Positions 1 to 64,000 of a DNA stretch of 64,000 nt are shown here, one piece after another. Source of the DNA: Desulfuromonadales bacterium (GTDB taxonomy: Bacteria; Desulfobacterota; Desulfuromonadia; Geobacterales; Pseudopelobacteraceae). A program made the position numbers and the translations under genes. The notes beneath the pieces were generated by a model. The model ran no database searches, had not been told where the DNA came from, and worked only from the letters and a program-made list of their open reading frames with translations. The stretch lies in assembly GCA_013349325.1 (NCBI GenBank), contig DUZX01000003.1, positions 1-64,000 on the forward strand. The letters are read 5' to 3'. How positions within the stretch are numbered: the first letter of the stretch is position 1; each line of letters begins with the position of its first letter.

Positions 1-140
1 CAGTCCTAATGCTTTTGACGTTGTAATCCAGAGTAATCGCAGCAATCCCGAGGCTGAAAAAAGGTTTTAGCCTCAGGATTTCTCAGGATTACCCAGGATT
101 ACAGTCCTAATGCTTTTGACGTTGAAATCCCGAAGCTGAA
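1..140. repeat. Direct repeats upstream of the GxxExxY gene
   Basis: A 23-bp sequence starting CAGTCCTAATGC occurs at 1-23 and again, identical, at 102-124. Both copies are followed by a near-identical AATCCCGA(G/A)GCTGAAA block. Between them, at 74-100, the word CAGGATT recurs three times with a 10-bp step. A related block (ATCCAGAG, AATCC, GAAGCT) reappears just after the gene at 628-648. The copies are visible in the sequence. Their meaning is unknown; they may be traces of insertion or of a repeat family that travels with the gene. Confidence 0.75.
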
Positions 141-150
141 AGGGACTCTA

Positions 151-549
151 TTGAATCGCAATCTCAAATATGTTGAATTAACAGAACAGATCATAAACTG
201 CGCATATGAAGTTCATAGAATTCTTGGATCAGGTTTCCTTGAAAAAGTTTATGAAAACGCAATGCTGGAAGAATTTAAGTTGAGATATTTGAAGGCGGAA
301 TCGCAACGTGGAATAGCTGTGAAGTATAAAGGTATAATTATCGGTGACTATTTTGCGGATCTGGTGATAGAAGATGTGATTATTGTTGAGCTGAAAGCAC
401 TCGATAAACTGACGGATATTCACGAATTGCAGTTAAAAAATTATCTCAAGGCAACCGGAATTGAGGTTGGCTTACTTATCAATTTCGGGAAAAGTGTAGA
501 GGTAAAAAGAAAGTACGTACAGAATCTTGAGCTTCAAGAACAAATCTAG
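151..549 (+). CDS. GxxExxY family protein (PD-(D/E)XK nuclease-like fold)
   Basis: The 132-residue protein carries the family signature as GSGFLEKVYE at about residues 26-35. Further on, an Asp in DLVIED and the ELK triad resemble the core of a PD-(D/E)XK nuclease. Its length is usual for the family. The start is TTG, with a weak AGGG about 6 bases upstream; no better ATG fits. Function is not known: these proteins are widespread, often multicopy and strain-variable. The gene is AT-richer than the hydrogenase genes beside it and sits between short repeats, which suggests that it was acquired. No partner gene is adjacent. Confidence 0.8.
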   Translation: MNRNLKYVELTEQIINCAYEVHRILGSGFLEKVYENAMLEEFKLRYLKAESQRGIAVKYKGIIIGDYFADLVIEDVIIVELKALDKLTDIHELQLKNYLKATGIEVGLLINFGKSVEVKRKYVQNLELQEQI

Positions 550-626
550 CCTCAGAAGTTCTTAAAAATTCATATTATTAAATTTTTAATCAAGCGGTAG
601 AACATTGTTCATAATTAATCCCGCGT

Positions 627-648
627 CATCCAGAGAAATCCTGAAGCT
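627..648. repeat. Downstream copy of the repeat flanking the GxxExxY gene
   Basis: CATCCAGAGAAATCCTGAAG followed by CT resembles the upstream blocks at 25-55 and 125-138 (ATCCAGAG, then AATCC, then GA(A/G)GCT). It lies between the GxxExxY stop and the end of hybD. Related blocks on both sides of the gene suggest it was inserted as a unit, but no transposase or clear target duplication is visible. Confidence 0.5.
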
Positions 649-659
649 AATTATTTCTT

Positions 660-1148
660 TCAGCCTCGTGATGCCGCTTCAATGCAATAACCATCCGCCC
701 GCAACTCCGCCACCACCAGCTCCGCCAGATCCGCCAGCTTTGCCGCCAACAGCGGTGACAGTTCCACACCGGCCTCGTATGACTGCGGGATAACGCCGAA
801 CAGCGATATTTTCTGCGGGCAGCGATCACGCAGCTCGGACAGCGCCAGCACCTCCTGAATGCCGATCTGGTGCGGTGACATCTTGATCGGCAGCCGCCCG
901 AGCATGAAATCATCCTTCTCGTAGCGATAGATCTCTCCCGGTTCTCCTTCGGCTTCAATGACATCCACCAGATAGACATGGTCAGCATCTTCGAGCATAT
1001 GGGTTACCATAATGCCGAGCGTACCACCGTCATACAGCTCAACATCTTCCGGAAAGCGGTAATGTTTCTGCAGGTACGTGATGAAGTGCACGCCGAAACC
1101 TTCGTCGCCAAGCAGCAGATTACCTGCACCGAATATCAATGTTTTCAT
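660..1148 (-). CDS. hybD: [NiFe] hydrogenase maturation endopeptidase HybD
   Basis: This endopeptidase cuts the C-terminal tail from the hydrogenase large subunit once nickel is in the active site, allowing the enzyme to fold shut. The 162-residue length matches HybD/HyaD. The three residues known to bind nickel in E. coli HybD are at the same positions: Glu16 (LLGDEGFG), Asp62 (VYLVDV) and His93 (MSPHQIG). It is the last gene of the hyb operon and starts 2 bases after the large-subunit stop, so the enzyme and its target are translationally linked. The Geobacter literature calls this gene hybP. Confidence 0.93.
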   Translation of the reverse strand: MKTLIFGAGNLLLGDEGFGVHFITYLQKHYRFPEDVELYDGGTLGIMVTHMLEDADHVYLVDVIEAEGEPGEIYRYEKDDFMLGRLPIKMSPHQIGIQEVLALSELRDRCPQKISLFGVIPQSYEAGVELSPLLAAKLADLAELVVAELRADGYCIEAASRG

Positions 1149-1150
1149 GG

Positions 1151-2830
1151 TTACAGCACCTTGATCCTGGTGATCTCTTTCCCCTGCGGATCGATGGTAT
1201 GCACCGCACAGGCGATGCAGGGATCGAAGGAGTGAATCGTGCGCAGCACTTCCAGCGGTTTTTCACTGTCAGCCACCGGGTTACCCATCAGCGCGGCTTC
1301 GTACGGTCCCATGGCTCCCTTTTCATCACGCGGCGAGGCGTTCCAGGTAGAGGGCACGACCGCCTGATAATTCTTGATCTTTTTATCCTTGATAACGATC
1401 CAGTGCGACAGCGTGCCGCGCGGCGCTTCGTGGAAGCCGACGCCGCGATATTCGCCTTTGGGGATCTCGGTATGGTTGGCGTAGGCCTTCTCGCCCCGGG
1501 CGACGTTCTCGACCAGTTTATCCAGATATTCCAGTGAGTAGTCGGCCATCAGGTGAGCACGGATGGCGCGGGCCCCCAGGCGTCCCATGGTGGAGTGCAG
1601 GTCGCCGACGCCGATACCGATCTTTGCGCAGCTGTCATCCACCAGCTTTTTAACCTTCTGGTTGCCGCCGGCATAGGCGGCAAAGAGTTGCGCCGGCGGG
1701 CCGACCTGCACCGCCTTGCCGTCCAGGCGGGGCGCCTTGCACCAGGAGTATTTGCCGTTATCCTGAAAATCGGTGTATGTGGGCGTGGTTTCACCCTCCC
1801 AGGGATGCAGGCTTTTATCCCCTTCATACCAGGCGTGGGCCACGTTTTCCCTGATGTTTCCGATCAGCGCCTGATCCTGGTGATTGCTGATGATGCGGGC
1901 GCCCTTGATATCGCCGTTGGCAATGATGCCACCCGGCAGGGCAAACTTCGTATTTTTGGTATCTTCCGGCATTTCCGGTACCGCCAGATAGTTGACGACA
2001 CCTTTGCCGTATTTGAACCACTCCTTGTAGGCCGAGGCGATCGCCAGCATGTCCGGGTAGTAGACTTTCTGAACGAATTCGCGCGTCTCTTCCATCAGGG
2101 TCCGCAGCGCTGCGATCCGTTCCATATTGATCGTAGCCAGGTTTTCCATATTGACGGCCGTGGCGACGCCACCCACGCAGAGATTCTGGATGTGCGGGTT
2201 TTTGCCCCCCAGTATGGCGCCGATCTGGGCTGCCCGGCGCTGATAGTCGAGCGCTTTCAGGTAGTGGGCCACCGCCATCAGGTTGGCTTCCGGCGGCAGT
2301 TTCATGGCTGAATGCCCCCAGTAGCCGGAGGAGAAGATCCCGAGACGACCGGTCTCCACGAACGCTTTCAGCTTGGATTGAACAGCCCGGAATTCGGTTT
2401 CACTGTTGCCGGACCAGTCGGAAATGCTCTGCGCCAGCTGGGCGGTTTTTTTGGGATCAGCTTTCAGAGCCGAGACCACATCCACCCAGTCCAGCGCCGA
2501 GAGATGATAAAAGTGGACAATATGATCCTGCACCGAGTGCTGGGCCATGATCATGTTGCGGATATACTGGGCATTCAGCGGCACTTCGACTTTGAGGGCG
2601 TGCTCTACCGAGCGGATCGACGAGATGGCATGCACCGTGGTGCAGACGCCGCAGAAACGCTGGGCATAAATCCAGGCATCTTCAGGGGGGCGCCCCTGCA
2701 GAATTGTCTCGATTCCGCGCCACATCTGGGCCGATGACCAGGCATTGGTCACCCTGCCGCCATTAACTTCCACATCAATTCTCAGGTGCCCTTCAATACG
2801 GGTCACCGGGTCAAGAGTAATACGAGCCAT
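1151..2830 (-). CDS. hybC: [NiFe] hydrogenase large subunit, Hyb-type (group 1)
   Basis: The 559-residue catalytic subunit of a periplasm-facing uptake hydrogenase oxidises H2 at the NiFe site. The N-terminal cysteine pair is RFCGVC (Cys60, Cys63), followed by TTVH. The C-terminal pair is DPCIACAVH (Cys538, Cys541). HybD should cut after His544 and remove a 15-residue tail. All four nickel ligands are Cys, so this is not a selenoenzyme. A GGAGG ribosome site lies about 9 bases before the ATG. The protein has no signal peptide and is expected to be exported as a complex on the Tat signal of HybO. It is called hybL in Geobacter. Confidence 0.96.
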   Translation of the reverse strand: MARITLDPVTRIEGHLRIDVEVNGGRVTNAWSSAQMWRGIETILQGRPPEDAWIYAQRFCGVCTTVHAISSIRSVEHALKVEVPLNAQYIRNMIMAQHSVQDHIVHFYHLSALDWVDVVSALKADPKKTAQLAQSISDWSGNSETEFRAVQSKLKAFVETGRLGIFSSGYWGHSAMKLPPEANLMAVAHYLKALDYQRRAAQIGAILGGKNPHIQNLCVGGVATAVNMENLATINMERIAALRTLMEETREFVQKVYYPDMLAIASAYKEWFKYGKGVVNYLAVPEMPEDTKNTKFALPGGIIANGDIKGARIISNHQDQALIGNIRENVAHAWYEGDKSLHPWEGETTPTYTDFQDNGKYSWCKAPRLDGKAVQVGPPAQLFAAYAGGNQKVKKLVDDSCAKIGIGVGDLHSTMGRLGARAIRAHLMADYSLEYLDKLVENVARGEKAYANHTEIPKGEYRGVGFHEAPRGTLSHWIVIKDKKIKNYQAVVPSTWNASPRDEKGAMGPYEAALMGNPVADSEKPLEVLRTIHSFDPCIACAVHTIDPQGKEITRIKVL

Positions 2831-2877
2831 GTATACTTACCTCCAGAATGTTTTTAATACTAAAACGGGTAATTCTC

Positions 2878-2971
2878 ACCACAGAGTCACAGAGAACACT
2901 TTTTTGAGTTTAAACATATAATCTATTTAAAATAGGAGGTTTATCCTCCGTCCACTCTGTGACTCTGTGGT
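2878..2971. repeat. Long inverted repeat (CACAGAG family) between hybB and hybC
   Basis: A 17-bp arm, ACCACAGAGTCACAGAG, at 2878-2894 is matched exactly by its reverse complement at 2955-2971, with a 60-bp loop. Inside the loop is a smaller GGAGG/CCTCC stem. It fills almost all of the 155-bp gap between two cotranscribed genes. A second element of the same family lies between leuC and leuD (34860-34945). It may act as an mRNA stabiliser or processing site, or be a REP-like mobile element. Confidence 0.8.
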
Positions 2972-2985
2972 AGGTTGTAGTGCCG

Positions 2986-4263
2986 TTACACCTTTACTTC
3001 TGCATCCAGCTGTTGCCGGGTATGCAGTTTCGGCAGGACCGGCAGGATCTTGACCAGCACTTGATAGCCCAGTATTTCAAAGGCCACGATCCCGACCGTG
3101 ATCAGAAGTTCCGCCAGCGCCGGGAAGTAGTGCCACCCTTTGCCGGGGTTGAATCCGATCAGGTAGACGTTGAAACGATACAACGCTCCACCCAGTACGA
3201 TCAGCGCCGCCGAGATGAACAGCCAGCGGATCGAGGCCCGTTTCTTGCCGCTGAACATCAGCAGCGAACCACCCGCCACCAGGCAGAACTCCAGCAGGAA
3301 AAAGCCGGAGTAGAAATCGAATGAGAGCGCCGCCGCCAGCTGTCCGCGCCAGGCCAGATCTCCCACCACGACGCTGAGCCAGATCACCGTCAGCCAGGGG
3401 ATGATCTGGGCCATGCCGGACAGCTCTTTCGTTTCATAGGGGCGTTTAAAAGCGTAACAGGAGATGACCGACTCCAGGATGGCGATCGAATAGCCGATGA
3501 ACATGCAGTTGATCAGGAACAGCAGCGGCAGAAAGCCGGTATGCCAGAGCGGGTGCAGTTTCGTTGAAGCGATCAGCAGCAGTGATCCCAGCGACGACTG
3601 ATGCATGGTCGGCAGGGTAATGCCGAGCACGATCACAAAAATCAGAACCTTGTCGAGGCGCGGCTTGAGCCAGGCGGCCAGATCCTTGACCCTGTCCAGC
3701 CGTTCACCGATTCGCTCCGGACGCTTCATCCCCATGCGGGCATAGAGCATATCGAGCAGGAGCTGCAGTGTTCTCCACTCCGTTTTTTCCAGCGTCGTCA
3801 GGACGGCCGGCAGGAACTCCAGCAGCAGCACGGTTGTATAGGCCATGACGCACAGCGCCACCTCAAACATGGCCGAGTTGGCCTGCCATTTTGAGGGGAT
3901 GAAAAAGTTGTAGGCGTTCCAGGGGCGACCGACATCGACCATGACCGAAAAACCGGCCAGTCCGTAGCCGAACATACTGGTTAGGATGGCCGAGCGGATC
4001 ATGGGGTGATAGTGCATATGGTTTCTGATGTAGATCAGGATCGCCATGGCATAGCCGCCGCAGGCGATGGCGGTACCGGTGGCGACATCGTAGGTGATCC
4101 AGATCCCCCAGGGGTAGCCGTCACTCATGTTGGAGACGGCGCCGATCCCTTTGACAAAACGGACCCCGATCAGTACAAAGCCGATCAGTGACAGCGTCAG
4201 CAGGAAGATGAAGGAAGGGGTCAATATTTTCGCCCGATGAATCTGATACTCGTCGTGACTCAT
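2986..4263 (-). CDS. hybB: Hydrogenase integral membrane subunit HybB (NrfD/PsrC family)
   Basis: The 425-residue protein has about ten hydrophobic helices and no metal-binding cysteine clusters. It belongs to the NrfD/PsrC-like quinone-reactive membrane subunits. In Hyb complexes it passes electrons from the ferredoxin-like subunit HybA to the menaquinone pool and anchors the complex. The first helix begins at about residue 15, after a short polar N-terminus. The start overlaps the hybA stop (ATGA) with GGAGG upstream. The 155-bp gap before hybC holds the inverted repeat. Confidence 0.93.
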   Translation of the reverse strand: MSHDEYQIHRAKILTPSFIFLLTLSLIGFVLIGVRFVKGIGAVSNMSDGYPWGIWITYDVATGTAIACGGYAMAILIYIRNHMHYHPMIRSAILTSMFGYGLAGFSVMVDVGRPWNAYNFFIPSKWQANSAMFEVALCVMAYTTVLLLEFLPAVLTTLEKTEWRTLQLLLDMLYARMGMKRPERIGERLDRVKDLAAWLKPRLDKVLIFVIVLGITLPTMHQSSLGSLLLIASTKLHPLWHTGFLPLLFLINCMFIGYSIAILESVISCYAFKRPYETKELSGMAQIIPWLTVIWLSVVVGDLAWRGQLAAALSFDFYSGFFLLEFCLVAGGSLLMFSGKKRASIRWLFISAALIVLGGALYRFNVYLIGFNPGKGWHYFPALAELLITVGIVAFEILGYQVLVKILPVLPKLHTRQQLDAEVKV

Positions 4264-5204
4264 TTACCATCCTCCCGCTTGTGATTGTCCACTGTCGCGT
4301 GTTTATGAGCTTCTGCGTCGTGCTTTTTCATGTTCCTGATCGCCACACAGCAGAGTGTGCTGTAGAGCGCGACCGGGGCGATAAAACCTTTGTAGATGGT
4401 GTGCTGGATCTTCTCGGAAAACTCGGCCGGTGCTTCTTCTTTTAGGATCGGCAGCCCCAGATTGTTGAACGGCATGGCGGCCAGGTAGAGATGATTGGTG
4501 CCGCCGACCTCTTTTTCACCGTAGATGTGGTTGATGTAGAGACCCGGTCGCTCCTGCAGACGTTTTTTGGCTTCTGCCAGCAGATCTTTGCGCTTCCCGA
4601 AGCTGATCGCTCCGACCGGACAGGTCTCGGCGCAGGCGGTGATCCCTTTTTTGACGAGATTCGTGTTTTTGCAGAGGTCGCATTTGACGATCTGCGGAAT
4701 GGCCCGGTCCCACTGGAATTTGGGGATGTTGAAGGCGCAGGCGATCTGGCAGTAGCGGCAGCCGATGCAGGTATTCTTGTTATAGTCAACCGTGCCGGTG
4801 ACCGCATCGCGGGTCATGGCGCTGACCGGACAGACCGAAACACAGGAAGGTTTCTGGCAGTGCATGCAGGAATACTTAACGTAGGACCACTCTTTTTCGG
4901 ACTCCTTGAAGAGCTTGATCAGGGTGCGGGTGCTACCGGTCAGATCCTGGGGGGCGTCCCAAAGGGCGTCGGGATCGAATGTGGCCTGCTCATAGGAGAG
5001 ACTGCCGTAATCGCTGTTGACCCGTTTGCAGGCCGACATGCAGGCCTTGCAGCCGACGCATTTGGTGGCGTCGTAGAGCATGCCGATGGTGTCGTTGTTG
5101 ACCTGATGCGTCGCGGACGCTGACGCATCCGTGCGGCCCGCCAGCAGAGCGGCGCCAGTGGCGCCGAGCACTTTGAGAAAGCGGCGTCTACTTGGATGTG
5201 CCAT
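4260..5204 (-). CDS. hybA: Hydrogenase electron-transfer subunit HybA (4 x [4Fe-4S])
   Basis: A Tat signal (SRRRFLKVLG, then a hydrophobic stretch) directs this 314-residue protein to the periplasm. Four cysteine clusters follow: CVGCKACMSAC, CMHCQKPSCVSVC, CIGCRYCQIAC and CDLC with CAETC. These would hold four [4Fe-4S] centres that pass electrons from HybO to HybB. A hydrophobic helix near the C-terminus anchors the protein. The start at 5204 is preferred because the GGGGG ribosome site is then about 7 bases away. Upstream Met codons at 5210 and 5228 are possible but poorly spaced. It overlaps the end of hybO. Confidence 0.93.
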   Translation of the reverse strand: MAHPSRRRFLKVLGATGAALLAGRTDASASATHQVNNDTIGMLYDATKCVGCKACMSACKRVNSDYGSLSYEQATFDPDALWDAPQDLTGSTRTLIKLFKESEKEWSYVKYSCMHCQKPSCVSVCPVSAMTRDAVTGTVDYNKNTCIGCRYCQIACAFNIPKFQWDRAIPQIVKCDLCKNTNLVKKGITACAETCPVGAISFGKRKDLLAEAKKRLQERPGLYINHIYGEKEVGGTNHLYLAAMPFNNLGLPILKEEAPAEFSEKIQHTIYKGFIAPVALYSTLCCVAIRNMKKHDAEAHKHATVDNHKREDGK

Positions 5205-6300
5205 GCTCATCCCCCTTTTCCGGTCCATCGGGGAGTTTTTTGGCCATCATGACCCCCACGCCGACGGCAGCACCGGCTGCCAGGCCGATTACACCGGTTG
5301 TCAACGGATCAGGCCCTTTGCCTTTGTCTTTCAGATCGACCGGGGCGTAACTGTCAAACGGCGTCGGCTCGTGAATCTGGACTTTGTCGGCGATGGCGGT
5401 TTTAAAGAGCAGGTCCGGTTCGGTGCAGCCGATACAGGGGTGACCGATGCCGACCGGCCAGGCGACGCCGTCGTTGAATTTGAGCACCGAGCAGTTGGCG
5501 TAGGTGGCCGGTCCTTTGCAACCCAGTTTGTAGAGACAGTATCCTTCGGCATGCGTCGGATCACCGTAGGCTTTGGCAAAACGGCCGGCATCGAAATGGG
5601 CGCGTCGTTCGCAATGTTCGTGGATCTTGCGGCCATAGGCGAACAGGGGACGTCCCATTTTATCGAGGTCGGGCAGTTTTTTAAAAGTCACGTAGTATAA
5701 AACCGTGGAGAGGAAGTTGTAGGGGTTGGGTGGGCAGCCGGGGAGATTGATGATCGGTTTGTCCTTGATGATTTCGCCGACACCGACCGCACCGGTCGGA
5801 TTGGGACCGACCGACTGAATACCTCCGTAACTGGCGCAGGTGCCGATCGAGATGATCGCCGCCGCTCCTTCCGCCGCTTTGCGCAGTGACTCCAGGGCGG
5901 TTTTCCCGCCGACTTTGCAGTAGATACCGTTGTCCTTGGTAGGAATGCCCCCTTCGACCACCAGAATATAGTTGCCCTTGTTGGCGGTCATGGAGTCGTG
6001 CAGCGACTTCTCAGCCTGGTGTCCGGAACCGGCCATCAGGGTTTCATGATAGTCGAGCGAGATCATATCCAGGATCAGATTGGCGACTGTCGGGTGCGAT
6101 GAACGGAGCAGCGATTCCGAACAGCCGGTACATTCCTGAAAATGCAGCCAGATGACCGCCGGACGTCCGTCACTCTTCTGTGCCGCAGCGGCAACCTTGC
6201 TGACCATACCGAACGGCAGCCCCAGCATGGCCGAGACGGTCACACATGTTTTGATAAAGTCCCGTCGATTTACGCTGGGGAACAGCTCATTCTTGCCCAT
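5188..6300 (-). CDS. hybO: [NiFe] hydrogenase small subunit HybO
   Basis: This FeS subunit of 370 residues opens with a Tat signal (NRRDFIK followed by a hydrophobic stretch ending near VAAAAQ). It carries the CTGCSES motif for the proximal cluster and later Cys/His residues for the medial and distal clusters (for example HEHCERR and CIGCTEP). A glycine/alanine-rich hydrophobic C-terminal helix (GVIGLAAGAAVGVGVMMA) is a membrane anchor. It is the first gene of the operon, with GGAGGG upstream of the ATG and a sigma-54 promoter further upstream. Geobacter papers call it hybS. Confidence 0.95.
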   Translation of the reverse strand: MGKNELFPSVNRRDFIKTCVTVSAMLGLPFGMVSKVAAAAQKSDGRPAVIWLHFQECTGCSESLLRSSHPTVANLILDMISLDYHETLMAGSGHQAEKSLHDSMTANKGNYILVVEGGIPTKDNGIYCKVGGKTALESLRKAAEGAAAIISIGTCASYGGIQSVGPNPTGAVGVGEIIKDKPIINLPGCPPNPYNFLSTVLYYVTFKKLPDLDKMGRPLFAYGRKIHEHCERRAHFDAGRFAKAYGDPTHAEGYCLYKLGCKGPATYANCSVLKFNDGVAWPVGIGHPCIGCTEPDLLFKTAIADKVQIHEPTPFDSYAPVDLKDKGKGPDPLTTGVIGLAAGAAVGVGVMMAKKLPDGPEKGDEHGTSK

Positions 6301-6394
6301 ACAACCCTCCGGATTTCTCTATTTTATGTTTTTTGAATATTGAATATTCAGTTGGAAGAACCGTTGGATCTGCCCGGTGCATCCCGCCGTATAC

Positions 6395-6411
6395 AGCAAC
6401 AGCTGCGCCAA
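6395..6411 (-). promoter_or_regulatory. Sigma-54 (RpoN) promoter of the hyb operon
   Basis: Read on the minus strand, TTGGCGCAGCTGTTGCT matches 15 of 17 positions of the -24/-12 consensus, with the required GG-N10-GC spacing. It points at hybO and would start the transcript about 80 bases before the ATG. A sigma-54 response regulator and kinase are encoded about 1 kb away on the other strand. An inverted repeat, TCAGGA-N4-TCCTGA, lies 11 bp upstream at 6422-6437. Confidence 0.75.
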
Positions 6412-6421
6412 TCGTGCTTAC

Positions 6422-6437
6422 TCAGGAAATATCCTGA
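6422..6437. promoter_or_regulatory. Inverted repeat next to the hyb promoter (possible operator)
   Basis: TCAGGA and TCCTGA arms flank four bases, close upstream of the -24 element. This is nearer than most enhancer sites, so a repressor or co-regulator site is as likely as an activator site. The binding protein is unknown. Confidence 0.35.
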
Positions 6438-6567
6438 CAAAACTCTGTAATTACAAATAAAATGAGGGTTAAGCTTTGAAAAATAAATTGATCAAATGCG
6501 GCAGGAGTTGTGACTTTCTGTCTCTTGCTGTATCATTTTGTCTAATCCGTCGTCTTTGTGGATATAC

Positions 6568-6596
6568 TTGACAACTTGTCACAATAAATCGATAGT
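6568..6596 (+). promoter_or_regulatory. Promoter with overlapping palindromic operator for the toxin-antitoxin pair
   Basis: A perfect -35 hexamer TTGACA and a fair -10 GATAGT are separated by 17 bp. The 13-bp palindrome TGACAACTTGTCA (6569-6581) overlaps the -35. Antitoxins of this type usually repress their own promoter through such a site. The antitoxin ATG is 24 bp downstream of the -10, after a GGAGG site. Confidence 0.6.
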
Positions 6597-6619
6597 AATA
6601 AAAAATACGGAGGTAACTT

Positions 6620-6859
6620 ATGCAAACTATGACGGTCGGTCATTTTAAATCCCATTTTTCCCAAGTGCTTGACTGTGTCCAACAGGGTGAGGATGTTGTG
6701 ATCAGTTACGGCAAAAAGAAGGAAAAAATTGCTGTTCTGGTTCCCTTTAAGCGCTACGCAGGCAAACCCAAACGTGTTCTGGGTCTTTTGTCCGGTACGG
6801 CATCGTTTTCACTCTCCTCTGACTTCAAAATCAGCGATGAAGAGTTGCTGGTTCTATGA
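6620..6859 (+). CDS. Type II antitoxin, Phd/YefM family
   Basis: The 79-residue protein begins MTVGHFKSHFSQVLDCVQQG and has the conserved VVISYGKKKEKIAVLVP strand region, which is the DNA-binding half of Phd/YefM proteins. The rest is the flexible toxin-binding tail ending ISDEELLVL. Its stop overlaps the toxin start by 4 bp. It should neutralise the PIN toxin and repress the shared promoter with it. Confidence 0.85.
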   Translation: MQTMTVGHFKSHFSQVLDCVQQGEDVVISYGKKKEKIAVLVPFKRYAGKPKRVLGLLSGTASFSLSSDFKISDEELLVL

Positions 6860-7254
6860 GTTGCCTGCTCGATACGCACGCCCTGCTCTGGACGCTTTTT
6901 GATCCATCCCGCCTTGGCACAAAAGCAACTGACTGCATCCAGAATCCCGACGTTACAGTTTCAGTCAGTATTGTTTCCTTGTGGGAGATTTCTCTCAAAT
7001 ATGCCACCGGCAAGCTGGAGCTGTCCGGAGTCGTTCCCGATGATTTTCCCGCCATTGTCCGTCAATCAGGTTTCGAACTACTGCCGATTGATGCTTGCGA
7101 TGCAGCAACATTTCATCACCTGCCTCGCATGGAACATAAAGACCCTTTTGACCGTCTGATTATATGGCAGGCTATTTCCCACAAACTGACACTCATCTCT
7201 CATGACAGTGCCTTCGCCGCTTATCGTAAACTCGGCCTGAAGGTACTTTGGTAA
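6856..7254 (+). CDS. Type II toxin, PIN-domain ribonuclease (VapC-like)
   Basis: The 132-residue protein is a complete PIN domain. Acidic active-site residues are visible: Asp6 (LLDTHALLW), Glu44 (LWEISLK), Asp96/Asp99 (KDPFDR) and Asp117 (ISHDSAF). Such toxins cut RNA, often tRNA or rRNA, when free of antitoxin. It starts inside the antitoxin stop codon. The response regulator gene begins only 23 bp after it on the same strand, so read-through between the two units is possible. Confidence 0.88.
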   Translation: MSCLLDTHALLWTLFDPSRLGTKATDCIQNPDVTVSVSIVSLWEISLKYATGKLELSGVVPDDFPAIVRQSGFELLPIDACDAATFHHLPRMEHKDPFDRLIIWQAISHKLTLISHDSAFAAYRKLGLKVLW

Positions 7255-7277
7255 TTATGTAAAAAGGATGGACAACC

Positions 7278-8648
7278 ATGCCAACCATTTTTATTTGTGA
7301 TGACGAAGATGATATCCTGCGCTATCTCGACAAGCTGCTGCGGGTCAGCGGCTATGCGGTTGAAACCTTTTCGCGCGGCACCGAGCTGCTGATGAAACTG
7401 GAATCGGCCGGAAGAGCGCCCTGTGATCTGATCCTGCAGGATGTGCGTATGCCGGACATTGATGGTCTGCAGATGCTTGACCAGCTCTGCAAACGCTGGC
7501 CGGATATACCGGTGGTGATCATGACCGCCCATGGCACGATTGATGACGCCATCAGCGCCATCAAACAGGGGGCGTACGACTACATTACCAAGCCGTTTCC
7601 CAAGGAAAAACTGCTCGGCATGCTGGAGCGTCTGCTCGACCATCGCCGTCTGGCCCGCGAAAATCAGCAGTTGCGGGATGGTCTGCAGCGCGGCAGCGGC
7701 GCGGCGGATGCCATCATCTTTCGCAGCCAGACCTTTCGCGATGTCTATGACCTGACCCTGCAGGTGGCCGAAAGCGACGCCAATATCCTGGTTATGGGGG
7801 AATCCGGCACCGGCAAGGAGCTGATCGCCGGGGCACTGCACCGCAACAGCCCGCGCCGGGACAAACCGTTTGTGTCGCTGAACTGCGCCGCGCTCTCCGA
7901 CACCCTGCTGGAGAGCCAGCTGTTCGGGCATGTACGCGGCGCTTTTACCGGTGCGGTCATGAACCAGAAAGGGCTGCTTGAAGAGGCGGATGGCGGCACG
8001 CTGTTTCTGGATGAGATCGGTGACGTCAGTCCGGCGGTGCAGGCCAAGCTGCTGCGGGTTACGCAGGAGAAAGACTTTATCGTGCTCGGTTCGACCCGCA
8101 CGCGTAAGGTGGATGTGCGCTTTGTCGCCGCCACCAATAAGGATCTGATGCACGAGGTCAGGGAGGGGCGTTTCCGTGAAGATCTCTACTACCGCCTGAA
8201 TGTGATCTCTATCACTCTGCCGCCGCTGCGCGAGCGGCGGGAAGATATTGAACCGCTGGCGCTCCACTTTCTGAAAGCCTCCACACGCCGGATGAGGAAA
8301 GATGTCCGTGGTATCGATGACGATGCCCTGCAGGCACTGCTGCAGTACGATTGGCCCGGCAATGTACGCGAACTCGAAAATGTCCTGGAACGGGCCGTCA
8401 TCCTGGCGCGCGGCAGTTCCATCACCGTCGGGTTGCTGCCGCTGGGGGCGCGCCGGGAGTTGATCGCCGCTTCTGCTCAGCCTGTTGCGCTGGTTGCGCT
8501 TGATGAAGTTGAACGGCAACATATCAGCGTGATCCTCAAGGAAACCGGCTTCAACAAAAGCCGTGCCGCCGAGATACTGGGCATCTCCCGAAAAACGCTT
8601 GACCGCAAGATTCAGGAATACGGGACCGGCGGCAGCAACCTCGCATGA
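7278..8648 (+). CDS. Sigma-54-dependent response regulator (NtrC family)
   Basis: Three modules are visible in 456 residues. A receiver domain (1-120) carries acidic CDDEDD near the start and phospho-acceptor Asp55 in LILQDVRMPD. An AAA+ domain (about 140-385) has Walker A GESGTGKE and the GAFTGA loop that contacts sigma-54. A Fis-type helix-turn-helix is at the C-terminus (NKSRAAEILGISRKTLDRK). It activates RpoN promoters when phosphorylated, presumably by the kinase overlapping its 3' end. The hyb operon, with its sigma-54 promoter, is the obvious nearby candidate target. That link is inference. Confidence 0.93.
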   Translation: MPTIFICDDEDDILRYLDKLLRVSGYAVETFSRGTELLMKLESAGRAPCDLILQDVRMPDIDGLQMLDQLCKRWPDIPVVIMTAHGTIDDAISAIKQGAYDYITKPFPKEKLLGMLERLLDHRRLARENQQLRDGLQRGSGAADAIIFRSQTFRDVYDLTLQVAESDANILVMGESGTGKELIAGALHRNSPRRDKPFVSLNCAALSDTLLESQLFGHVRGAFTGAVMNQKGLLEEADGGTLFLDEIGDVSPAVQAKLLRVTQEKDFIVLGSTRTRKVDVRFVAATNKDLMHEVREGRFREDLYYRLNVISITLPPLRERREDIEPLALHFLKASTRRMRKDVRGIDDDALQALLQYDWPGNVRELENVLERAVILARGSSITVGLLPLGARRELIAASAQPVALVALDEVERQHISVILKETGFNKSRAAEILGISRKTLDRKIQEYGTGGSNLA

Positions 8649-10633
8649 AGTGGCTGCGGGGATCGATACGCTTCAAGCTTACCGTCGCAACACTGCTGCC
8701 GCTTTTGGCTGCTATTTCCATCTGCTGGGTGATCGGTGCCTCACTGATCACAACCCGCTTTTCCCGTCAGGCGCTACAGAACGTCGCCTCCAATCTCAAT
8801 TCAGCCCGGGAAATTTTTAACTCCGATCTGTCACGCCTCTCAGATACGATCCGTCTTACCAGCCAGACTCCCGAACTGATCGCTGCACTGACGCAGGCGG
8901 CGCCGATTCCGGACATACCTGCATTACAGACGGTTCTCAAAAATGAACGGCTCAGCTTTTTGACGGTCGTCGATCGCTACGGTTTCGTGCGCTGGCGAGC
9001 TGCCAATCCCGGAATCAGCGGTGATTCTGCACGGGGAGAAAAACTGGTCGCCGACGCGCTCAAAAAGGTACCGGTCAGCGGAGTTATGCTCTTGTCGGCT
9101 CTGCAGGCCGGGCGCGAAAACCCCCGTTTACCGTCCCGGATGAGCCTGGCGGTCAAAACGACCGCCCATGGCCGCCGCTATACAAAACAGGTGGAAGAAC
9201 GCGGCTTGTTTCTGGTTGCAGCAACGCCGCTGCTGGCGCCTGACGGCACTCTGGCCGGGGCCATGTATGGCGGAGTGCTCCTGAATGGTGATAACCGCCT
9301 GGTGGAACGCATTACGCAGGTCGTCTTCAAACATGGTGACGCTGATACGCGCAGCGGCGGGAATGCGACACTCTTTCTGGATGATATCCGCATTGCCAGT
9401 ACGGTACGGGATGAGCAGGGCAGGCCGGCCATCGGAACACTGATGTCGGAAGAGGTGTTTTCGCGCGTATCCCGGGGCAGCAGTTGGATCGGCTCGGCGT
9501 TTGTACTCAACGCGCGCTACTTCACCGCCTATGAACCGCTGCGGGACCTGCGCGGCACGGTCGTCGGAGCTCTGTATGTCGGCATGCCGGAAAAACCGCT
9601 GCTGCATCTGCGCCAGCAGGTCAACCTGATCTTTTCGGCATTGATGGTGTTTGTCACGCTGATCGGTATCGCTCTGTCAGCATGGCTCGGCGCCACGCTT
9701 TCGCGTCCGATTCGTGCTCTGGAAGAGGGGGTCCGCAGGATCGCTTCCGGCGAAAACCTGCCGGATATCTGCGTGGAGAGCCATGATGAGATAGCATCAC
9801 TGGCCGGCGAATTTAATACCATGAAGCGCCGTCTGCAGGAACGTGATGCGGAAAATCAGCTTCTTAATCGCACGTTGGAACAAAAGGTTCTGGAAAGGAC
9901 AAATGAGCTGGAGGAGAAGGGACAGCAGCTCCTGAATACGCAGAGGGATCTTGCCCAGGCCGAACGCCTGGCCGGTATCGGCCTGCTGGCATCCGGAGTC
10001 GCCCACGAAATAAATAACCCGCTGGCTGTTATCCGGGGCAACGCCGAGCTGTTGGAGATCTCGGCAACCTTGAGCGCTGCGGATCAGCCGGAGGTGGAAA
10101 CCATTATTCGTCAGGTCGGCCGGGTTGAGCGGATCGTCTCGAATCTGCTGGCCTTTGCCGGCACCCGGAAAAAAGTCATCCGCCCGTTCCAGATGGAGGC
10201 CCTGCTGGATGACCTTCTTGATCAGATCGGCCATCAGATTCCACTGGAGAGGTACCGCGTCATACGGTCGTACCAGATGGAATCTGCTGAAATAATCGAA
10301 GGAGACGAGGATCAGCTGCGGCAGGTCTGCACCAATCTGATCGTCAATGCTCTGCAGGCCATGGAAACGGGGGGTGAGCTCAACGTTGCCACCAGTTACG
10401 ACGTGGCGGCGGGACGCTGCGTGGTAACCATCGCAGACAGCGGGACCGGTATCTCGCCGGATATTCAGGACAAGCTGTTTACGCCGTTTTTTAGTACGAA
10501 AGCGCGTGGAACCGGTTTGGGACTGGCGGTATCCTACGGAATCGTTACGGATCATGGCGGTGATATCAGGGTTGCAAGTGAAGCGGGGCAGGGGGCGGAG
10601 TTTACCGTCGTGCTGCCGTTACGGCAGGCGTGA
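8645..10633 (+). CDS. Membrane sensor histidine kinase (partner of the NtrC-type regulator)
   Basis: The 662-residue kinase has a membrane helix at about 12-33, a roughly 290-residue periplasmic sensor region of Cache type, a second helix at about 328-352, a HAMP domain and a short coiled coil. The HisKA domain carries His454 in GVAHEINNPLAV, followed by a HATPase_c domain (N box NLIVNALQAM, G box GTGLGLAVSYG). The arrangement is that of NtrB/AtoS/DctB-like sensors that pair with sigma-54 activators. It starts within the regulator stop codon. The ligand is unknown, although a periplasmic sensor implies an external small molecule. Confidence 0.92.
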   Translation: MKWLRGSIRFKLTVATLLPLLAAISICWVIGASLITTRFSRQALQNVASNLNSAREIFNSDLSRLSDTIRLTSQTPELIAALTQAAPIPDIPALQTVLKNERLSFLTVVDRYGFVRWRAANPGISGDSARGEKLVADALKKVPVSGVMLLSALQAGRENPRLPSRMSLAVKTTAHGRRYTKQVEERGLFLVAATPLLAPDGTLAGAMYGGVLLNGDNRLVERITQVVFKHGDADTRSGGNATLFLDDIRIASTVRDEQGRPAIGTLMSEEVFSRVSRGSSWIGSAFVLNARYFTAYEPLRDLRGTVVGALYVGMPEKPLLHLRQQVNLIFSALMVFVTLIGIALSAWLGATLSRPIRALEEGVRRIASGENLPDICVESHDEIASLAGEFNTMKRRLQERDAENQLLNRTLEQKVLERTNELEEKGQQLLNTQRDLAQAERLAGIGLLASGVAHEINNPLAVIRGNAELLEISATLSAADQPEVETIIRQVGRVERIVSNLLAFAGTRKKVIRPFQMEALLDDLLDQIGHQIPLERYRVIRSYQMESAEIIEGDEDQLRQVCTNLIVNALQAMETGGELNVATSYDVAAGRCVVTIADSGTGISPDIQDKLFTPFFSTKARGTGLGLAVSYGIVTDHGGDIRVASEAGQGAEFTVVLPLRQA

Positions 10634-10634
10634 T

Positions 10635-11864
10635 TTATACGTTTGAGCGCCAGTTGTAGGCATCAACCTGGGCTGCCAGGAGGTTTTGAAGCGAAATATC
10701 GGAATGCTCTACCAGATTTTGTACCTCTCCTAAATTGCTCTGTTCAAGCGTTTCTGCCAGTGCCAGCAGCAACCCCAATTCACCGTCACGGTTTAAGAGT
10801 GCGGCCGAAATCTCATCACTCAAGCCGAGTTCGCTGACAATCACGTCAATCGACGTGTCCAGCAGAATATCGACCAGCGAGAGGATGCCGGTCATAAAGG
10901 CCGCCTCTACCCGTTCGCTGTTGCGCGGCAGACCATGACGCTTCATCAGCAGTAATTCCATCAAACGCCCCCGCACGGCTGCCAGCTCCATGAGCGGATT
11001 ATTGATGCCGCGACTGTCACTGCTGGCAAAAATCGCCAACTGCACCCAGCGGCGCAGTTTGTCGAGCCCCAGAATAATAATGGCATGGCGCAGCCCCTTG
11101 ATCTTTTCGCGCAATCCGATACAAACTGAATTTACGAGTTTCAGAAGATTGAAGGAGAGGTCGGGCGCCGAGCGGAAGTCATCTTCGATGACGTCAAAAT
11201 CGGCGTTTTCATGCAGATTACGCAGAAGGCGCAGCATGGCGATTTTTGACGGTTCCAGCCCTTTATGCTGCAATACGACCGGGCGGGCGAAAAAATAGCC
11301 CTGAAACAGCTCGAAACCCATGGCGAGGCAATCGGTAAACTGCTCCCTGGTTTCTACTTTTTCGGCCAGCAGCCGGATCGGGAATTGGCGGAGATTGGTG
11401 ACGATACCGGGCAGGGCAGTGGGGTAGGTCTCCAGAATATCGATCTTGATGATATCAACGAAGCGGTAGATTTTAAGGTGCTCTTTTCCGTAGACATGAT
11501 CGTCAAGCGCAATCCGGTATCCCCGCGCGGCAAGTTCAAGGCAGCGATTGCGGGTTTCGTCGTTAAGACTGACCGTTTCCAGCAGCTCCAGAATGGTCTG
11601 TCCCTTCGGCAGGATTTCCACGAGATCACTGAGCAGAACATCCTCGGTGACGTTGATAAATCCGAGCTTGTCACCCAGTACCTCGCTAAAACCGAACCCG
11701 GACAAGGTGCTGGAGATGACGCTCATGCAGGCTTGGCTCTGACTCTCGAATTCGCTGAGGTTCTTTTCGCTGGAACGGAAGAGCAGCTCGTATCCGATTA
11801 TTTCCTGGCGGATGTCCAGAATCGGCTGGCGACCGAGGAAAAAAGTTTGCTGTTGCTCAGCCAT
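10635..11864 (-). CDS. EAL-like/HDOD signalling protein (YuxH family)
   Basis: This 409-residue cytoplasmic protein has an N-terminal EAL-like domain (about 1-200) and a C-terminal HDOD domain (about 205-395). The usual EAL motif is replaced by YELLFRS. Other catalytic acidic residues look incomplete, so it probably binds or senses rather than degrades cyclic-di-GMP. HDOD proteins act in signalling and in regulation of motility and development. The start at 11864 has a GGAGGG site 7 bases upstream; an in-frame ATG at 11882 has no usable spacing. It converges on the kinase gene, with only 1 base between the two stops. Confidence 0.85.
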   Translation of the reverse strand: MAEQQQTFFLGRQPILDIRQEIIGYELLFRSSEKNLSEFESQSQACMSVISSTLSGFGFSEVLGDKLGFINVTEDVLLSDLVEILPKGQTILELLETVSLNDETRNRCLELAARGYRIALDDHVYGKEHLKIYRFVDIIKIDILETYPTALPGIVTNLRQFPIRLLAEKVETREQFTDCLAMGFELFQGYFFARPVVLQHKGLEPSKIAMLRLLRNLHENADFDVIEDDFRSAPDLSFNLLKLVNSVCIGLREKIKGLRHAIIILGLDKLRRWVQLAIFASSDSRGINNPLMELAAVRGRLMELLLMKRHGLPRNSERVEAAFMTGILSLVDILLDTSIDVIVSELGLSDEISAALLNRDGELGLLLALAETLEQSNLGEVQNLVEHSDISLQNLLAAQVDAYNWRSNV

Positions 11865-11961
11865 GTCGTCACCCTCCTGCATTCCTGTTTCATACGCACG
11901 GTATGATAGTACCGGAATCCATTTGATTCAACCGGAATCTGGTGCAGGGGTGCACTCGGAT

Positions 11962-12699
11962 CTACAGTGTGCCGGTCGTCCTCCTGAAGGCGGCCACAAA
12001 AGCGTTGGCCGGGTGGCCTATGACATTTTTTGGAGTCCCCTCCTGGACGATCCGGCCGCCATCCATCACCACCAGGCGATCGACGATATGAAAGGCCTCA
12101 ATGCGGTCATGGGTCGCAATAATGGCCGCCGTTCCCGATTCATGCAGAATTCGCCCCAAATCTTCAGCTATTCCGATGCGAGTTGGCAGGTCGAGACTTG
12201 AGAAGGGTTCATCCATCAGGATCAGCTCGGGCTTGACGGCAAACGCCCGTGCCAGGCTGACGCGCTGGGCTTCGCCGCCGGAGAGTTTGTGCGCGGAACG
12301 CCCGGCCAGATGACCGATTTTGAAAAGCTCAAGACTGTCATGAGCCACGTCACGGGCTTCAGTACGCCCAGTTCCCCGAATGCGGAGCCCCTCGGCTACG
12401 TTATCAATCACGGTTGTATCAAAGAGCAGCGGTTCCTGAAACACGACCGCAATTCTGCGGCGATAGGCGATTTCTGTGCGGGGCACAACTTCGGCACCCT
12501 GAAAGATGATTTTCCCGCCACTGCGCTCGATCAGGCAGGCCAGGCCGAGCAGCAGGCTCGATTTTCCGGCGCCGTTCGGACCGACGATGGCCACTTTTTC
12601 TTCGGCCGTTATCGTAAAGCGCGGCAGTTCCAGAACCTGAACACCGCCGCGCCGGATCAGCAGGTCTTCAACATGCAGAAGGGGAGTTTGATGTGTCAT
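11962..12699 (-). CDS. tupC: Tungstate ABC transporter ATP-binding protein TupC
   Basis: The 245-residue ATPase has Walker A GPNGAGKSS, signature LSGGEAQRV, Walker B LILMDEP and a switch His in IIATHD. It is of the molybdate/tungstate type and pairs with the permease overlapping its start by 4 bp. Together they would import tungstate for tungsten or molybdenum cofactor enzymes. The periplasmic binding protein TupA is not encoded nearby. The substrate (tungstate rather than molybdate or sulfate) is inferred from the TupB-like permease and from the riboswitch-type leader. Confidence 0.85.
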   Translation of the reverse strand: MTHQTPLLHVEDLLIRRGGVQVLELPRFTITAEEKVAIVGPNGAGKSSLLLGLACLIERSGGKIIFQGAEVVPRTEIAYRRRIAVVFQEPLLFDTTVIDNVAEGLRIRGTGRTEARDVAHDSLELFKIGHLAGRSAHKLSGGEAQRVSLARAFAVKPELILMDEPFSSLDLPTRIGIAEDLGRILHESGTAAIIATHDRIEAFHIVDRLVVMDGGRIVQEGTPKNVIGHPANAFVAAFRRTTGTL

Positions 12700-13394
12700 C
12701 GCGGACGCTCGCGCTGCTGGATCAGCGTCAACAGGTAATTAACGCTGAAGGCCAGAGTCAACAGAATCAGTGACAAGGCGATGGCCACATCGAAATTGCC
12801 CTTGCCGGTCTCCATAACCGTGGCCGTCGTCAACACCCGCGTTTGCCCCTTGATATTGCCACCCACCATGATCGAGGCCCCCACTTCGGAGATCACGCCG
12901 CCAAAGCCGGCCATGACCGCCGCCAGCAGCGGCAGGCGTGACTCGCGGACCAGGATCCAGACCGTCTGCATACGTGTGGCGCCCAGCGCCCTGACCTGCA
13001 GCTTGAGGTTGGCCGGCAAGTTTTGAATCGCCGCAATCGTAATGCCGGTTACGATCGGTGTGGCGATCACGGCCTGAGCCAGAATCATGGCGGCCGGGGT
13101 GTAGAGAATCTCCAGAAAACCGAGCGGCCCGTTGCGCCAGAGGAAGAGCGTCACAAACAGACCGACGACCACCGGCGGCAATCCCATGCCGGTATTTACC
13201 AGGCTGACCACCAGTCGCCGTCCCGGGAAATCGGCCAAAGCCAGAATCACCCCCACCGGTACGCCGAGTAGCAGGCTGAAAACCGTGGCACAGCAGGAGA
13301 TCTCAAGCGAAAGCAGCGTCACCGCCAGCACTTCCCGGTCAAGTGAGGCGATCAGCGCCAGTGCGGTGCGGATACCATCAAAAATAAGCTCCAT
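12696..13394 (-). CDS. tupB: Tungstate ABC transporter permease TupB
   Basis: The 232-residue inner-membrane protein has about five to six helices. The cytoplasmic coupling loop (FGGVISEVGASIMVGGNIKG) is characteristic of TupB-type permeases. It is the first gene of a two-gene operon with tupC. Its ATG lies about 20 bp after a rho-independent terminator and a structured leader, so expression is likely controlled by transcription attenuation. The missing tupA must be encoded elsewhere if the system works. Confidence 0.87.
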   Translation of the reverse strand: MELIFDGIRTALALIASLDREVLAVTLLSLEISCCATVFSLLLGVPVGVILALADFPGRRLVVSLVNTGMGLPPVVVGLFVTLFLWRNGPLGFLEILYTPAAMILAQAVIATPIVTGITIAAIQNLPANLKLQVRALGATRMQTVWILVRESRLPLLAAVMAGFGGVISEVGASIMVGGNIKGQTRVLTTATVMETGKGNFDVAIALSLILLTLAFSVNYLLTLIQQRERPR

Positions 13395-13415
13395 ACAGTC
13401 TCCGTTGTTCGTGCA

Positions 13416-13451
13416 ACAAAAACGCCCCTTCTCCGGATAGAAAAGGGGCGC
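13416..13451 (-). terminator. Intrinsic terminator in the tupB leader
   Basis: On the minus strand a GC-rich stem (CGCCCCTT pairing with AAGGGGCG, 12-base loop) is followed by TTTTTGTT, just before tupB. The left arm CCCCTTTT can instead pair with AAAAGGGG of the leader RNA (13489-13496), giving an anti-terminator. Confidence 0.85.
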
Positions 13452-13600
13452 TGACGAAGCATGAGTGTCTGCTTTCGATTACGTCATTCCCCTTTTCATA
13501 GGAGGGCGGCGCTGTTTCCGGCGACACCCGCAGGTCGCAGACCGTGAGGATTTTTCCTGGTAGGCTGTTACGACTCGGAGAGTGGTAAGATTTGTGGCAC
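13452..13600 (-). promoter_or_regulatory. Probable Moco/Tuco-type riboswitch upstream of tupB
   Basis: The leader RNA on the minus strand has several structured segments: CTCCGAG near its 5' end, CCGGAAAC in the middle and GCCCTCC with GAAAAGGGGAATGACG near the end. These resemble conserved parts of the molybdenum-cofactor RNA motif, known upstream of molybdate and tungstate transport genes in deltaproteobacteria. It is followed directly by a terminator whose arm can pair with the leader. The class assignment rests on pattern memory. The attenuation design is visible in the sequence. Confidence 0.55.
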
Positions 13601-13656
13601 TATATCCAGATAGATTCCGGCTGGCAAGCCTTTAATACCACCATGCTAAAAAGCGC

Positions 13657-13685
13657 TTGACACCTGTTATGTATTCTTGTAGTCA
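13657..13685 (+). promoter_or_regulatory. Possible promoter for the first Ni/Co ECF operon
   Basis: TTGACA is followed after 17 bp by a weak TAGTCA. Just downstream, GTGTTAC (13690-13696) equals one half of the NikR operator known in Deltaproteobacteria, but no matching GTAACAC half is present at the usual distance. Confidence 0.4.
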
Positions 13686-13742
13686 AAATGTGTTACTAAT
13701 TTTAAAATCAGGTGCAGTTCTGGCGCCGGTGGAGGTTCACTC

Positions 13743-14828
13743 ATGCATATAGCGGACGCACTGATTTCGCCGGCTGTTGGCGGAGCGATGTGGGCAGCAT
13801 CGGCAGCGGCAATTGCCTACTGTTCCAAAAAAGTTCGCGAAACGGCTGATGATAAAATCGTCCCTCTGATGGGAGTGCTGGGCGCCTTCATCTTTGCCGT
13901 CCAGATGATCAACTTCACCATCCCGGCCACCGGTTCCAGTGGACATCTGGGGGGGGGATTGATGCTGGCGATCCTGCTGGGACCCTACGCCGCATTTCTG
14001 ACCATCGCTTCGGTGCTGACCGTTCAGGCGCTCTTCTTTGCAGATGGCGGTCTGCTGGCGCTCGGCTGCAATATCTTCAATCTCGGTTTTTTTCCCGCCT
14101 TTATTGCCTATCCACTGATCTATCGAAAAATAAGCTCTGACTCAACTTCACGGACGAGGATTACGGTTGCTGCCGTTATTGCCGCTGCTGTCGGCCTCCA
14201 GATGGGAGCTTTCAGCGTGGTGCTGGAAACGGTTTCATCTGGTATTTCAGCGCTCTCCTTCGCAACCTTTCTACTGCTGATGCAGCCGATTCACGCTGTC
14301 GTCGGAGTCGTGGAGGGGGTGGTAACGGCTTCCGTAATTGCCTTTGTCGCACATGCACGTCCTGAAATTCTGCAGCGCTCTCTGCTTCCAGATTGCACAC
14401 AAGCTGTCATCAATCAGACCGGCGAGGTTTTTACAGCTTCGCAGCTCTCGACCTATTCGCTGCGGGGAGTTGTGCTGACATTTCTGGTCGCAGCGCTGCT
14501 CACCGGCGGTGTCGCATCCTGGTTTGCGTCGCAACAGCCGGATGGTCTGGAATGGTCTCTTGCAAAAGTAACCGCTGCAGGAGACGTTAAAGGTAAGCAG
14601 GGTACCGTTCATAATGTCCTGGCAGATTTCCAGGGCACGCTGGCTTTCCTGCCGGATTACTCCTTCAAAAAAGACACGTCAGTACAGGCAGGGGCAACCG
14701 AACCGATGAACGCAGAAAATGTCAGTAAGATCGGCACGTCTGTTTCCGGTGTTGTTGGCGGCCTACTAACGCTTGCGCTGGCTGCCCTGGCCGGTTTTCT
14801 GCTGCGTAGGAGACCGTTGGCCGCATGA
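13743..14828 (+). CDS. ECF transporter S component, NikM/CbiM with fused PDGLE domain
   Basis: The 361-residue membrane protein takes up Ni(II) or Co(II). The mature N-terminus Met-His (MHIADALISP) forms the known metal site of CbiM/NikM. The core CbiM domain spans about 1-215, and the conserved loop SSGHLGGGLM is intact. The C-terminal third contains QQPDGLEWSL and a final membrane helix, equivalent to a fused NikN/PDGLE subunit. That layout is commoner in nickel systems, and the hydrogenase genes nearby need nickel, so nickel is the favoured substrate. The loop is encoded by a run of nine G. Confidence 0.88.
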   Translation: MHIADALISPAVGGAMWAASAAAIAYCSKKVRETADDKIVPLMGVLGAFIFAVQMINFTIPATGSSGHLGGGLMLAILLGPYAAFLTIASVLTVQALFFADGGLLALGCNIFNLGFFPAFIAYPLIYRKISSDSTSRTRITVAAVIAAAVGLQMGAFSVVLETVSSGISALSFATFLLLMQPIHAVVGVVEGVVTASVIAFVAHARPEILQRSLLPDCTQAVINQTGEVFTASQLSTYSLRGVVLTFLVAALLTGGVASWFASQQPDGLEWSLAKVTAAGDVKGKQGTVHNVLADFQGTLAFLPDYSFKKDTSVQAGATEPMNAENVSKIGTSVSGVVGGLLTLALAALAGFLLRRRPLAA

Positions 14829-14844
14829 GCGCTTTGCTGTCGTC

Positions 14845-15657
14845 ATGAACCGTATTACCGCAGCGCTACTGGATTTAAAACGTCTCGAGCTGTTGGCGCA
14901 CGGCGACTCTTCCATTCACCGAATACACCCGCTCGCCAAAACGGTCGTAGTCATCGCTTTTATTGCTCTGGTGGTCTCCTGCAACCGCTACCAGATCTCC
15001 GCCTTGCTCCCCTTTGCCGTCTTCCCGATTGTTGTGACCAGTCAGAGCGGTCTGCCGCCCGTTTTTATTCTGAAGAAGATTATTCTGCTGCTCCCGTTGC
15101 TGCTGTGCGCCGCTCTTTTTAACCCGATTTTTGACCGGGAGAGCATGCTGCAGATCGGGAGTGTAACGATTTCCGGCGGCTGGATTTCTTTTTTTTCCAT
15201 TCAGCTCCGTTCCGTTTTGACGATCGGATCGGCATTCATTCTGATCGGCACAACCGGCTTAAACGCGGTGTGTCAGGCGTTACGCTGTCTGGGGCTGCCA
15301 GCCGTTTTTACAACGCAGCTGCTGTTTCTGCAGCGCTATATTTTTGTGCTGGCCGAGGAATCGGCGCGGGCGTCCCTGGCCCGGGAGCTGCGCTCCTGCG
15401 GTAACAAGGGGCAGGGCATCGCCAGCTACGGCAGTCTGGTCGGGCAGCTGCTGCTGCGTACATTCGGGAGGGCAGAACGGGTACATGCCGCCATGCTGGC
15501 GCGCGGTTTCACGGGTGAGCTTCATGACCGCCGGGCGCGAGTTTTTAAAACTGCCGACCTGCGTTTTGTCATCGGCTGGGTTACGCTCTTCCTTATATTC
15601 AGGCTTCACAACCTGCCGATGCGTATCGGCAGCTTTGTCACCGCTACGTTTCCATGA
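14845..15657 (+). CDS. cbiQ: ECF transporter transmembrane protein CbiQ (first copy)
   Basis: The 270-residue inner-membrane T-component couples the S component to the ATPase. It has four to five helices. The coupling motifs are present: ARASLARELRS and AMLARGFTGE, each with the Ala-Arg-Gly-like pattern. The ATG at 14845 gives the usual CbiQ start (MNRITAALLDLKRLELL) 16 bp after the upstream stop. The ribosome site is poor, which suggests translational coupling. The stop overlaps the ATPase start. Confidence 0.88.
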   Translation: MNRITAALLDLKRLELLAHGDSSIHRIHPLAKTVVVIAFIALVVSCNRYQISALLPFAVFPIVVTSQSGLPPVFILKKIILLLPLLLCAALFNPIFDRESMLQIGSVTISGGWISFFSIQLRSVLTIGSAFILIGTTGLNAVCQALRCLGLPAVFTTQLLFLQRYIFVLAEESARASLARELRSCGNKGQGIASYGSLVGQLLLRTFGRAERVHAAMLARGFTGELHDRRARVFKTADLRFVIGWVTLFLIFRLHNLPMRIGSFVTATFP

Positions 15658-16418
15658 GCCGTCATATCATTGAGGTCAAAAATCTGCACCACAGCTACCC
15701 GGATGGGACCGTTGCCCTGAAAGATGTCTCATTCAGAATTTCGCACGGTGAATCGGTCGCTCTCATCGGCGCCAACGGTGCCGGCAAATCTACGCTGCTA
15801 CAGCACCTGAACGGTGCCCTGATGCCGGCTCGTGGCTCGATAACTATCGGTGATGTTCCGGTTACAAAAGCGACGCTTGCCGGCATCCGCCGCACCGTCG
15901 GCATGGTTTTCCAGAATCCCGACGATCAGCTCTTTATGCCGACGGTGAACGACGACGTCGCCTTTGGTCCTTTTAATCTGGGATTGCGCGGGGAGGAGCT
16001 GGAATGGAGGGTGGCAGCAGCTTTGGCAGCCGTCGCGGCAGAACCGTTGCGAAACAGGCCGCCTTACAACCTCTCCGGCGGTGAGAAAAAACGGGTTGCC
16101 ATCGCCACGGTGCTGGCCATGTCACCCGACATTCTGGCTATGGATGAGCCGACCAGCGGACTCGACCCGTCTGCCCGCCGTCAGGCAATCGCGCTATTGC
16201 AGGGATTTCAGCACACCAAAATCATCACCAGCCATGATCTTGATCTGGTGCTGGAGCTCTGCCCGCGGATTATAATCCTGCATGAAGGAGAGGTGGTTGC
16301 CGACGGGGCGTCCCTTGAGCTGTTCAACGATGTAAAACTTTTGGAACGCTGCCGATTGGAACAGCCGTTATCCATGCAGGGGTGCGGGTATTGTAGAAAA
16401 GCTCTGCTTACCCATTGA
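15654..16418 (+). CDS. cbiO: ECF transporter ATP-binding protein CbiO (first copy)
   Basis: The 254-residue ATPase has Walker A GANGAGKST, the Q-loop region MVFQNPDDQLF typical of ECF ATPases, signature LSGGEKKRV and Walker B ILAMDEP. It powers the CbiM/NikM-CbiQ complex just upstream and overlaps cbiQ by 4 bp. The C-terminus has an unusual GCGYC cysteine pair. It ends about 65 bp before the cobalamin riboswitch of the second cluster. Confidence 0.92.
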   Translation: MSRHIIEVKNLHHSYPDGTVALKDVSFRISHGESVALIGANGAGKSTLLQHLNGALMPARGSITIGDVPVTKATLAGIRRTVGMVFQNPDDQLFMPTVNDDVAFGPFNLGLRGEELEWRVAAALAAVAAEPLRNRPPYNLSGGEKKRVAIATVLAMSPDILAMDEPTSGLDPSARRQAIALLQGFQHTKIITSHDLDLVLELCPRIIILHEGEVVADGASLELFNDVKLLERCRLEQPLSMQGCGYCRKALLTH

Positions 16419-16483
16419 CACCCCAAACTCAGGCGTGCTATTTTTCCTCACCGTTTTATGCTGTTTTGTTGACAACTGAATAT

Positions 16484-16660
16484 CGAATCAGGGTGCCCGC
16501 TCGGGCTTGATAGGGAAGTGAGGTGTAATTCCAACGGAATGATTCCTCTGCGGACCCGCCGCTGTAAGCGAGGACGATGGGCATTACGTCACTGGTCATT
16601 ACGACCGGGAAGGCGCCCGGAGGATGAATCGCGAGCCAGAAGACCTGCCCTGATTTTTGC
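16484..16660 (+). promoter_or_regulatory. Cobalamin (B12) riboswitch
   Basis: The segment includes the conserved core, among others GCCGCTGTAAGCGAGGACG, and the B12 box AGCCAGAAGACCTGCC at 16634-16649 (consensus AGCCAGGAGACCTGCC). It precedes a terminator and the second cbiMNQO cluster. When adenosylcobalamin is plentiful it should shut off cobalt uptake. That marks the second transporter as the cobalt system. Confidence 0.93.
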
Positions 16661-16720
16661 CACTCACACCATCCCTCTGGTACAGGGAGAGTGAAACCGT
16701 TTTAAGACTTTGAATACGAA

Positions 16721-16758
16721 AAGTCCGCAGGTTGCGATTGCAGCTGCGGACTTTTTTT
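16721..16758 (+). terminator. Terminator of the cobalamin riboswitch
   Basis: A 9-bp stem (AGTCCGCAG with CTGCGGACT) is followed by seven T, 25 bases before cbiM. It probably serves as the off-switch of the riboswitch. Confidence 0.88.
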
Positions 16759-16782
16759 GTGTCTGAAATACGAGGAGTTTAC

Positions 16783-17469
16783 ATGCACATCATGGAAGGT
16801 TTTTTACCGGCTACACATGCTCTCGGCTGGAGCGCTGCTTCAGCCCCGTTTGTGGCCTACGGTCTCCGTACCATCAACAAACGGATCACAGAGAACCCCG
16901 AACAGCGCATGTTGCTGGGGGTGGCCGCTGCGTTTACGTTTGTCCTCTCGGCACTGAAACTGCCTTCCGTTACCGGCAGTTGTTCTCATCCGACCGGCAC
17001 CGGTCTGGGGGCGATCCTGTTCGGACCGACCGCCATGGCGCCGATCGGTATGGTGGTGCTGCTGTTTCAGGCACTGCTTCTGGCGCATGGCGGCCTGACT
17101 ACGCTCGGTGCCAACATTTTCTCCATGGCGATTGTAGGGCCGTTTGCTGCAGCGGCGATTTTCCGGATCGCAAAAGCGGCACTACTCCCCTTCGGAGTCT
17201 CGATCTTCCTGGCCGCATCCTGTGCCGATTTTTTAACGTACATCACCACATCGGCACAGCTGGCCTTCGCCTTTCCGGACCCCGTCGGTGGTTTCTCCGT
17301 CTCGTTCGCCAGGTTCGCCGGTGTCTTTGCCATTACGCAACTGCCGCTGGCGATTATTGAAGGGCTCCTGACCGTCGTCGTCATGAACGCCTTGGTGCGT
17401 TTCAACAACCGCGAACTGCAGGTGATGAATGTTACCGATGTTCCTGTGGTACGCGAGGCGCAGCTATGA
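16783..17469 (+). CDS. cbiM: Cobalt ECF transporter S component CbiM (second copy)
   Basis: The 228-residue membrane protein starts MHIMEGFLP, the classical CbiM N-terminus in which His2 helps bind Co(II). The start is chosen for that motif and for the GAGGAG site upstream. Residues such as [13 protein letters not shown] match the metal-gate loop. It has no PDGLE extension; the separate cbiN gene follows with a 4-bp overlap. Control by the cobalamin riboswitch indicates a cobalt substrate. Confidence 0.94.
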
Positions 17470-17798
17470 AACGTTACCAGAACCTGATGCTGCTGATCGC
17501 TGCTCTTGCACTGGTGGTACTTCCGCTCTGGATGGTTAAAAAATCGGCGCCGGGACCGGATGGTAAACAGTTGCAGGTTTTTAGCGGAGCTGATGACAAG
17601 GCCAAAAATCTGATCGGAACGATTTCACCCGGCTACAAACCATGGTTTTCTCCATTGCTGGAACCACCCGGCGAAACAGGTTCGCTGCTCTTCGCCCTGC
17701 AGGCTGCCTTGGGAGCAGGTTTTATCGGCTACTGGTACGGATGCTCCAAAACCCGCGCAGAGCTGAATCAAACCCGTGAGAAAGCTGCCAGGTGCTGA
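17466..17798 (+). CDS. cbiN: Cobalt ECF transporter auxiliary subunit CbiN
   Basis: The 110-residue protein has two membrane helices (about 7-24 and 76-92) and an extracytoplasmic loop containing [18 protein letters not shown] and GETGSLLF, all typical of CbiN. It is needed with CbiM for metal insertion and specificity. It overlaps both cbiM and cbiQ, so the four transporter genes form one translation-coupled block. Confidence 0.92.
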
Positions 17799-18541
17799 CG
17801 GAACAGTCTGCCTACAGCAACCGCTGGCGCCGAATTACTCCGGTCGCCAAAGGTACCTTTTCCCTGTGCGGCATGATCGCCGCCTTTTCCTGCGCATCAT
17901 CGACGGCGGCTCTGGCCGTTGCCCTTGTTATTGCAACTGCGACTATCCTGGGTGCCGGAGTTCCAATCCTGTGCTACCTGCGGATAGCGGTTCCGGCGCT
18001 TTTTTTCTTGCTGGCAAGCGGTCTGTCGCTGGCGGTTTCAGTCGATTTCAGCTCAACGTTGCCCGCCGGTACTGTCCTGCGGCTGGCGACGTCAGAATTA
18101 CCCCGCGTTGCCTATATCTGCAGCCGCTCACTGGCCTGTCTGGCGGCGCTGCTCTTTATGACCATGACGACACCGCTGACCGATATGATCTCTCTGTTGC
18201 GACGATGCCATGTGCCGGATACCCTGCTCGACCTGATGACCCTCTGCTATCGCACGCTCTTCGTGCTGTCGGAAGCAACCCGTGAAACGATGGTGGCCCA
18301 GTCTGCCCGCCTGGGATACTCGACTCTGCGGATTTCCCTGCGCTCCCTGGGGGGGATGATTGCCAATCTGGCGCTGCAGGTCTGGCAGCGCAGCCAGGCG
18401 CTGCATCTGGCTGCCCAGGCTCGTAATAACGACGGCGCCCTCCGCTTTCTGGAACCGGACTATCCTGACGCACCCCGCTCCATCTCAATCGCTACAGCTG
18501 CCGGCGGAATAATGATCGCGCTGACGCTGGCTCTGCCATGA
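17792..18541 (+). CDS. cbiQ: Cobalt ECF transporter transmembrane protein CbiQ (second copy)
   Basis: The T-component has 249 residues and begins with GTG inside the end of cbiN. It has several hydrophobic helices and the coupling segments ATRETMVAQSARLG and ALHLAAQARNND. Its sequence differs clearly from the first CbiQ, so the two systems are not a recent duplication. The stop overlaps cbiO by 4 bp. Confidence 0.88.
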   Translation: MLTEQSAYSNRWRRITPVAKGTFSLCGMIAAFSCASSTAALAVALVIATATILGAGVPILCYLRIAVPALFFLLASGLSLAVSVDFSSTLPAGTVLRLATSELPRVAYICSRSLACLAALLFMTMTTPLTDMISLLRRCHVPDTLLDLMTLCYRTLFVLSEATRETMVAQSARLGYSTLRISLRSLGGMIANLALQVWQRSQALHLAAQARNNDGALRFLEPDYPDAPRSISIATAAGGIMIALTLALP

Positions 18542-19395
18542 GTGAATCTATCCTGAAACTGGAACAGGTTTCCTACCGCTATCCCGATGGCACCTGTGCG
18601 CTTGACCGCTGTTCACTGCAGATCGGCACAGGTAGCCGCACTGCGGTGCTGGGTGCCAACGGTGCCGGAAAGACCACGCTCTTTCTGCATCTGAACGGCA
18701 TTCTGCGCCCCGCTGCAGGACAGGTTTGCTGGCACGGGACTCCGCTTGAGTACAGTCGCAGCGGATTGCGTGAACTGCGCAGCCGGGTCGGCCTGGTATT
18801 TCAGAATCCGGACAGCCAGCTCTTTTCAGCCAGCGTGCGTGAGGATGTCTCCTTTGGTCCCCTGAATCTGGGACTGTCTGAAGCAGCGGTATGCGAACTG
18901 GTAGGGCAGGCGTTGCAGGCGGTCGGAATGGCGGAATTCACCGACAAACCGGTGCATAATCTGAGTTTTGGCCAAAAAAAACGGGTCTGTATCGCCGGTG
19001 TTCTGGCCATGCAGCCGGACGTGGTTGTTCTCGATGAACCGATGGCCGGCCTGGATGCGTCCGTGCAGCGTGAACTGCTGCACGTTCTCGATACATTGTA
19101 CACGAACGGCATGACCATCGTAATTGCAACGCACGATCTCGATTTTGCCTACGGCTGGGCCGACCAGGTGATTGTGCTGCAGAGCGGACGTTTGCTGGCG
19201 CAGGGGAGACCGGAGGTGGTGCTTGAGCATCCTGATGTCGCCGAGGAACTGGGCGCGCTCCCCTTCGTGGCGGAACTGACCCGGCATCTGGCCTTGAACG
19301 GGATTGATCTTTGTGATAAGGGTTATCAGCCGCGCAGCAGACACGATCTACTGACGGCTCTGGGAGCACGCAGCAATCAGGAGGAGAAACCATGA
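18538..19395 (+). CDS. cbiO: Cobalt ECF transporter ATP-binding protein CbiO (second copy)
   Basis: The 285-residue ATPase has Walker A GANGAGKTT, the ECF Q-loop LVFQNPDSQLF and Walker B VVVLDEP. The signature motif is LSFGQKKRV, with Phe in place of the usual Gly after Ser; this is a tolerated variant in CbiO. It drives the riboswitch-controlled CbiMNQ. A 30-residue C-terminal extension follows the core. Its last codons overlap hldD by 4 bp, an unexpected link to lipopolysaccharide synthesis. Confidence 0.92.
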   Translation: MSESILKLEQVSYRYPDGTCALDRCSLQIGTGSRTAVLGANGAGKTTLFLHLNGILRPAAGQVCWHGTPLEYSRSGLRELRSRVGLVFQNPDSQLFSASVREDVSFGPLNLGLSEAAVCELVGQALQAVGMAEFTDKPVHNLSFGQKKRVCIAGVLAMQPDVVVLDEPMAGLDASVQRELLHVLDTLYTNGMTIVIATHDLDFAYGWADQVIVLQSGRLLAQGRPEVVLEHPDVAEELGALPFVAELTRHLALNGIDLCDKGYQPRSRHDLLTALGARSNQEEKP

Positions 19396-20384
19396 TCATT
19401 GTAACCGGCGGAGCAGGCTTAATCGGCAGTGCAATCGTACACCACCTGAATCAACTCGGCCGGGACGACATTCTGATTGTCGACCACCTGGGACGAACCG
19501 ATAAATGGCGTAATCTGTCACCACTCCGCTTCAGGGACTATCTGGAAAAGGACGTTTTTGAACGTCTGCTGGATGAGGGGAAATTGGCAGAACGGCTGCC
19601 GGGGGGCGAAAAACCGGAGGCGGTTTTTCATCTGGGGGCCTGTTCGGCAACTACGGAGGCGGACGCCACCTACCTGATCAACAACAACTTTGAATACACC
19701 CGCAAGCTGGCACTTGCTGCGCTGGCGGCTGATGCGCGCTTCATCTACGCCTCCAGCGCAGCGACCTACGGTGATGGAGAGCATGGTTTTGTTGATGATC
19801 ACAGCGGGCTGGCAGAACTGCGACCGATGAACATGTACGGCTATTCCAAACAGCTCTTTGATCTCTGGGCGCAGCGTCGGGGAATACTCGATACGATCGT
19901 GGGGATTAAATATTTCAACGTCTATGGTCCCAATGAACAGCACAAGGGGGAGATGCGTTCACTGGTGCTGAAGGCCTACGAACAGATCTGCTCAACCGGC
20001 ACGCTGCGGCTGTTCAAATCTTACCGCCCGGAATACGGCGACGGCGAACAGCTGCGTGATTTTATCTACGTCAAGGATGCCGCCGCCATGACGGTCCATT
20101 TTCTGCAGAACCGTTCGGCAGGCGGCATTTTCAACGTTGGTGGTGGTACGACCGTCAGCTGGAACCGTCTGGCCCGTGCCGTCTTCGGCGCGATGCAGAA
20201 ACCGGTCAGTATCGCATATATCGACATGCCGGAATCGATCCGCGCTACCTACCAGTACATAACCTGTGCCGAAACGGCCAAAATAAGGGGCGCCGGTTAT
20301 ATGCAATCTGTCACGTCAGTTGAGGACGCGGTGACAGATTACATCAGAAACTATCTGGTGACCGGAAAGCGTCTCGGAGATTGA
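19392..20384 (+). CDS. hldD: ADP-L-glycero-D-manno-heptose 6-epimerase HldD
   Basis: HldD converts ADP-D-glycero- to ADP-L-glycero-D-manno-heptose for the inner core of LPS. The 330-residue short-chain dehydrogenase fold has GGAGLIG for NAD(P) binding at residues 6-12, the catalytic Tyr149-x3-Lys153 (MYGYSK) and a conserved LGACSATTE segment. It starts inside the cobalt ATPase stop codon with GGAGGAG upstream. It could therefore be lowered when B12 closes the riboswitch, unless an internal promoter exists. No other LPS gene is beside it. Confidence 0.95.
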   Translation: MIIVTGGAGLIGSAIVHHLNQLGRDDILIVDHLGRTDKWRNLSPLRFRDYLEKDVFERLLDEGKLAERLPGGEKPEAVFHLGACSATTEADATYLINNNFEYTRKLALAALAADARFIYASSAATYGDGEHGFVDDHSGLAELRPMNMYGYSKQLFDLWAQRRGILDTIVGIKYFNVYGPNEQHKGEMRSLVLKAYEQICSTGTLRLFKSYRPEYGDGEQLRDFIYVKDAAAMTVHFLQNRSAGGIFNVGGGTTVSWNRLARAVFGAMQKPVSIAYIDMPESIRATYQYITCAETAKIRGAGYMQSVTSVEDAVTDYIRNYLVTGKRLGD

Positions 20385-20392
20385 AGCCGCTT

Positions 20393-20788
20393 TCAGTGGA
20401 CGCACTTCAAGCGGGCCTGTCCGGCTTCTTCTTTACGGGTCGGCAGCATTCGATTGGTTTCATCCACAAAAATAAGCTTGGGCTCGTGCAAAAGTGCCTC
20501 GGCATTCTCCATGGTGACAAAGCTGGCGATGATGACCAGATCCTTGGGAGCCACCAGGCGGGCAGCGGCTCCATTCAGACAGATTACTCCTGAACCGCGT
20601 TCCCCCTCAATGGCGTAAGTTTCCAATCTGCTGCCGTTGGTGACATCCCAGACGGCGACCTTTTCGTAGGAAACAATGTCGGCCGCGTCCATCAGATCGC
20701 GGTCAATCGTGACACTCCCCTCGTAGTGCAGGTCAGCGCCGGTAACGGTGGCACGGTGGATCTTGCTTTTGAGCATAATTCTCTGCAT
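20393..20788 (-). CDS. panD: Aspartate 1-decarboxylase PanD
   Basis: PanD makes beta-alanine for pantothenate. The 131-residue proenzyme cleaves itself at Gly24-Ser25 ([10 protein letters not shown]), creating the pyruvoyl cofactor; the position is as in E. coli. Other conserved features are [12 protein letters not shown] and NGAAARLV. It is the last gene of panB-panC-panD and starts 2 bp after panC. It faces hldD tail to tail with only 8 bp between the stops. Confidence 0.95.
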
Positions 20789-20790
20789 GG

Positions 20791-21642
20791 TTATAACTCC
20801 TCTCCGAATACGGTATTGTCTATCAGTCTGGTTTGTCCAATTTTAACCGCCACAGCCAGCAGCGTCCCGCTGTCGGCAACCTCCAGCTCATTCAGCAGCT
20901 CTCCATCACGAATTTCGACATAATCGATTACTGCTGCAGGTTCTTTTTCAATAACGGCACGCGCCTCGTGCAGCAATACGGCAACAGACCGTTCCCCTGT
21001 AGTAAACAGCTCACGCGCCTTTCTGATAGCTCGAATCAGACAGAGCGCACTCTGCCGCTCATGCGGTGACAGGTATGCGTTACGCGAACTCATCGCCAGA
21101 CCGTCAGCTTCGCGCACGATCGGCATGCCGACGATCTCGATCGGCAGATTGAGATCGGAGGTCATGCGCCGGATAACCGCCAGCTGCTGATAATCCTTGC
21201 AGCCGAACAGCGCAACATCAGGGCGGACGATATTGAAGAGCTTGGTGACAACCGTGGCAACACCGTCAAAGTGCCCCGGTCGACGGGCACCGCAGAGCGG
21301 CAGCGCCAGATCACGGACCGTAACTCCGGTCTGAAATGCCGGTGGATACATCTCGGCTGCCGTCGGGATGAATACGATATCAACACCGCACTCGGCGGCA
21401 ATCCGGCAGTCATTCTCCAGGTCACGCGGATAGCGATCAAGATCTTCATGCACCCCGAACTGAATCGGATTGACAAAAATAGAGAGTACCAGCACCTCTC
21501 CCCGTTTACGTCCTTCGCGCAAGAGCGAGGCATGCCCCTCATGCAGATATCCCATGGTCGGAACGAAAACGATCCGTCGTTCACCCCGTTCCGGCGCGAT
21601 GGCCAGTGCCTGCATCGCTATGATACTGTTAATTATTTTCAT
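20791..21642 (-). CDS. panC: Pantothenate synthetase PanC
   Basis: PanC joins pantoate and beta-alanine using ATP. The 283-residue protein has the nucleotide-binding [14 protein letters not shown] (HxGH type), KDYQQL and the KMS-like SSRNAYLS segment. It lies between panB (4-bp overlap at its start) and panD. Length and motifs are normal for the family. Confidence 0.95.
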
Positions 21643-22439
21643 GAGAATGAATGCTCTTCCGTCGGAAACCGCCCTGTGCGAACCTCATCCACATACTGCG
21701 TGACGGCAGCAGATATCAGCGGCGCCAGGTCGGCAAAACGCTTGACGAATTTGGGTGAATATTTTTCACAGAGTCCCAGGATATCGTGAATTACCAATAC
21801 CTGGCCGTCGCAGGAGGGGCCGGCTCCGATTCCTATGGTCGGGATCGTAAGTTCGGCGCTGATCCGGGCTGCCAGCGCTGCCGGAATTCCCTCCAGCACG
21901 ACGGCAAACGCACCGGCCTGTTCAACCGCCAGGGCATCTTCCATAATCCGTTCGGCCTGATCGTTTCTCCCCTGGACTTTATAGCCACCCATGCGGTGCA
22001 CCGACTGCGGCGTCAGACCGATATGGGCCATGACCGGAATATCGATGGCGGAGACCGCCCGGATAACCTGCGCCATACTGCTGCCACCTTCAACTTTGAC
22101 CGCCTCGGCGCCACCCTCTTTTATCATCCGTCCGCAGTTGCGGCAGGCATCTTCGATCCCGGTCTGGTAGGACATGAAAGGCATATCGGCAACCAGCAGC
22201 GCCTGTGGCCCGGCCCGTTTGACCGCCCGTACATGGTAGAGCATCTCATCCATGGTGACCGGCAGCGTGGTGTCGTGCCCCGCAAAAACAACACCGGCAG
22301 AGTCGCCCACCAGGATAACGTCCACGCCGCCGTCGTCAACCAGACGGGCAAATGGAAAGTCATAGGCCGTCAGAACGGTAATGCGCTGGCCGGTCTGCTT
22401 CATTTTGAGGATATCCGGGATGGTTATCTTTTTACGCAT
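21639..22439 (-). CDS. panB: 3-methyl-2-oxobutanoate hydroxymethyltransferase PanB
   Basis: PanB makes ketopantoate, the first committed step to pantothenate and CoA. The 266-residue TIM barrel shows [33 protein letters not shown] and [15 protein letters not shown]. The ATG at 22439 has AAGGAG 6 bases before it. The frame stays open upstream but holds only the RNA leader. A terminator sits just before the ribosome site, so the whole pan operon is probably controlled by attenuation. Confidence 0.95.
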
Positions 22440-22449
22440 ACAGCTCCTT

Positions 22450-22478
22450 AAAAACAAAAAAAGCGCCGGAAGGCGCTT
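22450..22478 (-). terminator. Terminator in the panB leader
   Basis: On the minus strand AAGCGCC-TTCC-GGCGCTT is followed by a run of T, ending close to the AAGGAG site of panB. It may also end read-through from the MCP gene upstream. Its placement right before the ribosome site favours a regulatory attenuator. Confidence 0.8.
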
Positions 22479-22534
22479 GAGAACGGTCAGATCAGACGGT
22501 GCGAGGCAGCGTCTCTCTGCAGGTTTTATCCCTT

Positions 22535-22621
22535 CCGTCCCGGTTCGCTTTCGAATCCGTGCGGTATGTTGTCTGCTCTTCTGCTTAATCGTGATCAACT
22601 CCCGAAGCGGGTAGCCGTCAC
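22535..22621 (-). promoter_or_regulatory. Tandem bulged-A hairpins, probable pan RNA motif
   Basis: Two hairpins lie in tandem in the panB leader. The first (22591-22621) folds as GTGA, internal loop, GCT, bulged A, CCCG, loop, CGGG, AGT, internal loop TGA, TCAC. The second (22535-22564) folds as CCG, loop, CGG, bulged A, TTCG, AAAG, CGAA, CCG, loop GGA, CGG. Both have one bulged A at the same place and a 2/3-base internal loop. The known pan motif, found upstream of panB in several phyla including deltaproteobacteria, has tandem hairpins with conserved bulged adenines. The folds were drawn by hand. Confidence 0.65.
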
Positions 22622-22700
22622 AGCAGCGTGCTAAAATATCAGAGCCGTATACAATAATCCATATAAATATTACTAATAATTTTCGGTCGGCAGATCATCA

Positions 22701-24674
22701 TTAAATCTGACAGGTCAGGCTCTTCATCGATTCCAGTTCTTTGACCACATCGGCGCTCTGCGCTCTGCGCATCTCCATGTTATCGAACATTTCAGAAACC
22801 ATGGAGCTCACCGACTCCACCATGCGGCGAATCAAGCGCCCGTCATCAACCTGGCGCGAGGTGGAATTAACCATCTCATGGGTCATGTCCTTGATCGATT
22901 CTATGGAACGGGCGATGCTGCGGGTAGCCTTGGCCTGGTCGGTAGAGGCCGTAAAGATCTGAGCGGTCATCGAACTGATATCTTCCATCGAGCGGGCTAC
23001 CAGCTGTACGCTGATAACCTGTTCCCGGGTTGCCTGTTTGATCTGCTTGGTCATTTCAAGCGAGCAGGTTGAGCTGTCGTAAATTGCCGTCAGGGTTTCG
23101 CCGGTTGTGTGCCCCAGGTCAACACCGCGCCTTACAAGATCGCGGGTAGATGTAATATTGCTGGCAGCGGTTCGGGATTCGCGCATTATTTCTTCGATGA
23201 TCGAAGTGATCTCGCCGGTAGAATGGCCGGTTTGCAGCGACAGATTGCGGATCTCTTCTGCGACGACGCCAAAACTTTTGCCGTATTCTCCGGCTTGTGC
23301 CGCGATAATAGACGCATTCAGCGCCAGCAGGTTGGTTCGTTTGGTGATGTCGTTAATGACGCTGACGATGTTTTCTATACGGGTACTATTCTCCGCCAGG
23401 CGCTGAATCGCATCAAAGGAGAGGCCGACCGAAATCTGGATTTCATCCAGCGAGTCGATCGTTTCGGCAACAACGGCCCGACTCTCCTCAGCCTGCTGCT
23501 TCACCTGGTTTGAAACTTCATGCGAAATGGCCGCGTTTTGCTCGACATTGCCGATAGTGCTGTGAATCTGCTCCATGGCAGATGCCGACTGGTGGACGAT
23601 GCCGGCCAGATGATCCAGATTGCGGGTAACCTCTTCGGTGGCAACCGAAATCTGGTTGACGGCAGCGCTGGTCTCCTCGACCGATGCCATCACCCCTTCC
23701 GATGCGGATGCTATGATCGACGTGCCGTCAGCAACAGAGTCAACCCCCTCTTGCAGCTGACTCACATTACGGGCGTACTGATCGCGACTGGCCAGCAGAA
23801 ACCGGAAAGAGTTTTCCATCTCGGTGGTGAGTGTGTCAATCGATGTCAGCAGATTGATGCGGGTAATTGCCGAGGCGACCTGATCCGCAAAAAGCATGAT
23901 CGTGTCAACGTCGGAGTCATTCAGGGCTCGATGACTGTTCTTGTTGTCAAAGGCAAAGATTCCGATCGACTCACCCTTGACGACGATCGGACAGAGAATA
24001 AAACTCTTCGATCGGATTGGCGGAATATTGTTGTGCGGTGGCTTCAGATGATAATCTCCGGGGTAGCGGGAAATATCATCGATCAGATAGAGCTTGCGCT
24101 CGGCAAAGCATTTATAGATGACACCGATACTCGGATCGAGCGGTAGCTCCACATCAGTTGTGTCAAAGCCTTCCGTCCCGACAGCGGCGACAAACCGTAA
24201 TGATTTCTTGCTATCCGCCATCAGGATATTGACCCGTTCATACCCGAGCACATCATGCAACCCTTCGGCACACAGCAGCAGGACCTCTTCGAGATTAAGC
24301 GACTTCTGGATTTTGCTGCTGATCTGATGAAAATTTTTGATGTTCCTGTCCAGAACCTTGTAGCGGTTTTCAAAGATTTCCTTCTGGGCGCCTACCTCCC
24401 GGTGAAGTATATCCAGTTCTACGGCACGTGCGTGCAGTTCGTCACCGTTTTTCCCGATCAAAAACCCCATGGTTGCCAGAACCAATGCTGTTCCGCCACC
24501 CATGTAATTGTAAAGGGCGAGGTGTTCAGCGTCCTTTACGATGTCATGAAACATCTGGGAAATGAAGCCGATCCGGGGATCATAAAAAAAGAGCAGCCTG
24601 GTTACAATCCAGCCTATTGGTGCGCCGACACCGAGCAAAAAACCACCGACAGCAAACAGGGTTGATTTTTTCAT
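22701..24674 (-). CDS. Methyl-accepting chemotaxis protein with cytoplasmic GAF domain
   Basis: The 657-residue protein has two membrane helices near the N-terminus (about 4-28 and 54-75) with only a short loop between them. A helical linker and a GAF domain (about 120-270) follow. The second half is an MCP signalling domain whose hairpin tip reads [20 protein letters not shown]. No HAMP domain is obvious. The layout suggests sensing of a cytoplasmic ligand or redox state through GAF rather than an external compound. It follows fba and pilZ on the same strand. Confidence 0.9.
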
Positions 24675-24704
24675 TATAGTTTCCTTGTCGTAAAACCCTG
24701 ATGT

Positions 24705-25079
24705 CTACGTGTGTGCCGTCAATCTGGTGTCGATCGAATGACAGATCTCATCCATAACCTTCTCGGCATCATCGCTGTTGTAGGCAATAATGTTTTTGAG
24801 ATGCATATAGGAGTCGAGGTCGATCTTGTCAAATGTAAAGGCAAGGCCATCTTCAAGCGTGCGTGAAACGTTGCCACTGAAAGAGATGGTGATCTCCGGT
24901 AGTGTACCGGTTAATGCGATGGTTATTTCAACGCGCTCCCCTTCTGCCAGACGTTCGGGGCTGTTCAGGAGCATGCCGGTCATGCTGAGGTTTTCAACCG
25001 TGCCCTGAAATTGTTGAGTGCCAGCGGTAATAGTCGCATTTACGTTAAATTTAACCCGGGAAAACATGCGGTTGCCCAT
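24705..25079 (-). CDS. PilZ domain protein
   Basis: The 124-residue single-domain protein is likely a cyclic-di-GMP receptor. The two PilZ motifs are present: RxxxR as RMFSR near residue 4, and NLSMTGMLL (D/NxSxxG) near residue 29. The ATG at 25079 has GGAGG 7 bases upstream. It sits between fba and the GAF-type MCP with short gaps (44 and 30 bp), so it may connect second-messenger level to motility. Its binding partner is not evident. Confidence 0.88.
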   Translation of the reverse strand: MGNRMFSRVKFNVNATITAGTQQFQGTVENLSMTGMLLNSPERLAEGERVEITIALTGTLPEITISFSGNVSRTLEDGLAFTFDKIDLDSYMHLKNIIAYNSDDAEKVMDEICHSIDTRLTAHT

Positions 25080-25123
25080 CCGATACCTCCGACAAAACTA
25101 TCTGTTTAATCTGGTTACGCGGT

Positions 25124-26101
25124 TCAGGCTTTACCGGCCGAACCAAGTACCGCCTCATTCTTGTGTTTAACCAATCTGACCAGCTCTTTGCGCGCCTCAC
25201 CCAGATATTTACGCGGATCGAATTCTTTCGGATCTTTGGCGAAATATTCCCGAATCCTGGCGGTAACCGCCAGGCGGCCATCCGAATCGATATTTATTTT
25301 GCAAACGGCGCTGGCGGCCGCCTGGCGGAGCTGCTCTTCCGGCACGCCCAGCGCCCCCTCCAGATTTCCGCCATACTGATTGATCAGGGTGACGTATTCC
25401 TGCACGACCGAAGAGGCACCATGCAGAACAATCGGAAAACCGGGAATCCGCTGTTCGCATTCATCCAGAATGTCAAAACGGAGTGGCGGAACCGGCTCTC
25501 CGGCTTTGAACTTGTATGCTCCGTGGCTGGTTCCGATCGAGATAGCCAGAGAATCAACGCCGGTTTTTTTGACAAATTCCTCGACCTCTTCTGGCTTGGT
25601 ATAGGAAGAGTGCTCGGCTGAAATTTCATCTTCGATGCCCGCCAAGACGCCAAGTTCGGCCTCGACACTGACATCAAACTGATGGGCATATTCAACCACA
25701 CGGCTGGCAAGGGCTACATTTTCTTCAAAGGGGAGATGCGAACCGTCAATCATAACCGAAGAGAAACCGCTGTCGATGCAGGATTTACATAGCTCAAAGG
25801 TATCACCATGGTCAAGGTGCAGACAGATCGGAATGGATGATCCGGCTTCACGGGCCATCTGGACCGCCCCCATCGCCATGTAGCGCAGCATGGTTTCATT
25901 GGCATAGCTGCGGGCACCCTTGGAAACCTGTATGATGACCGGAGAATTTGTTTCAACGCAGGCGGTAATGATCGCTTGCAGCTGTTCAAGATTATTAAAG
26001 TTATACGCCGGGACAGCATACTTGCCGGCCATCGCCCGGTTAAACATCTCTTTGGTGTTGGATAGTCCCAATTCGCGATAATGAACTTTTTGTTTTTCCA
26101 T
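25124..26101 (-). CDS. fba: Fructose-bisphosphate aldolase, class II
   Basis: This zinc-dependent glycolytic/gluconeogenic enzyme splits or forms fructose 1,6-bisphosphate. The 325-residue barrel contains HLDHGDTFELC (catalytic Asp and zinc His), MIDGSHLPFEENV, EAELGVLAG, and HGASSVV in the phosphate-binding region. An AAGGAGG site precedes the ATG. It leads a minus-strand group with pilZ and the MCP. A 268-bp divergent region separates it from moxR. Confidence 0.93.
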   Translation of the reverse strand: MEKQKVHYRELGLSNTKEMFNRAMAGKYAVPAYNFNNLEQLQAIITACVETNSPVIIQVSKGARSYANETMLRYMAMGAVQMAREAGSSIPICLHLDHGDTFELCKSCIDSGFSSVMIDGSHLPFEENVALASRVVEYAHQFDVSVEAELGVLAGIEDEISAEHSSYTKPEEVEEFVKKTGVDSLAISIGTSHGAYKFKAGEPVPPLRFDILDECEQRIPGFPIVLHGASSVVQEYVTLINQYGGNLEGALGVPEEQLRQAAASAVCKINIDSDGRLAVTARIREYFAKDPKEFDPRKYLGEARKELVRLVKHKNEAVLGSAGKA

Positions 26102-26369
26102 TTCGTCCTCCTTGGATATGCATAAGTTTTGGTCTTCCCAGCGTTATGATGCGGGAATAATCCGGCAAATATGCGGTTATACATACCATGCAAGCAGGTC
26201 ATAATCAAGGCGTAAACAGCAGAATTTCCGCACCTGCAGGTCGGGATGATGCGAACGGGCGGCGTTTCAATCTTGAAATTCCATTTTTGAGAATAGTATG
26301 GTACGAATCACGTTATTCGATCGAGACAGCGTACGGTTTTAGATCCCAACCCCCCGTATTGGAACCACC

Positions 26370-27428
26370 ATGAATATTGAACAGATGAAAGTAGTGATCA
26401 CGGAGATCCTCACGAAAACCGATCTGACCCCCTGCGTGGTCGGCCATCGCGGCGTCGGCAAGAGCGCCGGGATTATTCAAGCCTGCCGGGAGATGGAGCA
26501 CCGCTATATATCGCTGCGTCTGGGGCAGATGGAAGTCGGTGATCTGGTCGGAATCCCCTTTCGCGACGGTGATGTCATGCACTGGTCGCGCCCCTCCTGG
26601 TGGCCTGGTGATGATCAGCCTCTAACGCTGGTTCATTGTGATGAGCTCAACCGTGCCCAGCAGGAGGATACCCTGCAGGCCATCTTCCAGTTTGTTGAAC
26701 CGCCGACCGAAGGGCTGCTGCGTTCGCTGCATACCCATCATCTCTCGAAACGCCACAAGGTGATCGTCAGCATCAATCCTCCCGACGGCAGCTATCAGGT
26801 TGCCACGCTTGACCGGGCACTGATTGACCGGATGGTGATGCTGTTCGTCGAGACCGATTATCACTGCTGGGCACGCTATGCCGCTCAGCGTGAGTTGGCC
26901 GGTGATGTACGTCAGTTTCTGGCAGCCAACTCCGGTATGCTGGCGCGCCAGGGGGCGCCGATGGAGCTACAGGTGGAACCGACCGAACGGGGTTGGGAGA
27001 TGGTGAGTGTGCTTCGTAAAAACTGCCGCTTTCCGGGTGACCTGGAGATGGAGGTATATGCCGGTATCATCGGTAAAGAGGCCGCCATCACCTTTATGCG
27101 CTGGCTCGCTGATCACAAGGGGCGCCCGGTGACTGCCGCCCAAGTGCTGAGCGACTGGCCGCTGGTTGCGGAGCGGGCAGCGGGACAGCGTGACGACGTG
27201 CAGACCGCCACGATTAACGACCTCACGGCGATGCTGCAAATCTCACCGACGCTCACGCCGGACCAGGAGGCGAATCTGGTGGCTTACATCGCCGTACTGT
27301 CGCGTGATCTGCGTTTTGCCTTTGTCAAGTCGCTGCTCAAGATACCGGCGGTAGCGCTCGTTCTTGCTCAGGACAAATATGATAGCGTGGTCTTCGACGC
27401 CATCCGGATCATTTCTCAGGAGGTGTGA
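26370..27428 (+). CDS. MoxR-family AAA+ ATPase
   Basis: The 352-residue AAA+ protein has Walker A VGHRGVGKSAG and Walker B LTLVHCDELNRAQQ, followed by sensor motifs. MoxR ATPases act with VWA proteins as chaperones that activate or insert metals into enzymes. The next gene encodes such a VWA protein 9 bp downstream, so the two form the usual pair. The ribosome site is weak (GGAACC). No client enzyme is encoded adjacent, so the target is unknown. Confidence 0.87.
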   Translation: MNIEQMKVVITEILTKTDLTPCVVGHRGVGKSAGIIQACREMEHRYISLRLGQMEVGDLVGIPFRDGDVMHWSRPSWWPGDDQPLTLVHCDELNRAQQEDTLQAIFQFVEPPTEGLLRSLHTHHLSKRHKVIVSINPPDGSYQVATLDRALIDRMVMLFVETDYHCWARYAAQRELAGDVRQFLAANSGMLARQGAPMELQVEPTERGWEMVSVLRKNCRFPGDLEMEVYAGIIGKEAAITFMRWLADHKGRPVTAAQVLSDWPLVAERAAGQRDDVQTATINDLTAMLQISPTLTPDQEANLVAYIAVLSRDLRFAFVKSLLKIPAVALVLAQDKYDSVVFDAIRIISQEV

Positions 27429-27437
27429 TGAGACTTC

Positions 27438-28610
27438 ATGTTATCCACCACTCTTGAAAACGCCATCATCCGCCTGCTGCGCGAACGCCCGTTCTATGGG
27501 CATTTTATCCTCAACCTGCGCCGCGAGCGGCGCCCTCTGCAGGGTAAGGCTGCCGCTGTCACCGTGCGGGATGGCATTCCTGTTCTGGCGGTTGCTGCGG
27601 AACCTTTTACTGCGCTGTCGGCCCAGCAGCAGCGGGTGCTGCTGGAGCATCTCGTCAAACACCTGCTGCATCTGCATCCGCTGCGCCGCAAGGGGCGCAA
27701 TCAGCATGATTGGGACATCTCATGCGATCTGGCGATAAATCCGGGTATTGTCGACCTGCCGGAAGATGCGCTGCTGCCGGAGTATTACGGGGCGGATGAC
27801 GGGCTGTCTGCAGAGGAGTATTACCAGCAGTTGGTGCCATCCTTTGATGCCGGCAATCTGGAGGGGAGCGGCTTTGGTGACGCTACCTGTGAGGAACGGG
27901 GGGCGGCTGACGACGGTAAAGGGAAAGATTCGGGAACGACGTTGGACAGCCATGAACTTTGGAGCGATGCCGACAGTACGCCGCTCCCGCTGGCAGAGGA
28001 GGCCGTGCGGGCTATTACGCGCGAGAGCCTGCGCGGTAGCGATGGTGAAATTCCGTTTGAACTTGCTACGGTGATCGAGAGTCTGCTGCAGCCGTCGCCG
28101 CTCCCCTGGCGTCAGATTCTACGGCAGTTTATGGCCACCGCCGGTCGCACCGGGCACCGCAGTTCCTGGATGCGCGAGCACCGCCGTTTCAGCCATGCCA
28201 CCCCCGGTATCCGCAAACGTCGTCGCCTTAACCTGCTGGTAGGGATTGACGTCAGTGATTCTACCAATATCAGCGCCCTGCGCGAGGCTTTTGCGCTGGA
28301 GCTCCTGCAGATCGCCCGCAGCAGCGAATCCCATATTACCGTGTTGTACGCCAACAGCCGTATCCGGCAGATTGAGTCATTTTCCGGAAATCCCGGTATT
28401 GTGCAACGCTACGATGGTGGTGGTTTTACCGATCTGCGTCCGGTTTTTGAGTACGCCTGTGGGATGCAGCCACTGCCGACTGCGGTCATCTATCTGACCG
28501 ACGGTATCGGGCCGGTTCCCGAGCAGATGCAGTTTCCGACGCTGTGGGTCTTGACGGCGGACGGAGAAAAGCCGGCGCCGTGGGGCGTCGAATTACGAAT
28601 GGAGATCTGA
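27438..28610 (+). CDS. VWA-like protein with N-terminal metallopeptidase-like domain (DUF2201)
   Basis: The 390-residue protein has an N-terminal region with HLVKHLLHLH and DISCDLAINPG, as in the DUF2201 metallopeptidase-like domain. An acidic, low-complexity middle follows. The C-terminal VWA-like domain has a MIDAS motif, GIDVSDST (DxSxS). Such proteins pair with MoxR ATPases, here immediately upstream. The likely role is client remodelling or cofactor insertion; no direct clue to the client is visible. Confidence 0.85.
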   Translation: MLSTTLENAIIRLLRERPFYGHFILNLRRERRPLQGKAAAVTVRDGIPVLAVAAEPFTALSAQQQRVLLEHLVKHLLHLHPLRRKGRNQHDWDISCDLAINPGIVDLPEDALLPEYYGADDGLSAEEYYQQLVPSFDAGNLEGSGFGDATCEERGAADDGKGKDSGTTLDSHELWSDADSTPLPLAEEAVRAITRESLRGSDGEIPFELATVIESLLQPSPLPWRQILRQFMATAGRTGHRSSWMREHRRFSHATPGIRKRRRLNLLVGIDVSDSTNISALREAFALELLQIARSSESHITVLYANSRIRQIESFSGNPGIVQRYDGGGFTDLRPVFEYACGMQPLPTAVIYLTDGIGPVPEQMQFPTLWVLTADGEKPAPWGVELRMEI

Positions 28611-28612
28611 AT

Positions 28613-29017
28613 ATGGAAACCTGTACAGCGATGACGGCCGAATCGGTCGGCGAAATTCTCCAAAAGGCGGGCGCCGAGGTGATGGTGCGTTCCGGGCGGA
28701 GCGACAGCTACAGTGCGCCGCGCGAATTTTCCTTTGAGGTGAAGGCGATATTTCCGAACGGTATGGGGATGAGTGTGGTCGCCCGGCAATTCAACTATCG
28801 TGATGCCTGGGAAGCCAGCGGGCGTGTCAACGACCTGGTAGATGTAGTGCTGCTGCGTAACGGAGCCCTGACACCGCTCCCCAAAGGATTCCCCTGGTTT
28901 CAGGGGGGCGAGGAGGAGTGCGGCCTTGATGAAGAGCGTTTGATAGAAATTGTAGAATGCGTAAAGAATGTGAACGTTAAACTATACCTGCTGCAGGAGA
29001 TGACCGGAGATTTGTAA
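28613..29017 (+). CDS. Uncharacterised protein in the MoxR-VWA operon
   Basis: I do not recognise this 134-residue protein. It is soluble and acidic, with a predicted alpha/beta mix. It has no signal peptide, membrane helix or metal motif; EEECGLDEERL holds its only cysteine after residue 40. The ATG at 28613 lies 2 bp after the VWA stop; an upstream in-frame start would overlap that gene. Its place suggests a third partner or adaptor of the MoxR-VWA pair. Confidence applies to its being a gene, not to its function. Confidence 0.7.
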   Translation: METCTAMTAESVGEILQKAGAEVMVRSGRSDSYSAPREFSFEVKAIFPNGMGMSVVARQFNYRDAWEASGRVNDLVDVVLLRNGALTPLPKGFPWFQGGEEECGLDEERLIEIVECVKNVNVKLYLLQEMTGDL

Positions 29018-29033
29018 CTACTCCAGCAATGGT

Positions 29034-29068
29034 CATAACCATGGTTATAGCCCATAACCATGGTTATG
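29034..29068. promoter_or_regulatory. Paired 16-bp palindromes, likely activator sites for dctA
   Basis: CATAACCATGGTTATG is a perfect palindrome at 29053-29068. A copy differing only in its last base is at 29034-29049, with centres 19 bp apart. A half copy (ATGGTTATA) follows at 29141. The pair lies about 155-190 bp upstream of the sigma-54 promoter of dctA, the usual distance for enhancer-binding proteins. Confidence 0.65.
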
Positions 29069-29223
29069 ATGCTGCAACTCTCAAAAATATAACAAGAATA
29101 TAAGATTTGACCTTGTCTGCCCCCGTTTTTCCCCTCAATCATGGTTATACCCATTCCTGTACACAACTCAGAATAAATCAAAATTATACTAATAATAACA
29201 GCGTCTTAAAATTGTATACGTTT

Positions 29224-29240
29224 TTGGCATCCCGATTGCT
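29224..29240 (+). promoter_or_regulatory. Sigma-54 promoter of dctA
   Basis: TTGGCATCCCGATTGCT matches the sigma-54 -24/-12 consensus at the key positions (TTGGCA and TTGCT) with GG-N10-GC spacing. It lies 38 bp before the dctA ATG. RpoN control of dctA is known in rhizobia and reported for dicarboxylate transport in Geobacter. Confidence 0.75.
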
Positions 29241-29278
29241 AATATATCGTTATAAATTCAGCCAAAAGGAGTCACACC

Positions 29279-30595
29279 ATGAACGGAAAGAAGTTTTATC
29301 AACACCTCTACTTTCAGGTTTTAACCGCCATCACCATCGGAATCTGTGTCGGGCATTTTTACCCTGAAACCGGTGCCGCCATGAAGCCGCTCGGTGATGG
29401 CTTCATCAAGCTGATCAAGATGATTATCGCTCCGGTTATCTTCTGTACCGTCGTGACCGGCATTGCCGGCATGGAGGATATGAAAAAGGTCGGCCGGGTC
29501 GGCGCAAAAGCGTTGCTCTACTTTGAAATCGTATCCTCAGTGGCACTGGCGATCGGTCTATTGTTGGTTACTATCATTCAGCCGGGAGCCGGGATGAATG
29601 CCGATGTAACCAAGCTTGATACCAAGGCCCTGACGACCATCACGTCCAAGGCGACCTCGCACAGCACGGTTGATTTTCTGATAAATATCATTCCCAACAG
29701 CGTCATAGATGCCTTTGCAAAGGGTGATATCTTACAGGTTCTCTTTTTTGCAATTTTATTCGGATTCGCACTCTCAATGCTGGGCGAGCGCGGCAAAGTG
29801 GTTTTCAAGCTGATCGACGAGACCGCTCACGTACTGTTCGGTATCGTTGGAGTTATCATGAAGGCAGCTCCAATCGGCGCTTTCGGCGCCATGGCCTTTA
29901 CAATCGGCAAATTCGGGCTCGGTTCACTGGCCAAACTCGGCATGTTGATGGGCAGTTTTTATCTGACCTGCCTGTTGTTTGTCTTTATCGTGCTGGGGAG
30001 CATCGCCAAAATGTGTGGTTTCAGCATCTTCAAATTCATCAAGTATATTAAGGAAGAGCTGCTGATCGTACTGGGAACGTCCTCATCCGAATCCGTCCTG
30101 CCGCGCATGATGGCCAAGCTGGAGAATCTGGGCTGCACAAAATCGGTGGTCGGCCTTGTTATCCCGACCGGCTATTCCTTCAATTTGGACGGTACCTCCA
30201 TTTATCTGACCATGGCAGCGGTTTTTGTGGCTCAGGCGACCAACACACCGCTGACCTGGACGCAGACTTTCACCATCCTGGGCGTCCTGATGTTGACTTC
30301 CAAAGGTGCCGCCGGTGTTACCGGCAGCGGCTTCATTACTCTGGCAGCCACCTTTGCTGCCATCCCGACCATTCCGGTGGCCGGTCTGGCACTGATACTC
30401 GGTATCGACCGCTTTATGTCCGAGGCGCGCGCCCTGACAAACCTGGTTGGTAACGGTGTGGCAACGGTAGTTATCTCGCGCTGGGAAAACGAACTTGATA
30501 TGACGCGCATGTCGCAGATCCTTAATAATGAAACCGACCTTGAAGCGGAAGAACCGGAACTGGTTATGGAAGCTGAGCCTGCAGCTGCAGAGTAG
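29279..30595 (+). CDS. dctA: C4-dicarboxylate:cation symporter DctA
   Basis: The 438-residue inner-membrane carrier belongs to the DAACS (glutamate/dicarboxylate) family. Family marks are [19 protein letters not shown], a serine-rich re-entrant loop ([12 protein letters not shown]), [14 protein letters not shown] and [15 protein letters not shown]. It should import succinate, fumarate or malate. The match to DctA is closer than to GltP, but substrate is inferred. AAAAGGAG lies before the ATG. Sigma-54 and paired palindromes upstream point to activation by a two-component regulator. A ribbon-helix-helix gene follows in the same transcript. Confidence 0.9.
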
Positions 30596-30612
30596 AAAAC
30601 GGGAGTTGAGCA

Positions 30613-30783
30613 ATGGCAAATATCCATAAAGAAAATGCACGCTATAATGTGGTATCGTTACGAATAACAGACGCCGAAAAAGAGGCCATGGAGCAGGCAA
30701 CGCGCAGCAGTCGCAAGAGTATGTCGAAAATTTTACGCGAAGCGATCCAGCTCTATATTCCGCAGATCGTTCCCAAAGTTTGA
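30613..30783 (+). CDS. Small ribbon-helix-helix (CopG-like) protein
   Basis: A 56-residue open frame begins MANIHKENARYNVVSLRITD, 17 bp after the dctA stop with a GGGAG site. The beta strand YNVVSLRITDAEKEAM and the two helices ending ILREAIQLYI fit a CopG/Arc-type DNA-binding fold. It probably regulates transcription, perhaps of dctA itself. No toxin partner is next to it. Confidence 0.7.
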   Translation: MANIHKENARYNVVSLRITDAEKEAMEQATRSSRKSMSKILREAIQLYIPQIVPKV

Positions 30784-30801
30784 CAAGGGGAGGGGGAAGC
30801 T

Positions 30802-31019
30802 ATGAAGCGACGTAGTGTAATCTCAATTATAAGCTGTCTGGTGGGCTTACTTACTGTCGTACGCTGCTTCCGGTAAAGACGATGCCAAGGCGCTGGTAAA
30901 GAGCACAGTTGTACTTTGTGTCATACAAAAGTAACCGGGCAGATGGTTGTAAAGACAGTCGTTGCTGTTGATCATGTCGTAATGATCTGTCGGACAAGAT
31001 TCGGGAAATGAAGAGATAG
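30802..31019 (+). pseudogene. Decayed small monoheme c-type cytochrome
   Basis: The remnant starts with MKRRSVISIISCLVGLLT, the front of a signal peptide, then hits a stop. The continuation SYAASGKDDAKALVK is in another frame. The haem motif CTLCH (codons 30910-30924) is back in the first frame. A C-terminal piece, NDLSDKIREMKR, ends in the third frame at 31019. The pieces line up in the order of a small class I cytochrome c, but at least three frame changes prevent translation. Confidence 0.65.
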
Positions 31020-31057
31020 GTGAAAAAGAGTACTTGATTGGTATACCTGTTTTGAAA

Positions 31058-31094
31058 TAAAAGAGGGGGAACGGCCAACGCCGATCCCCCTCTG
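31058..31094 (-). terminator. Terminator after tatA
   Basis: The minus-strand stem AGAGGGG...CCCCTCT with an inner GGCGTTGGCC-type stem is followed by TTTTA. It lies 27 bp beyond the tatA stop. Confidence 0.75.
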
Positions 31095-31120
31095 AGTCAA
31101 GACAGTTGTCGCTGCAACAA

Positions 31121-31309
31121 TCAGCTTTTTTTGTCAGAATCATCACTCTTGGGCTTGATTTCGATTTCGTCCTTACCTTCGGACGCTTTCTTGAAGTTGC
31201 GGATACTTTTTCCAAATGCTCCACCGATTTCCGGCAATTTACCCGCCCCGAAAACAACCAGCACTATAACCAGCACGACGATCATTTCAGGCAATCCAAA
31301 TCCAAACAT
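31121..31309 (-). CDS. tatA: Twin-arginine translocase subunit TatA/TatE
   Basis: This 62-residue protein has one membrane helix (about 7-24), the [10 protein letters not shown] hinge and an amphipathic helix ([13 protein letters not shown]), followed by a charged tail: the complete TatA plan. TatA forms the pore for folded proteins with twin-arginine signals, such as HybO and HybA encoded in this window. tatB and tatC are not adjacent. Its own terminator follows. Confidence 0.93.
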
Positions 31310-31543
31310 TCAATCCTCCCCGGAAGCGATATTCTTATCGTAGCCGTGACACTATTACACCGTAATAAAAAAAAATCAAGTATTGCACATGATGGCTGCA
31401 TGGAAGTCCGGATACCGGGATGGGGCATGTCATGTCTGCCGAAAATTCAGTCAATTCCGGGCTTTCAATGCGGAGTTGTGATAGATTGACTCTGGTTTGG
31501 CAGCATGTTACAAGCTATCTATCTCACCGCACAAGGATGACGT

Positions 31544-33238
31544 ATGACACAGCTACCTCTAACCGGCATGACGGCGCTTCGAAACAGGATGCTTGTAACG
31601 GCTCTGCTCGTCGCTCTGATAATCGGAGCATTCGTGGCGCTCTTCGGCGGTGGTACATCGGCACTGCCGACGGCTCTTGTTGCTGCGCTGGCCAGTTCGC
31701 TGGTCTGTTACGTTTATATGCAGCGTGTCATCAGCACTGTACGGGCCGACCAGTACTCGTTGGCGACGGTCCTGCTGTCACCGGCCAGAATCGCCCAGCT
31801 GCAGGCCGAGCCGGACGGTTTCGTGGCTTTGGAAGTGCTGCGCTCTGAGATCGTGAGCGCGCGTGAATCCCGTCGCACCGAGCAGCAAAAATTGCTGCAG
31901 CAGATTTTTGATACTCAGGAAAAACTGCATCTGATGATGCATGAATGGTCAACCGGCGATGAGCAGGGCAGACGTCAGGTTCAGGACGCGGTCGTCGTCA
32001 TGGAGCGTCTTAACAGCTCATTCTCTCTGGTTCTTGCAGAAATCGATGTGCTCTCGGGGCGGACGGAAGAGCGCGCTTCGATTTCAACCGAGATGAGTGC
32101 TACGACGGAAACTATCGCCGAAAATATCAACCAGTATTCAGATTTCGTGGTCGAAACATCCAGTTCGATCGAACAGATGGCACGAGCTATTCGCGAAACG
32201 GCGCACAATATCAAAGAGCTTTCGTATTCTACCGAACAGACCGTGTCATCAATCAATATGATCAGCTCTTCGCAGGCGACGGTTCGTGATAATTCGGAAC
32301 GAAGTTCTGCCGCTTCCGAGAGTGTCCGCACCCAGGCTCAGCAGGGGCTGCGCAGTATGTCTGCCACCATGCTGGCGATGCAGGAGATCGTCAAAAGCTA
32401 TGATGAGTCGTTTGAATCGATCAATCGTCTGGCGCGCTGTTCCGTACGGGTGGGGGATTTCCTGGGAATTATTCGTGAGGTGGTTGAACAGACCAATCTG
32501 TTGTCGCTGAACGCGTCCATCATTGCCGCCCAGGCCGGAAGCCGTGGCCGGGCCTTTGCCGTTGTGGCCGAGGAGGTCCGCTCACTTGCACGGCGGACAT
32601 CATCTTCTACGAAAGAAATTGAAGAGCTGGTACGCAACATTCAGAAAGAAACCGCCTCGGTGCAGCACTCGGTCACCCAGGGGAAGGAAAAGGTCAAGGA
32701 GGGGGTCAAAATATCATCTCTGGCCAATGATGCTCTGGTTAAGATCGATCGAGGTGCCGAAGATGCCTTTAAGCTGGTATCGAGCATCGCAGCAGAAACA
32801 ACCGAACAGGCATCCAATATTCAGCGCATAACCCAGGAAGCCGAAAAGAACCTTGAACTTGTCCGCCAGGTAACGCTGGCGACGGAACAGCAGCAGCAGG
32901 GAACGCATCTGATTGTTAACAACCTCGAACAGATGCGTGATCTTACCATCCGGATCAATATTTCCGCCCAGGAACAGGCCAAAGGGAATCGTCTCTATCT
33001 GACCAGTGTTATGGAAGACAATGAGCGTACGCGGGTATTGAAACATGATGCGGCCCGTGATATGGCCTTGGCCGGACAGGCGGTGGAGGCGACCCGCAGC
33101 GTTGAAGCGCAGATCGGCGCTACGATTGCCGGGAGCCAGAATGTTATTGCCGCTCTGGCAGAGCTGACGCGACTTTTGGAACGGTATCGCGGGGCATCAC
33201 TCCTGAAAAAAGATTCGGAGGATATCGCGCATGTCTAA
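31544..33238 (+). CDS. Methyl-accepting chemotaxis protein without sensor domain
   Basis: The 564-residue protein begins with two adjacent membrane helices (about 16-35 and 42-60) joined by a very short turn, so there is no periplasmic sensor. The rest is a long coiled coil and the MCP signalling tip [20 protein letters not shown]. It may sense membrane state or a cytoplasmic partner. AAGGA lies 6 bases before the ATG. The next gene, an outer-membrane-type protein, starts within its last codons (8-bp overlap), an odd pairing for an MCP. Confidence 0.9.
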
Positions 33239-34232
33239 GCTGCTGATGCTTGCGGTACTTGTGTGTGCATGCGGGAGCGCCGAGGCTGCCGATCTTGAGA
33301 TTACTCCGTTTCAAACCCGTAATCAGAGCCCACTCGTGCAGATTTACGGGATTCCGCCGCAGAGCAGTTCTGATATCGTCCCTACCGGAAAGATTCAATT
33401 CAATTTTAATCAGGATCTGAGCAGCAATTATACCGTCCACACTTCGCTGCATGAGCAGATTTCTCTGGATGGCGAAACCTACCGGCTGGCACTCTCGGCG
33501 CGCTACGGCGTGGTTGCCGGTTGGGAGGCCGGTATCGAAGTCCCCTATCTTATTCAGGGGGGCGGTTTTCTGGACAGCTTTGTGATCGAATGGCATAAGG
33601 TCTTTGCGCTTCCGCAGGGGGGGCGTGACACTGTTCCGAAAGGGCGTATCAGCTATCGTTACCGCAAAGACGGGATCCGGAAGCTGGATATGGACAGCTC
33701 ATCATCCGGGATTGGCGATATCAGTCTGACAGGCGGCTATCAGGTGTACGAAAAACAGGACGGCGGGCAGTATGACCGGTTGGCACTCAAGGCATCACTC
33801 AAGCTGCCGACCGGCGACAGTTCGTACCTGCGCGGCAGCGGCGGAACAGATCTGGCGCTGCAACTGTGCGGCGGTATGAACAGTGCCACCGAATGGGGCT
33901 CTCTGGGAATATACGGTTCGCTGGGTGCGCTGGTCATGGCGGGCGGCGACGTCCTGCGGGATCAACACAATCCTGTGGCCGGCATTGGTACATTCGGAGT
34001 AGGGTGGGGGCCGACTTCATGGATTGCGTTCAAACTGCAACTCAACGCTGCCACTCCGTTGTATCACGACAGTTCGCTGGGTGAACTTTCCGGTAGTTCT
34101 GTCCTGCTGGTAAGCGGCGGAACAGTGAAGCTGCCGGGGGGCTATCTGCTGGACATCGGAGTAGGCGAAGATGTTGCCGTGGCAACCGCGCCGGATGTGA
34201 GTTTCCATCTTGGATTGAGTAAAAGCTTCTGA
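33231..34232 (+). CDS. Exported beta-barrel-like protein, DUF3187 family
   Basis: A signal peptide (about 1-19, ending EAADL) leads a 333-residue protein rich in alternating beta-strand patterns. The last residues, [10 protein letters not shown], end in aromatic Phe, as is usual for outer-membrane barrels. It fits the DUF3187 family; function is unknown. It overlaps the MCP gene by 8 bp and ends at a strong bidirectional terminator. Coupling to the MCP hints at a surface or transport role in sensing, which is speculative. Confidence 0.8.
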
Positions 34233-34234
34233 TC

Positions 34235-34279
34235 GGCAACAAAAAAGCCCCAGCTAATACGTGGGGCTTTTTTGTTGCC
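34235..34279. terminator. Bidirectional terminator between the DUF3187 gene and leuD
   Basis: Perfect 18-bp arms, from GGCAACAAAAAAGCCCCA to TGGGGCTTTTTTGTTGCC, flank a 9-base loop. The stem core GCCCCA/TGGGGC with T-runs on both strands can stop both convergent transcripts. Confidence 0.92.
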
Positions 34280-34290
34280 ATGTACTGCTG

Positions 34291-34818
34291 TCAGTATTTC
34301 TGGTCGGCGTAATCGACCCAGCCACCGGCCGTGACCAGTGCCTTGTCGAAGGGTGAAATCTCGAATGTAAAGTCCTTCTGTTTGCCCCCGCCATTCATCG
34401 TCAGGGTGCCGCCTTCGATGTCGATATTCATGTGTGCATCCGCGTCATCTGCATGAGAAAAAATAATATCAAGATCGGCCTTGGGCAGCTCAATGGCGGC
34501 CATGCCGCAGTTAAACATGTTCTGGCGGAAGATGCGGGCAAAGGATTCGGCAATCACGGAGGTGATGCCGTTGACTTCGAATACCCAGGGGGCATGTTCT
34601 CGGGACGACCCGCAGCCGAAATTGGCGCGCGAGACAATTACTTTGGCGTTGGTCGTTTTCGGTCCCTTTGCGTCAAAACCGGGCAGTTTCAGGTCTTCCA
34701 GGATATACGGTTTTAGATCTTCCTTGGTAATCTCGGTCAGGTATTTGGCCGGGATGATCTCGTCGGTATTGATGTCGCTGCGGTCAAGAAAGAGGACCGG
34801 TCCTCCGAATGTTTTCAT
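34291..34818 (-). CDS. leuD: 3-isopropylmalate dehydratase small subunit LeuD
   Basis: The 175-residue swivel domain of isopropylmalate isomerase works with LeuC in leucine synthesis. Landmarks are RSDINTDEIIPAKYL and NFGCGSSREHAPW. The start MKTFGGPVLFL has AAGGAG upstream; the longer open frame upstream is non-coding and contains the CACAGAG inverted repeat. It is the short, archaeal-type small subunit that fits the LeuC type encoded upstream. Confidence 0.94.
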   Translation of the reverse strand: MKTFGGPVLFLDRSDINTDEIIPAKYLTEITKEDLKPYILEDLKLPGFDAKGPKTTNAKVIVSRANFGCGSSREHAPWVFEVNGITSVIAESFARIFRQNMFNCGMAAIELPKADLDIIFSHADDADAHMNIDIEGGTLTMNGGGKQKDFTFEISPFDKALVTAGGWVDYADQKY

Positions 34819-34859
34819 AAAATAGCTCCTTCTAAGATAATTACATGCAAAATCGTATT

Positions 34860-34945
34860 GAAACACAGAGCAACGGAGCAACGGAGAAAAATAAAAGTTA
34901 GAATTCAGATGGATTCTCTCTGTTGCTTAGTTGCTCTGTGTTTCC
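34860..34945. repeat. Long inverted repeat (CACAGAG family) between leuC and leuD
   Basis: GAAACACAGAGCAAC at 34860-34874 continues as an arm of about 28 bp. The arm at 34917-34944 is its reverse complement with three mismatches. It fills the gap between two operon genes, as the related element does between hybB and hybC. The arms share the CACAGAG word, but the two elements are otherwise different. Confidence 0.8.
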
Positions 34946-34952
34946 AAATTTT

Positions 34953-36236
34953 TTACAGATACTTTCTCGGATCAGCGATTTTTCCTTCTATGGCGCTGGC
35001 GGCTGCGGTGGCCGGTGACATCAGGTGTACCATGCCCCCTTTTCCCATGCGTCCCATGAAGTTGCGGTTGGTGGTCGAAGCGCAGACTTCACCGTCAGCC
35101 AGCACGCCGTTGCTCATTCCCAGACAGGCGCCGCAGGTCGGGTTGGTCACACAGAAACCGGCTTCCATAAAAATGTCGATCAGCCCTTCTTTTATGGCCT
35201 GCTGCTGAATTTTTGGAGTGGCCGGCGAGAGAATGCCACGCACGTTGGGAGCCAGATGGCGCCCTTTCAGAATCTGTGCCGCGATGCGCAGGTCTTCCAG
35301 ACGGCCGTTGGTGCAGGAACCGATATAAACCTGATCCAGCGGAGCGCCTTCAATTTCAGAGATCGTCTTGACCTGGTCCGGTTTATAACCGAAGGTCACC
35401 GTCGGCTGTAGGGAGGCAACATCGATCTCGATGGTCTGGTCATATTCGGCATCGGCATCGGCCAGCCATTGGCTGTAGTCGGCCAGCGCCGCTTCTTTGC
35501 TGGCAAATTCCCCTTCGATAAAGGGCCACAGGTATTCGACGGTGGTCATGTCCGGCTGGCAGATGCCGGATGTTCCGCCCGCTTCGATGGCCATGTTGCA
35601 GAGCGTCATACGTGATTCCATGGACATGTCGGCAATTGTCGATCCGTGAAATTCCATAACCCGGTCGGTAGCGCCGTTAACGCCGATTCTGCCGATGATA
35701 TGGAGAATGACGTCTTTTGCGTAGACCCCTTTGGGCAGGGTGCCGTTGACGTTAAATTTGATCGTTTTGGGCTGGCGGAATGCGCAGACCCCCTTCAGAA
35801 TACCGACCTCCAGGTCGGTGGTGCCGATACCGGCTGCAAATGCACCGAAGGCACCGTGCGTACAGGTGTGCGAGTCGCCCATGATGACCGTATAGCCGGG
35901 ACGAATAAAGCCGCGTTCCGGAAAGAGAGCGTGACAGACGCCGTTGGCGCCGACATCAAAGAAATCCTTGATGGCGTGACGGCGGGCCCATTCACGCAGA
36001 ATTTTGGCCTGGGTGGCGGTTTTCGTGTCTTTGCTGGGGGTGACGTGGTCAATGACCGCCTTGATTTTGGTCGCGTCAAAAACGCGATCCTTGCCGCGCC
36101 GGATCAGGTCGTCGATCGCGATCGGTGTCGTGATTTCGTGGCAGAGCACTGCGTCCAGTCGCAGCACCTTGGTGCCGGGGAATGGCTCGTCGACGAGATG
36201 TGCATCAAAAATCTTTTCTGCAGTTGTTTTACCCAT
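34953..36236 (-). CDS. leuC: 3-isopropylmalate dehydratase large subunit LeuC
   Basis: The 427-residue aconitase-family subunit isomerises 2- to 3-isopropylmalate through a [4Fe-4S] cluster. Cluster cysteines are visible in IGSCTNGR and NPTCGACLG. HITPSK-type and GDSHTCTHGAFG motifs line the active site. The length fits the shorter archaeal/deltaproteobacterial type (about 420). The start at 36236 is chosen for its spacing to GAGG; a TTG 6 bases upstream is less likely. Homoaconitase is the alternative, but the pairing with leuD and the family pattern favour leucine. Confidence 0.93.
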   Translation of the reverse strand: MGKTTAEKIFDAHLVDEPFPGTKVLRLDAVLCHEITTPIAIDDLIRRGKDRVFDATKIKAVIDHVTPSKDTKTATQAKILREWARRHAIKDFFDVGANGVCHALFPERGFIRPGYTVIMGDSHTCTHGAFGAFAAGIGTTDLEVGILKGVCAFRQPKTIKFNVNGTLPKGVYAKDVILHIIGRIGVNGATDRVMEFHGSTIADMSMESRMTLCNMAIEAGGTSGICQPDMTTVEYLWPFIEGEFASKEAALADYSQWLADADAEYDQTIEIDVASLQPTVTFGYKPDQVKTISEIEGAPLDQVYIGSCTNGRLEDLRIAAQILKGRHLAPNVRGILSPATPKIQQQAIKEGLIDIFMEAGFCVTNPTCGACLGMSNGVLADGEVCASTTNRNFMGRMGKGGMVHLMSPATAAASAIEGKIADPRKYL

Positions 36237-36407
36237 TTTCAACCTCGCGTGGTTACGTAGTGGTCTCTTGTAGCATACCCGATGGGATGTTGTAAACCGG
36301 TGAACTTTTTTTTGATGACCCGAGATAGGAGCATGTCTTAATTTTACGTGGAAAACGGTGGTTGGCGTGGTATAACGGCACCATCTTAGGTATAAACAGG
36401 TAAATGT

Positions 36408-37157
36408 ATGAATCCGGAAATTTTGACCACGCTGCTGACATCCGTAAAAAACGGCTCACTTTCTGTCGACGATGCCAAGCAGCAGTTACGTCGGCTCCCT
36501 TTCGAAGATATCGGCTGTGCCCAGGTTGATCACCACCGTCAGCTTCGGCAGGGGATGCCGGAGATGCTCTACGGTGCCGGCAAGACGGTTGCGCAAATCA
36601 CTTCAATCATGACTGCTATGACCGCCCAGGGGAGCAATGTACTGGTCTCCCGGCTTGATCATGATAAGGCTGTTGCAGTTCTGAAAGAGTTTCCTGCGGC
36701 CTGCTATCATACCGAGGCGCGTTGCCTGACGCTGGAACTGCAGCCGCCGGAACAGCGTGGAAAAGGGACAATTCTGGTTGTTTCGGCCGGCACGTCCGAT
36801 ATTCCGGTATCATCCGAAGCGTGCGTCACAGCCCGTTTTCTCGGCAATCAGGTCGATCTGATCAACGATGTCGGCGTGGCCGGGATTCACCGCTTGCTGG
36901 CGCGCAGCGAACAGTTGGCGGCGGCAGCGATCATCATCGTGGTGGCAGGTATGGAAGGTGCGCTGCCATCGGTTGTGGGCGGCCTGGTGGACAAACCGGT
37001 AATTGCCGTGCCGACTTCGGTCGGATACGGCGCTTCGTTTGGCGGTATTGCTGCACTGCTCGGCATGCTTAATTCCTGCGCTTCCGGTGTGACGGTTGTT
37101 AATATTGATAACGGGTTCGGCGCAGCCTGTGCTGCAAGTCTGATGAATCGGATGTGA
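36408..37157 (+). CDS. larB: LarB, nickel-pincer cofactor biosynthesis carboxylase
   Basis: The C-terminal half of this 249-residue protein resembles PurE ([28 protein letters not shown] and the final [13 protein letters not shown]). The N-terminal half is the LarB extension with the YGAGKT segment. LarB carboxylates and hydrolyses nicotinic acid adenine dinucleotide, the first step to the nickel-pincer nucleotide used by lactate racemase-type enzymes. larA, larC and larE are not in the window. It lies 1 bp from cinA and is transcribed with it. Confidence 0.9.
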
Positions 37158-37158
37158 C

Positions 37159-38403
37159 ATGAAAATATCGACGTTAAGCATTGGTGATGAACTGATCAGC
37201 GGACAGGTGACCGATACGAATTCCGGCACGATTGCAGCCGCCCTGCTGGCGGAAGGGTTGCGGGTCCAGCGGCATCTGACCGTGGGTGACAACGAACCGG
37301 ATATCATGGATGCACTCAACGATCTGGCGCATGTCAGTGAGGCGGTCGTCGTTACCGGTGGCCTCGGTCCTACGGTTGATGATATGACCTCACGGGCTGC
37401 AGCCCGGGCCACCGGGCGGCGGCTTGTTATTCATGATGAGGCCCGCATGCATGTTCGCCAGATGTCCGGTAAGCTGGAAATGCCGATCTCCTGCCCGTTA
37501 AGTGATAAGCAGGCCATGATTCCGACCAAATCGACGCTGATTCCCAACCCCAAGGGGACCGCTTGCGGCTTTCATCTGATCCACAACGGTTGTTTCATGT
37601 TTTTCATGCCGGGTGTTCCGTCCGAGATGATCGTTATGTTGCGTGAAACGGTGCTTCCGTTTATCAGCGAGCGAGTAACGCACAAACGGGTCATCCGAAC
37701 GGCAAGCCTGAATGTTTTCGGTCCGGGTGAGCCGGAGGTTGACGAGCTGCTGTTGGGGATTGCAAAACCTGATCAGGGTTTGAGTATGGGGATCTGCGTC
37801 AGCTACCCCTGGATACGGGTGACGCTGCGGGCAGAGGCTGATAGTAAAGATGCCGTTGATGAACTGCTGGCGTCGGCGGTTCGAACGGCACGCGAACGGC
37901 TAGATGAATACTGTTTTTCTCTGGGCGAAATAACGCTTGACGATGTTGTGGCCGAGCTGTTTCGTAATGCCGGTCTGACGCTCGCTTTGGCGGAATCCTG
38001 TACCGGCGGCCTGATTGCCAAGCGTATCACTGATAGTGCCGGCAGTTCGCGCTACTTTCAGCAAGGTGTGGTGACGTACTCCAACGAAGCCAAAAACCGG
38101 CTGCTGGGTGTTCCGACGGAGCTGCTGGCAGCTTTTGGAGCTGTCAGCGCCGAGTGCGCATCGGCCATGTCCCGTGGGGTGCAATCTGTTTCCGGCAGCG
38201 ATCTGGGGCTGGCGGTGACCGGCGTTGCCGGACCGGATGGAGGCAGCGATGAGAAACCGGTTGGTACTGTTTTTATTTCACTGGCGTCCATGGAAAGTGT
38301 CCGGACCGAGCGCTTCCAGTTCCACGGCAGTCGAGATGAAATCAGAACCCTGACCGCCTGGACCGCGTTGGACTGGCTTCGTAGGTATCTCCTGATTATC
38401 TGA
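37159..38403 (+). CDS. cinA: CinA family protein (damage-inducible / NMN deamidase)
   Basis: Two domains make up 414 residues. The N-terminal part is MoCF-like (about 1-170; [27 protein letters not shown]). The C-terminal part is PncC-like (about 255-410; [37 protein letters not shown]). Family members act as nicotinamide mononucleotide deamidase and ADP-ribose pyrophosphatase in pyridine nucleotide salvage. Its place beside larB makes sense, since both use nicotinate nucleotides. Length is normal. Confidence 0.92.
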
Positions 38404-38405
38404 TT

Positions 38406-38573
38406 ATGTCACGGGAGGGAATCAAAATAATTCCGGAAAAATTGCGCGAAATTATGAAACAGGATGGCGTGGTTGCAATTGCAACGTTGGGGGCGGATGG
38501 TCCGCATATGGTCAACACCTGGAACAGTTATCTGAGGGTTACGGACGATGGGTCGGCCACCCAAACCTGGTAA
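38406..38573 (+). pseudogene. Internally deleted pyridoxamine 5'-phosphate oxidase-like gene
   Basis: A 55-codon frame begins MSREGIKIIPEKLREIM, then VVAIATLGADGPHMVNTWNS, which is the N-terminal part of a flavin-binding split-barrel protein of about 130 residues. After VTDDG it jumps to SATQTW and a stop, which looks like the native C-terminus. About 75 codons from the middle appear to be lost in frame. It starts 2 bp after the cinA stop. A short functional protein is unlikely. Confidence 0.6.
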
Positions 38574-38639
38574 ACTGTATTGATTACATCAGAAATGCGA
38601 TCTTTACGGTCGCATAAAAAAACGATAAGGAGTTGTGCA

Positions 38640-38816
38640 ATGGATATCTCAGATAAAGTGCTGGAAATTATGCGTGCAGAAGGTCAGCCCCTCAACGCCG
38701 GGAAAATCGCCGAACTCGGTACTCTTGATCGTAAAGATGTTGACAAAGCGATGACTAAATTAAAAAAAGAAGAAAAGATTGTTTCGCCACAACGATGCTA
38801 TTGGATACCGGCATAG
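38640..38816 (+). CDS. Small winged-helix-like protein
   Basis: The 58-residue protein starts MDISDKVLEIMRAEGQPLNA, with AAGGAG 8 bases upstream. The helix-turn-helix-like part (AGKIAELGTLDRKDVDKAMTKLKKEEKI) and the closing CYWIPA hairpin fit a minimal winged helix. Similar small proteins are often annotated only as hypothetical. A small stem (ATGCGA/TCGCAT) lies in its leader. The target is unknown. Confidence 0.7.
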   Translation: MDISDKVLEIMRAEGQPLNAGKIAELGTLDRKDVDKAMTKLKKEEKIVSPQRCYWIPA

Positions 38817-38936
38817 GAACTGAGAGCTGCAATAGCATGGGTTCTGCTGTTTCGTAGGTGTGGGCGTGTTCTGATGCTGAGATAGCGTGGATGTGGTGAG
38901 TGGACATTTCAGGCTTGCTACGTGATTGAATCAAAA

Positions 38937-38967
38937 AAAGGTTACAGCGTGAACTGTAACCCTTTTA
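38937..38967. terminator. Stem-loop terminator before the tRNA fragment
   Basis: GGTTACAG and CTGTAACC flank a 6-base loop, with A-runs before and CTTTT after, so it may work on both strands. The stretch 38817-38936 before it shows no gene. Confidence 0.7.
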
Positions 38968-38973
38968 ATTATT

Positions 38974-39017
38974 TGGTTGCGGGGACAGGATTTGAACCTG
39001 TGACCTTCGGGTTATGA
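38974..39017 (-). other. 3' half of a tRNA-Met gene (probable attachment site of an island)
   Basis: On the minus strand the sequence from CATAACCCGAAGGTC through GGTTCAAATCC to CCCCGCAACCA is the anticodon loop, variable loop, T arm, acceptor strand and CCA of elongator tRNA-Met. It stops at the anticodon loop; the 5' half is replaced by unrelated DNA. Such 3' fragments of about 44 bp are the usual trace of integration by a tyrosine recombinase at a tRNA gene. The remnants of an arsenic island follow directly. Confidence 0.8.
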
Positions 39018-39279
39018 ACATCTGATCTCGTGCCCAGAGCACTTCTGTAATTACAGCATCTTGCTGAAATATTGAATTATAACATCGACGTTACCCTCTC
39101 TATGTACACAAATCATCCCATGTTTGCAAGTCTGTTAGTGTACGTTTCAGGGTACATACCGTATGGCCACGTCGCGCTCTGCCATGCCGTGACCGCGTCA
39201 GGACGGCCAGCTCCTTTGGTGGGCTGCGCCCACCTTCGGCACTGCCATGATTCCTCGCCACGCCAGGCCATAGCCCGTC

Positions 39280-39456
39280 GTGGCTGACGAACAGCGCCCG
39301 ATCTTCTTCAGTGGCGTGCAGCGGGTACACATCGGCTTCGACGATCCCTTACGGCTGCCTGGCACCGAGGATGAGGTGCTGCCGGAATTCCGCCGGGTGC
39401 GGGATGAACTGCGCATACGACTAGCTGAATACCTGCCAGGAGCTGAACATGAGTGA
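39280..39456 (+). pseudogene. 3' remnant of arsenate reductase gene arsC (LMW phosphatase type)
   Basis: Fifty-eight codons, including VQRVHIGFDDP and [19 protein letters not shown], match the C-terminal third of thioredoxin-dependent arsenate reductases. The catalytic N-terminal P-loop is missing, and an in-frame stop precedes the fragment. The end overlaps the acr3 remnant (GAGTGAG), keeping the ars operon order. It cannot be functional. Confidence 0.7.
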
Positions 39457-39716
39457 GCATATCAGCCGTAAGCTATCCTTTCTCGATCGGTGGTTGACTC
39501 TCTGGATCTTCGCCGCCATGGCGTTGGGAGTTGGACTGGGGTACTTCGTCCCCGGCGTGGAGTCGTTCGTCAACAGCTTCCAGGTTGGCACTACCAATAT
39601 TCGGCCTAAACTCCGGGGCTGCTTTCGCCTCCGTCATCGGACCGCTAATAGAGGTGCCTGTGATGATCGGTCTGGTCAACGTGGCCTTCTGGTTCCAACG
39701 GCGGGTATTCGCATGA
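39449..39716 (+). pseudogene. Deleted arsenite efflux gene acr3
   Basis: The start [20 protein letters not shown] through [16 protein letters not shown] is the typical Acr3 N-terminus. At about 39601 it jumps, with a frame change, to [20 protein letters not shown] and FWFQRRVFA, which is the Acr3 C-terminus. The membrane core of about 240 residues is gone. The breakpoint lies between the codons for NI and FG. The gene cannot encode a pump. Confidence 0.78.
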
Positions 39717-39790
39717 GCACTGCAACAGAGCATTTCTCTGACTGCCTGATCTGAGGTTCCGATCTGGTCTATCGTGAACTTCCACAAGTT

Positions 39791-39952
39791 ATGACTTGCG
39801 CCTTCTGCAGAGCCGAATGCTCGTCACACGCCGAGTGTGTGAATGGACACTATATCTGCGATCGGTGCCACGGCTTGCCTGCTCTGGACCTGATCGAGCA
39901 AACGTGTCTGGCCAGCAAGTACAAAGTAGAGGTGATCAAGCATGTTCTGTAA
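39791..39952 (+). pseudogene. Fragment of a cysteine-rich DUF5714-like protein
   Basis: A 53-codon frame contains MTCAFCRAECSSHAEC and NGHYICDRCHG, a zinc-ribbon-like pattern seen at the front of DUF5714 proteins that often accompany ars and methyltransferase genes. The usual protein is much longer. A 13-codon frame at 39714 ([13 protein letters not shown]) ends just before it and may be its displaced start. The end overlaps the transporter start at 39942. It may be translated, but is probably only a remnant. Confidence 0.5.
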
Positions 39953-40610
39953 AAAATTCCTCCGGACCAGGGAATTGTACCGCACCGCTTCTATTCTGGC
40001 GATGACCACCATCGGCTACAACATCTTGGAAGGACTGGTCTCGGTCTCTATGGGAGCTTATGACGAGACTCTATCCCTGTTCGGCTTCGGCGTCGATTCG
40101 TTTGTTGAAGTGGTGTCAGGCTTCGGCATCTGGCACATGCTACGACGCTTGCAGCAGGGTGAAGAAGAGCGGCGAGACGAGGTTGAACAAAGGGCTCTGC
40201 GTATTACCGGGGGATCGTTCTACGTTCTGACCTCTGGATTGGTTGTATCAGCTGGGATCAGTCTCTGGTCTGATCATCGTCCGATTACCACCGTCTGGGG
40301 GATAATTATTTCGCTGGTATCCATTGCATCCATGTGGTTGCTGATTCGGCAGAAGATGAAGGTAGGGAAGGCGCTAAACTCTGTAGCAATCCTTGCTGAT
40401 GCAGCTTGCACGAGAACCTGCCTGATTCTGTCGGTGGCGTTGTTGCTGGCAAGTGCAGGCTACGAACTTACCGGTATAGGCCAGTTGGATGCAATCGGCT
40501 CAATAGCTATTGCATGGCTTTCAGTGCGGGAAGGTCGGGAAGCCTTTGCGAAGTCGAAGGGGCGAGCTTGCACCTGTAGTTGTAGTTGCAGTGAGGCTAG
40601 CTCTAGCTAG
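39942..40610 (+). CDS. Cation transporter, CDF-like membrane domain only
   Basis: The 222-residue protein has about six membrane helices. Sequences such as TIGYNILEGLVSV and LFGFGVDSFVEVVSGFGIW resemble the membrane half of cation diffusion facilitators, with Asp/Glu positions for metal binding. The usual cytoplasmic domain is absent. Instead there is a tail CTCSCSCSEAS, five cysteines in alternation that could bind soft metals such as As or Cu. It is the only gene of this decayed island that looks whole. Confidence 0.72.
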   Translation: MFCKKFLRTRELYRTASILAMTTIGYNILEGLVSVSMGAYDETLSLFGFGVDSFVEVVSGFGIWHMLRRLQQGEEERRDEVEQRALRITGGSFYVLTSGLVVSAGISLWSDHRPITTVWGIIISLVSIASMWLLIRQKMKVGKALNSVAILADAACTRTCLILSVALLLASAGYELTGIGQLDAIGSIAIAWLSVREGREAFAKSKGRACTCSCSCSEASSS

Positions 40611-40619
40611 GAACCTACC

Positions 40620-40770
40620 TGTCCGCTGTGTACCACGTCGCCCGACCAGTGCCGTGCTGCACCGGATAGCCCCCCTCCACCAGCTGGCGGATACCGGCGC
40701 GGATTTCTGGAAGGCCAACGTCACGCGCTTAACGCCTTTGCCGGTCTCGTGGATGCTATGAGGTGGAAGC
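40620..40770 (-). pseudogene. Possible remnant of a DNA-binding winged-helix C-terminus
   Basis: On the minus strand, a fragment reading EIRAGIRQLVEGGYPVQHGT then GRATWYTADR resembles the last helix and wing of Fic- or AlbA-type regulatory proteins. No start or full domain is present. The assignment is weak. Otherwise the 270 bp between the transporter and the relE remnant show no gene. Confidence 0.25.
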
Positions 40771-40881
40771 AAGAGGAGGTTGCCGGGAATAGCACTGTCA
40801 ACCCAAGCCGCGAAGAAATCCGGTTTACATCTATAAAATCCACCTCTTAACTATATACTAAAAAGTAGTATAGGAATGCTT

Positions 40882-41218
40882 ATGTCATGGACTGTTGAAA
40901 TACCCCATAATGTTACAAAACGGCTATCAAAGCTCCCGGCGAAGGTTGGAAATACTGATTGCCGAGATTGAGGTTGACGGCCCGGTACGTGGTAACTGGC
41001 GGAATTATTCAAAGCTGGAAGGAACTAAAAACCTGCACCATTGCCATATCAAAACCGGCAGACCGACTTCTGTCGCTGTATGGGAAGAGACAGACAAAAG
41101 TATTCAGCTCGTGGAGGTTTTCCGCAAGGCCACAGTTGCCGAGAAGGGTCTGCATGATATTTACGGGAAGTTGGGTATTTCAGCAACTCCTGGAGGGATT
41201 CAAAAACTGACGATGTAG
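40882..41218 (+). pseudogene. Frameshifted RelE/HigB-type toxin gene
   Basis: The start MSWTVEIPHNVTKRLSKLPAK breaks at about 40948. The next frame continues with EIEVDGPVRGNWRNYSKL, HHCHIKTGRPTSVAVWEE and IQLVEVFRKA, all typical of RelE-like mRNA interferases. Restoring the frame gives a protein of near-normal length with an extra tail (GISATPGGIQKL) that may belong to the lost antitoxin. An operator-like palindrome, TATACTA-N5-TAGTATA, lies just upstream at 40854-40872. Confidence 0.7.
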
Positions 41219-41307
41219 CACAGAATAGCACAAATGTAGTGCCACTCGAGGTTTTTGTGGCCTGTAACTTACTTATATCACAATAGCTATTTTAGCAGGT
41301 GTTAAAT

Positions 41308-41334
41308 ACGGGTTAATTGGAACCCGGTTTTTTT
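41308..41334 (+). terminator. Terminator downstream of the relE remnant
   Basis: CGGGTT and AACCCG flank a 6-base loop, followed by GTTTTTTT. Downstream at 41366-41389 a 12-bp direct repeat (AGAGGTTGCACG / AGAGGTTGCATG) is present; its meaning is unclear. Confidence 0.75.
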
Positions 41335-41401
41335 ATCACCACATTTCACTGCCAGCAAGGGGAATAGAGGTTGCACGAGAGGTTGCATGAACACAATAAA
41401 A

Positions 41402-41437
41402 TAAAAAAAGCCACCTACAAATCAATGTAAGTGGCTG
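41402..41437 (-). terminator. Terminator of the tRNA-Asp/tRNA-Val transcript
   Basis: On the minus strand AGCCAC...GTGGCT forms a stem followed by TTTTTTTAT, 8 bases after the tRNA-Val CCA. Confidence 0.8.
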
Positions 41438-41444
41438 TTTTTAT

Positions 41445-41520
41445 TGGTGGGCGAAACAGGGATCGAACCTGTGACATCCAGCTTGTAAGGCTGGCGCTCT
41501 CCCAGCTGAGCTATTCGCCC
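41445..41520 (-). tRNA. tRNA-Val (anticodon TAC)
   Basis: The 76-base gene includes an encoded CCA. It begins GGGCGAATAGCTCAGCTGGG, has anticodon loop CTTACAA and T arm CAGGTTCGATCCCTG, and the acceptor strand pairs fully. It follows tRNA-Asp on the same strand, 8 bases apart. Confidence 0.97.
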
Positions 41521-41528
41521 TTATTTTA

Positions 41529-41605
41529 TGGCGGGGTTGACGGGGCTCGAACCCGCGACTTCCAGCGTGACAGGCTGGCACTCTAACCAGCTGAGCTACA
41601 ACCCC
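41529..41605 (-). tRNA. tRNA-Asp (anticodon GTC)
   Basis: The 77-base gene with encoded CCA begins GGGGTTGTAGCTCAGCTGGT. It has anticodon loop CTGTCAC and T arm GCGGGTTCGAGCCCCGT. It lies 8 bp after the HU stop and is probably cotranscribed with HU and tRNA-Val. Confidence 0.97.
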
Positions 41606-41613
41606 TGAACAAC

Positions 41614-41919
41614 TTACTTCTTCTTAGCAGGTTTTACAGCTGCTTTTACATTTACAGCTTCTTTCAGCGTTTTACCCGGTTTAAACTTTGGCACCGTAGC
41701 GGCCGGAATATCGATCTTCTTGCCGGTTTGCGGATTCTGCCCTTTACGAGCGGCGCGTTTTGCAGTAGAGAATGTTCCGAAACCGACGAGGCTGAGTTTA
41801 TCACCACTTTTCAGAGCTGCCGTGACGCTGGCGACAAATGCAGTTACAGCTTTTTCAGCATCCACTTTTTTCAGGCCTGCCTGCTCTGCTACCGAGTTGA
41901 TCAATTCAGCTTTCGTCAC
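41614..41919 (-). CDS. HU-family DNA-binding protein
   Basis: The 101-residue nucleoid protein has the HU core: TKAELINSVAEQAGLKK at the start, LVGFGTFSTAKRAARKGQNP in the beta arm and KKIDIPAATVPKFKPGKTLK. A lysine/alanine tail (KAAVKPAKKK) extends beyond usual HU. The start is GTG with AGGGGG 6 bases upstream. The frame is open further upstream but without a ribosome site. Two tRNA genes follow on the same strand. Confidence 0.92.
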   Translation of the reverse strand: MTKAELINSVAEQAGLKKVDAEKAVTAFVASVTAALKSGDKLSLVGFGTFSTAKRAARKGQNPQTGKKIDIPAATVPKFKPGKTLKEAVNVKAAVKPAKKK

Positions 41920-42114
41920 GTTACACCCCCTAAATTTAATTGGTGAATACAAGGCGACGGAATGTTTACCAGATTTACATCAACTGTGTCAAGCTATTAT
42001 TTCGTGTAAAAGCACAGTTTGTGGGAGGTGAAGGTTGCTTTTACAGTTAAATCGTGATGTTTACTGCATTTGCTGGTCGTTAAGTATGCTAACTTGTTTA
42101 AATTAAACAGATTG

Positions 42115-43371
42115 TTATGCGGCCTCTTTCAGCTCCTGCTCATACACGACAATGGGCTTATCTTTGCGATAAATGACATCTTCGCTAATCACGACCTCTT
42201 GAACATTTGGTTGAGACGGGACATCGTACATGATATCCAGCATGGAGTTCTCAAGAATGGCTCGCAATCCACGTGCGCCGGTGTTACGTTTCAGCGCTTC
42301 TTTTGCTATGGCAACCAGTGAGCCGTCTGTAAAGCGCAGGCGTACATTTTCGAGGTCAAACAACCGTTGATACTGTTTAACCAGCGAATTCCTGGGCTCT
42401 TTGAGGATCTGAACCAGTGCGTCTTCGTCAAGCTCCGTCAGCGTTGCCAGCATTGGCAGACGGCCGATAAATTCGGGAATATAGCCGTATTTCAGTAAAT
42501 CTTCCGGAGTCAGGCTCTTGAGCAGTTCGCCCAGTTTTTTCTCTTCCCGTTTTTTGACATCAGCGCCGAAACCGAGCGTCTTCTTGCCGATACGCTGCTG
42601 AATGACTGTTTCAAGTCCTGCAAAAGCGCCGCCGCAGATGAAAAGTATGTTGGTTGTATCAACCTTCATAAATTCCTGCTGCGGATGCTTGCGTCCCCCT
42701 TTGGGAGGAATGCTGGCGATGGTGCCCTCGATGATCTTCAACAATGCCTGCTGAACCCCTTCACCCGAGACATCCCGCGTGATGGAAGGTGAATCGGACT
42801 TGCGGGCTATTTTGTCGATTTCATCAATATAGACGATACCCTTCTGTGCACGTTCGACATCATAATCGGCCGCCTGCAGAAGGCTTAGAATTATATTCTC
42901 GACATCTTCACCGACGTAGCCGGCTTCAGTCAGGTTGGTGGCGTCTGCCATGGCAAACGGGACTTTGAGAATACGTGCCAGTGTCTGGGCCAGGAGAGTC
43001 TTTCCTGATCCGGTTGGGCCGAGCAGCAGGATATTGCTCTTCTGCATTTCGACGTCGCCCGGCTTGTTGGCTGTTTCTATGCGCTTGTAATGGTTATACA
43101 CGGCAACGGACAATACCTTTTTGGCTACATCCTGGCCAATGACGTATTCATCGAGGATGTCTTTGATTTCGCGAGGCTTGGGCAGTTTCTTCAGATCAGG
43201 ACCAAGCGTCTCTTCCATCTTGATCTCTTCTGCAATGATATCATTGCAGAGTTCGATGCACTCGTCGCAGATGTATACAGCCGGACCTGCGATCAGCTTT
43301 TTAACATCTTCCTGACTTTTACCGCAAAAAGAGCAGGTCAGGTGTTCCTGTGGTGTTTCGCGTCTGCTCAT
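42115..43371 (-). CDS. clpX: ATP-dependent Clp protease ATPase subunit ClpX
   Basis: ClpX unfolds proteins and feeds them to ClpP. The 418 residues include an N-terminal C4 zinc domain (CSFCGKS...CDEC), Walker A GPTGSGKT, Walker [15 protein letters not shown] and the IGF-like loop LGFGAD for ClpP docking. It overlaps clpP by 4 bp, the order being tig-clpP-clpX on the minus strand. lon, often next in this group, is absent. Confidence 0.97.
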
Positions 43372-43967
43372 GGAGTGCCTCCCGGCAGCTGTTTTCTGGT
43401 AAAAATAGCGTCTATCAGGCCGTACTCCTTGGCATCCTCGGCGGACATGAAAAAGTCGCGTTCGGTATCGGCTTCTATTTTCTCTTTTGGTTGTCCGGAC
43501 AGATCTGCGAGGATACCGTTCAGCTCGTCTTTCATGCGTAAAATCTCTTTTGCGTGAATGCTGATATCTGTTGCCTGCCCCTGGAAACCTCCCAGCGGCT
43601 GATGAATCATTATTCTGGAGTGATCCAGGCTGTAACGTTTCCCTTTTTCGCCGGCAGTCAGCAGGATCGCACCCATTGAGGCGGCCTGTCCGACGCAGAT
43701 TGTCGAAACCGGTGCTTTGATATAGCGCATCGTATCAAAAATGGCCATACCGGCAGTTACAACGCCACCGGGTGAGTTGATGTAGAGATGAATGTCTTTG
43801 TCAGGGTCTTCAGCTTCAAGAAAGAGCAGCTGGGCAATAATCAGGTTCGCTACGGTATCGTCGATACCCCCACCCAGAAAAATAATCCGTTCTTTGAGCA
43901 GGCGGGAATAGATATCATATGCCCGCTCGCCACGACCGCTCTGTTCAACAACCATCGGGATATACAT
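43368..43967 (-). CDS. clpP: ATP-dependent Clp protease proteolytic subunit ClpP
   Basis: The 199-residue serine peptidase has catalytic Ser97 (GQAASMGA), His122 (MIHQPLGG) and Asp at about 171. The N-terminus [24 protein letters not shown] is typical. It forms the double-ring chamber used by ClpX. It is located between tig (14 bp upstream) and clpX. Confidence 0.97.
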
Positions 43968-43981
43968 CAGGTGTTTTCTCC

Positions 43982-45292
43982 TCAGGCCGAAACGGGCTGA
44001 TCGGCTGCAGTTTCAGTAATAACGGCATGATCAAGCAGGAATGCAATAGCCTTGTCTTCTTTTATTTCAGAAATGACTGAATTTTTAGCATTCTGGTTCG
44101 ATGCGTAGTAGGCTTTGATGCGTTCAAGCATCTCTTCGTTGCCGGCGGCTGTTTTTTCATAGTGCGCGTTCAGGTCTTCATCAGTGACGCTGATGTTTTC
44201 CTTCTCAACAAGTGCCATCAAAAGCAGGCCACCACGTACTTTGTCTGCTGCGTCATCGCGAAAACGTGCCCGGAAACTTTCCACGTCCAGTCCCATTGAT
44301 TCGATGGTCATCTTCTGGCTTTTGAGACGGTTCTTGAGATTTTCAAACATGTAATCGAGCTGGCGTTTTACCATCGACTCAGGGACGTCGGTTGGATTCT
44401 TCTGGATCAACGCCTGAATGACACGCTCTTTGCGGTCATTTTCGATACGCTCTTCTTCATGTTTCTGATGGTATTCAGCCATCTTGCCTTTCAATTCTTC
44501 AAGAGTATCAAAATCGCCGAGTTGCTGGGCAAAGTCATCATCAAGTTCCGGCAACTCCTTACGTTTGATCTCGTTGACCGTTACTTTGAAAACTCCACGT
44601 TTGGCCGGGGCGTCGCTGTCGCTGTCGTTAACAGGCAGATCCAGGGTGAACTGCTTGGTCTCACCGGATTTCATGCCGATCAAGTGGTCTTCAAAGCCTG
44701 GGATCAGCTGATGTGATCCAACTTCCACCGTAGCATCCTTGGCTGAGTTGGTTTCCTCAGGAGATCCTTCGACAGTAACCGTGTAATCAACTGATACGGT
44801 GTGGCCGCTTTCAATGGAACTCTCTTCGCTCAGCGGAATGAGCATCGCCATATTTTCCTGCATGCGTTTCAGTTCAGCCTCAATTTCTTCAGGTTTTGAG
44901 ATATACGGCTCCTGCGTAATAGCCAGGCCGGTGTATTCCTGAAGCAGAATCTGCGGCATTACTTCTACCAGCGCACTGTATTTGAATGGAACACCCTGCT
45001 GGAGGATATCGCTTTCAATGGTCGGAGAGTCGATCGGCTCAACCTTATGATCGGAAAGGGCCTTGTAGAGTGTCTGCTCGTACAGGCGTCGCATGACATC
45101 GTCACGCATAGCGTCAGCGTAGGTACGTTTAATAAGCTGCATCGGCGCTTTTCCGGGACGAAACCCCTGGAGCTTAGCCTTTTTCTGGATGATGGAATAT
45201 GCTTTTTCGATTTCCTGGTCTACTCGTTCGGCGGGGATTTCAAAGCTGATTTTTTTTTGAACCGGGCTGATGTCTTCTACATTAACCTGCAT
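43982..45292 (-). CDS. tig: Trigger factor (ribosome-associated chaperone)
   Basis: The 436-residue peptidyl-prolyl isomerase/chaperone binds at the ribosome exit. The ribosome-binding signature reads [16 protein letters not shown]. The middle FKBP-like domain spans about 150-245, and the C-terminal chaperone helices follow. The start [14 protein letters not shown] is chosen for fit and the AGAGGA upstream; the frame is open further up, running towards the tRNA-Leu 3' end. It heads the tig-clpP-clpX operon. Confidence 0.95.
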
Positions 45293-45334
45293 AGTCACTG
45301 TCCTCTTTTTCAGGTGAAATAATTGGAATTCATG

Positions 45335-45419
45335 TGGTGCGGACATCGAGACTCGAACTCGAACAGGTCACCCCGCCAGCTCCTAAGGCTGGTGCGTCTA
45401 CCAATTCCGCCATGTCCGC
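45335..45419 (-). tRNA. tRNA-Leu (anticodon TAG)
   Basis: The 85-base class II tRNA has encoded CCA and a long variable arm (GGCGGGGTGACCTGTTC region). It begins GCGGACATGGCGGAATTGGT, with anticodon loop CTTAGGA. A near-palindrome, AATGATAT-N4-ATATCATT, at about 45423-45442 overlaps its likely -10 region. tig follows 43 bp downstream. Confidence 0.96.
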
Positions 45420-45550
45420 AAAAATGATATAAGTATATCATTCGAAATGTTTTAACAAGTCATAAATTGCATATATTGTAATTGTATACCATATAAATTA
45501 ACGGTACAGTCTGCCACAAGCTTGCTCATTGCGCGTATACGGGAGTTCTC

Positions 45551-46231
45551 ATGACAGTTCTGGAAGCCCGCTCTGTTTCAAAGACATATACGATAGATAA
45601 CCGCGCTATGACGGTTCTTGACACGGTTTCACTTATGGTCTCCGAGGGTGAATTTTTGGTCATCAAGGGGGAAAGCGGCAGCGGAAAGTCAACGCTGCTC
45701 TCGATTCTTTCCGGTCTCGATCGACCAGACTCAGGGAGAGTGCTGCTTGGTCAGCGTGACATCACGGATCTTTCCGAAGATGAATTGGCTCCGCTCAGAA
45801 ATACATCCTTCGGCTTTGTCTTCCAGTCGTTCCATCTGATTCCGTCGCTCTCCGTAATTGAGAATGTCATGTTTCCGGCTGAGCTGCGCGGAGACCCGCA
45901 GGCGCGGCTTAAAGCAGAACAGCTGCTCGGGCGGGTAGGGCTGACTGCCCGGATGAACAGTTTCCCGCATCAACTCTCCGGTGGTGAAAAGCAGCGCTGT
46001 GCCATCTGTCGAGCCTTGATTAACGAACCGAAGATACTTTTTGCCGATGAGCCGACCGGTAATCTTGACCTGGTAAACGGTCGTGCGGTTCTGCAACTGC
46101 TCCAGGAACTGAACCGTGACAGCCGGATAAGCCTTGTTCTCGTTACGCATAGCCAGGAGATCGCCCAGTCGGCGGATCGTGTTGTTACGCTGCAGGACGG
46201 CAGGATCGTTACTTCCAGTGATCATGTTTAA
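45551..46231 (+). CDS. ybbA: ABC transporter ATP-binding protein, YbbA/LolD type
   Basis: The 226-residue ATPase has Walker A GESGSGKST, Q-loop FVFQSFHLIPSLS, signature LSGGEKQRC and Walker B ILFADEPTGNLD. These features place it with the LolD/MacB/YbbA mechanotransmission ATPases. In E. coli, ybbA-ybbP lies next to tesA; here the same three genes are consecutive on one strand, which supports the names. The substrate is unknown, perhaps a lipid or lysophospholipid. Confidence 0.88.
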   Translation: MTVLEARSVSKTYTIDNRAMTVLDTVSLMVSEGEFLVIKGESGSGKSTLLSILSGLDRPDSGRVLLGQRDITDLSEDELAPLRNTSFGFVFQSFHLIPSLSVIENVMFPAELRGDPQARLKAEQLLGRVGLTARMNSFPHQLSGGEKQRCAICRALINEPKILFADEPTGNLDLVNGRAVLQLLQELNRDSRISLVLVTHSQEIAQSADRVVTLQDGRIVTSSDHV

Positions 46232-48719
46232 GTTCCGTCTCCTGATCAGCCAGATCCGTAGTTCCCGGCGTCAGTCAGTCGTTTTTGTACTCTGCGTTGC
46301 CCTCTCCGTTGTTACACTTGTCACTCTGGGCAGCTTTACCAGGAGTGTCCACTCCTCACTTTTGCGCGATGCCCGCACGCTGCACGCCGCTGATCTCGTC
46401 ATCACATCCCATGCACCGCTTTCGCCCGCTTTGATCAGGGCCGTTTCCGGAGCGAATCAACGCAACGAGATTGAAAGTGCCCGCGTCTATGAATTTTACT
46501 CGATCGTACGGGCGCTGAACGGGGATACATCTCTGCTGAGCAATCTAAAAGTAGTTGAGCCGGGGTACCCATTCTACGGCGCCGTGGAGCTGGTATCCGG
46601 CCGTCCATTTCGTGACGTTTTGACGACCGGCAGTGTGGTTGTCGAGCAGCAGCTTCTCGACCGTCTACAGCTGCGGGTGGGGGACGGTATTCGCATCGGC
46701 AGCTGTGCTCTGATCATACGGGATGTCCTGGTCGCAGAACCGGACCGGCCGGTAAACCTATTTTCCCTCGGTCCGCGTGTCTTTATCGCTGCTGCAGATT
46801 TAGATGCGCTGAAACTGGTCGGTACCGGCAGTCGTGTCCACTACTCGATCCTCGCCAAAGTTCGCGATCAGACGAGCATCGACCGGCTGGCTGCAGAGTT
46901 GGCCCGTTCGGCACTTCCGGATCGGGAGCGTGTTGAAACGTATCGGACGGCCGGTTCCGGGATCAAACGCTTCTTCGATAATCTGCTCTTCTTTTTGAAT
47001 CTGATCGGTATTTTCACGTTGCTTCTGGCCGGTATCGGTATTCAGAGTACGTTGACCGCCCTGTTACGGGAGCAGGTGCGGACCATCGCCATTATGAAGG
47101 CGGTGGGAGCCGGGAGCGGTTTTATTCTCAGGCATTTTGCCACCCTGACCTTCACCCTCGGTATAGCCGGGACTCTCTGTGGCTTGGCAGCCAGTTTCCT
47201 GCTTCAACTAATTCTGCCCGGTCTGTTTCGGGGACTGCTTCCGGCCAGCGTTCAGCTGGTTATCTCGGGGAGTGCCGTGGCTGAAGGGTTGATCCTTGGC
47301 CTGGTGGTTGTTGTTCTGTTTACCTTCCTGCCGCTCTACCGGATTAAAGAACTGAAACCCCGGGCAATCTTTGCACGGGATGATTGGTCTGTGCTCCGCA
47401 ACAAACCGACCTGGCTGACGGTTGCCGCCACGCTCCTCTTTCTGCTGGTCATGGTGCTGTGGCGGATCCGCGAACTGAAAACCGGACTCTACTTCGTACT
47501 TGGTGTCACGCTGCTGATAGTGGTTACGCTGTTCTGTTCGGCAGGAATCATGTACCTGCTGAAAAAAATCCATCCGCGTAACTTGATCCTGCGTCAGGCC
47601 GTGCGGGGACTTTTCCGCCCCGGCAATGCCACCCGTTCAACGATCGTAACTCTGACCACCTCGCTGGCGGTCATCTTCTGCATCACGCTGGTGGAGAAAA
47701 ATCTGGACAGCGCTTTCATTCAATCGTTTCCACCCAAAGCCCCCAATCTGTTTTTTATCGACATCCAACCGGCACAGAAGAGCGCTTTTATCGAGAAGCT
47801 GGGCATTGCAACTACGCTCTATCCGATCGTGCGGGGAACCGTCAACTCTGTAAACGGGGTGGCGGTTAATCAGGAACAGGAGCGTCGCAAACGTGAAGAT
47901 AATCTGGGTCGGGAGTTTAATCTGACCTACCGGGAACAGCTCCTGGAGGATGAACGCATCGTCTCGGGGCGCACTCTCTTTCGCCCGGATTGGCCCGGAT
48001 TACAGGTATCGGTCCTCGATACGGTGCTGAAGATGCGCGCTATGAAGATCGGCGACACCATCACGTTCCGCATTCAGGGTATTCCGATGGAAGCACGTAT
48101 TTCAAGCATTCGCACCAGTAACAAGGGAACCTTGCGACCCTTCTTCTATTTTGTTTTTCCAAGCCAGGTTCTCAGCGATGCGCCCCAGACGCTTTTTGCT
48201 GCGATCCGGGTTGAAAAAGAGCGCATTGCGCCGCTTCAGAACCGGGTGGTGACCGCCTTTCCAAACGTGACCGTGATCAATATGGCCGAAACTGCACAGA
48301 TTTTTGCCGGGATCATGGGAAAACTCGCGACGATTATCCGCTTTTTTACATTCTTCAGTGTTGTGGCCGGCGTGTTGATTATCGTCAGTTCGATCTTTGC
48401 CACGCGCTACACGCGCATTCGCGAGGCGGTCTACGTTACCGTATTGGGAGCCCGGCGCAGCTTTGTACTGTCAACCTGTACGGTTGAAAACATCTGCCTC
48501 GGTATGGCGAGCGCCATGAGCGCACTGCTGCTGGCCCAGGTCGGAAGTTGGGCCATCTGTCACTTTGCACTCGATCAACCGTACACGCTCTTCGCCGGCC
48601 TGAGCCTGATGATGGTCCTGGCGGTGACGATATTGATCGTTGCTGTCGGACTGGGACTCTCATTTTCAATCCTGCGGGTTAAACCGGCGGTATTCCTGCG
48701 GGAGCAGGCTGATGAATGA
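46224..48719 (+). CDS. ybbP: ABC transporter permease, YbbP family (two FtsX domains)
   Basis: The 831-residue protein has an N-terminal helix, a large periplasmic MacB-like domain and about ten helices in total, arranged as two FtsX-type units (about 255-400 and 715-825) with a second periplasmic region between them. This is the YbbP plan. It overlaps ybbA by 8 bp. The start at 46224 (MFKFRLLISQIRSSRRQS) is the usual one; the open frame before it lies inside ybbA. Confidence 0.87.
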   Translation: MFKFRLLISQIRSSRRQSVVFVLCVALSVVTLVTLGSFTRSVHSSLLRDARTLHAADLVITSHAPLSPALIRAVSGANQRNEIESARVYEFYSIVRALNGDTSLLSNLKVVEPGYPFYGAVELVSGRPFRDVLTTGSVVVEQQLLDRLQLRVGDGIRIGSCALIIRDVLVAEPDRPVNLFSLGPRVFIAAADLDALKLVGTGSRVHYSILAKVRDQTSIDRLAAELARSALPDRERVETYRTAGSGIKRFFDNLLFFLNLIGIFTLLLAGIGIQSTLTALLREQVRTIAIMKAVGAGSGFILRHFATLTFTLGIAGTLCGLAASFLLQLILPGLFRGLLPASVQLVISGSAVAEGLILGLVVVVLFTFLPLYRIKELKPRAIFARDDWSVLRNKPTWLTVAATLLFLLVMVLWRIRELKTGLYFVLGVTLLIVVTLFCSAGIMYLLKKIHPRNLILRQAVRGLFRPGNATRSTIVTLTTSLAVIFCITLVEKNLDSAFIQSFPPKAPNLFFIDIQPAQKSAFIEKLGIATTLYPIVRGTVNSVNGVAVNQEQERRKREDNLGREFNLTYREQLLEDERIVSGRTLFRPDWPGLQVSVLDTVLKMRAMKIGDTITFRIQGIPMEARISSIRTSNKGTLRPFFYFVFPSQVLSDAPQTLFAAIRVEKERIAPLQNRVVTAFPNVTVINMAETAQIFAGIMGKLATIIRFFTFFSVVAGVLIIVSSIFATRYTRIREAVYVTVLGARRSFVLSTCTVENICLGMASAMSALLLAQVGSWAICHFALDQPYTLFAGLSLMMVLAVTILIVAVGLGLSFSILRVKPAVFLREQADE

Positions 48720-48745
48720 TGAATAGGAAAGGGAGAAACTACGTG

Positions 48746-49417
48746 ATGAAGAACTTCGCGAAATTACCGCTCCTGGCCGTTGCCCTGGGATGTCTGCTCA
48801 GCAGCTGTGAACAGAAGAGCTCTGCACCAGCACCGACGTCTCCGCAGAAACAGCAGGCTTCTGCAGGCATCATTGTTGCCGTCGGTGACAGTCTGACCGC
48901 TGGTTATGGTGTCAATGAAGCAGAAGCTTATCCGGCACTCCTGGAAAAGAAGCTGCAGGCAAACGGATATGTCTGGAGAGTCGTAAACGCCGGGATCAGC
49001 GGTGAGACGAGCAGCGGCACGCTTTCTCGTGTCGCCTGGATCCTGAAACTCACACCGGATATTGTCATCCTCGAAACCGGCGCCAATGACGGGCTGCGCG
49101 GCATAGACCCGCAGGTGACACAAAAAAATATTTCCGAAACCGTGCGATTGCTAAAGGAGAGCCATGTCACGGTTATTCTGGCCGGAATGCGCATGGTTAC
49201 CAGCATGGGACCGGAGTACACCCGCGCGTTTGCCGCTATCTATCCGGCCGTGGCGAAAGAGCATGATCTTACTCTGATTCCGTTTTTCCTACAGGGAGTT
49301 GCCGGTAATCCGGATCTCAATCAGGCAGACGGCATTCATCCTCTGCCGGAAGGGTATCGTATAATTACGGATATGATCTATCCGTATCTGCTACCGATGA
49401 TTACCTCAAAAAAATGA
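48746..49417 (+). CDS. tesA: Arylesterase/lysophospholipase TesA-type (SGNH hydrolase), lipoprotein
   Basis: The SGNH blocks are complete: GDSLTAGYGV (Ser), NAGISGETSSG (Gly), LETGANDGLRG (Asn) and DGIHPLPEGY (Asp/His). The N-terminus is a lipoprotein signal with lipobox LSSC, so the enzyme should be membrane-anchored on the periplasmic side rather than free as in E. coli TesA. It hydrolyses thioesters, aryl esters or lysophospholipids. In-frame ATGs at 48716 and 48719 overlap ybbP; the ATG at 48746 follows GGGAG and gives a normal signal peptide. Confidence 0.9.
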   Translation: MKNFAKLPLLAVALGCLLSSCEQKSSAPAPTSPQKQQASAGIIVAVGDSLTAGYGVNEAEAYPALLEKKLQANGYVWRVVNAGISGETSSGTLSRVAWILKLTPDIVILETGANDGLRGIDPQVTQKNISETVRLLKESHVTVILAGMRMVTSMGPEYTRAFAAIYPAVAKEHDLTLIPFFLQGVAGNPDLNQADGIHPLPEGYRIITDMIYPYLLPMITSKK

Positions 49418-49448
49418 AATTATGTTTTAAAAAATCACGTACTTTATC

Positions 49449-49477
49449 TTGACACAGTGCGGGAATTTTCATAATCT
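49449..49477 (+). promoter_or_regulatory. Sigma-70-type promoter of the secreted-protein locus
   Basis: TTGACA, a 17-bp spacer and TAATCT form a near-consensus promoter, about 70 bp before the cohesin-like gene. Confidence 0.75.
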
Positions 49478-49548
49478 GTATCAAAAAAGTATTAAATAGT
49501 GGTAAATATCCAAAAAAAATGAAAAATGTGTTTTTGAGAGGTATATCA

Positions 49549-50136
49549 ATGGTCAAAATATCGATGGCATTATTTTTTAGTGCAGTGACAGTTGCACTTC
49601 TCTGTCTTTCCGGGTGTGGCAGTGACGGTGATGCAGATGACGGAGATCATAACAGTATTCCTGCCAAGGCGGTTATTGCATTCAAAACCAGCCTGCCGGT
49701 CGGCTCGCCTGAAAAAATCGGCAGCGTCGATCTGGTTTTTGAACTTCCTACCGGAGTAACGCTGGCAACTCCCGCAGGCACCATACCGACCGGAGCAAAC
49801 GGTCTCTTGAAACTTTCCGGTGAAGCGGCCCGATTCGCGGCGCTGCCAACCGCGACTACTTCAATCATTGCAAATTACACTCCTGCAACAGCAACAAGCA
49901 ACGCCACGGTAAGCTTGAGTGCCATCGCCACCCGGACCGATAGCGGTCAGGGCATGGATGCCGGCGTATTTGCCACCCTGACCTGTGACATCACTCCCGG
50001 CGTGACCGTGACGACCGCAAATTTCAAACCTCTCAGCAGTGCGCTGATCGGTAACGCAACCGGAACCAAGTTGTTCGACACTTTGGGTGGCATTACCGGT
50101 CCCGCCTCAGCAAGCTACAACGTTACCCTGCAATAA
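49549..50136 (+). CDS. Lipoprotein with a cohesin-like domain
   Basis: A lipoprotein signal (hydrophobic stretch, then LSGCGSDG) is followed by a short acidic linker and one beta-sandwich domain of about 150 residues. Strands such as SVDLVFELPTGVTL and MDAGVFATLTCDI resemble cohesin domains. The next gene encodes a protein whose N-terminus looks like dockerin, the partner of cohesin. The start at 49549 has GAGAGG upstream. An earlier in-frame ATG at 49519 is possible. Cohesin identity is by pattern and needs a profile test. Confidence 0.65.
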   Translation: MVKISMALFFSAVTVALLCLSGCGSDGDADDGDHNSIPAKAVIAFKTSLPVGSPEKIGSVDLVFELPTGVTLATPAGTIPTGANGLLKLSGEAARFAALPTATTSIIANYTPATATSNATVSLSAIATRTDSGQGMDAGVFATLTCDITPGVTVTTANFKPLSSALIGNATGTKLFDTLGGITGPASASYNVTLQ

Positions 50137-50173
50137 ACCATCACAACACCTATATCTACTTTGGGGCGTTACC

Positions 50174-53100
50174 ATGAAACCACGCACGTTCACCTCCCTC
50201 GTTTTTCGATTTTTCATAGTTTCAGCTCTCATGATCCAGTTGTCCCTGCAGACACTCTGCTTTGCGCTGCCGGACGGAGATGTTGACGGAGACGGTCGCG
50301 TTACCGGAGTTGATGCCTTGCTGATTCTGCGGGTGTTTGTTGGGCTCGATCCAATCACGCCGCGTATGGCGGAGCATGGCATTATCACTGAGATAGGTTC
50401 GGACGGCAAACCTCACCCGAGCGGTAAGCTCACTCTTGCGGACGCGCTGCTGGTGCTGGAGAAGGCCACTCGAATCATTACGTGGGACACCGATACAAAC
50501 ACACCCAACCAGCCGCCGACCGCCAATGCCGGCAGTAATCAGTCTATCACCCTCAATGCCGGTGAAACCTCACGCCTTGTTACTCTGAGCGGCAGCGGCA
50601 GTGACCCGGACGGCAGCATCGCCTCGTACCTCTGGAGCGGCAGTCCATCGCCCTCTCCAGCCACAGCAGCAACGGCTACCGTCACTCTTAAAGCCGGCAC
50701 GTACACGTTCACCCTGATAACCACCGACAACCAGGGTGCCCAGAGCACGCCTGCGACGGTTACAATAACCGTCAATGCAGCAACACCACCCGTCAACCAG
50801 GCACCAACCGTAACCATCGTTCCGGTGCCCGCAGTAACGCTTCCGGCGTCAGCAACCTTGAGTGCTACCGTGACAGATGACGGCAAGATTCAGGCAACGC
50901 CTGCACTTGCCTGGTCCAAAATCAGTGGTCCCGGTACAGTCACATTTGGATCTGCAAACTCTTCCAATACAACCGCCAGCTTCAGTATAGACGGCAGCTA
51001 CGTAGTGCAGTTGAGTGCTTATGATGGTGAACTGACGAAAACTGAAACCGTCACGATAACCGTCAATGCTGCGGCAGCACCTGTCAACCAGCCGCCGATC
51101 GCCAACGCGGGCAGCAATCAGTCTATCACCCTCAATGCCGGTGAAACTTCACGTCTTGTTACCCTGAGCGGCAGCGGCAGTGACCCGGACGGCAGCATCA
51201 CCTCGTACCTCTGGAGCGGCAGTCCATCGCCCTCGCCAGCCACAGCAGCAACGGCTACCGTCACCCTCAGAGCCGGTACATACACGTTCACCCTGATAAC
51301 CGCCGACAATCAGGGTGCCCAGAGTGCCCCTTCAACCGTCACGATAGCCGTTAATCCTGCAACACCACCCGTCAACCAGGCACCGACCGTAACGATTTCT
51401 CCGGTGCCGGTCGTAACGCTTCCGGCGTCAGCAACGTTGAGCGCAACCGTGACAGATGACGGCAAAACCCAAGCAGCACCTACACTCACCTGGTCCAAGG
51501 TCAGTGGTCCCGGCACCATCACGTTTGGTAGCGTCGATACCTCCAGCACCACTGTCAGTTTCAGTGCGGAGGGGAGCTATGTTGTACAGTTGAGTGCGTT
51601 TGATGGGGAGCTTACAAGCAGCGCCACGGTATCGGTAACTGTTACGGCAGCAGTACCGCCAGCAGTTAACCAAGCTCCGACCGTAACGATTTCTCCGGTG
51701 CCAGTCGTAACGCTTCCGGCGTCAGCAACGTTGAGCGCTACGGTAACAGATGACGGCAAGATTCAGGTCACGCCTTCGCTCACCTGGTCCAAAGTCAGTG
51801 GACCCGGTACCATTACATTTGGAGCCGTCAATGCCTCCAGCACAACTGCCAGCTTTAGTGCCGACGGCAGCTATATTGTGCAGTTGAGTGCTTATGATGG
51901 TGAACTGACGAAAACTGAAACCGTGACGATAACCGTCAATGCTGCCATTCCCGTCAACCAGCCGCCAACCGTAACGATTTCTCCGGTGCCAGCCGTAACG
52001 CTTCCGGCGTCAGCAACTTTGAGCGCTACGGTAACAGATGACGGCAAGATTCAGGTCACGCCTACACTCACCTGGTCCACCGTCAGTGGCCCAGGGACAG
52101 TCATATTCGGATCCCCGAGCTCTTCCAAAACCACCGCCAGCTTTAGTGTAGACGGCAGCTATATTCTGCAGTTGAGTGCCTACGATGGCGAACTGACTAA
52201 AACCGAAACCGTGACGGTCACCGTCAACCCCGCTCCGGTCCTGGCACCGGTCATCACCACCCAGTCACTGCCGGTCGGCAAGGTCGGGGTCAGTTACGTA
52301 GCCAGCGTCAGTGCCAGCGATCCGGCTGGTGCCGCACTCACGTTTACCCTTGATCAAGGACCTGCCGGTATGACCATCAATGCCGGTAACGGGAGCCTGA
52401 ACTGGCTGCCCGGAGTCAGTGATATCGGCACTGCCCAGGTAGCCGTTTCGGTACGCAACCTTAAAGGCAAGAGTGACCGCAGATCCTTTGTCGTTACGGT
52501 TCCCGATTCAATTGTCCCGTCGATCAATTTTTCCGCTCCACCTGTTCAACTGCTCAAGGATTCAACTACAACTATTACAGCCGCTGCATCAGACAACATA
52601 GCGGTCAAAGCGGTCACCTTCTTTGTAGATGGAGTGCAGAAAGCCGTTTCAACCTCCGCCCCGTATCAGTTCGACCTGCTCTCAACCCAGCCGGCAGGTA
52701 CCGTTATGGTCGTACGCGCCGTTGCCGAAGACACCAGCGGCAACACGGCCATCGCTGAAACCGGCATAACGGTGTTTGTCGTGAGTGCCAGCAACCCCAA
52801 CAACCAGGCTCCGCAGTTGGGAGTTCTAGATCTCAGCTATACCGTGGCTGAAGGTGGTACGCTGACTATTCCCGTCACCGCCACTGATCCGGATACCGGC
52901 GACACGGTGACGCTCAGCGCCGCCACCACCCCGCCATCACTCGCTCACTCCTCTTTTAGCGGCGGCAGCTTCAGCTTCTCGCCCGACTACACCCAGGCCG
53001 GCAGTTACAGCGTCACCTTCCGGGCCGTTGACCCCTACGGCCTGACTGATCAGAAAACGGTTGCGATTATCGTCACAGATGTCAATCGGCCGCCGGTCAT

Positions 53101-56100
53101 TACTACCACAGCACTTTTAAGCGGTCGCGTCGATTACCCCTACAGCGCCACCATCACCGCCACCGATCCGGACAGTGATCCGCTGAGTTTCAGCCTCACT
53201 CAGGGGCCGACCGGCATGACTATCAATACTACCAGCGGTATTCTCAGCTGGAAACCGACCATTACTGATATCGGTAGCTACACCTTTACCATTGCGGTCA
53301 GTGACGGCAAAGGGGGCAGCGACTCCAGGCAGTTCACGCTGCAGATACCTGACACCATCCCGCCGACTGTCACTCTCTCGGCGCCCAAAGAAGCGATTCC
53401 GGGGGCCCGTTTTACCGTTGTTGCGACGGCCACGGATAACAAGGCGGTAACTCTGGTCACCATCGCCGTAGCCGGGCAAGCCCCTGTTGATCTGACAGCA
53501 GCGCCATTTGAACATCTGGTGACCTTACCTGATACTCTGGCCGTCGGCGCAACTGTTATCATAACCGCCACTGCCAAAGATGCCGCTGCTAACAGCAGCA
53601 GCGCATCGGCAACGGTAAAGATCATTGCCATCCCTGATACCGTCAAACCGACGGTCACGCTGAGCGCACCGACCACCGCCTCGCCCGGCAGCAGCATCAC
53701 GCTCAGCGCTGTAGCAACAGATAATCAGGGGGTTGCCAAGCTCGACTTCTCAGTCGGAGGAGTTGCTATTGGAACGGTCGATCCGGCTGATCCGACCGTC
53801 AGGTATCTTGTGCCAGCCAGCGTAGCGCTAGATTCAACTCTTACCTTCTCCGTAACCGCCACTGACTTCAGCGGCAACAGTGCCAGCGCCCAGGCAACAT
53901 CCACCGTAGTCGCAGCTCCGGTTATTCCTGACACCACTCCGCCGACGGTCAGCGTATCTGCACCCGCTTCGATTGCCATCGGTTCACAGCTGCCGCTCAC
54001 CATTTCGGCCAGTGATGATAAAGGTGTTGCCAGCGTGGAACTGCTGCTGGCCCATAACCGGGTTGCCACGTTTACAAGCTCCGTCAGCCAGACCATTAAT
54101 CTGCCGCTGCCCGACGCTGTCACTGCCGGCATGGAACTGGTGGTAGAGCTGAAAGCAACGGATCAGTCAGGCAACCAGGCCACAGCCGCTACCACGGTAA
54201 GCGTCGTGACACGCGGACAGGGGGTTCTGACCGGAGCGGTCTATGACGATTCCACCGGTCTGCCGGTACCGGCTGCGACCGTCACCCTGGCACTCAGCGG
54301 ACAAACAGAGCAGAGTGCCACCACCGACAGCCATGGCCGCTATGCCTTTGTTGCCGATGAAGGCAGCGGCGGTCTGACCGTGACTGCGTCAGGTTACAAT
54401 CGGGTCGATCGCGCGCCTGTTGCAACATTTACCGGATCCGGTCACCGCGTCGCAGACGCCCGTCTGACACCGTTACCGACAGCTGGTACGCCAATTTCGG
54501 CGGTACTCGGCGGAGCACTCAGCGCACCACTCACACCTGAGAAAGCCGGTGTCACCTCAGCCATGAAAGAAGCCGGAATTATCACGGTAACCTCCGGCAC
54601 AGCTATCGTTACCCTGCCATCCGGTGCCGTAACCGCCGACCAGACCTTTAGCCTCATCCAGATCGGTGCTCAGGGTCTGCAGGGCACTCTGCCGGCTGGT
54701 TGGTCACCACTGGCGGCCATTGATCTGATTCCGCACGGCATAACCTTTGTCGCCCCGGTCAGTGCCTCTGTGCCGAACCTGTTAGGCCTGCCGGTGACAG
54801 CCATCGTGGTTGCTGCCCGTTGGGACGAGTCCAGCCACAGTTGGCTGACGGTCGGGCCTGCCAGCATATCCGCCGATGGTGCAACGCTCAGCAGCACACT
54901 TTCCAGCAGCGGCCAGCACGTCTTTTTGATTGCCGATGCCGGTATTGGCGCCCCGGCGAGCCCGGTCTCCGGTGCTCCTGTGACAGCAGCGACAAACCTC
55001 CCGCTCGGTCTTGATCTTCAGGCCCGTATAACCCCTCAGCCCAAGCTGATCCTGTACAAAGCGGGAGTCAGCTCCTCCGTCGGCAGCCGGGTTGCCGCAG
55101 CGACGCCACTCACCAGCGGCTCTACGGTCTGGTCCACTATTGCCGAAGATTACAGTTTTTACTCCGGTGACCGCATTATCGGCGAACCCTACGCCCAGGA
55201 CATCGTTCTCTACAGCTTCGGCCTTCCGTCCGGAGCCCTGCTGGCCGATTATCCGGTTGCCCCCGGTCTCAATTTGTCCGGTCAGGTGCTGGAGAAAGGG
55301 GTCATCAGCGTTACCACCAGCATCCCACCCGTCAACGCCGATCTGGTAACCGTGGTCGGCCCGCAGGGGGGGGCTGTCAGTGTTGCCAGTGGCGAGGCGC
55401 TGATCGTTCCGGCTGCAGCCGTCAACCGGGTCGTTCCGATCAGCATCAAGCCGTTCGATCTGTCGGCCAGTGGACTAACCCTGCCGCCCGGCTTCACGCT
55501 GCTGGGCGGGGTCACCTTCAGCATACCCGGCACCAGCCTACAGCTTCCGGCCGCTCTTTCAATTCCCCTGCCGCTACCGTTCACCGCCACCGGTGACATT
55601 CTGCTGGTCAGGCCGGTCGTCATTGGCGGCTCAACCCGCTTTGCCGTCATCGGTCGCGGCACGGTCAATTCCGGGCGACTGCTTTCCACTCAGGAAGTAC
55701 CTGGCAGCACAACGGTACTCTTTCCCGGTATTACCACCGAAGGGAGCGTTTTTTTCCTGCAGACAGCCGCCACACTCGGTTATGCCGGAGGCAGCGTCAG
55801 CGGCACTGACAGCGCACCCTTCAGCGGAGCGCTGATCAGTAGTGACACGTTGCCGCTGGTTGCTCTCTCAGGCACTAACGGTGGCTATGTCACTGTCGTT
55901 GCCCCAGGGGCCTTCACGCTGACCGCTCTCGATACGATCAGGATGGACAAAGGCAGCGCCACCGGAAACGTCACCGCCAGCGCTTTTGCAGCCGTTGACC
56001 TGTCACTGAAGATCGACCCGCCGACAATTACCGGCGTGACCCCGATTACTACTGCGACAAATGTAGCCCTGAGCGATCCGGTTGTCATCAGGCTCTCCGA

Positions 56101-57088
56101 GCCGGTTGTCGCTGCCGGACCGGCCAACCTCCAGGTTTCTAGCTCCGCAGGTATTTTCAATGGTTCAGTGGAGCTGAGCGTTGATGGCATGACCGTTACC
56201 TTCCGCCATACCGATCCGTTTGCCTCCAACACACTCTACACGGTCACAGTCAGCGGCCTGATCGACCGTTCCGGCACAGCCATGACGGCACCGTTTACCG
56301 CCAGCTTTACCAGTCTCAACACCGCTCCGCCGGTTGCGCCGCCGGCGGCGAACATATCGGCCACCATTCCCGGTACCGATGGCAAAACCACGGTCAGCGG
56401 CACCCAGGGGAGCGCCGGTCTGCATGACACGGTGACGGTCGTCAACCTGGCGACCGGAGCCCGTAATCCGGCTCTCGTTGATCCAAACGGCAGCTTCAGC
56501 GTCATATTCACGGCAACGGTTAAAGATAAGCTGCAGCTGGAGATCACCAGTCCGGCCGGGATCACGACGACAGTCGCTTTGCCGAGGTTCAAACAGACCA
56601 ACAGCGACAGCAGTGTTTCAGAAGTGGTTGGAAATGAGGGGGGTCGAGTCCTCGGACCGGCAGGAGTCGCTGTTGACGTACCTTCTGGCGCCTTCCCTGA
56701 TGGGGCGGTTATTACTCTGAAGCCGGTTACGGAAGCTGATTTTCCGTTTCAGTTATCGCCGGTCCACAAGCAGAATTTCAGCTACACCGGCGGTGTTAAA
56801 CTCTTTATCGAGGGGAAAGAGCCTCTTTCGTACCTTAATATGAGTATCCCGACCTCCGGTGGCGAGACGCTCGATGATCAGTGGGTGCTTACACAGGCGG
56901 TCGATGCGGGGGGGGCAGCCGTCTCTGCATGCTGTCGACACTGCACGGGTTATCGATGGGCGGATTGCCACGTCATCACCCCCCTGTCCCGGTGTCACCG
57001 GGAATGGCGTCTATGGTTTCCTGCGCTCAGCGCGACCACTTGGTGTGCTGTACGGCGAAATGACTTTGGAGCGTTCCTTGCCGCCTGA
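50174..57088 (+). CDS. Giant secreted protein, 5' part: dockerin-like, PKD and Ig-like repeats (frame broken at G8 tract)
   Basis: The frame gives 2304 residues, but the natural protein should continue into the frame ending at 63137 (about 4320 residues). The order is: signal peptide 1-31; dockerin-like calcium repeats (GDVDGDGRVTGVDALL and GKLTLADALLVLEKA, about 33-105); PKD-like repeats (about 112-690, two of type A and four of type B); cadherin/Ig-like domains (690-1345); a carboxypeptidase-regulatory-like domain (1350-1430); a long beta-rich region; and an SbsA-type Ig-like domain (about 1948-2053). After the G8 tract at 56908 the last 58 codons are out of frame. It is probably an exported surface protein. 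Confidence 0.82.
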   Translation: MKPRTFTSLVFRFFIVSALMIQLSLQTLCFALPDGDVDGDGRVTGVDALLILRVFVGLDPITPRMAEHGIITEIGSDGKPHPSGKLTLADALLVLEKATRIITWDTDTNTPNQPPTANAGSNQSITLNAGETSRLVTLSGSGSDPDGSIASYLWSGSPSPSPATAATATVTLKAGTYTFTLITTDNQGAQSTPATVTITVNAATPPVNQAPTVTIVPVPAVTLPASATLSATVTDDGKIQATPALAWSKISGPGTVTFGSANSSNTTASFSIDGSYVVQLSAYDGELTKTETVTITVNAAAAPVNQPPIANAGSNQSITLNAGETSRLVTLSGSGSDPDGSITSYLWSGSPSPSPATAATATVTLRAGTYTFTLITADNQGAQSAPSTVTIAVNPATPPVNQAPTVTISPVPVVTLPASATLSATVTDDGKTQAAPTLTWSKVSGPGTITFGSVDTSSTTVSFSAEGSYVVQLSAFDGELTSSATVSVTVTAAVPPAVNQAPTVTISPVPVVTLPASATLSATVTDDGKIQVTPSLTWSKVSGPGTITFGAVNASSTTASFSADGSYIVQLSAYDGELTKTETVTITVNAAIPVNQPPTVTISPVPAVTLPASATLSATVTDDGKIQVTPTLTWSTVSGPGTVIFGSPSSSKTTASFSVDGSYILQLSAYDGELTKTETVTVTVNPAPVLAPVITTQSLPVGKVGVSYVASVSASDPAGAALTFTLDQGPAGMTINAGNGSLNWLPGVSDIGTAQVAVSVRNLKGKSDRRSFVVTVPDSIVPSINFSAPPVQLLKDSTTTITAAASDNIAVKAVTFFVDGVQKAVSTSAPYQFDLLSTQPAGTVMVVRAVAEDTSGNTAIAETGITVFVVSASNPNNQAPQLGVLDLSYTVAEGGTLTIPVTATDPDTGDTVTLSAATTPPSLAHSSFSGGSFSFSPDYTQAGSYSVTFRAVDPYGLTDQKTVAIIVTDVNRPPVITTTALLSGRVDYPYSATITATDPDSDPLSFSLTQGPTGMTINTTSGILSWKPTITDIGSYTFTIAVSDGKGGSDSRQFTLQIPDTIPPTVTLSAPKEAIPGARFTVVATATDNKAVTLVTIAVAGQAPVDLTAAPFEHLVTLPDTLAVGATVIITATAKDAAANSSSASATVKIIAIPDTVKPTVTLSAPTTASPGSSITLSAVATDNQGVAKLDFSVGGVAIGTVDPADPTVRYLVPASVALDSTLTFSVTATDFSGNSASAQATSTVVAAPVIPDTTPPTVSVSAPASIAIGSQLPLTISASDDKGVASVELLLAHNRVATFTSSVSQTINLPLPDAVTAGMELVVELKATDQSGNQATAATTVSVVTRGQGVLTGAVYDDSTGLPVPAATVTLALSGQTEQSATTDSHGRYAFVADEGSGGLTVTASGYNRVDRAPVATFTGSGHRVADARLTPLPTAGTPISAVLGGALSAPLTPEKAGVTSAMKEAGIITVTSGTAIVTLPSGAVTADQTFSLIQIGAQGLQGTLPAGWSPLAAIDLIPHGITFVAPVSASVPNLLGLPVTAIVVAARWDESSHSWLTVGPASISADGATLSSTLSSSGQHVFLIADAGIGAPASPVSGAPVTAATNLPLGLDLQARITPQPKLILYKAGVSSSVGSRVAAATPLTSGSTVWSTIAEDYSFYSGDRIIGEPYAQDIVLYSFGLPSGALLADYPVAPGLNLSGQVLEKGVISVTTSIPPVNADLVTVVGPQGGAVSVASGEALIVPAAAVNRVVPISIKPFDLSASGLTLPPGFTLLGGVTFSIPGTSLQLPAALSIPLPLPFTATGDILLVRPVVIGGSTRFAVIGRGTVNSGRLLSTQEVPGSTTVLFPGITTEGSVFFLQTAATLGYAGGSVSGTDSAPFSGALISSDTLPLVALSGTNGGYVTVVAPGAFTLTALDTIRMDKGSATGNVTASAFAAVDLSLKIDPPTITGVTPITTATNVALSDPVVIRLSEPVVAAGPANLQVSSSAGIFNGSVELSVDGMTVTFRHTDPFASNTLYTVTVSGLIDRSGTAMTAPFTASFTSLNTAPPVAPPAANISATIPGTDGKTTVSGTQGSAGLHDTVTVVNLATGARNPALVDPNGSFSVIFTATVKDKLQLEITSPAGITTTVALPRFKQTNSDSSVSEVVGNEGGRVLGPAGVAVDVPSGAFPDGAVITLKPVTEADFPFQLSPVHKQNFSYTGGVKLFIEGKEPLSYLNMSIPTSGGETLDDQWVLTQAVDAGGAAVSACCRHCTGYRWADCHVITPLSRCHREWRLWFPALSATTWCAVRRNDFGAFLAA
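50507..52233 (+). repeat. Repeated PKD-domain DNA inside the giant gene
   Basis: A 579-bp unit (module A plus module B) starting at 50507 is repeated at 51086 with high identity. Module B alone is repeated again at 51668 and 51956, giving B at 50796, 51375, 51668 and 51956. The high nucleotide identity suggests recent expansion or recombination, so repeat number may differ between strains and assembly here may be error-prone. Confidence 0.85.
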
Positions 57089-60000
57089 AATTTTTTATCC
57101 GTTCCTTATTCCCGCCCCCGGCATACTCCAGATTGACTCGGTATCTCTCCCGACCGGTGTCCTTGATATAATCGGTTCATTGTGGGGGGCGTATGGTACC
57201 GGTACGACGGTCGAGCCGTATGCCGATCTGGCCGGTAATATTCTGGCCGGCATGCCGAAACCGATCTGCCTGCCACTCATGAGCGGCAAAGTAACGGTAA
57301 CCAACAATCGTCTTTCTCTCAATTACTCATCCACAGGGTTTGTCGTTGCCGACCGGGAGATTCTTGTCAGGAACAACACAAGCGGAGGAAAAACCAGCTT
57401 CTACCGGCCATTCCCATCGCTGTTGAAAGTTGACGGGAAAGCCAGTGATTCCCTGACTGCCGAGGTAGTCGATGTTGCCGGAAACCGCCGGCCACTCACC
57501 GTCACCCTACAGCCGCTCTCGTTTGTCCGGGTGGATGTGTTCGACACTAATCTGAATCCGGGCGACTCCAGAATTGTCATCAAAAATCTATCTAACGGCA
57601 ACAGTTGGAGTTCTCAGCTGAGCGGAACTGTTCATCCGTTCGGCACTATCAGCGCTCTGATTGAGGGAACTACGGGCGATAGCTACTCCGTTGAAGTAAC
57701 TGATGCAACCGGAGCCGGGCGATCAGTTACGCCGGCGATATCGTCCTACAATGCCGGCTCGGGAAACCTTACGCTCCGGGCCACCATTGGAGCGATTGAC
57801 CCAACAAAAGCTGAGATTGACTCCTTTAACGCTCATGTACCCGCCGATCAACAGATTACCGGCGCGGGCGTTACCAAAGTGGTTTTAGGTGTGCTTGGGA
57901 CAAATACATTTTCTGAACTGACTGTCTTTGATGCATCATCATCGTCAACCACAACTCTTGCCAATGGCGCCTTTATCTTCGCCTTTAACGGCAATTTTGA
58001 AGACAATTATTACGTTACCGCTGTCTATGAGGATGGTAAGCGGGAATCCACCAAAATATACAGTTTCAATATCATAGTGCGAGACCCGACCACCGGTGGG
58101 ACTGTGAAGGAGATCCGTGGTCAGGTGCCGCCCCGTGGTGTGCCACTGCAGCTTGATGTCAATGCCGCCAGCTCATCCCAAAGCCAGTTGATGATGGACA
58201 GCTCCGGCTTTGTCAATATTGATGTTCAAGCACCGCTGACATTCTCGTTCAGCGAGCCGTTGAATCAGCAGTCAGTGATAACAAACATGCTGTTGTTCGA
58301 CATGGCAACCATGCAACCGGTATCCGGACATTGGCTGCTCTCCAACGTTAACCGCACGGCCACATTCATTGGCGACGTACCGCTGCAGATGGGCAAGGAG
58401 TACCGGGTCGCCTTCAGTGGCGTAACCACAATCGCCGGTCGTCCTCTGGCCACCAGCAGTCTGTTACTGCGGACTTACAAGCCGCTCAAGGTGAGCAGCA
58501 TTGTTATTGAACCGCCGCACTTGAATACCGGTTTCAGCAGCACCGCTCCCACCACGTATTCATATCCGTTCAAAGACGTTGAGTATCACCGCAAGGGTTC
58601 GGGGAGCACGCAGAAAACCATACTCACAGCCGCGACAGGAAATGCCAGCGGGTACGGCTATCACCTTTTTGATGTGACAAATCCGCGGATACCGTTTGAA
58701 ACCGGACACACCGCCGCCGGTAAAACACCCCGGCATCTGAAGCTGTTCCCGAAGATCCAGCATCCGACACTGTTCGACCAGATTTATGGGGATGTTCCCC
58801 TGATCGGGCAACCGACCACCATGTCCTGTTGGGCAACGTCAGCCGCCATGATGGTCGCCTGGCGTGATCAGGTATTTGTTGACCCGTCCCAGATAGCCGC
58901 AGAAGCGGGATACTGGAACCAGTATCAGGATAATAGCGGGTTGCCGTTTGACAACCAGGCTTTCTGGAATCGTTACGGAATGGTTATTGAACCGCCTCAG
59001 ACCTATTCGGTTGCCAGCCTTAACAATATTCTGGATACCTACGGCGCCTTTGTCGTCATGTCCCGCGTTCCGTCAGGTCATGTTCGGGTTGTGTACGGCA
59101 TCAGCGGCGACGGTACGGCAGAGGGGACAAATCTCTATATTAACGATCCCTGGGACGTTAATAAGGATCAATACACTCCGCCGAATGCCGGCAGTCAGTA
59201 CACGGAAACATTCCTGGAATACATCACCAATCTGGAAAAAACCGCCAAAACCTTCTTTGGCGATCCGGCAGCCATGCGGGATCGCTGTAATGAAGGAAGC
59301 GCCTTTTACTGCGCCCTCATTGCCGATCCGGCAAAAGTGATACTGGCGCAGCAGTGCGCTGCGGGAAATGAAGCGTCCTGCACCGCAGCAGGGCTGCCAG
59401 GTGCAGGGGCGATGTATATCGCCCATTTCCGCACCAAACCTCCTCTCGCAGTAGCGTCACACAATATTTATCCCGGCTTGAGGCTGCGCAGTAAAGATAT
59501 TAACGAACTAGCCGGTTGCTCGGATCATGTCTCAGCCGTAGGGAGTGATCTGGTATTTGAGGGGCAACTTCTTTCCAGTGTCATTTACAATTCGTTCGGC
59601 AGTGCCGTAAATTTCCTGGATATTACCAATCCGGACAAACCGTGCCGCCTGGGTGGCAAAACATTGACCAGGAACCCGGAAACGCTTCCGGCTCCCACCT
59701 CCGGTGATCATTCAGCTGATGGCACGGTCAAGCAGTACGGCTTTGCACGTGGTGTGGATATCCTCTCCCATGCAAAAGGATATGCCGTTTATTCTGCCCT
59801 TGGTGAACTTGGCATCATGCCGGTGGATACTTGCAGGAATATCACCGATATGCCCATCATCGATACGGGAATACACACGTTGGATAACTGCTTGAATCTC
59901 CCTGGTACTCCGCCACCATCACCCCTTCCGGCGAATTACTTTATTCGACAAGTCGAAGGAATTTTCCAGGGTGACTATGTTGATCTGGCAGTAGTTGGCA

Positions 60001-63000
60001 ATGATGTTTTAGCGTTAAATAATAACTTCGGTGGTCTGCCGACGTTGGATGCTTTCGATGCCAACATGGGCACGATCAGTTCTGTCGGTTTCGACGTTGG
60101 CACTCCGAGCAAGGTGCATCAATTTGCCGTCGCCCGTAACGTTGCTGTCGACCGCAATGGCAACGGCACGATTGAAGCGGATGAAAACTTTGACTTTGCC
60201 TTCATCGGTGGCTCCAACGGCATCACCATTGTCAATATCCGCGATCACTCCAACATGTCGGTTGTCGGCACTATCCCCATGCCACGCACCCCTTCCATTC
60301 CAGGGATAATGCGCAAGATGGCGGTCAGTCAGGATGGTAAAACCCTCTTTGCCGGCGGAGCTTCCGGCAGCGGCGGAGACGCGCTCTATCTGGTTGATGT
60401 CAGCGAACCGTTCCGCACCGGCCTGATCGATCAGAACGGTGATCTTCGGGATGACCGGATTCGCTTCACAATTCCGTATCCGCTCGGAGTTGAAGGTTTC
60501 AGGATCGATGACAAACGTGGTCTTCTCTATGTCGGAAATTCCCTGTCCCTCGATATCTGGGCCTTTACCCGTGCCGGTGCTTCTCTGGGTAACCATGCGC
60601 CGGTTGCCGATGCCGGACCGGCCCAGACCGTTGATCAGGAGCAGACCGTTACGCTGGATGGAAGCGCCAGCAGCGACCCTGATGGCGATCACCTGATCTA
60701 CCGCTGGAAACAGACAGCCGGCACGCCGGTGACGTTATCCGACGCCGGTGGAGTTAAACCGACATTTACCGCACCGAAGAAAGAAGACACACTGACATTC
60801 CAGCTAATCGTCAGTGACGGCCTGCTTGATAGCCCTCCGGCGACTGTCACGATAAAAATCAACAAAAAGGATCAGCTGCGCCTCTCGCCGGTGCTGGTGC
60901 CGATTGCGATAGTTCCTGGTTCGAAACAGCTCACCGTCGAACTTGAACATGGCGACACCGGGCTGATTGATAATGTTACGGCCGCACCGGAAACGAAATA
61001 TGAATGGTTCGGCAACGGGCTGATTGCCGAAATAAACGGAATTTCCCTCGATGATTTCATTTTTGACCGGGTCAACCAGGTGCTAGTTAATCTGGGATAT
61101 CCGGCCATTCCGAAAAAAATAGCCACCGTATCGGTCTCTCCGTCAGGACTGCTCTCGGTCAACAATGCAGGACTCCAGGTCATCCGAGCCACATACGGAA
61201 CCCAGAAACTGAAATCAAATCCGACCATAGTACTTGCTGGGATCAAGCTGGATAAAATTGATCTGGCACCGCTGTCGGTTGTTTCATCCGCCCTCCAGGC
61301 CGCCTTCAAGGATATGAAGAACCCCTGGCTCATATTGACGTCCGACGTGACCGGCAACCCGTTCATCACCAGCAACGGTGCCGTCTATCTGAAAGATGCG
61401 ACCTTTGATCTCTTTGGGGGGGTCGCTTCCGTGGGGATGTCCGACCTGCTCAACGTGCTCAAACCGGTCATCCAGGACAGCGTAACCGTACTGGCTGCAG
61501 AAACGGGTCCGTTGGCACCGTTACTCGGCTGGGCAGCACAAAAGGCTTTCGGTATTACGGTACAGTATGCCGGAACTCAGGCGCTTACCCTGGATTCTGC
61601 CACGCCAACAGTTGCCACTGTTACCAACGATGTCGGTTACAAAGGCATCGTCAGCAGCCAGCCGCTCCCCGGCCTGACCTCCATACGGGGCACTCTGGAT
61701 CTTCTGGAATATGGCAAGGCAAGCAGCAATGTAATGACGTGGGTACTTCCGAAAATTGATTCCGTTAAAATTGAACCGCAGGTGATGTGCATCAATTCTG
61801 CGTCACCGGCGACTCCCGGACCAAAAGTGCGCACCTTTGCCCATGTCACTGCCGGCAGTACCATACCCATTCCCCTCAAAGGCAAGTTCCAGAGTTATGC
61901 AGAAGCCATAGACAGGACGCTCCCTGGCGGACTGGCCGAATGGGGAAGCCTGACTATCAACAAAACGTTCACGGTGAATGAACCGGCTCCAAATTTCAAA
62001 CTGCAGTTACAGGGGAATATCACTGCTACCTGTGCGGCGGCAGGAAGTGATGATTCCGGCTGTACAATTCAGTTCAATTCCCTCGGTCTCGGCTTCCACG
62101 CCCCGACTCTGCTGGATACCTACACCGTGGGCCTGCCTCCCGAGTGCAATGTGCTGACCGGATGTAACCCGACGCTGGTGACAACCGCAGCGGATACCAA
62201 CGGCGTTGATACACATATCGTACATAGTGGCGTAAACGGTAAAACAACTCTGGACAGTAAAGTCGCTATTCCCGGAATGGGCGAACTCAACGATCCGAAG
62301 GGGAAGATTGTCGTCAGCAACGATCCGCTCTGCGTGATCAAGAATACGGTTCCAGAGGATCTTGTGGCTGTGAACCCGGGAGACCCGATAACCTACAGTC
62401 TCACGGTTGTTAACAATACTGCGGCCAGTTATTTTGATGTCTCGGTTGTGGATGAACTGCGTTATTGCGGTGCGGTGCAACGCCTGAAAACGCTCCACTT
62501 CGGAGCAATGGAAAGCGGCGCATATTCTCAATTAACCTATACTGAAGTAGCACCTTCGACAGCAACGGTGCTGACCAATTCCGGTATCAGCATCGATACA
62601 TTGCCGGGAGGATCAATAACCGGCATCCAGCAGTTTGCTCAGGCCATGACATCGGTCTGTTTACCACCCAACTGTCCGACCACGGTAACGAACATCATAC
62701 CCCCTTGGCTTTGCGCTCCACTGCCGATGATCAACGAAGTGATTGTCGAGCCTCAGGCAGGCAGCGTGGATCAGTTTATCGAGTTCTATACCAACACCGG
62801 TACCGCGGATGAACTGCGTAACTGGACTCTGGAGTATACCGACAAACTCGGTACAACGAAGAAGCTCACCCTTGTCCCTTCAGATCTCACCATGCATGGT
62901 CGCTACGCGGTTCTTAAAAATCCTCCTGGCGGGATACTTGCTACCAGTGTTCTGACGCTGCGCGACACGGTTCACACGATTAATGACAAAGTTGATCTCG

Positions 63001-63137
63001 GAGCTATTCAGGCGGTAACCGGTTTTGCAACCGGGGTAAGCGACGAAGCGCTGGCCCGTATTCCGGATTCAATTAATACACTCAATATAACGGACTTCAA
63101 GCGTCGGCCTTCGACAATCGGGTCAATCAACCAATAA
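56859..63137 (+). CDS. Giant secreted protein, 3' part: papain-like peptidase, propeller-like region, PKD, lamin-tail domain
   Basis: This frame (2092 codons from the first possible start) is the continuation of the upstream frame; real homology begins after the G8 tract. Domains in order: beta-rich region and an SbsA-like Ig domain; a C39/papain-like peptidase with Cys codon 58827 (MSCWATSAAMM), His codon 59079 (SGHVRVV) and INDPWD; LVIVD-like repeats (about 59450-60580); a PKD domain (60598-60870); a DUF11-like segment; and a C-terminal lamin-tail domain (about 62725-63120). No signal peptide or good ribosome site lies at its own start, so alone it would not be exported. Confidence 0.8.
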   Translation: MARRSMISGCLHRRSMRGGQPSLHAVDTARVIDGRIATSSPPCPGVTGNGVYGFLRSARPLGVLYGEMTLERSLPPEIFYPFLIPAPGILQIDSVSLPTGVLDIIGSLWGAYGTGTTVEPYADLAGNILAGMPKPICLPLMSGKVTVTNNRLSLNYSSTGFVVADREILVRNNTSGGKTSFYRPFPSLLKVDGKASDSLTAEVVDVAGNRRPLTVTLQPLSFVRVDVFDTNLNPGDSRIVIKNLSNGNSWSSQLSGTVHPFGTISALIEGTTGDSYSVEVTDATGAGRSVTPAISSYNAGSGNLTLRATIGAIDPTKAEIDSFNAHVPADQQITGAGVTKVVLGVLGTNTFSELTVFDASSSSTTTLANGAFIFAFNGNFEDNYYVTAVYEDGKRESTKIYSFNIIVRDPTTGGTVKEIRGQVPPRGVPLQLDVNAASSSQSQLMMDSSGFVNIDVQAPLTFSFSEPLNQQSVITNMLLFDMATMQPVSGHWLLSNVNRTATFIGDVPLQMGKEYRVAFSGVTTIAGRPLATSSLLLRTYKPLKVSSIVIEPPHLNTGFSSTAPTTYSYPFKDVEYHRKGSGSTQKTILTAATGNASGYGYHLFDVTNPRIPFETGHTAAGKTPRHLKLFPKIQHPTLFDQIYGDVPLIGQPTTMSCWATSAAMMVAWRDQVFVDPSQIAAEAGYWNQYQDNSGLPFDNQAFWNRYGMVIEPPQTYSVASLNNILDTYGAFVVMSRVPSGHVRVVYGISGDGTAEGTNLYINDPWDVNKDQYTPPNAGSQYTETFLEYITNLEKTAKTFFGDPAAMRDRCNEGSAFYCALIADPAKVILAQQCAAGNEASCTAAGLPGAGAMYIAHFRTKPPLAVASHNIYPGLRLRSKDINELAGCSDHVSAVGSDLVFEGQLLSSVIYNSFGSAVNFLDITNPDKPCRLGGKTLTRNPETLPAPTSGDHSADGTVKQYGFARGVDILSHAKGYAVYSALGELGIMPVDTCRNITDMPIIDTGIHTLDNCLNLPGTPPPSPLPANYFIRQVEGIFQGDYVDLAVVGNDVLALNNNFGGLPTLDAFDANMGTISSVGFDVGTPSKVHQFAVARNVAVDRNGNGTIEADENFDFAFIGGSNGITIVNIRDHSNMSVVGTIPMPRTPSIPGIMRKMAVSQDGKTLFAGGASGSGGDALYLVDVSEPFRTGLIDQNGDLRDDRIRFTIPYPLGVEGFRIDDKRGLLYVGNSLSLDIWAFTRAGASLGNHAPVADAGPAQTVDQEQTVTLDGSASSDPDGDHLIYRWKQTAGTPVTLSDAGGVKPTFTAPKKEDTLTFQLIVSDGLLDSPPATVTIKINKKDQLRLSPVLVPIAIVPGSKQLTVELEHGDTGLIDNVTAAPETKYEWFGNGLIAEINGISLDDFIFDRVNQVLVNLGYPAIPKKIATVSVSPSGLLSVNNAGLQVIRATYGTQKLKSNPTIVLAGIKLDKIDLAPLSVVSSALQAAFKDMKNPWLILTSDVTGNPFITSNGAVYLKDATFDLFGGVASVGMSDLLNVLKPVIQDSVTVLAAETGPLAPLLGWAAQKAFGITVQYAGTQALTLDSATPTVATVTNDVGYKGIVSSQPLPGLTSIRGTLDLLEYGKASSNVMTWVLPKIDSVKIEPQVMCINSASPATPGPKVRTFAHVTAGSTIPIPLKGKFQSYAEAIDRTLPGGLAEWGSLTINKTFTVNEPAPNFKLQLQGNITATCAAAGSDDSGCTIQFNSLGLGFHAPTLLDTYTVGLPPECNVLTGCNPTLVTTAADTNGVDTHIVHSGVNGKTTLDSKVAIPGMGELNDPKGKIVVSNDPLCVIKNTVPEDLVAVNPGDPITYSLTVVNNTAASYFDVSVVDELRYCGAVQRLKTLHFGAMESGAYSQLTYTEVAPSTATVLTNSGISIDTLPGGSITGIQQFAQAMTSVCLPPNCPTTVTNIIPPWLCAPLPMINEVIVEPQAGSVDQFIEFYTNTGTADELRNWTLEYTDKLGTTKKLTLVPSDLTMHGRYAVLKNPPGGILATSVLTLRDTVHTINDKVDLGAIQAVTGFATGVSDEALARIPDSINTLNITDFKRRPSTIGSINQ
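56908..56915 (+). repeat. G8 homopolymer that breaks the giant gene
   Basis: Eight G in a row sit in codons for Ala-Gly-Gly. With seven (or ten) G, the upstream frame would read directly into the frame ending at 63137, giving one 4320-residue protein. The downstream reading GQPSLHAVDTARVIDGRI matches the composition of the rest. It is either a slippage (phase-variation) site or a one-base sequencing error. Confidence 0.8.
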
Positions 63138-63164
63138 TTTACGAGACTTTTTATAGGTGGCGTC

Positions 63165-64000
63165 ATGAATTACGGGAAATTATCGATGAATATAAAAACT
63201 CTGATCCGCACTCTGGCGCTGCTCATTGTTGTAACCGGTACGGCAGGAACCGCCCAGGCCTACGAGGGGCGTTTCCTGGCTCATGAGGATATCATCCTCT
63301 ACGGCATGGGGCTCAAGGTGGAGCCGGCCCGGCAGGTGGTACCGAAAAACATCGCTACTATTGTCAGCAGTTATACGCAGGTGCCGACGCTCCCCAACGC
63401 CGAGATTCCGCCACTGGCGGCTGATGCGCTGGTCAAGGGAACTCTGCGTGGTCCGGGATTGGAAACACCGTTGGAACTGACTGCCAGAGCCAATACCCCC
63501 TTCAACATCCCGCCGCTGACCGTGCCGGGTATCTACTCCCTGGACAACATCCGCCTGGAGAGTGGCGGCGAGGTTCTCTTGCGCGGCACCCCCGAGAGCG
63601 TCACCATCGAGATCATTGAAAAACTGCTGGTTTCCCAGATTACCGCCCGCCCTTTGACCGCCCAGGAGATCAAGGACAAGGGTATTGTCTTCGATAAAAC
63701 CAACTTCCAGGCCTACAATTTTACCGCCGCCTTTGCCATCGGCAGCGGTGATCCGGTCAAGATCAACATGCCGGTAATTCTGCCGAATCTGGCCGGAGCT
63801 ACTGATGTCAATGTCAGTGAGGCAGGAATTGGCTCCACGATTCCTGAACCGCAGCTCAAAGATGTACGCACGATCATCCCGGATTCTCTCAAACTGGCCC
63901 AGACGAAGGTTCCCAACCTGAGTGTAAAAAGTTTCAGTCTCAAGGCGCTTGACTACAAGGGCAACTCGTTCGACGTACCCCCTATTCCGGGGGTGATCGT
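63165..64000 (+). CDS. Exported protein, partial (runs off the end)
   Basis: An open frame of more than 278 codons starts MNYGKLSMNIKTLIRTLALL with AGGTGG upstream, 28 bp after the giant gene. A signal peptide (to about residue 31, TAQAYEG) is present. The next part is beta-rich and proline-rich (LRGPGLETPLELTA, PFNIPPLTVPGIYSLDNIRL) without a motif that I recognise. It probably belongs with the giant protein as a partner at the cell surface. Repeat or propeller content cannot be judged before the rest is seen. Confidence 0.72.
   Translation, partial: MNYGKLSMNIKTLIRTLALLIVVTGTAGTAQAYEGRFLAHEDIILYGMGLKVEPARQVVPKNIATIVSSYTQVPTLPNAEIPPLAADALVKGTLRGPGLETPLELTARANTPFNIPPLTVPGIYSLDNIRLESGGEVLLRGTPESVTIEIIEKLLVSQITARPLTAQEIKDKGIVFDKTNFQAYNFTAAFAIGSGDPVKINMPVILPNLAGATDVNVSEAGIGSTIPEPQLKDVRTIIPDSLKLAQTKVPNLSVKSFSLKALDYKGNSFDVPPIPGVI

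Follow-up and report, generated by a model that had tools for sequence, protein, structure and literature searches.

A one-base frame break at a G8 run in a giant secreted-protein gene of a Geobacterales draft genome: probably a miscounted base or a recent slip, and not a conserved switch

Poly-G tracts and frameshifts in bacterial genomes

The described systems closest to the locus considered here are poly-G contingency loci, in which the length of a G run inside an open reading frame sets the frame of a surface or secreted protein. In Bifidobacterium, which is not a pathogen, pili are switched by slippage at poly-G (PMC9187656). The GeneTack survey assigned phase variation to clusters of frameshifted genes lying close to repeats, and non-clustered frameshifts confirmed by BLASTP were expected to be mostly sequencing errors (PMC3711429). 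Homopolymer tracts are also a known source of sequencing and bioinformatic artefacts (PMC8808543). No report of G-tract phase variation in Geobacter was found in the open-access literature searched.

The window analysed here is a stretch of 64,000 nucleotides (contig DUZX01000003.1, positions 1 to 64,000) from the draft assembly GCA_013349325.1 of an uncultured, Geobacter-like Desulfuromonadales bacterium. It contains a giant gene whose frame changes at a run of eight Gs, a tract that the earlier note had read as a possible phase-variation switch. The tract is no conserved regulatory switch; most likely it is an isolated, non-programmed difference of one base in the length of a G run.

Structure of the split gene

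The gene and its G runs are laid out as follows.

50174..57088, + strand: ORF1, N-terminal part of the giant secreted protein, frame 1 (ORF and Pfam)
55366..55373, + strand: second G8 run, in frame (residue-by-residue match to homologs across the run)
56908..56915, + strand: G8 run with the +1 frame change (sequence and homolog alignment)
56916..63137, + strand: remainder of the gene, frame 2, open over 6.2 kb (ORF and Pfam)
61416..61422, + strand: G7 run, frame 2 unbroken (sequence and translation)

The window letters give a run of exactly eight Gs at 56908-56915. ORF1 is open in frame 1 from a first GTG at 50087 to the stop at 57088, and its likely start is the ATG at 50174, from which it encodes 2,304 aa. 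ORF2 begins in frame 2 at 56844/56859, stays open until 63137 and overlaps ORF1 by 242 nt. In tblastn alignments of homologs to the window DNA, the coding frame shifts by +1 at the G8 run, and the final ~57 codons of ORF1, 3' of the run, are off-frame. With one base fewer in the tract, the ATG at 50174 would open a frame of 12,960 nt, or 4,320 residues, by coordinate arithmetic. The earlier note had located the break at this run and had joined the halves by removing one G. Its coordinates are exact, the homologs confirm that the frame changes at this run, and in relatives the halves are one protein; the further G8 and G7 runs that it reported within the gene were likewise found, both in frame.

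The second half of the gene is open over 6.2 kb without a further lesion and has a normal codon-position signal, which suggests that the break is either very recent or not real. No second lesion was found in the 13 kb of the gene, which is otherwise intact, with a break of a single base at the G8 run.

ORF1 has a signal-peptide-like start, called by eye alone, followed by a weak dockerin match, PKD, the Ig-like domains Big_9, Big_7 and He_PIG, and Big_5. The frame-2 part carries a Peptidase_C70-like domain at about 58791-59171, PKD, a DUF11-like repeat and a weak lamin-tail match. The PKD, Ig-like and Peptidase_C70 matches to Pfam are firm; the dockerin (Dockerin_1, E 9e-4) and lamin-tail (LTD, E 3e-4) domains listed in the earlier note reduce to sub-threshold matches. 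A papain-fold domain of Peptidase_C70/C39-like type lies at 58770-59240 of the window, and none was found by Pfam in the homologs of genomes G003 and G047, which suggests that the C-terminal part varies among family members.

Homologs in other Geobacterales genomes

Long homologous ORFs are unbroken in four other Geobacterales genomes, G003 (4,511 aa), G047 (3,841), G087 (3,643) and G004 (3,299). These giant Ig-like/PKD secreted proteins share with the window gene a common core of Ig-like/Big_5 repeats and differ from it in being unbroken ORFs; those of G003 and G047 also carry, like the window gene, a conserved motif just past the tract site. Four homologs, from G003, G047, G002 and G056 (the last two with ORFs that extend into contig ends), match frame 1 of the window 5' of the tract and frame 2 3' of it. 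In all four, VDTARVIDGRIATSSPPCPG or a similar motif directly follows the tract site, and in the window it is encoded in frame 2 only, where the VDTARVIDGR motif starts a few codons 3' of the tract. The alignment to G003 runs over the tract site without gaps, which points to a single-base difference.

None of the four homologs with alignments on either side of the tract site (G003, G047, G002, G056) has a G run there, and none of them is broken at it. Neither the tract nor the frame transition thus recurs in these orthologs, and no slippery site is conserved among homologs that have no run and no frame change.

Directly downstream of the split gene lies a second giant ORF, an open frame of 5,668 aa that occupies window positions 63165-64000 and continues to C3:80141. 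It contains an in-frame G9 at C3:76357, and the beginning of this ORF shares 67% identity with the gene that follows the homolog in G003.

G runs in the gene, the genome and the genus

Shuffling of synonymous codons gives an expectation of ~0.06 G runs of at least eight in the gene outside the tract (0.041 for ORF1, 0.016 for ORF2), against one observed, or two when the tract is counted. Ordinary genes show an excess as well, with 22 runs of exactly seven Gs seen against ~12 expected from synonymous shuffles, a figure that is the only one free of bias in a sample of genes picked around G8. The draft (3.58 Mb, 72 contigs) has G8 at 132 positions, and across the genus the number per genome ranges from 55 to 625. 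Given this excess in ordinary genes and the frequency of G8 in genome and genus, the tract as such stands out only slightly.

Frame breaks elsewhere in the genome

Coding G and C runs were examined with a coding-frame test, based on the coding signal within ORF overlaps, in a sample of 1.58 Mb (44% of the genome). Among clear coding G/C runs in this sample, the frame was broken at three of 28 of length 8, one of 70 of length 7 and none of six of length at least 9; 25 of the 28 runs of eight were in frame. The A/T runs of 7-8 bases in clear coding sequence gave no convincing break (~202 in frame, 1.58 Mb). In a first sample, the difference between G/C and A/T breaks had P = 0.04. Two relatives of the same genus, G014 and G021, had no break in 61 clear G/C runs of at least seven, a difference from this genome that was not significant in the first sample (4/77 vs 0/61, P = 0.13). 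A weak candidate for a break at a T7 run (L233:3270) was set aside, as its ORF is of doubtful reality. An A/T run of nine bases is also found in the window itself, at 45250-45258, within an intact trigger-factor gene.

Four genes of the 1.58 Mb sample are broken at runs of seven or eight Gs, all by +1: the giant gene, an HDOD-domain gene, a PAS histidine kinase gene and pdhB. The HDOD gene changes frame at a G8 run (L063:9416-9423; G000 C3:104415-104422), and its Pfam HDOD domain is divided between the two halves. Same-genus relatives have an open frame of ~280-300 aa for this gene, and in 42 named relatives the site holds at most about six Gs in a row; in 37 of these, by a simple count, the frame is open through it. 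In the histidine kinase, which has a receiver domain, the frame change at a G7 run (L065:16893-16899; G000 C4:82892-82898) falls between the HisKA and HATPase parts; alignments to many relatives stop at the tract, whereas the relatives' frames go on. The gene pdhB, for the E1 beta subunit of pyruvate dehydrogenase, changes frame at a G8 run (L069:9912-9919; G000 C5:79911-79918). This genome has no other close match to it, six relatives have the gene as an open frame, and here it stands in the order pdhA-pdhB-E2 (E1-alpha and E2 read by eye).

The broken genes are thus not concentrated in surface or interaction functions, and pdhB, the HDOD gene and the kinase are, to our knowledge, not typical of contingency loci. 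The breaks share a motif and a direction and fall without regard to gene function, which points to a shared cause that is not adaptive. A further apparent frame change was seen near a G5 in a pirin-like gene (identity by eye; L069:4063, minus strand, C5 about 74060); it is a shift of +2, unlike the G-run breaks, and does not lie at a long run.

Possible explanations of the break

An over-count of one G in the draft consensus, judged about as likely as not, is the single likeliest outcome. The pattern found here is that of a homopolymer error, with a break in a single genome, unbroken homologs and conserved genes of the same assembly also affected. Any over-count of G would not be general in this assembly, judging from the 25 of 28 coding G8 runs that are in frame. 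It is also possible, at a lower probability, that the extra G is real and arose by a recent random replication slip, unselected and preceding further decay; the restriction of the breaks to G/C runs would equally fit true polymerase slippage. With an erroneous consensus, the product would be a single giant, secreted protein of several domains; with a real slip, the sequenced cells would mainly make the N-terminal part of ~2,300 residues, which lacks the peptidase domain. The likelihoods given here for over-count, slip and phase variation, with the remainder falling to recoding or decay, are judgements and not calculated values.

Two further observations concern slippage and artefacts in this genome. 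A mutator strain was considered and set aside: MutS, a MutS2-like ORF and MutL are all open and full length, and the intact MutS and MutL argue against it. C runs of 16 and 12 bases stand near contig ends (L094:84-99 in C25 and L076:118-129 in C8) and may be sequencing artefacts; no link between the poly-G/C near the ends of C8 and C25 and a sequencing chemistry could be made.

Contingency tracts are found in genes such as those for giant secreted proteins. Slipped-strand phase variation, by which tract length would switch the giant surface protein of some cells in the population from a full-length to a truncated form and back, is the best surviving of the other explanations, though an unlikely one. 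It would account for an in-ORF G8 that sets the frame, for three G runs of 7-8 in one gene (above the synonymous-shuffle expectation), for the secreted, multidomain character of the product and for a downstream half without decay, and the Bifidobacterium pili provide a precedent. Against it, the four homologs aligned lack the tract and none is broken, the other G8-G9 runs of these giant genes lie in open frame, and like breaks occur in pdhB, the HDOD gene and the kinase; the switch proposed in the earlier note is not upheld on these grounds. Eight Gs are moreover at the short end of the range for poly-G contingency loci. A lineage with real, raised slippage at G7-G8, in which tract length would switch the giant surface protein together with some metabolic and signalling genes of an environmental, non-pathogenic bacterium, is likewise improbable.

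An established pseudogene, or two separate proteins made from the two frames, is very unlikely: the frame is broken and GTG and ATG codons stand near the start of ORF2, but no second lesion is seen in 13 kb, ORF2 would be without a signal peptide, and translation starting anew from the ATG near 57060 would drop the conserved VDTARVIDGR motif. Least probable is programmed recoding, with a short and a long product arising at the G run through +1 frameshifting by the ribosome or through slippage of RNA polymerase, as the 242 nt overlap with coding intact on either side might allow. Against it, the homologs have no slippery run at this position and encode the fusion directly, A or T runs are the usual setting in which slippage during transcription is described (PMC3711429), and the identical break in unrelated genes would be left unexplained.

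Comparison with known systems

The locus is mainly a caution: a G8 within the ORF of a surface gene invites reading as a switch, but the same breaks are found in housekeeping genes of the assembly. Were reads to show a mixture of lengths at the tract, the locus would offer a rare example of a giant secreted protein that varies in phase through a G tract in free-living relatives of Geobacter.

As in the poly-G contingency loci of Neisseria, Campylobacter and Helicobacter and of the Bifidobacterium sortase-dependent pili (PMC9187656), the frame of a surface or secreted protein is here set by a G run within the ORF. Unlike in those loci, the tract is not conserved in homologs, and the same breaks affect housekeeping genes of the assembly. 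If its tract lengths varied, the gene would behave as a poly-G contingency locus of the intragenic kind, of which the Bifidobacterium pili are the nearest analogue found outside pathogens (PMC9187656); it is not classed as a member. The GeneTack survey covered complete genomes, whereas the window gene comes from a 72-contig draft, and its singleton frameshifts (PMC3711429) resemble the window gene in that the break is present in one genome only and the homologs are unbroken.
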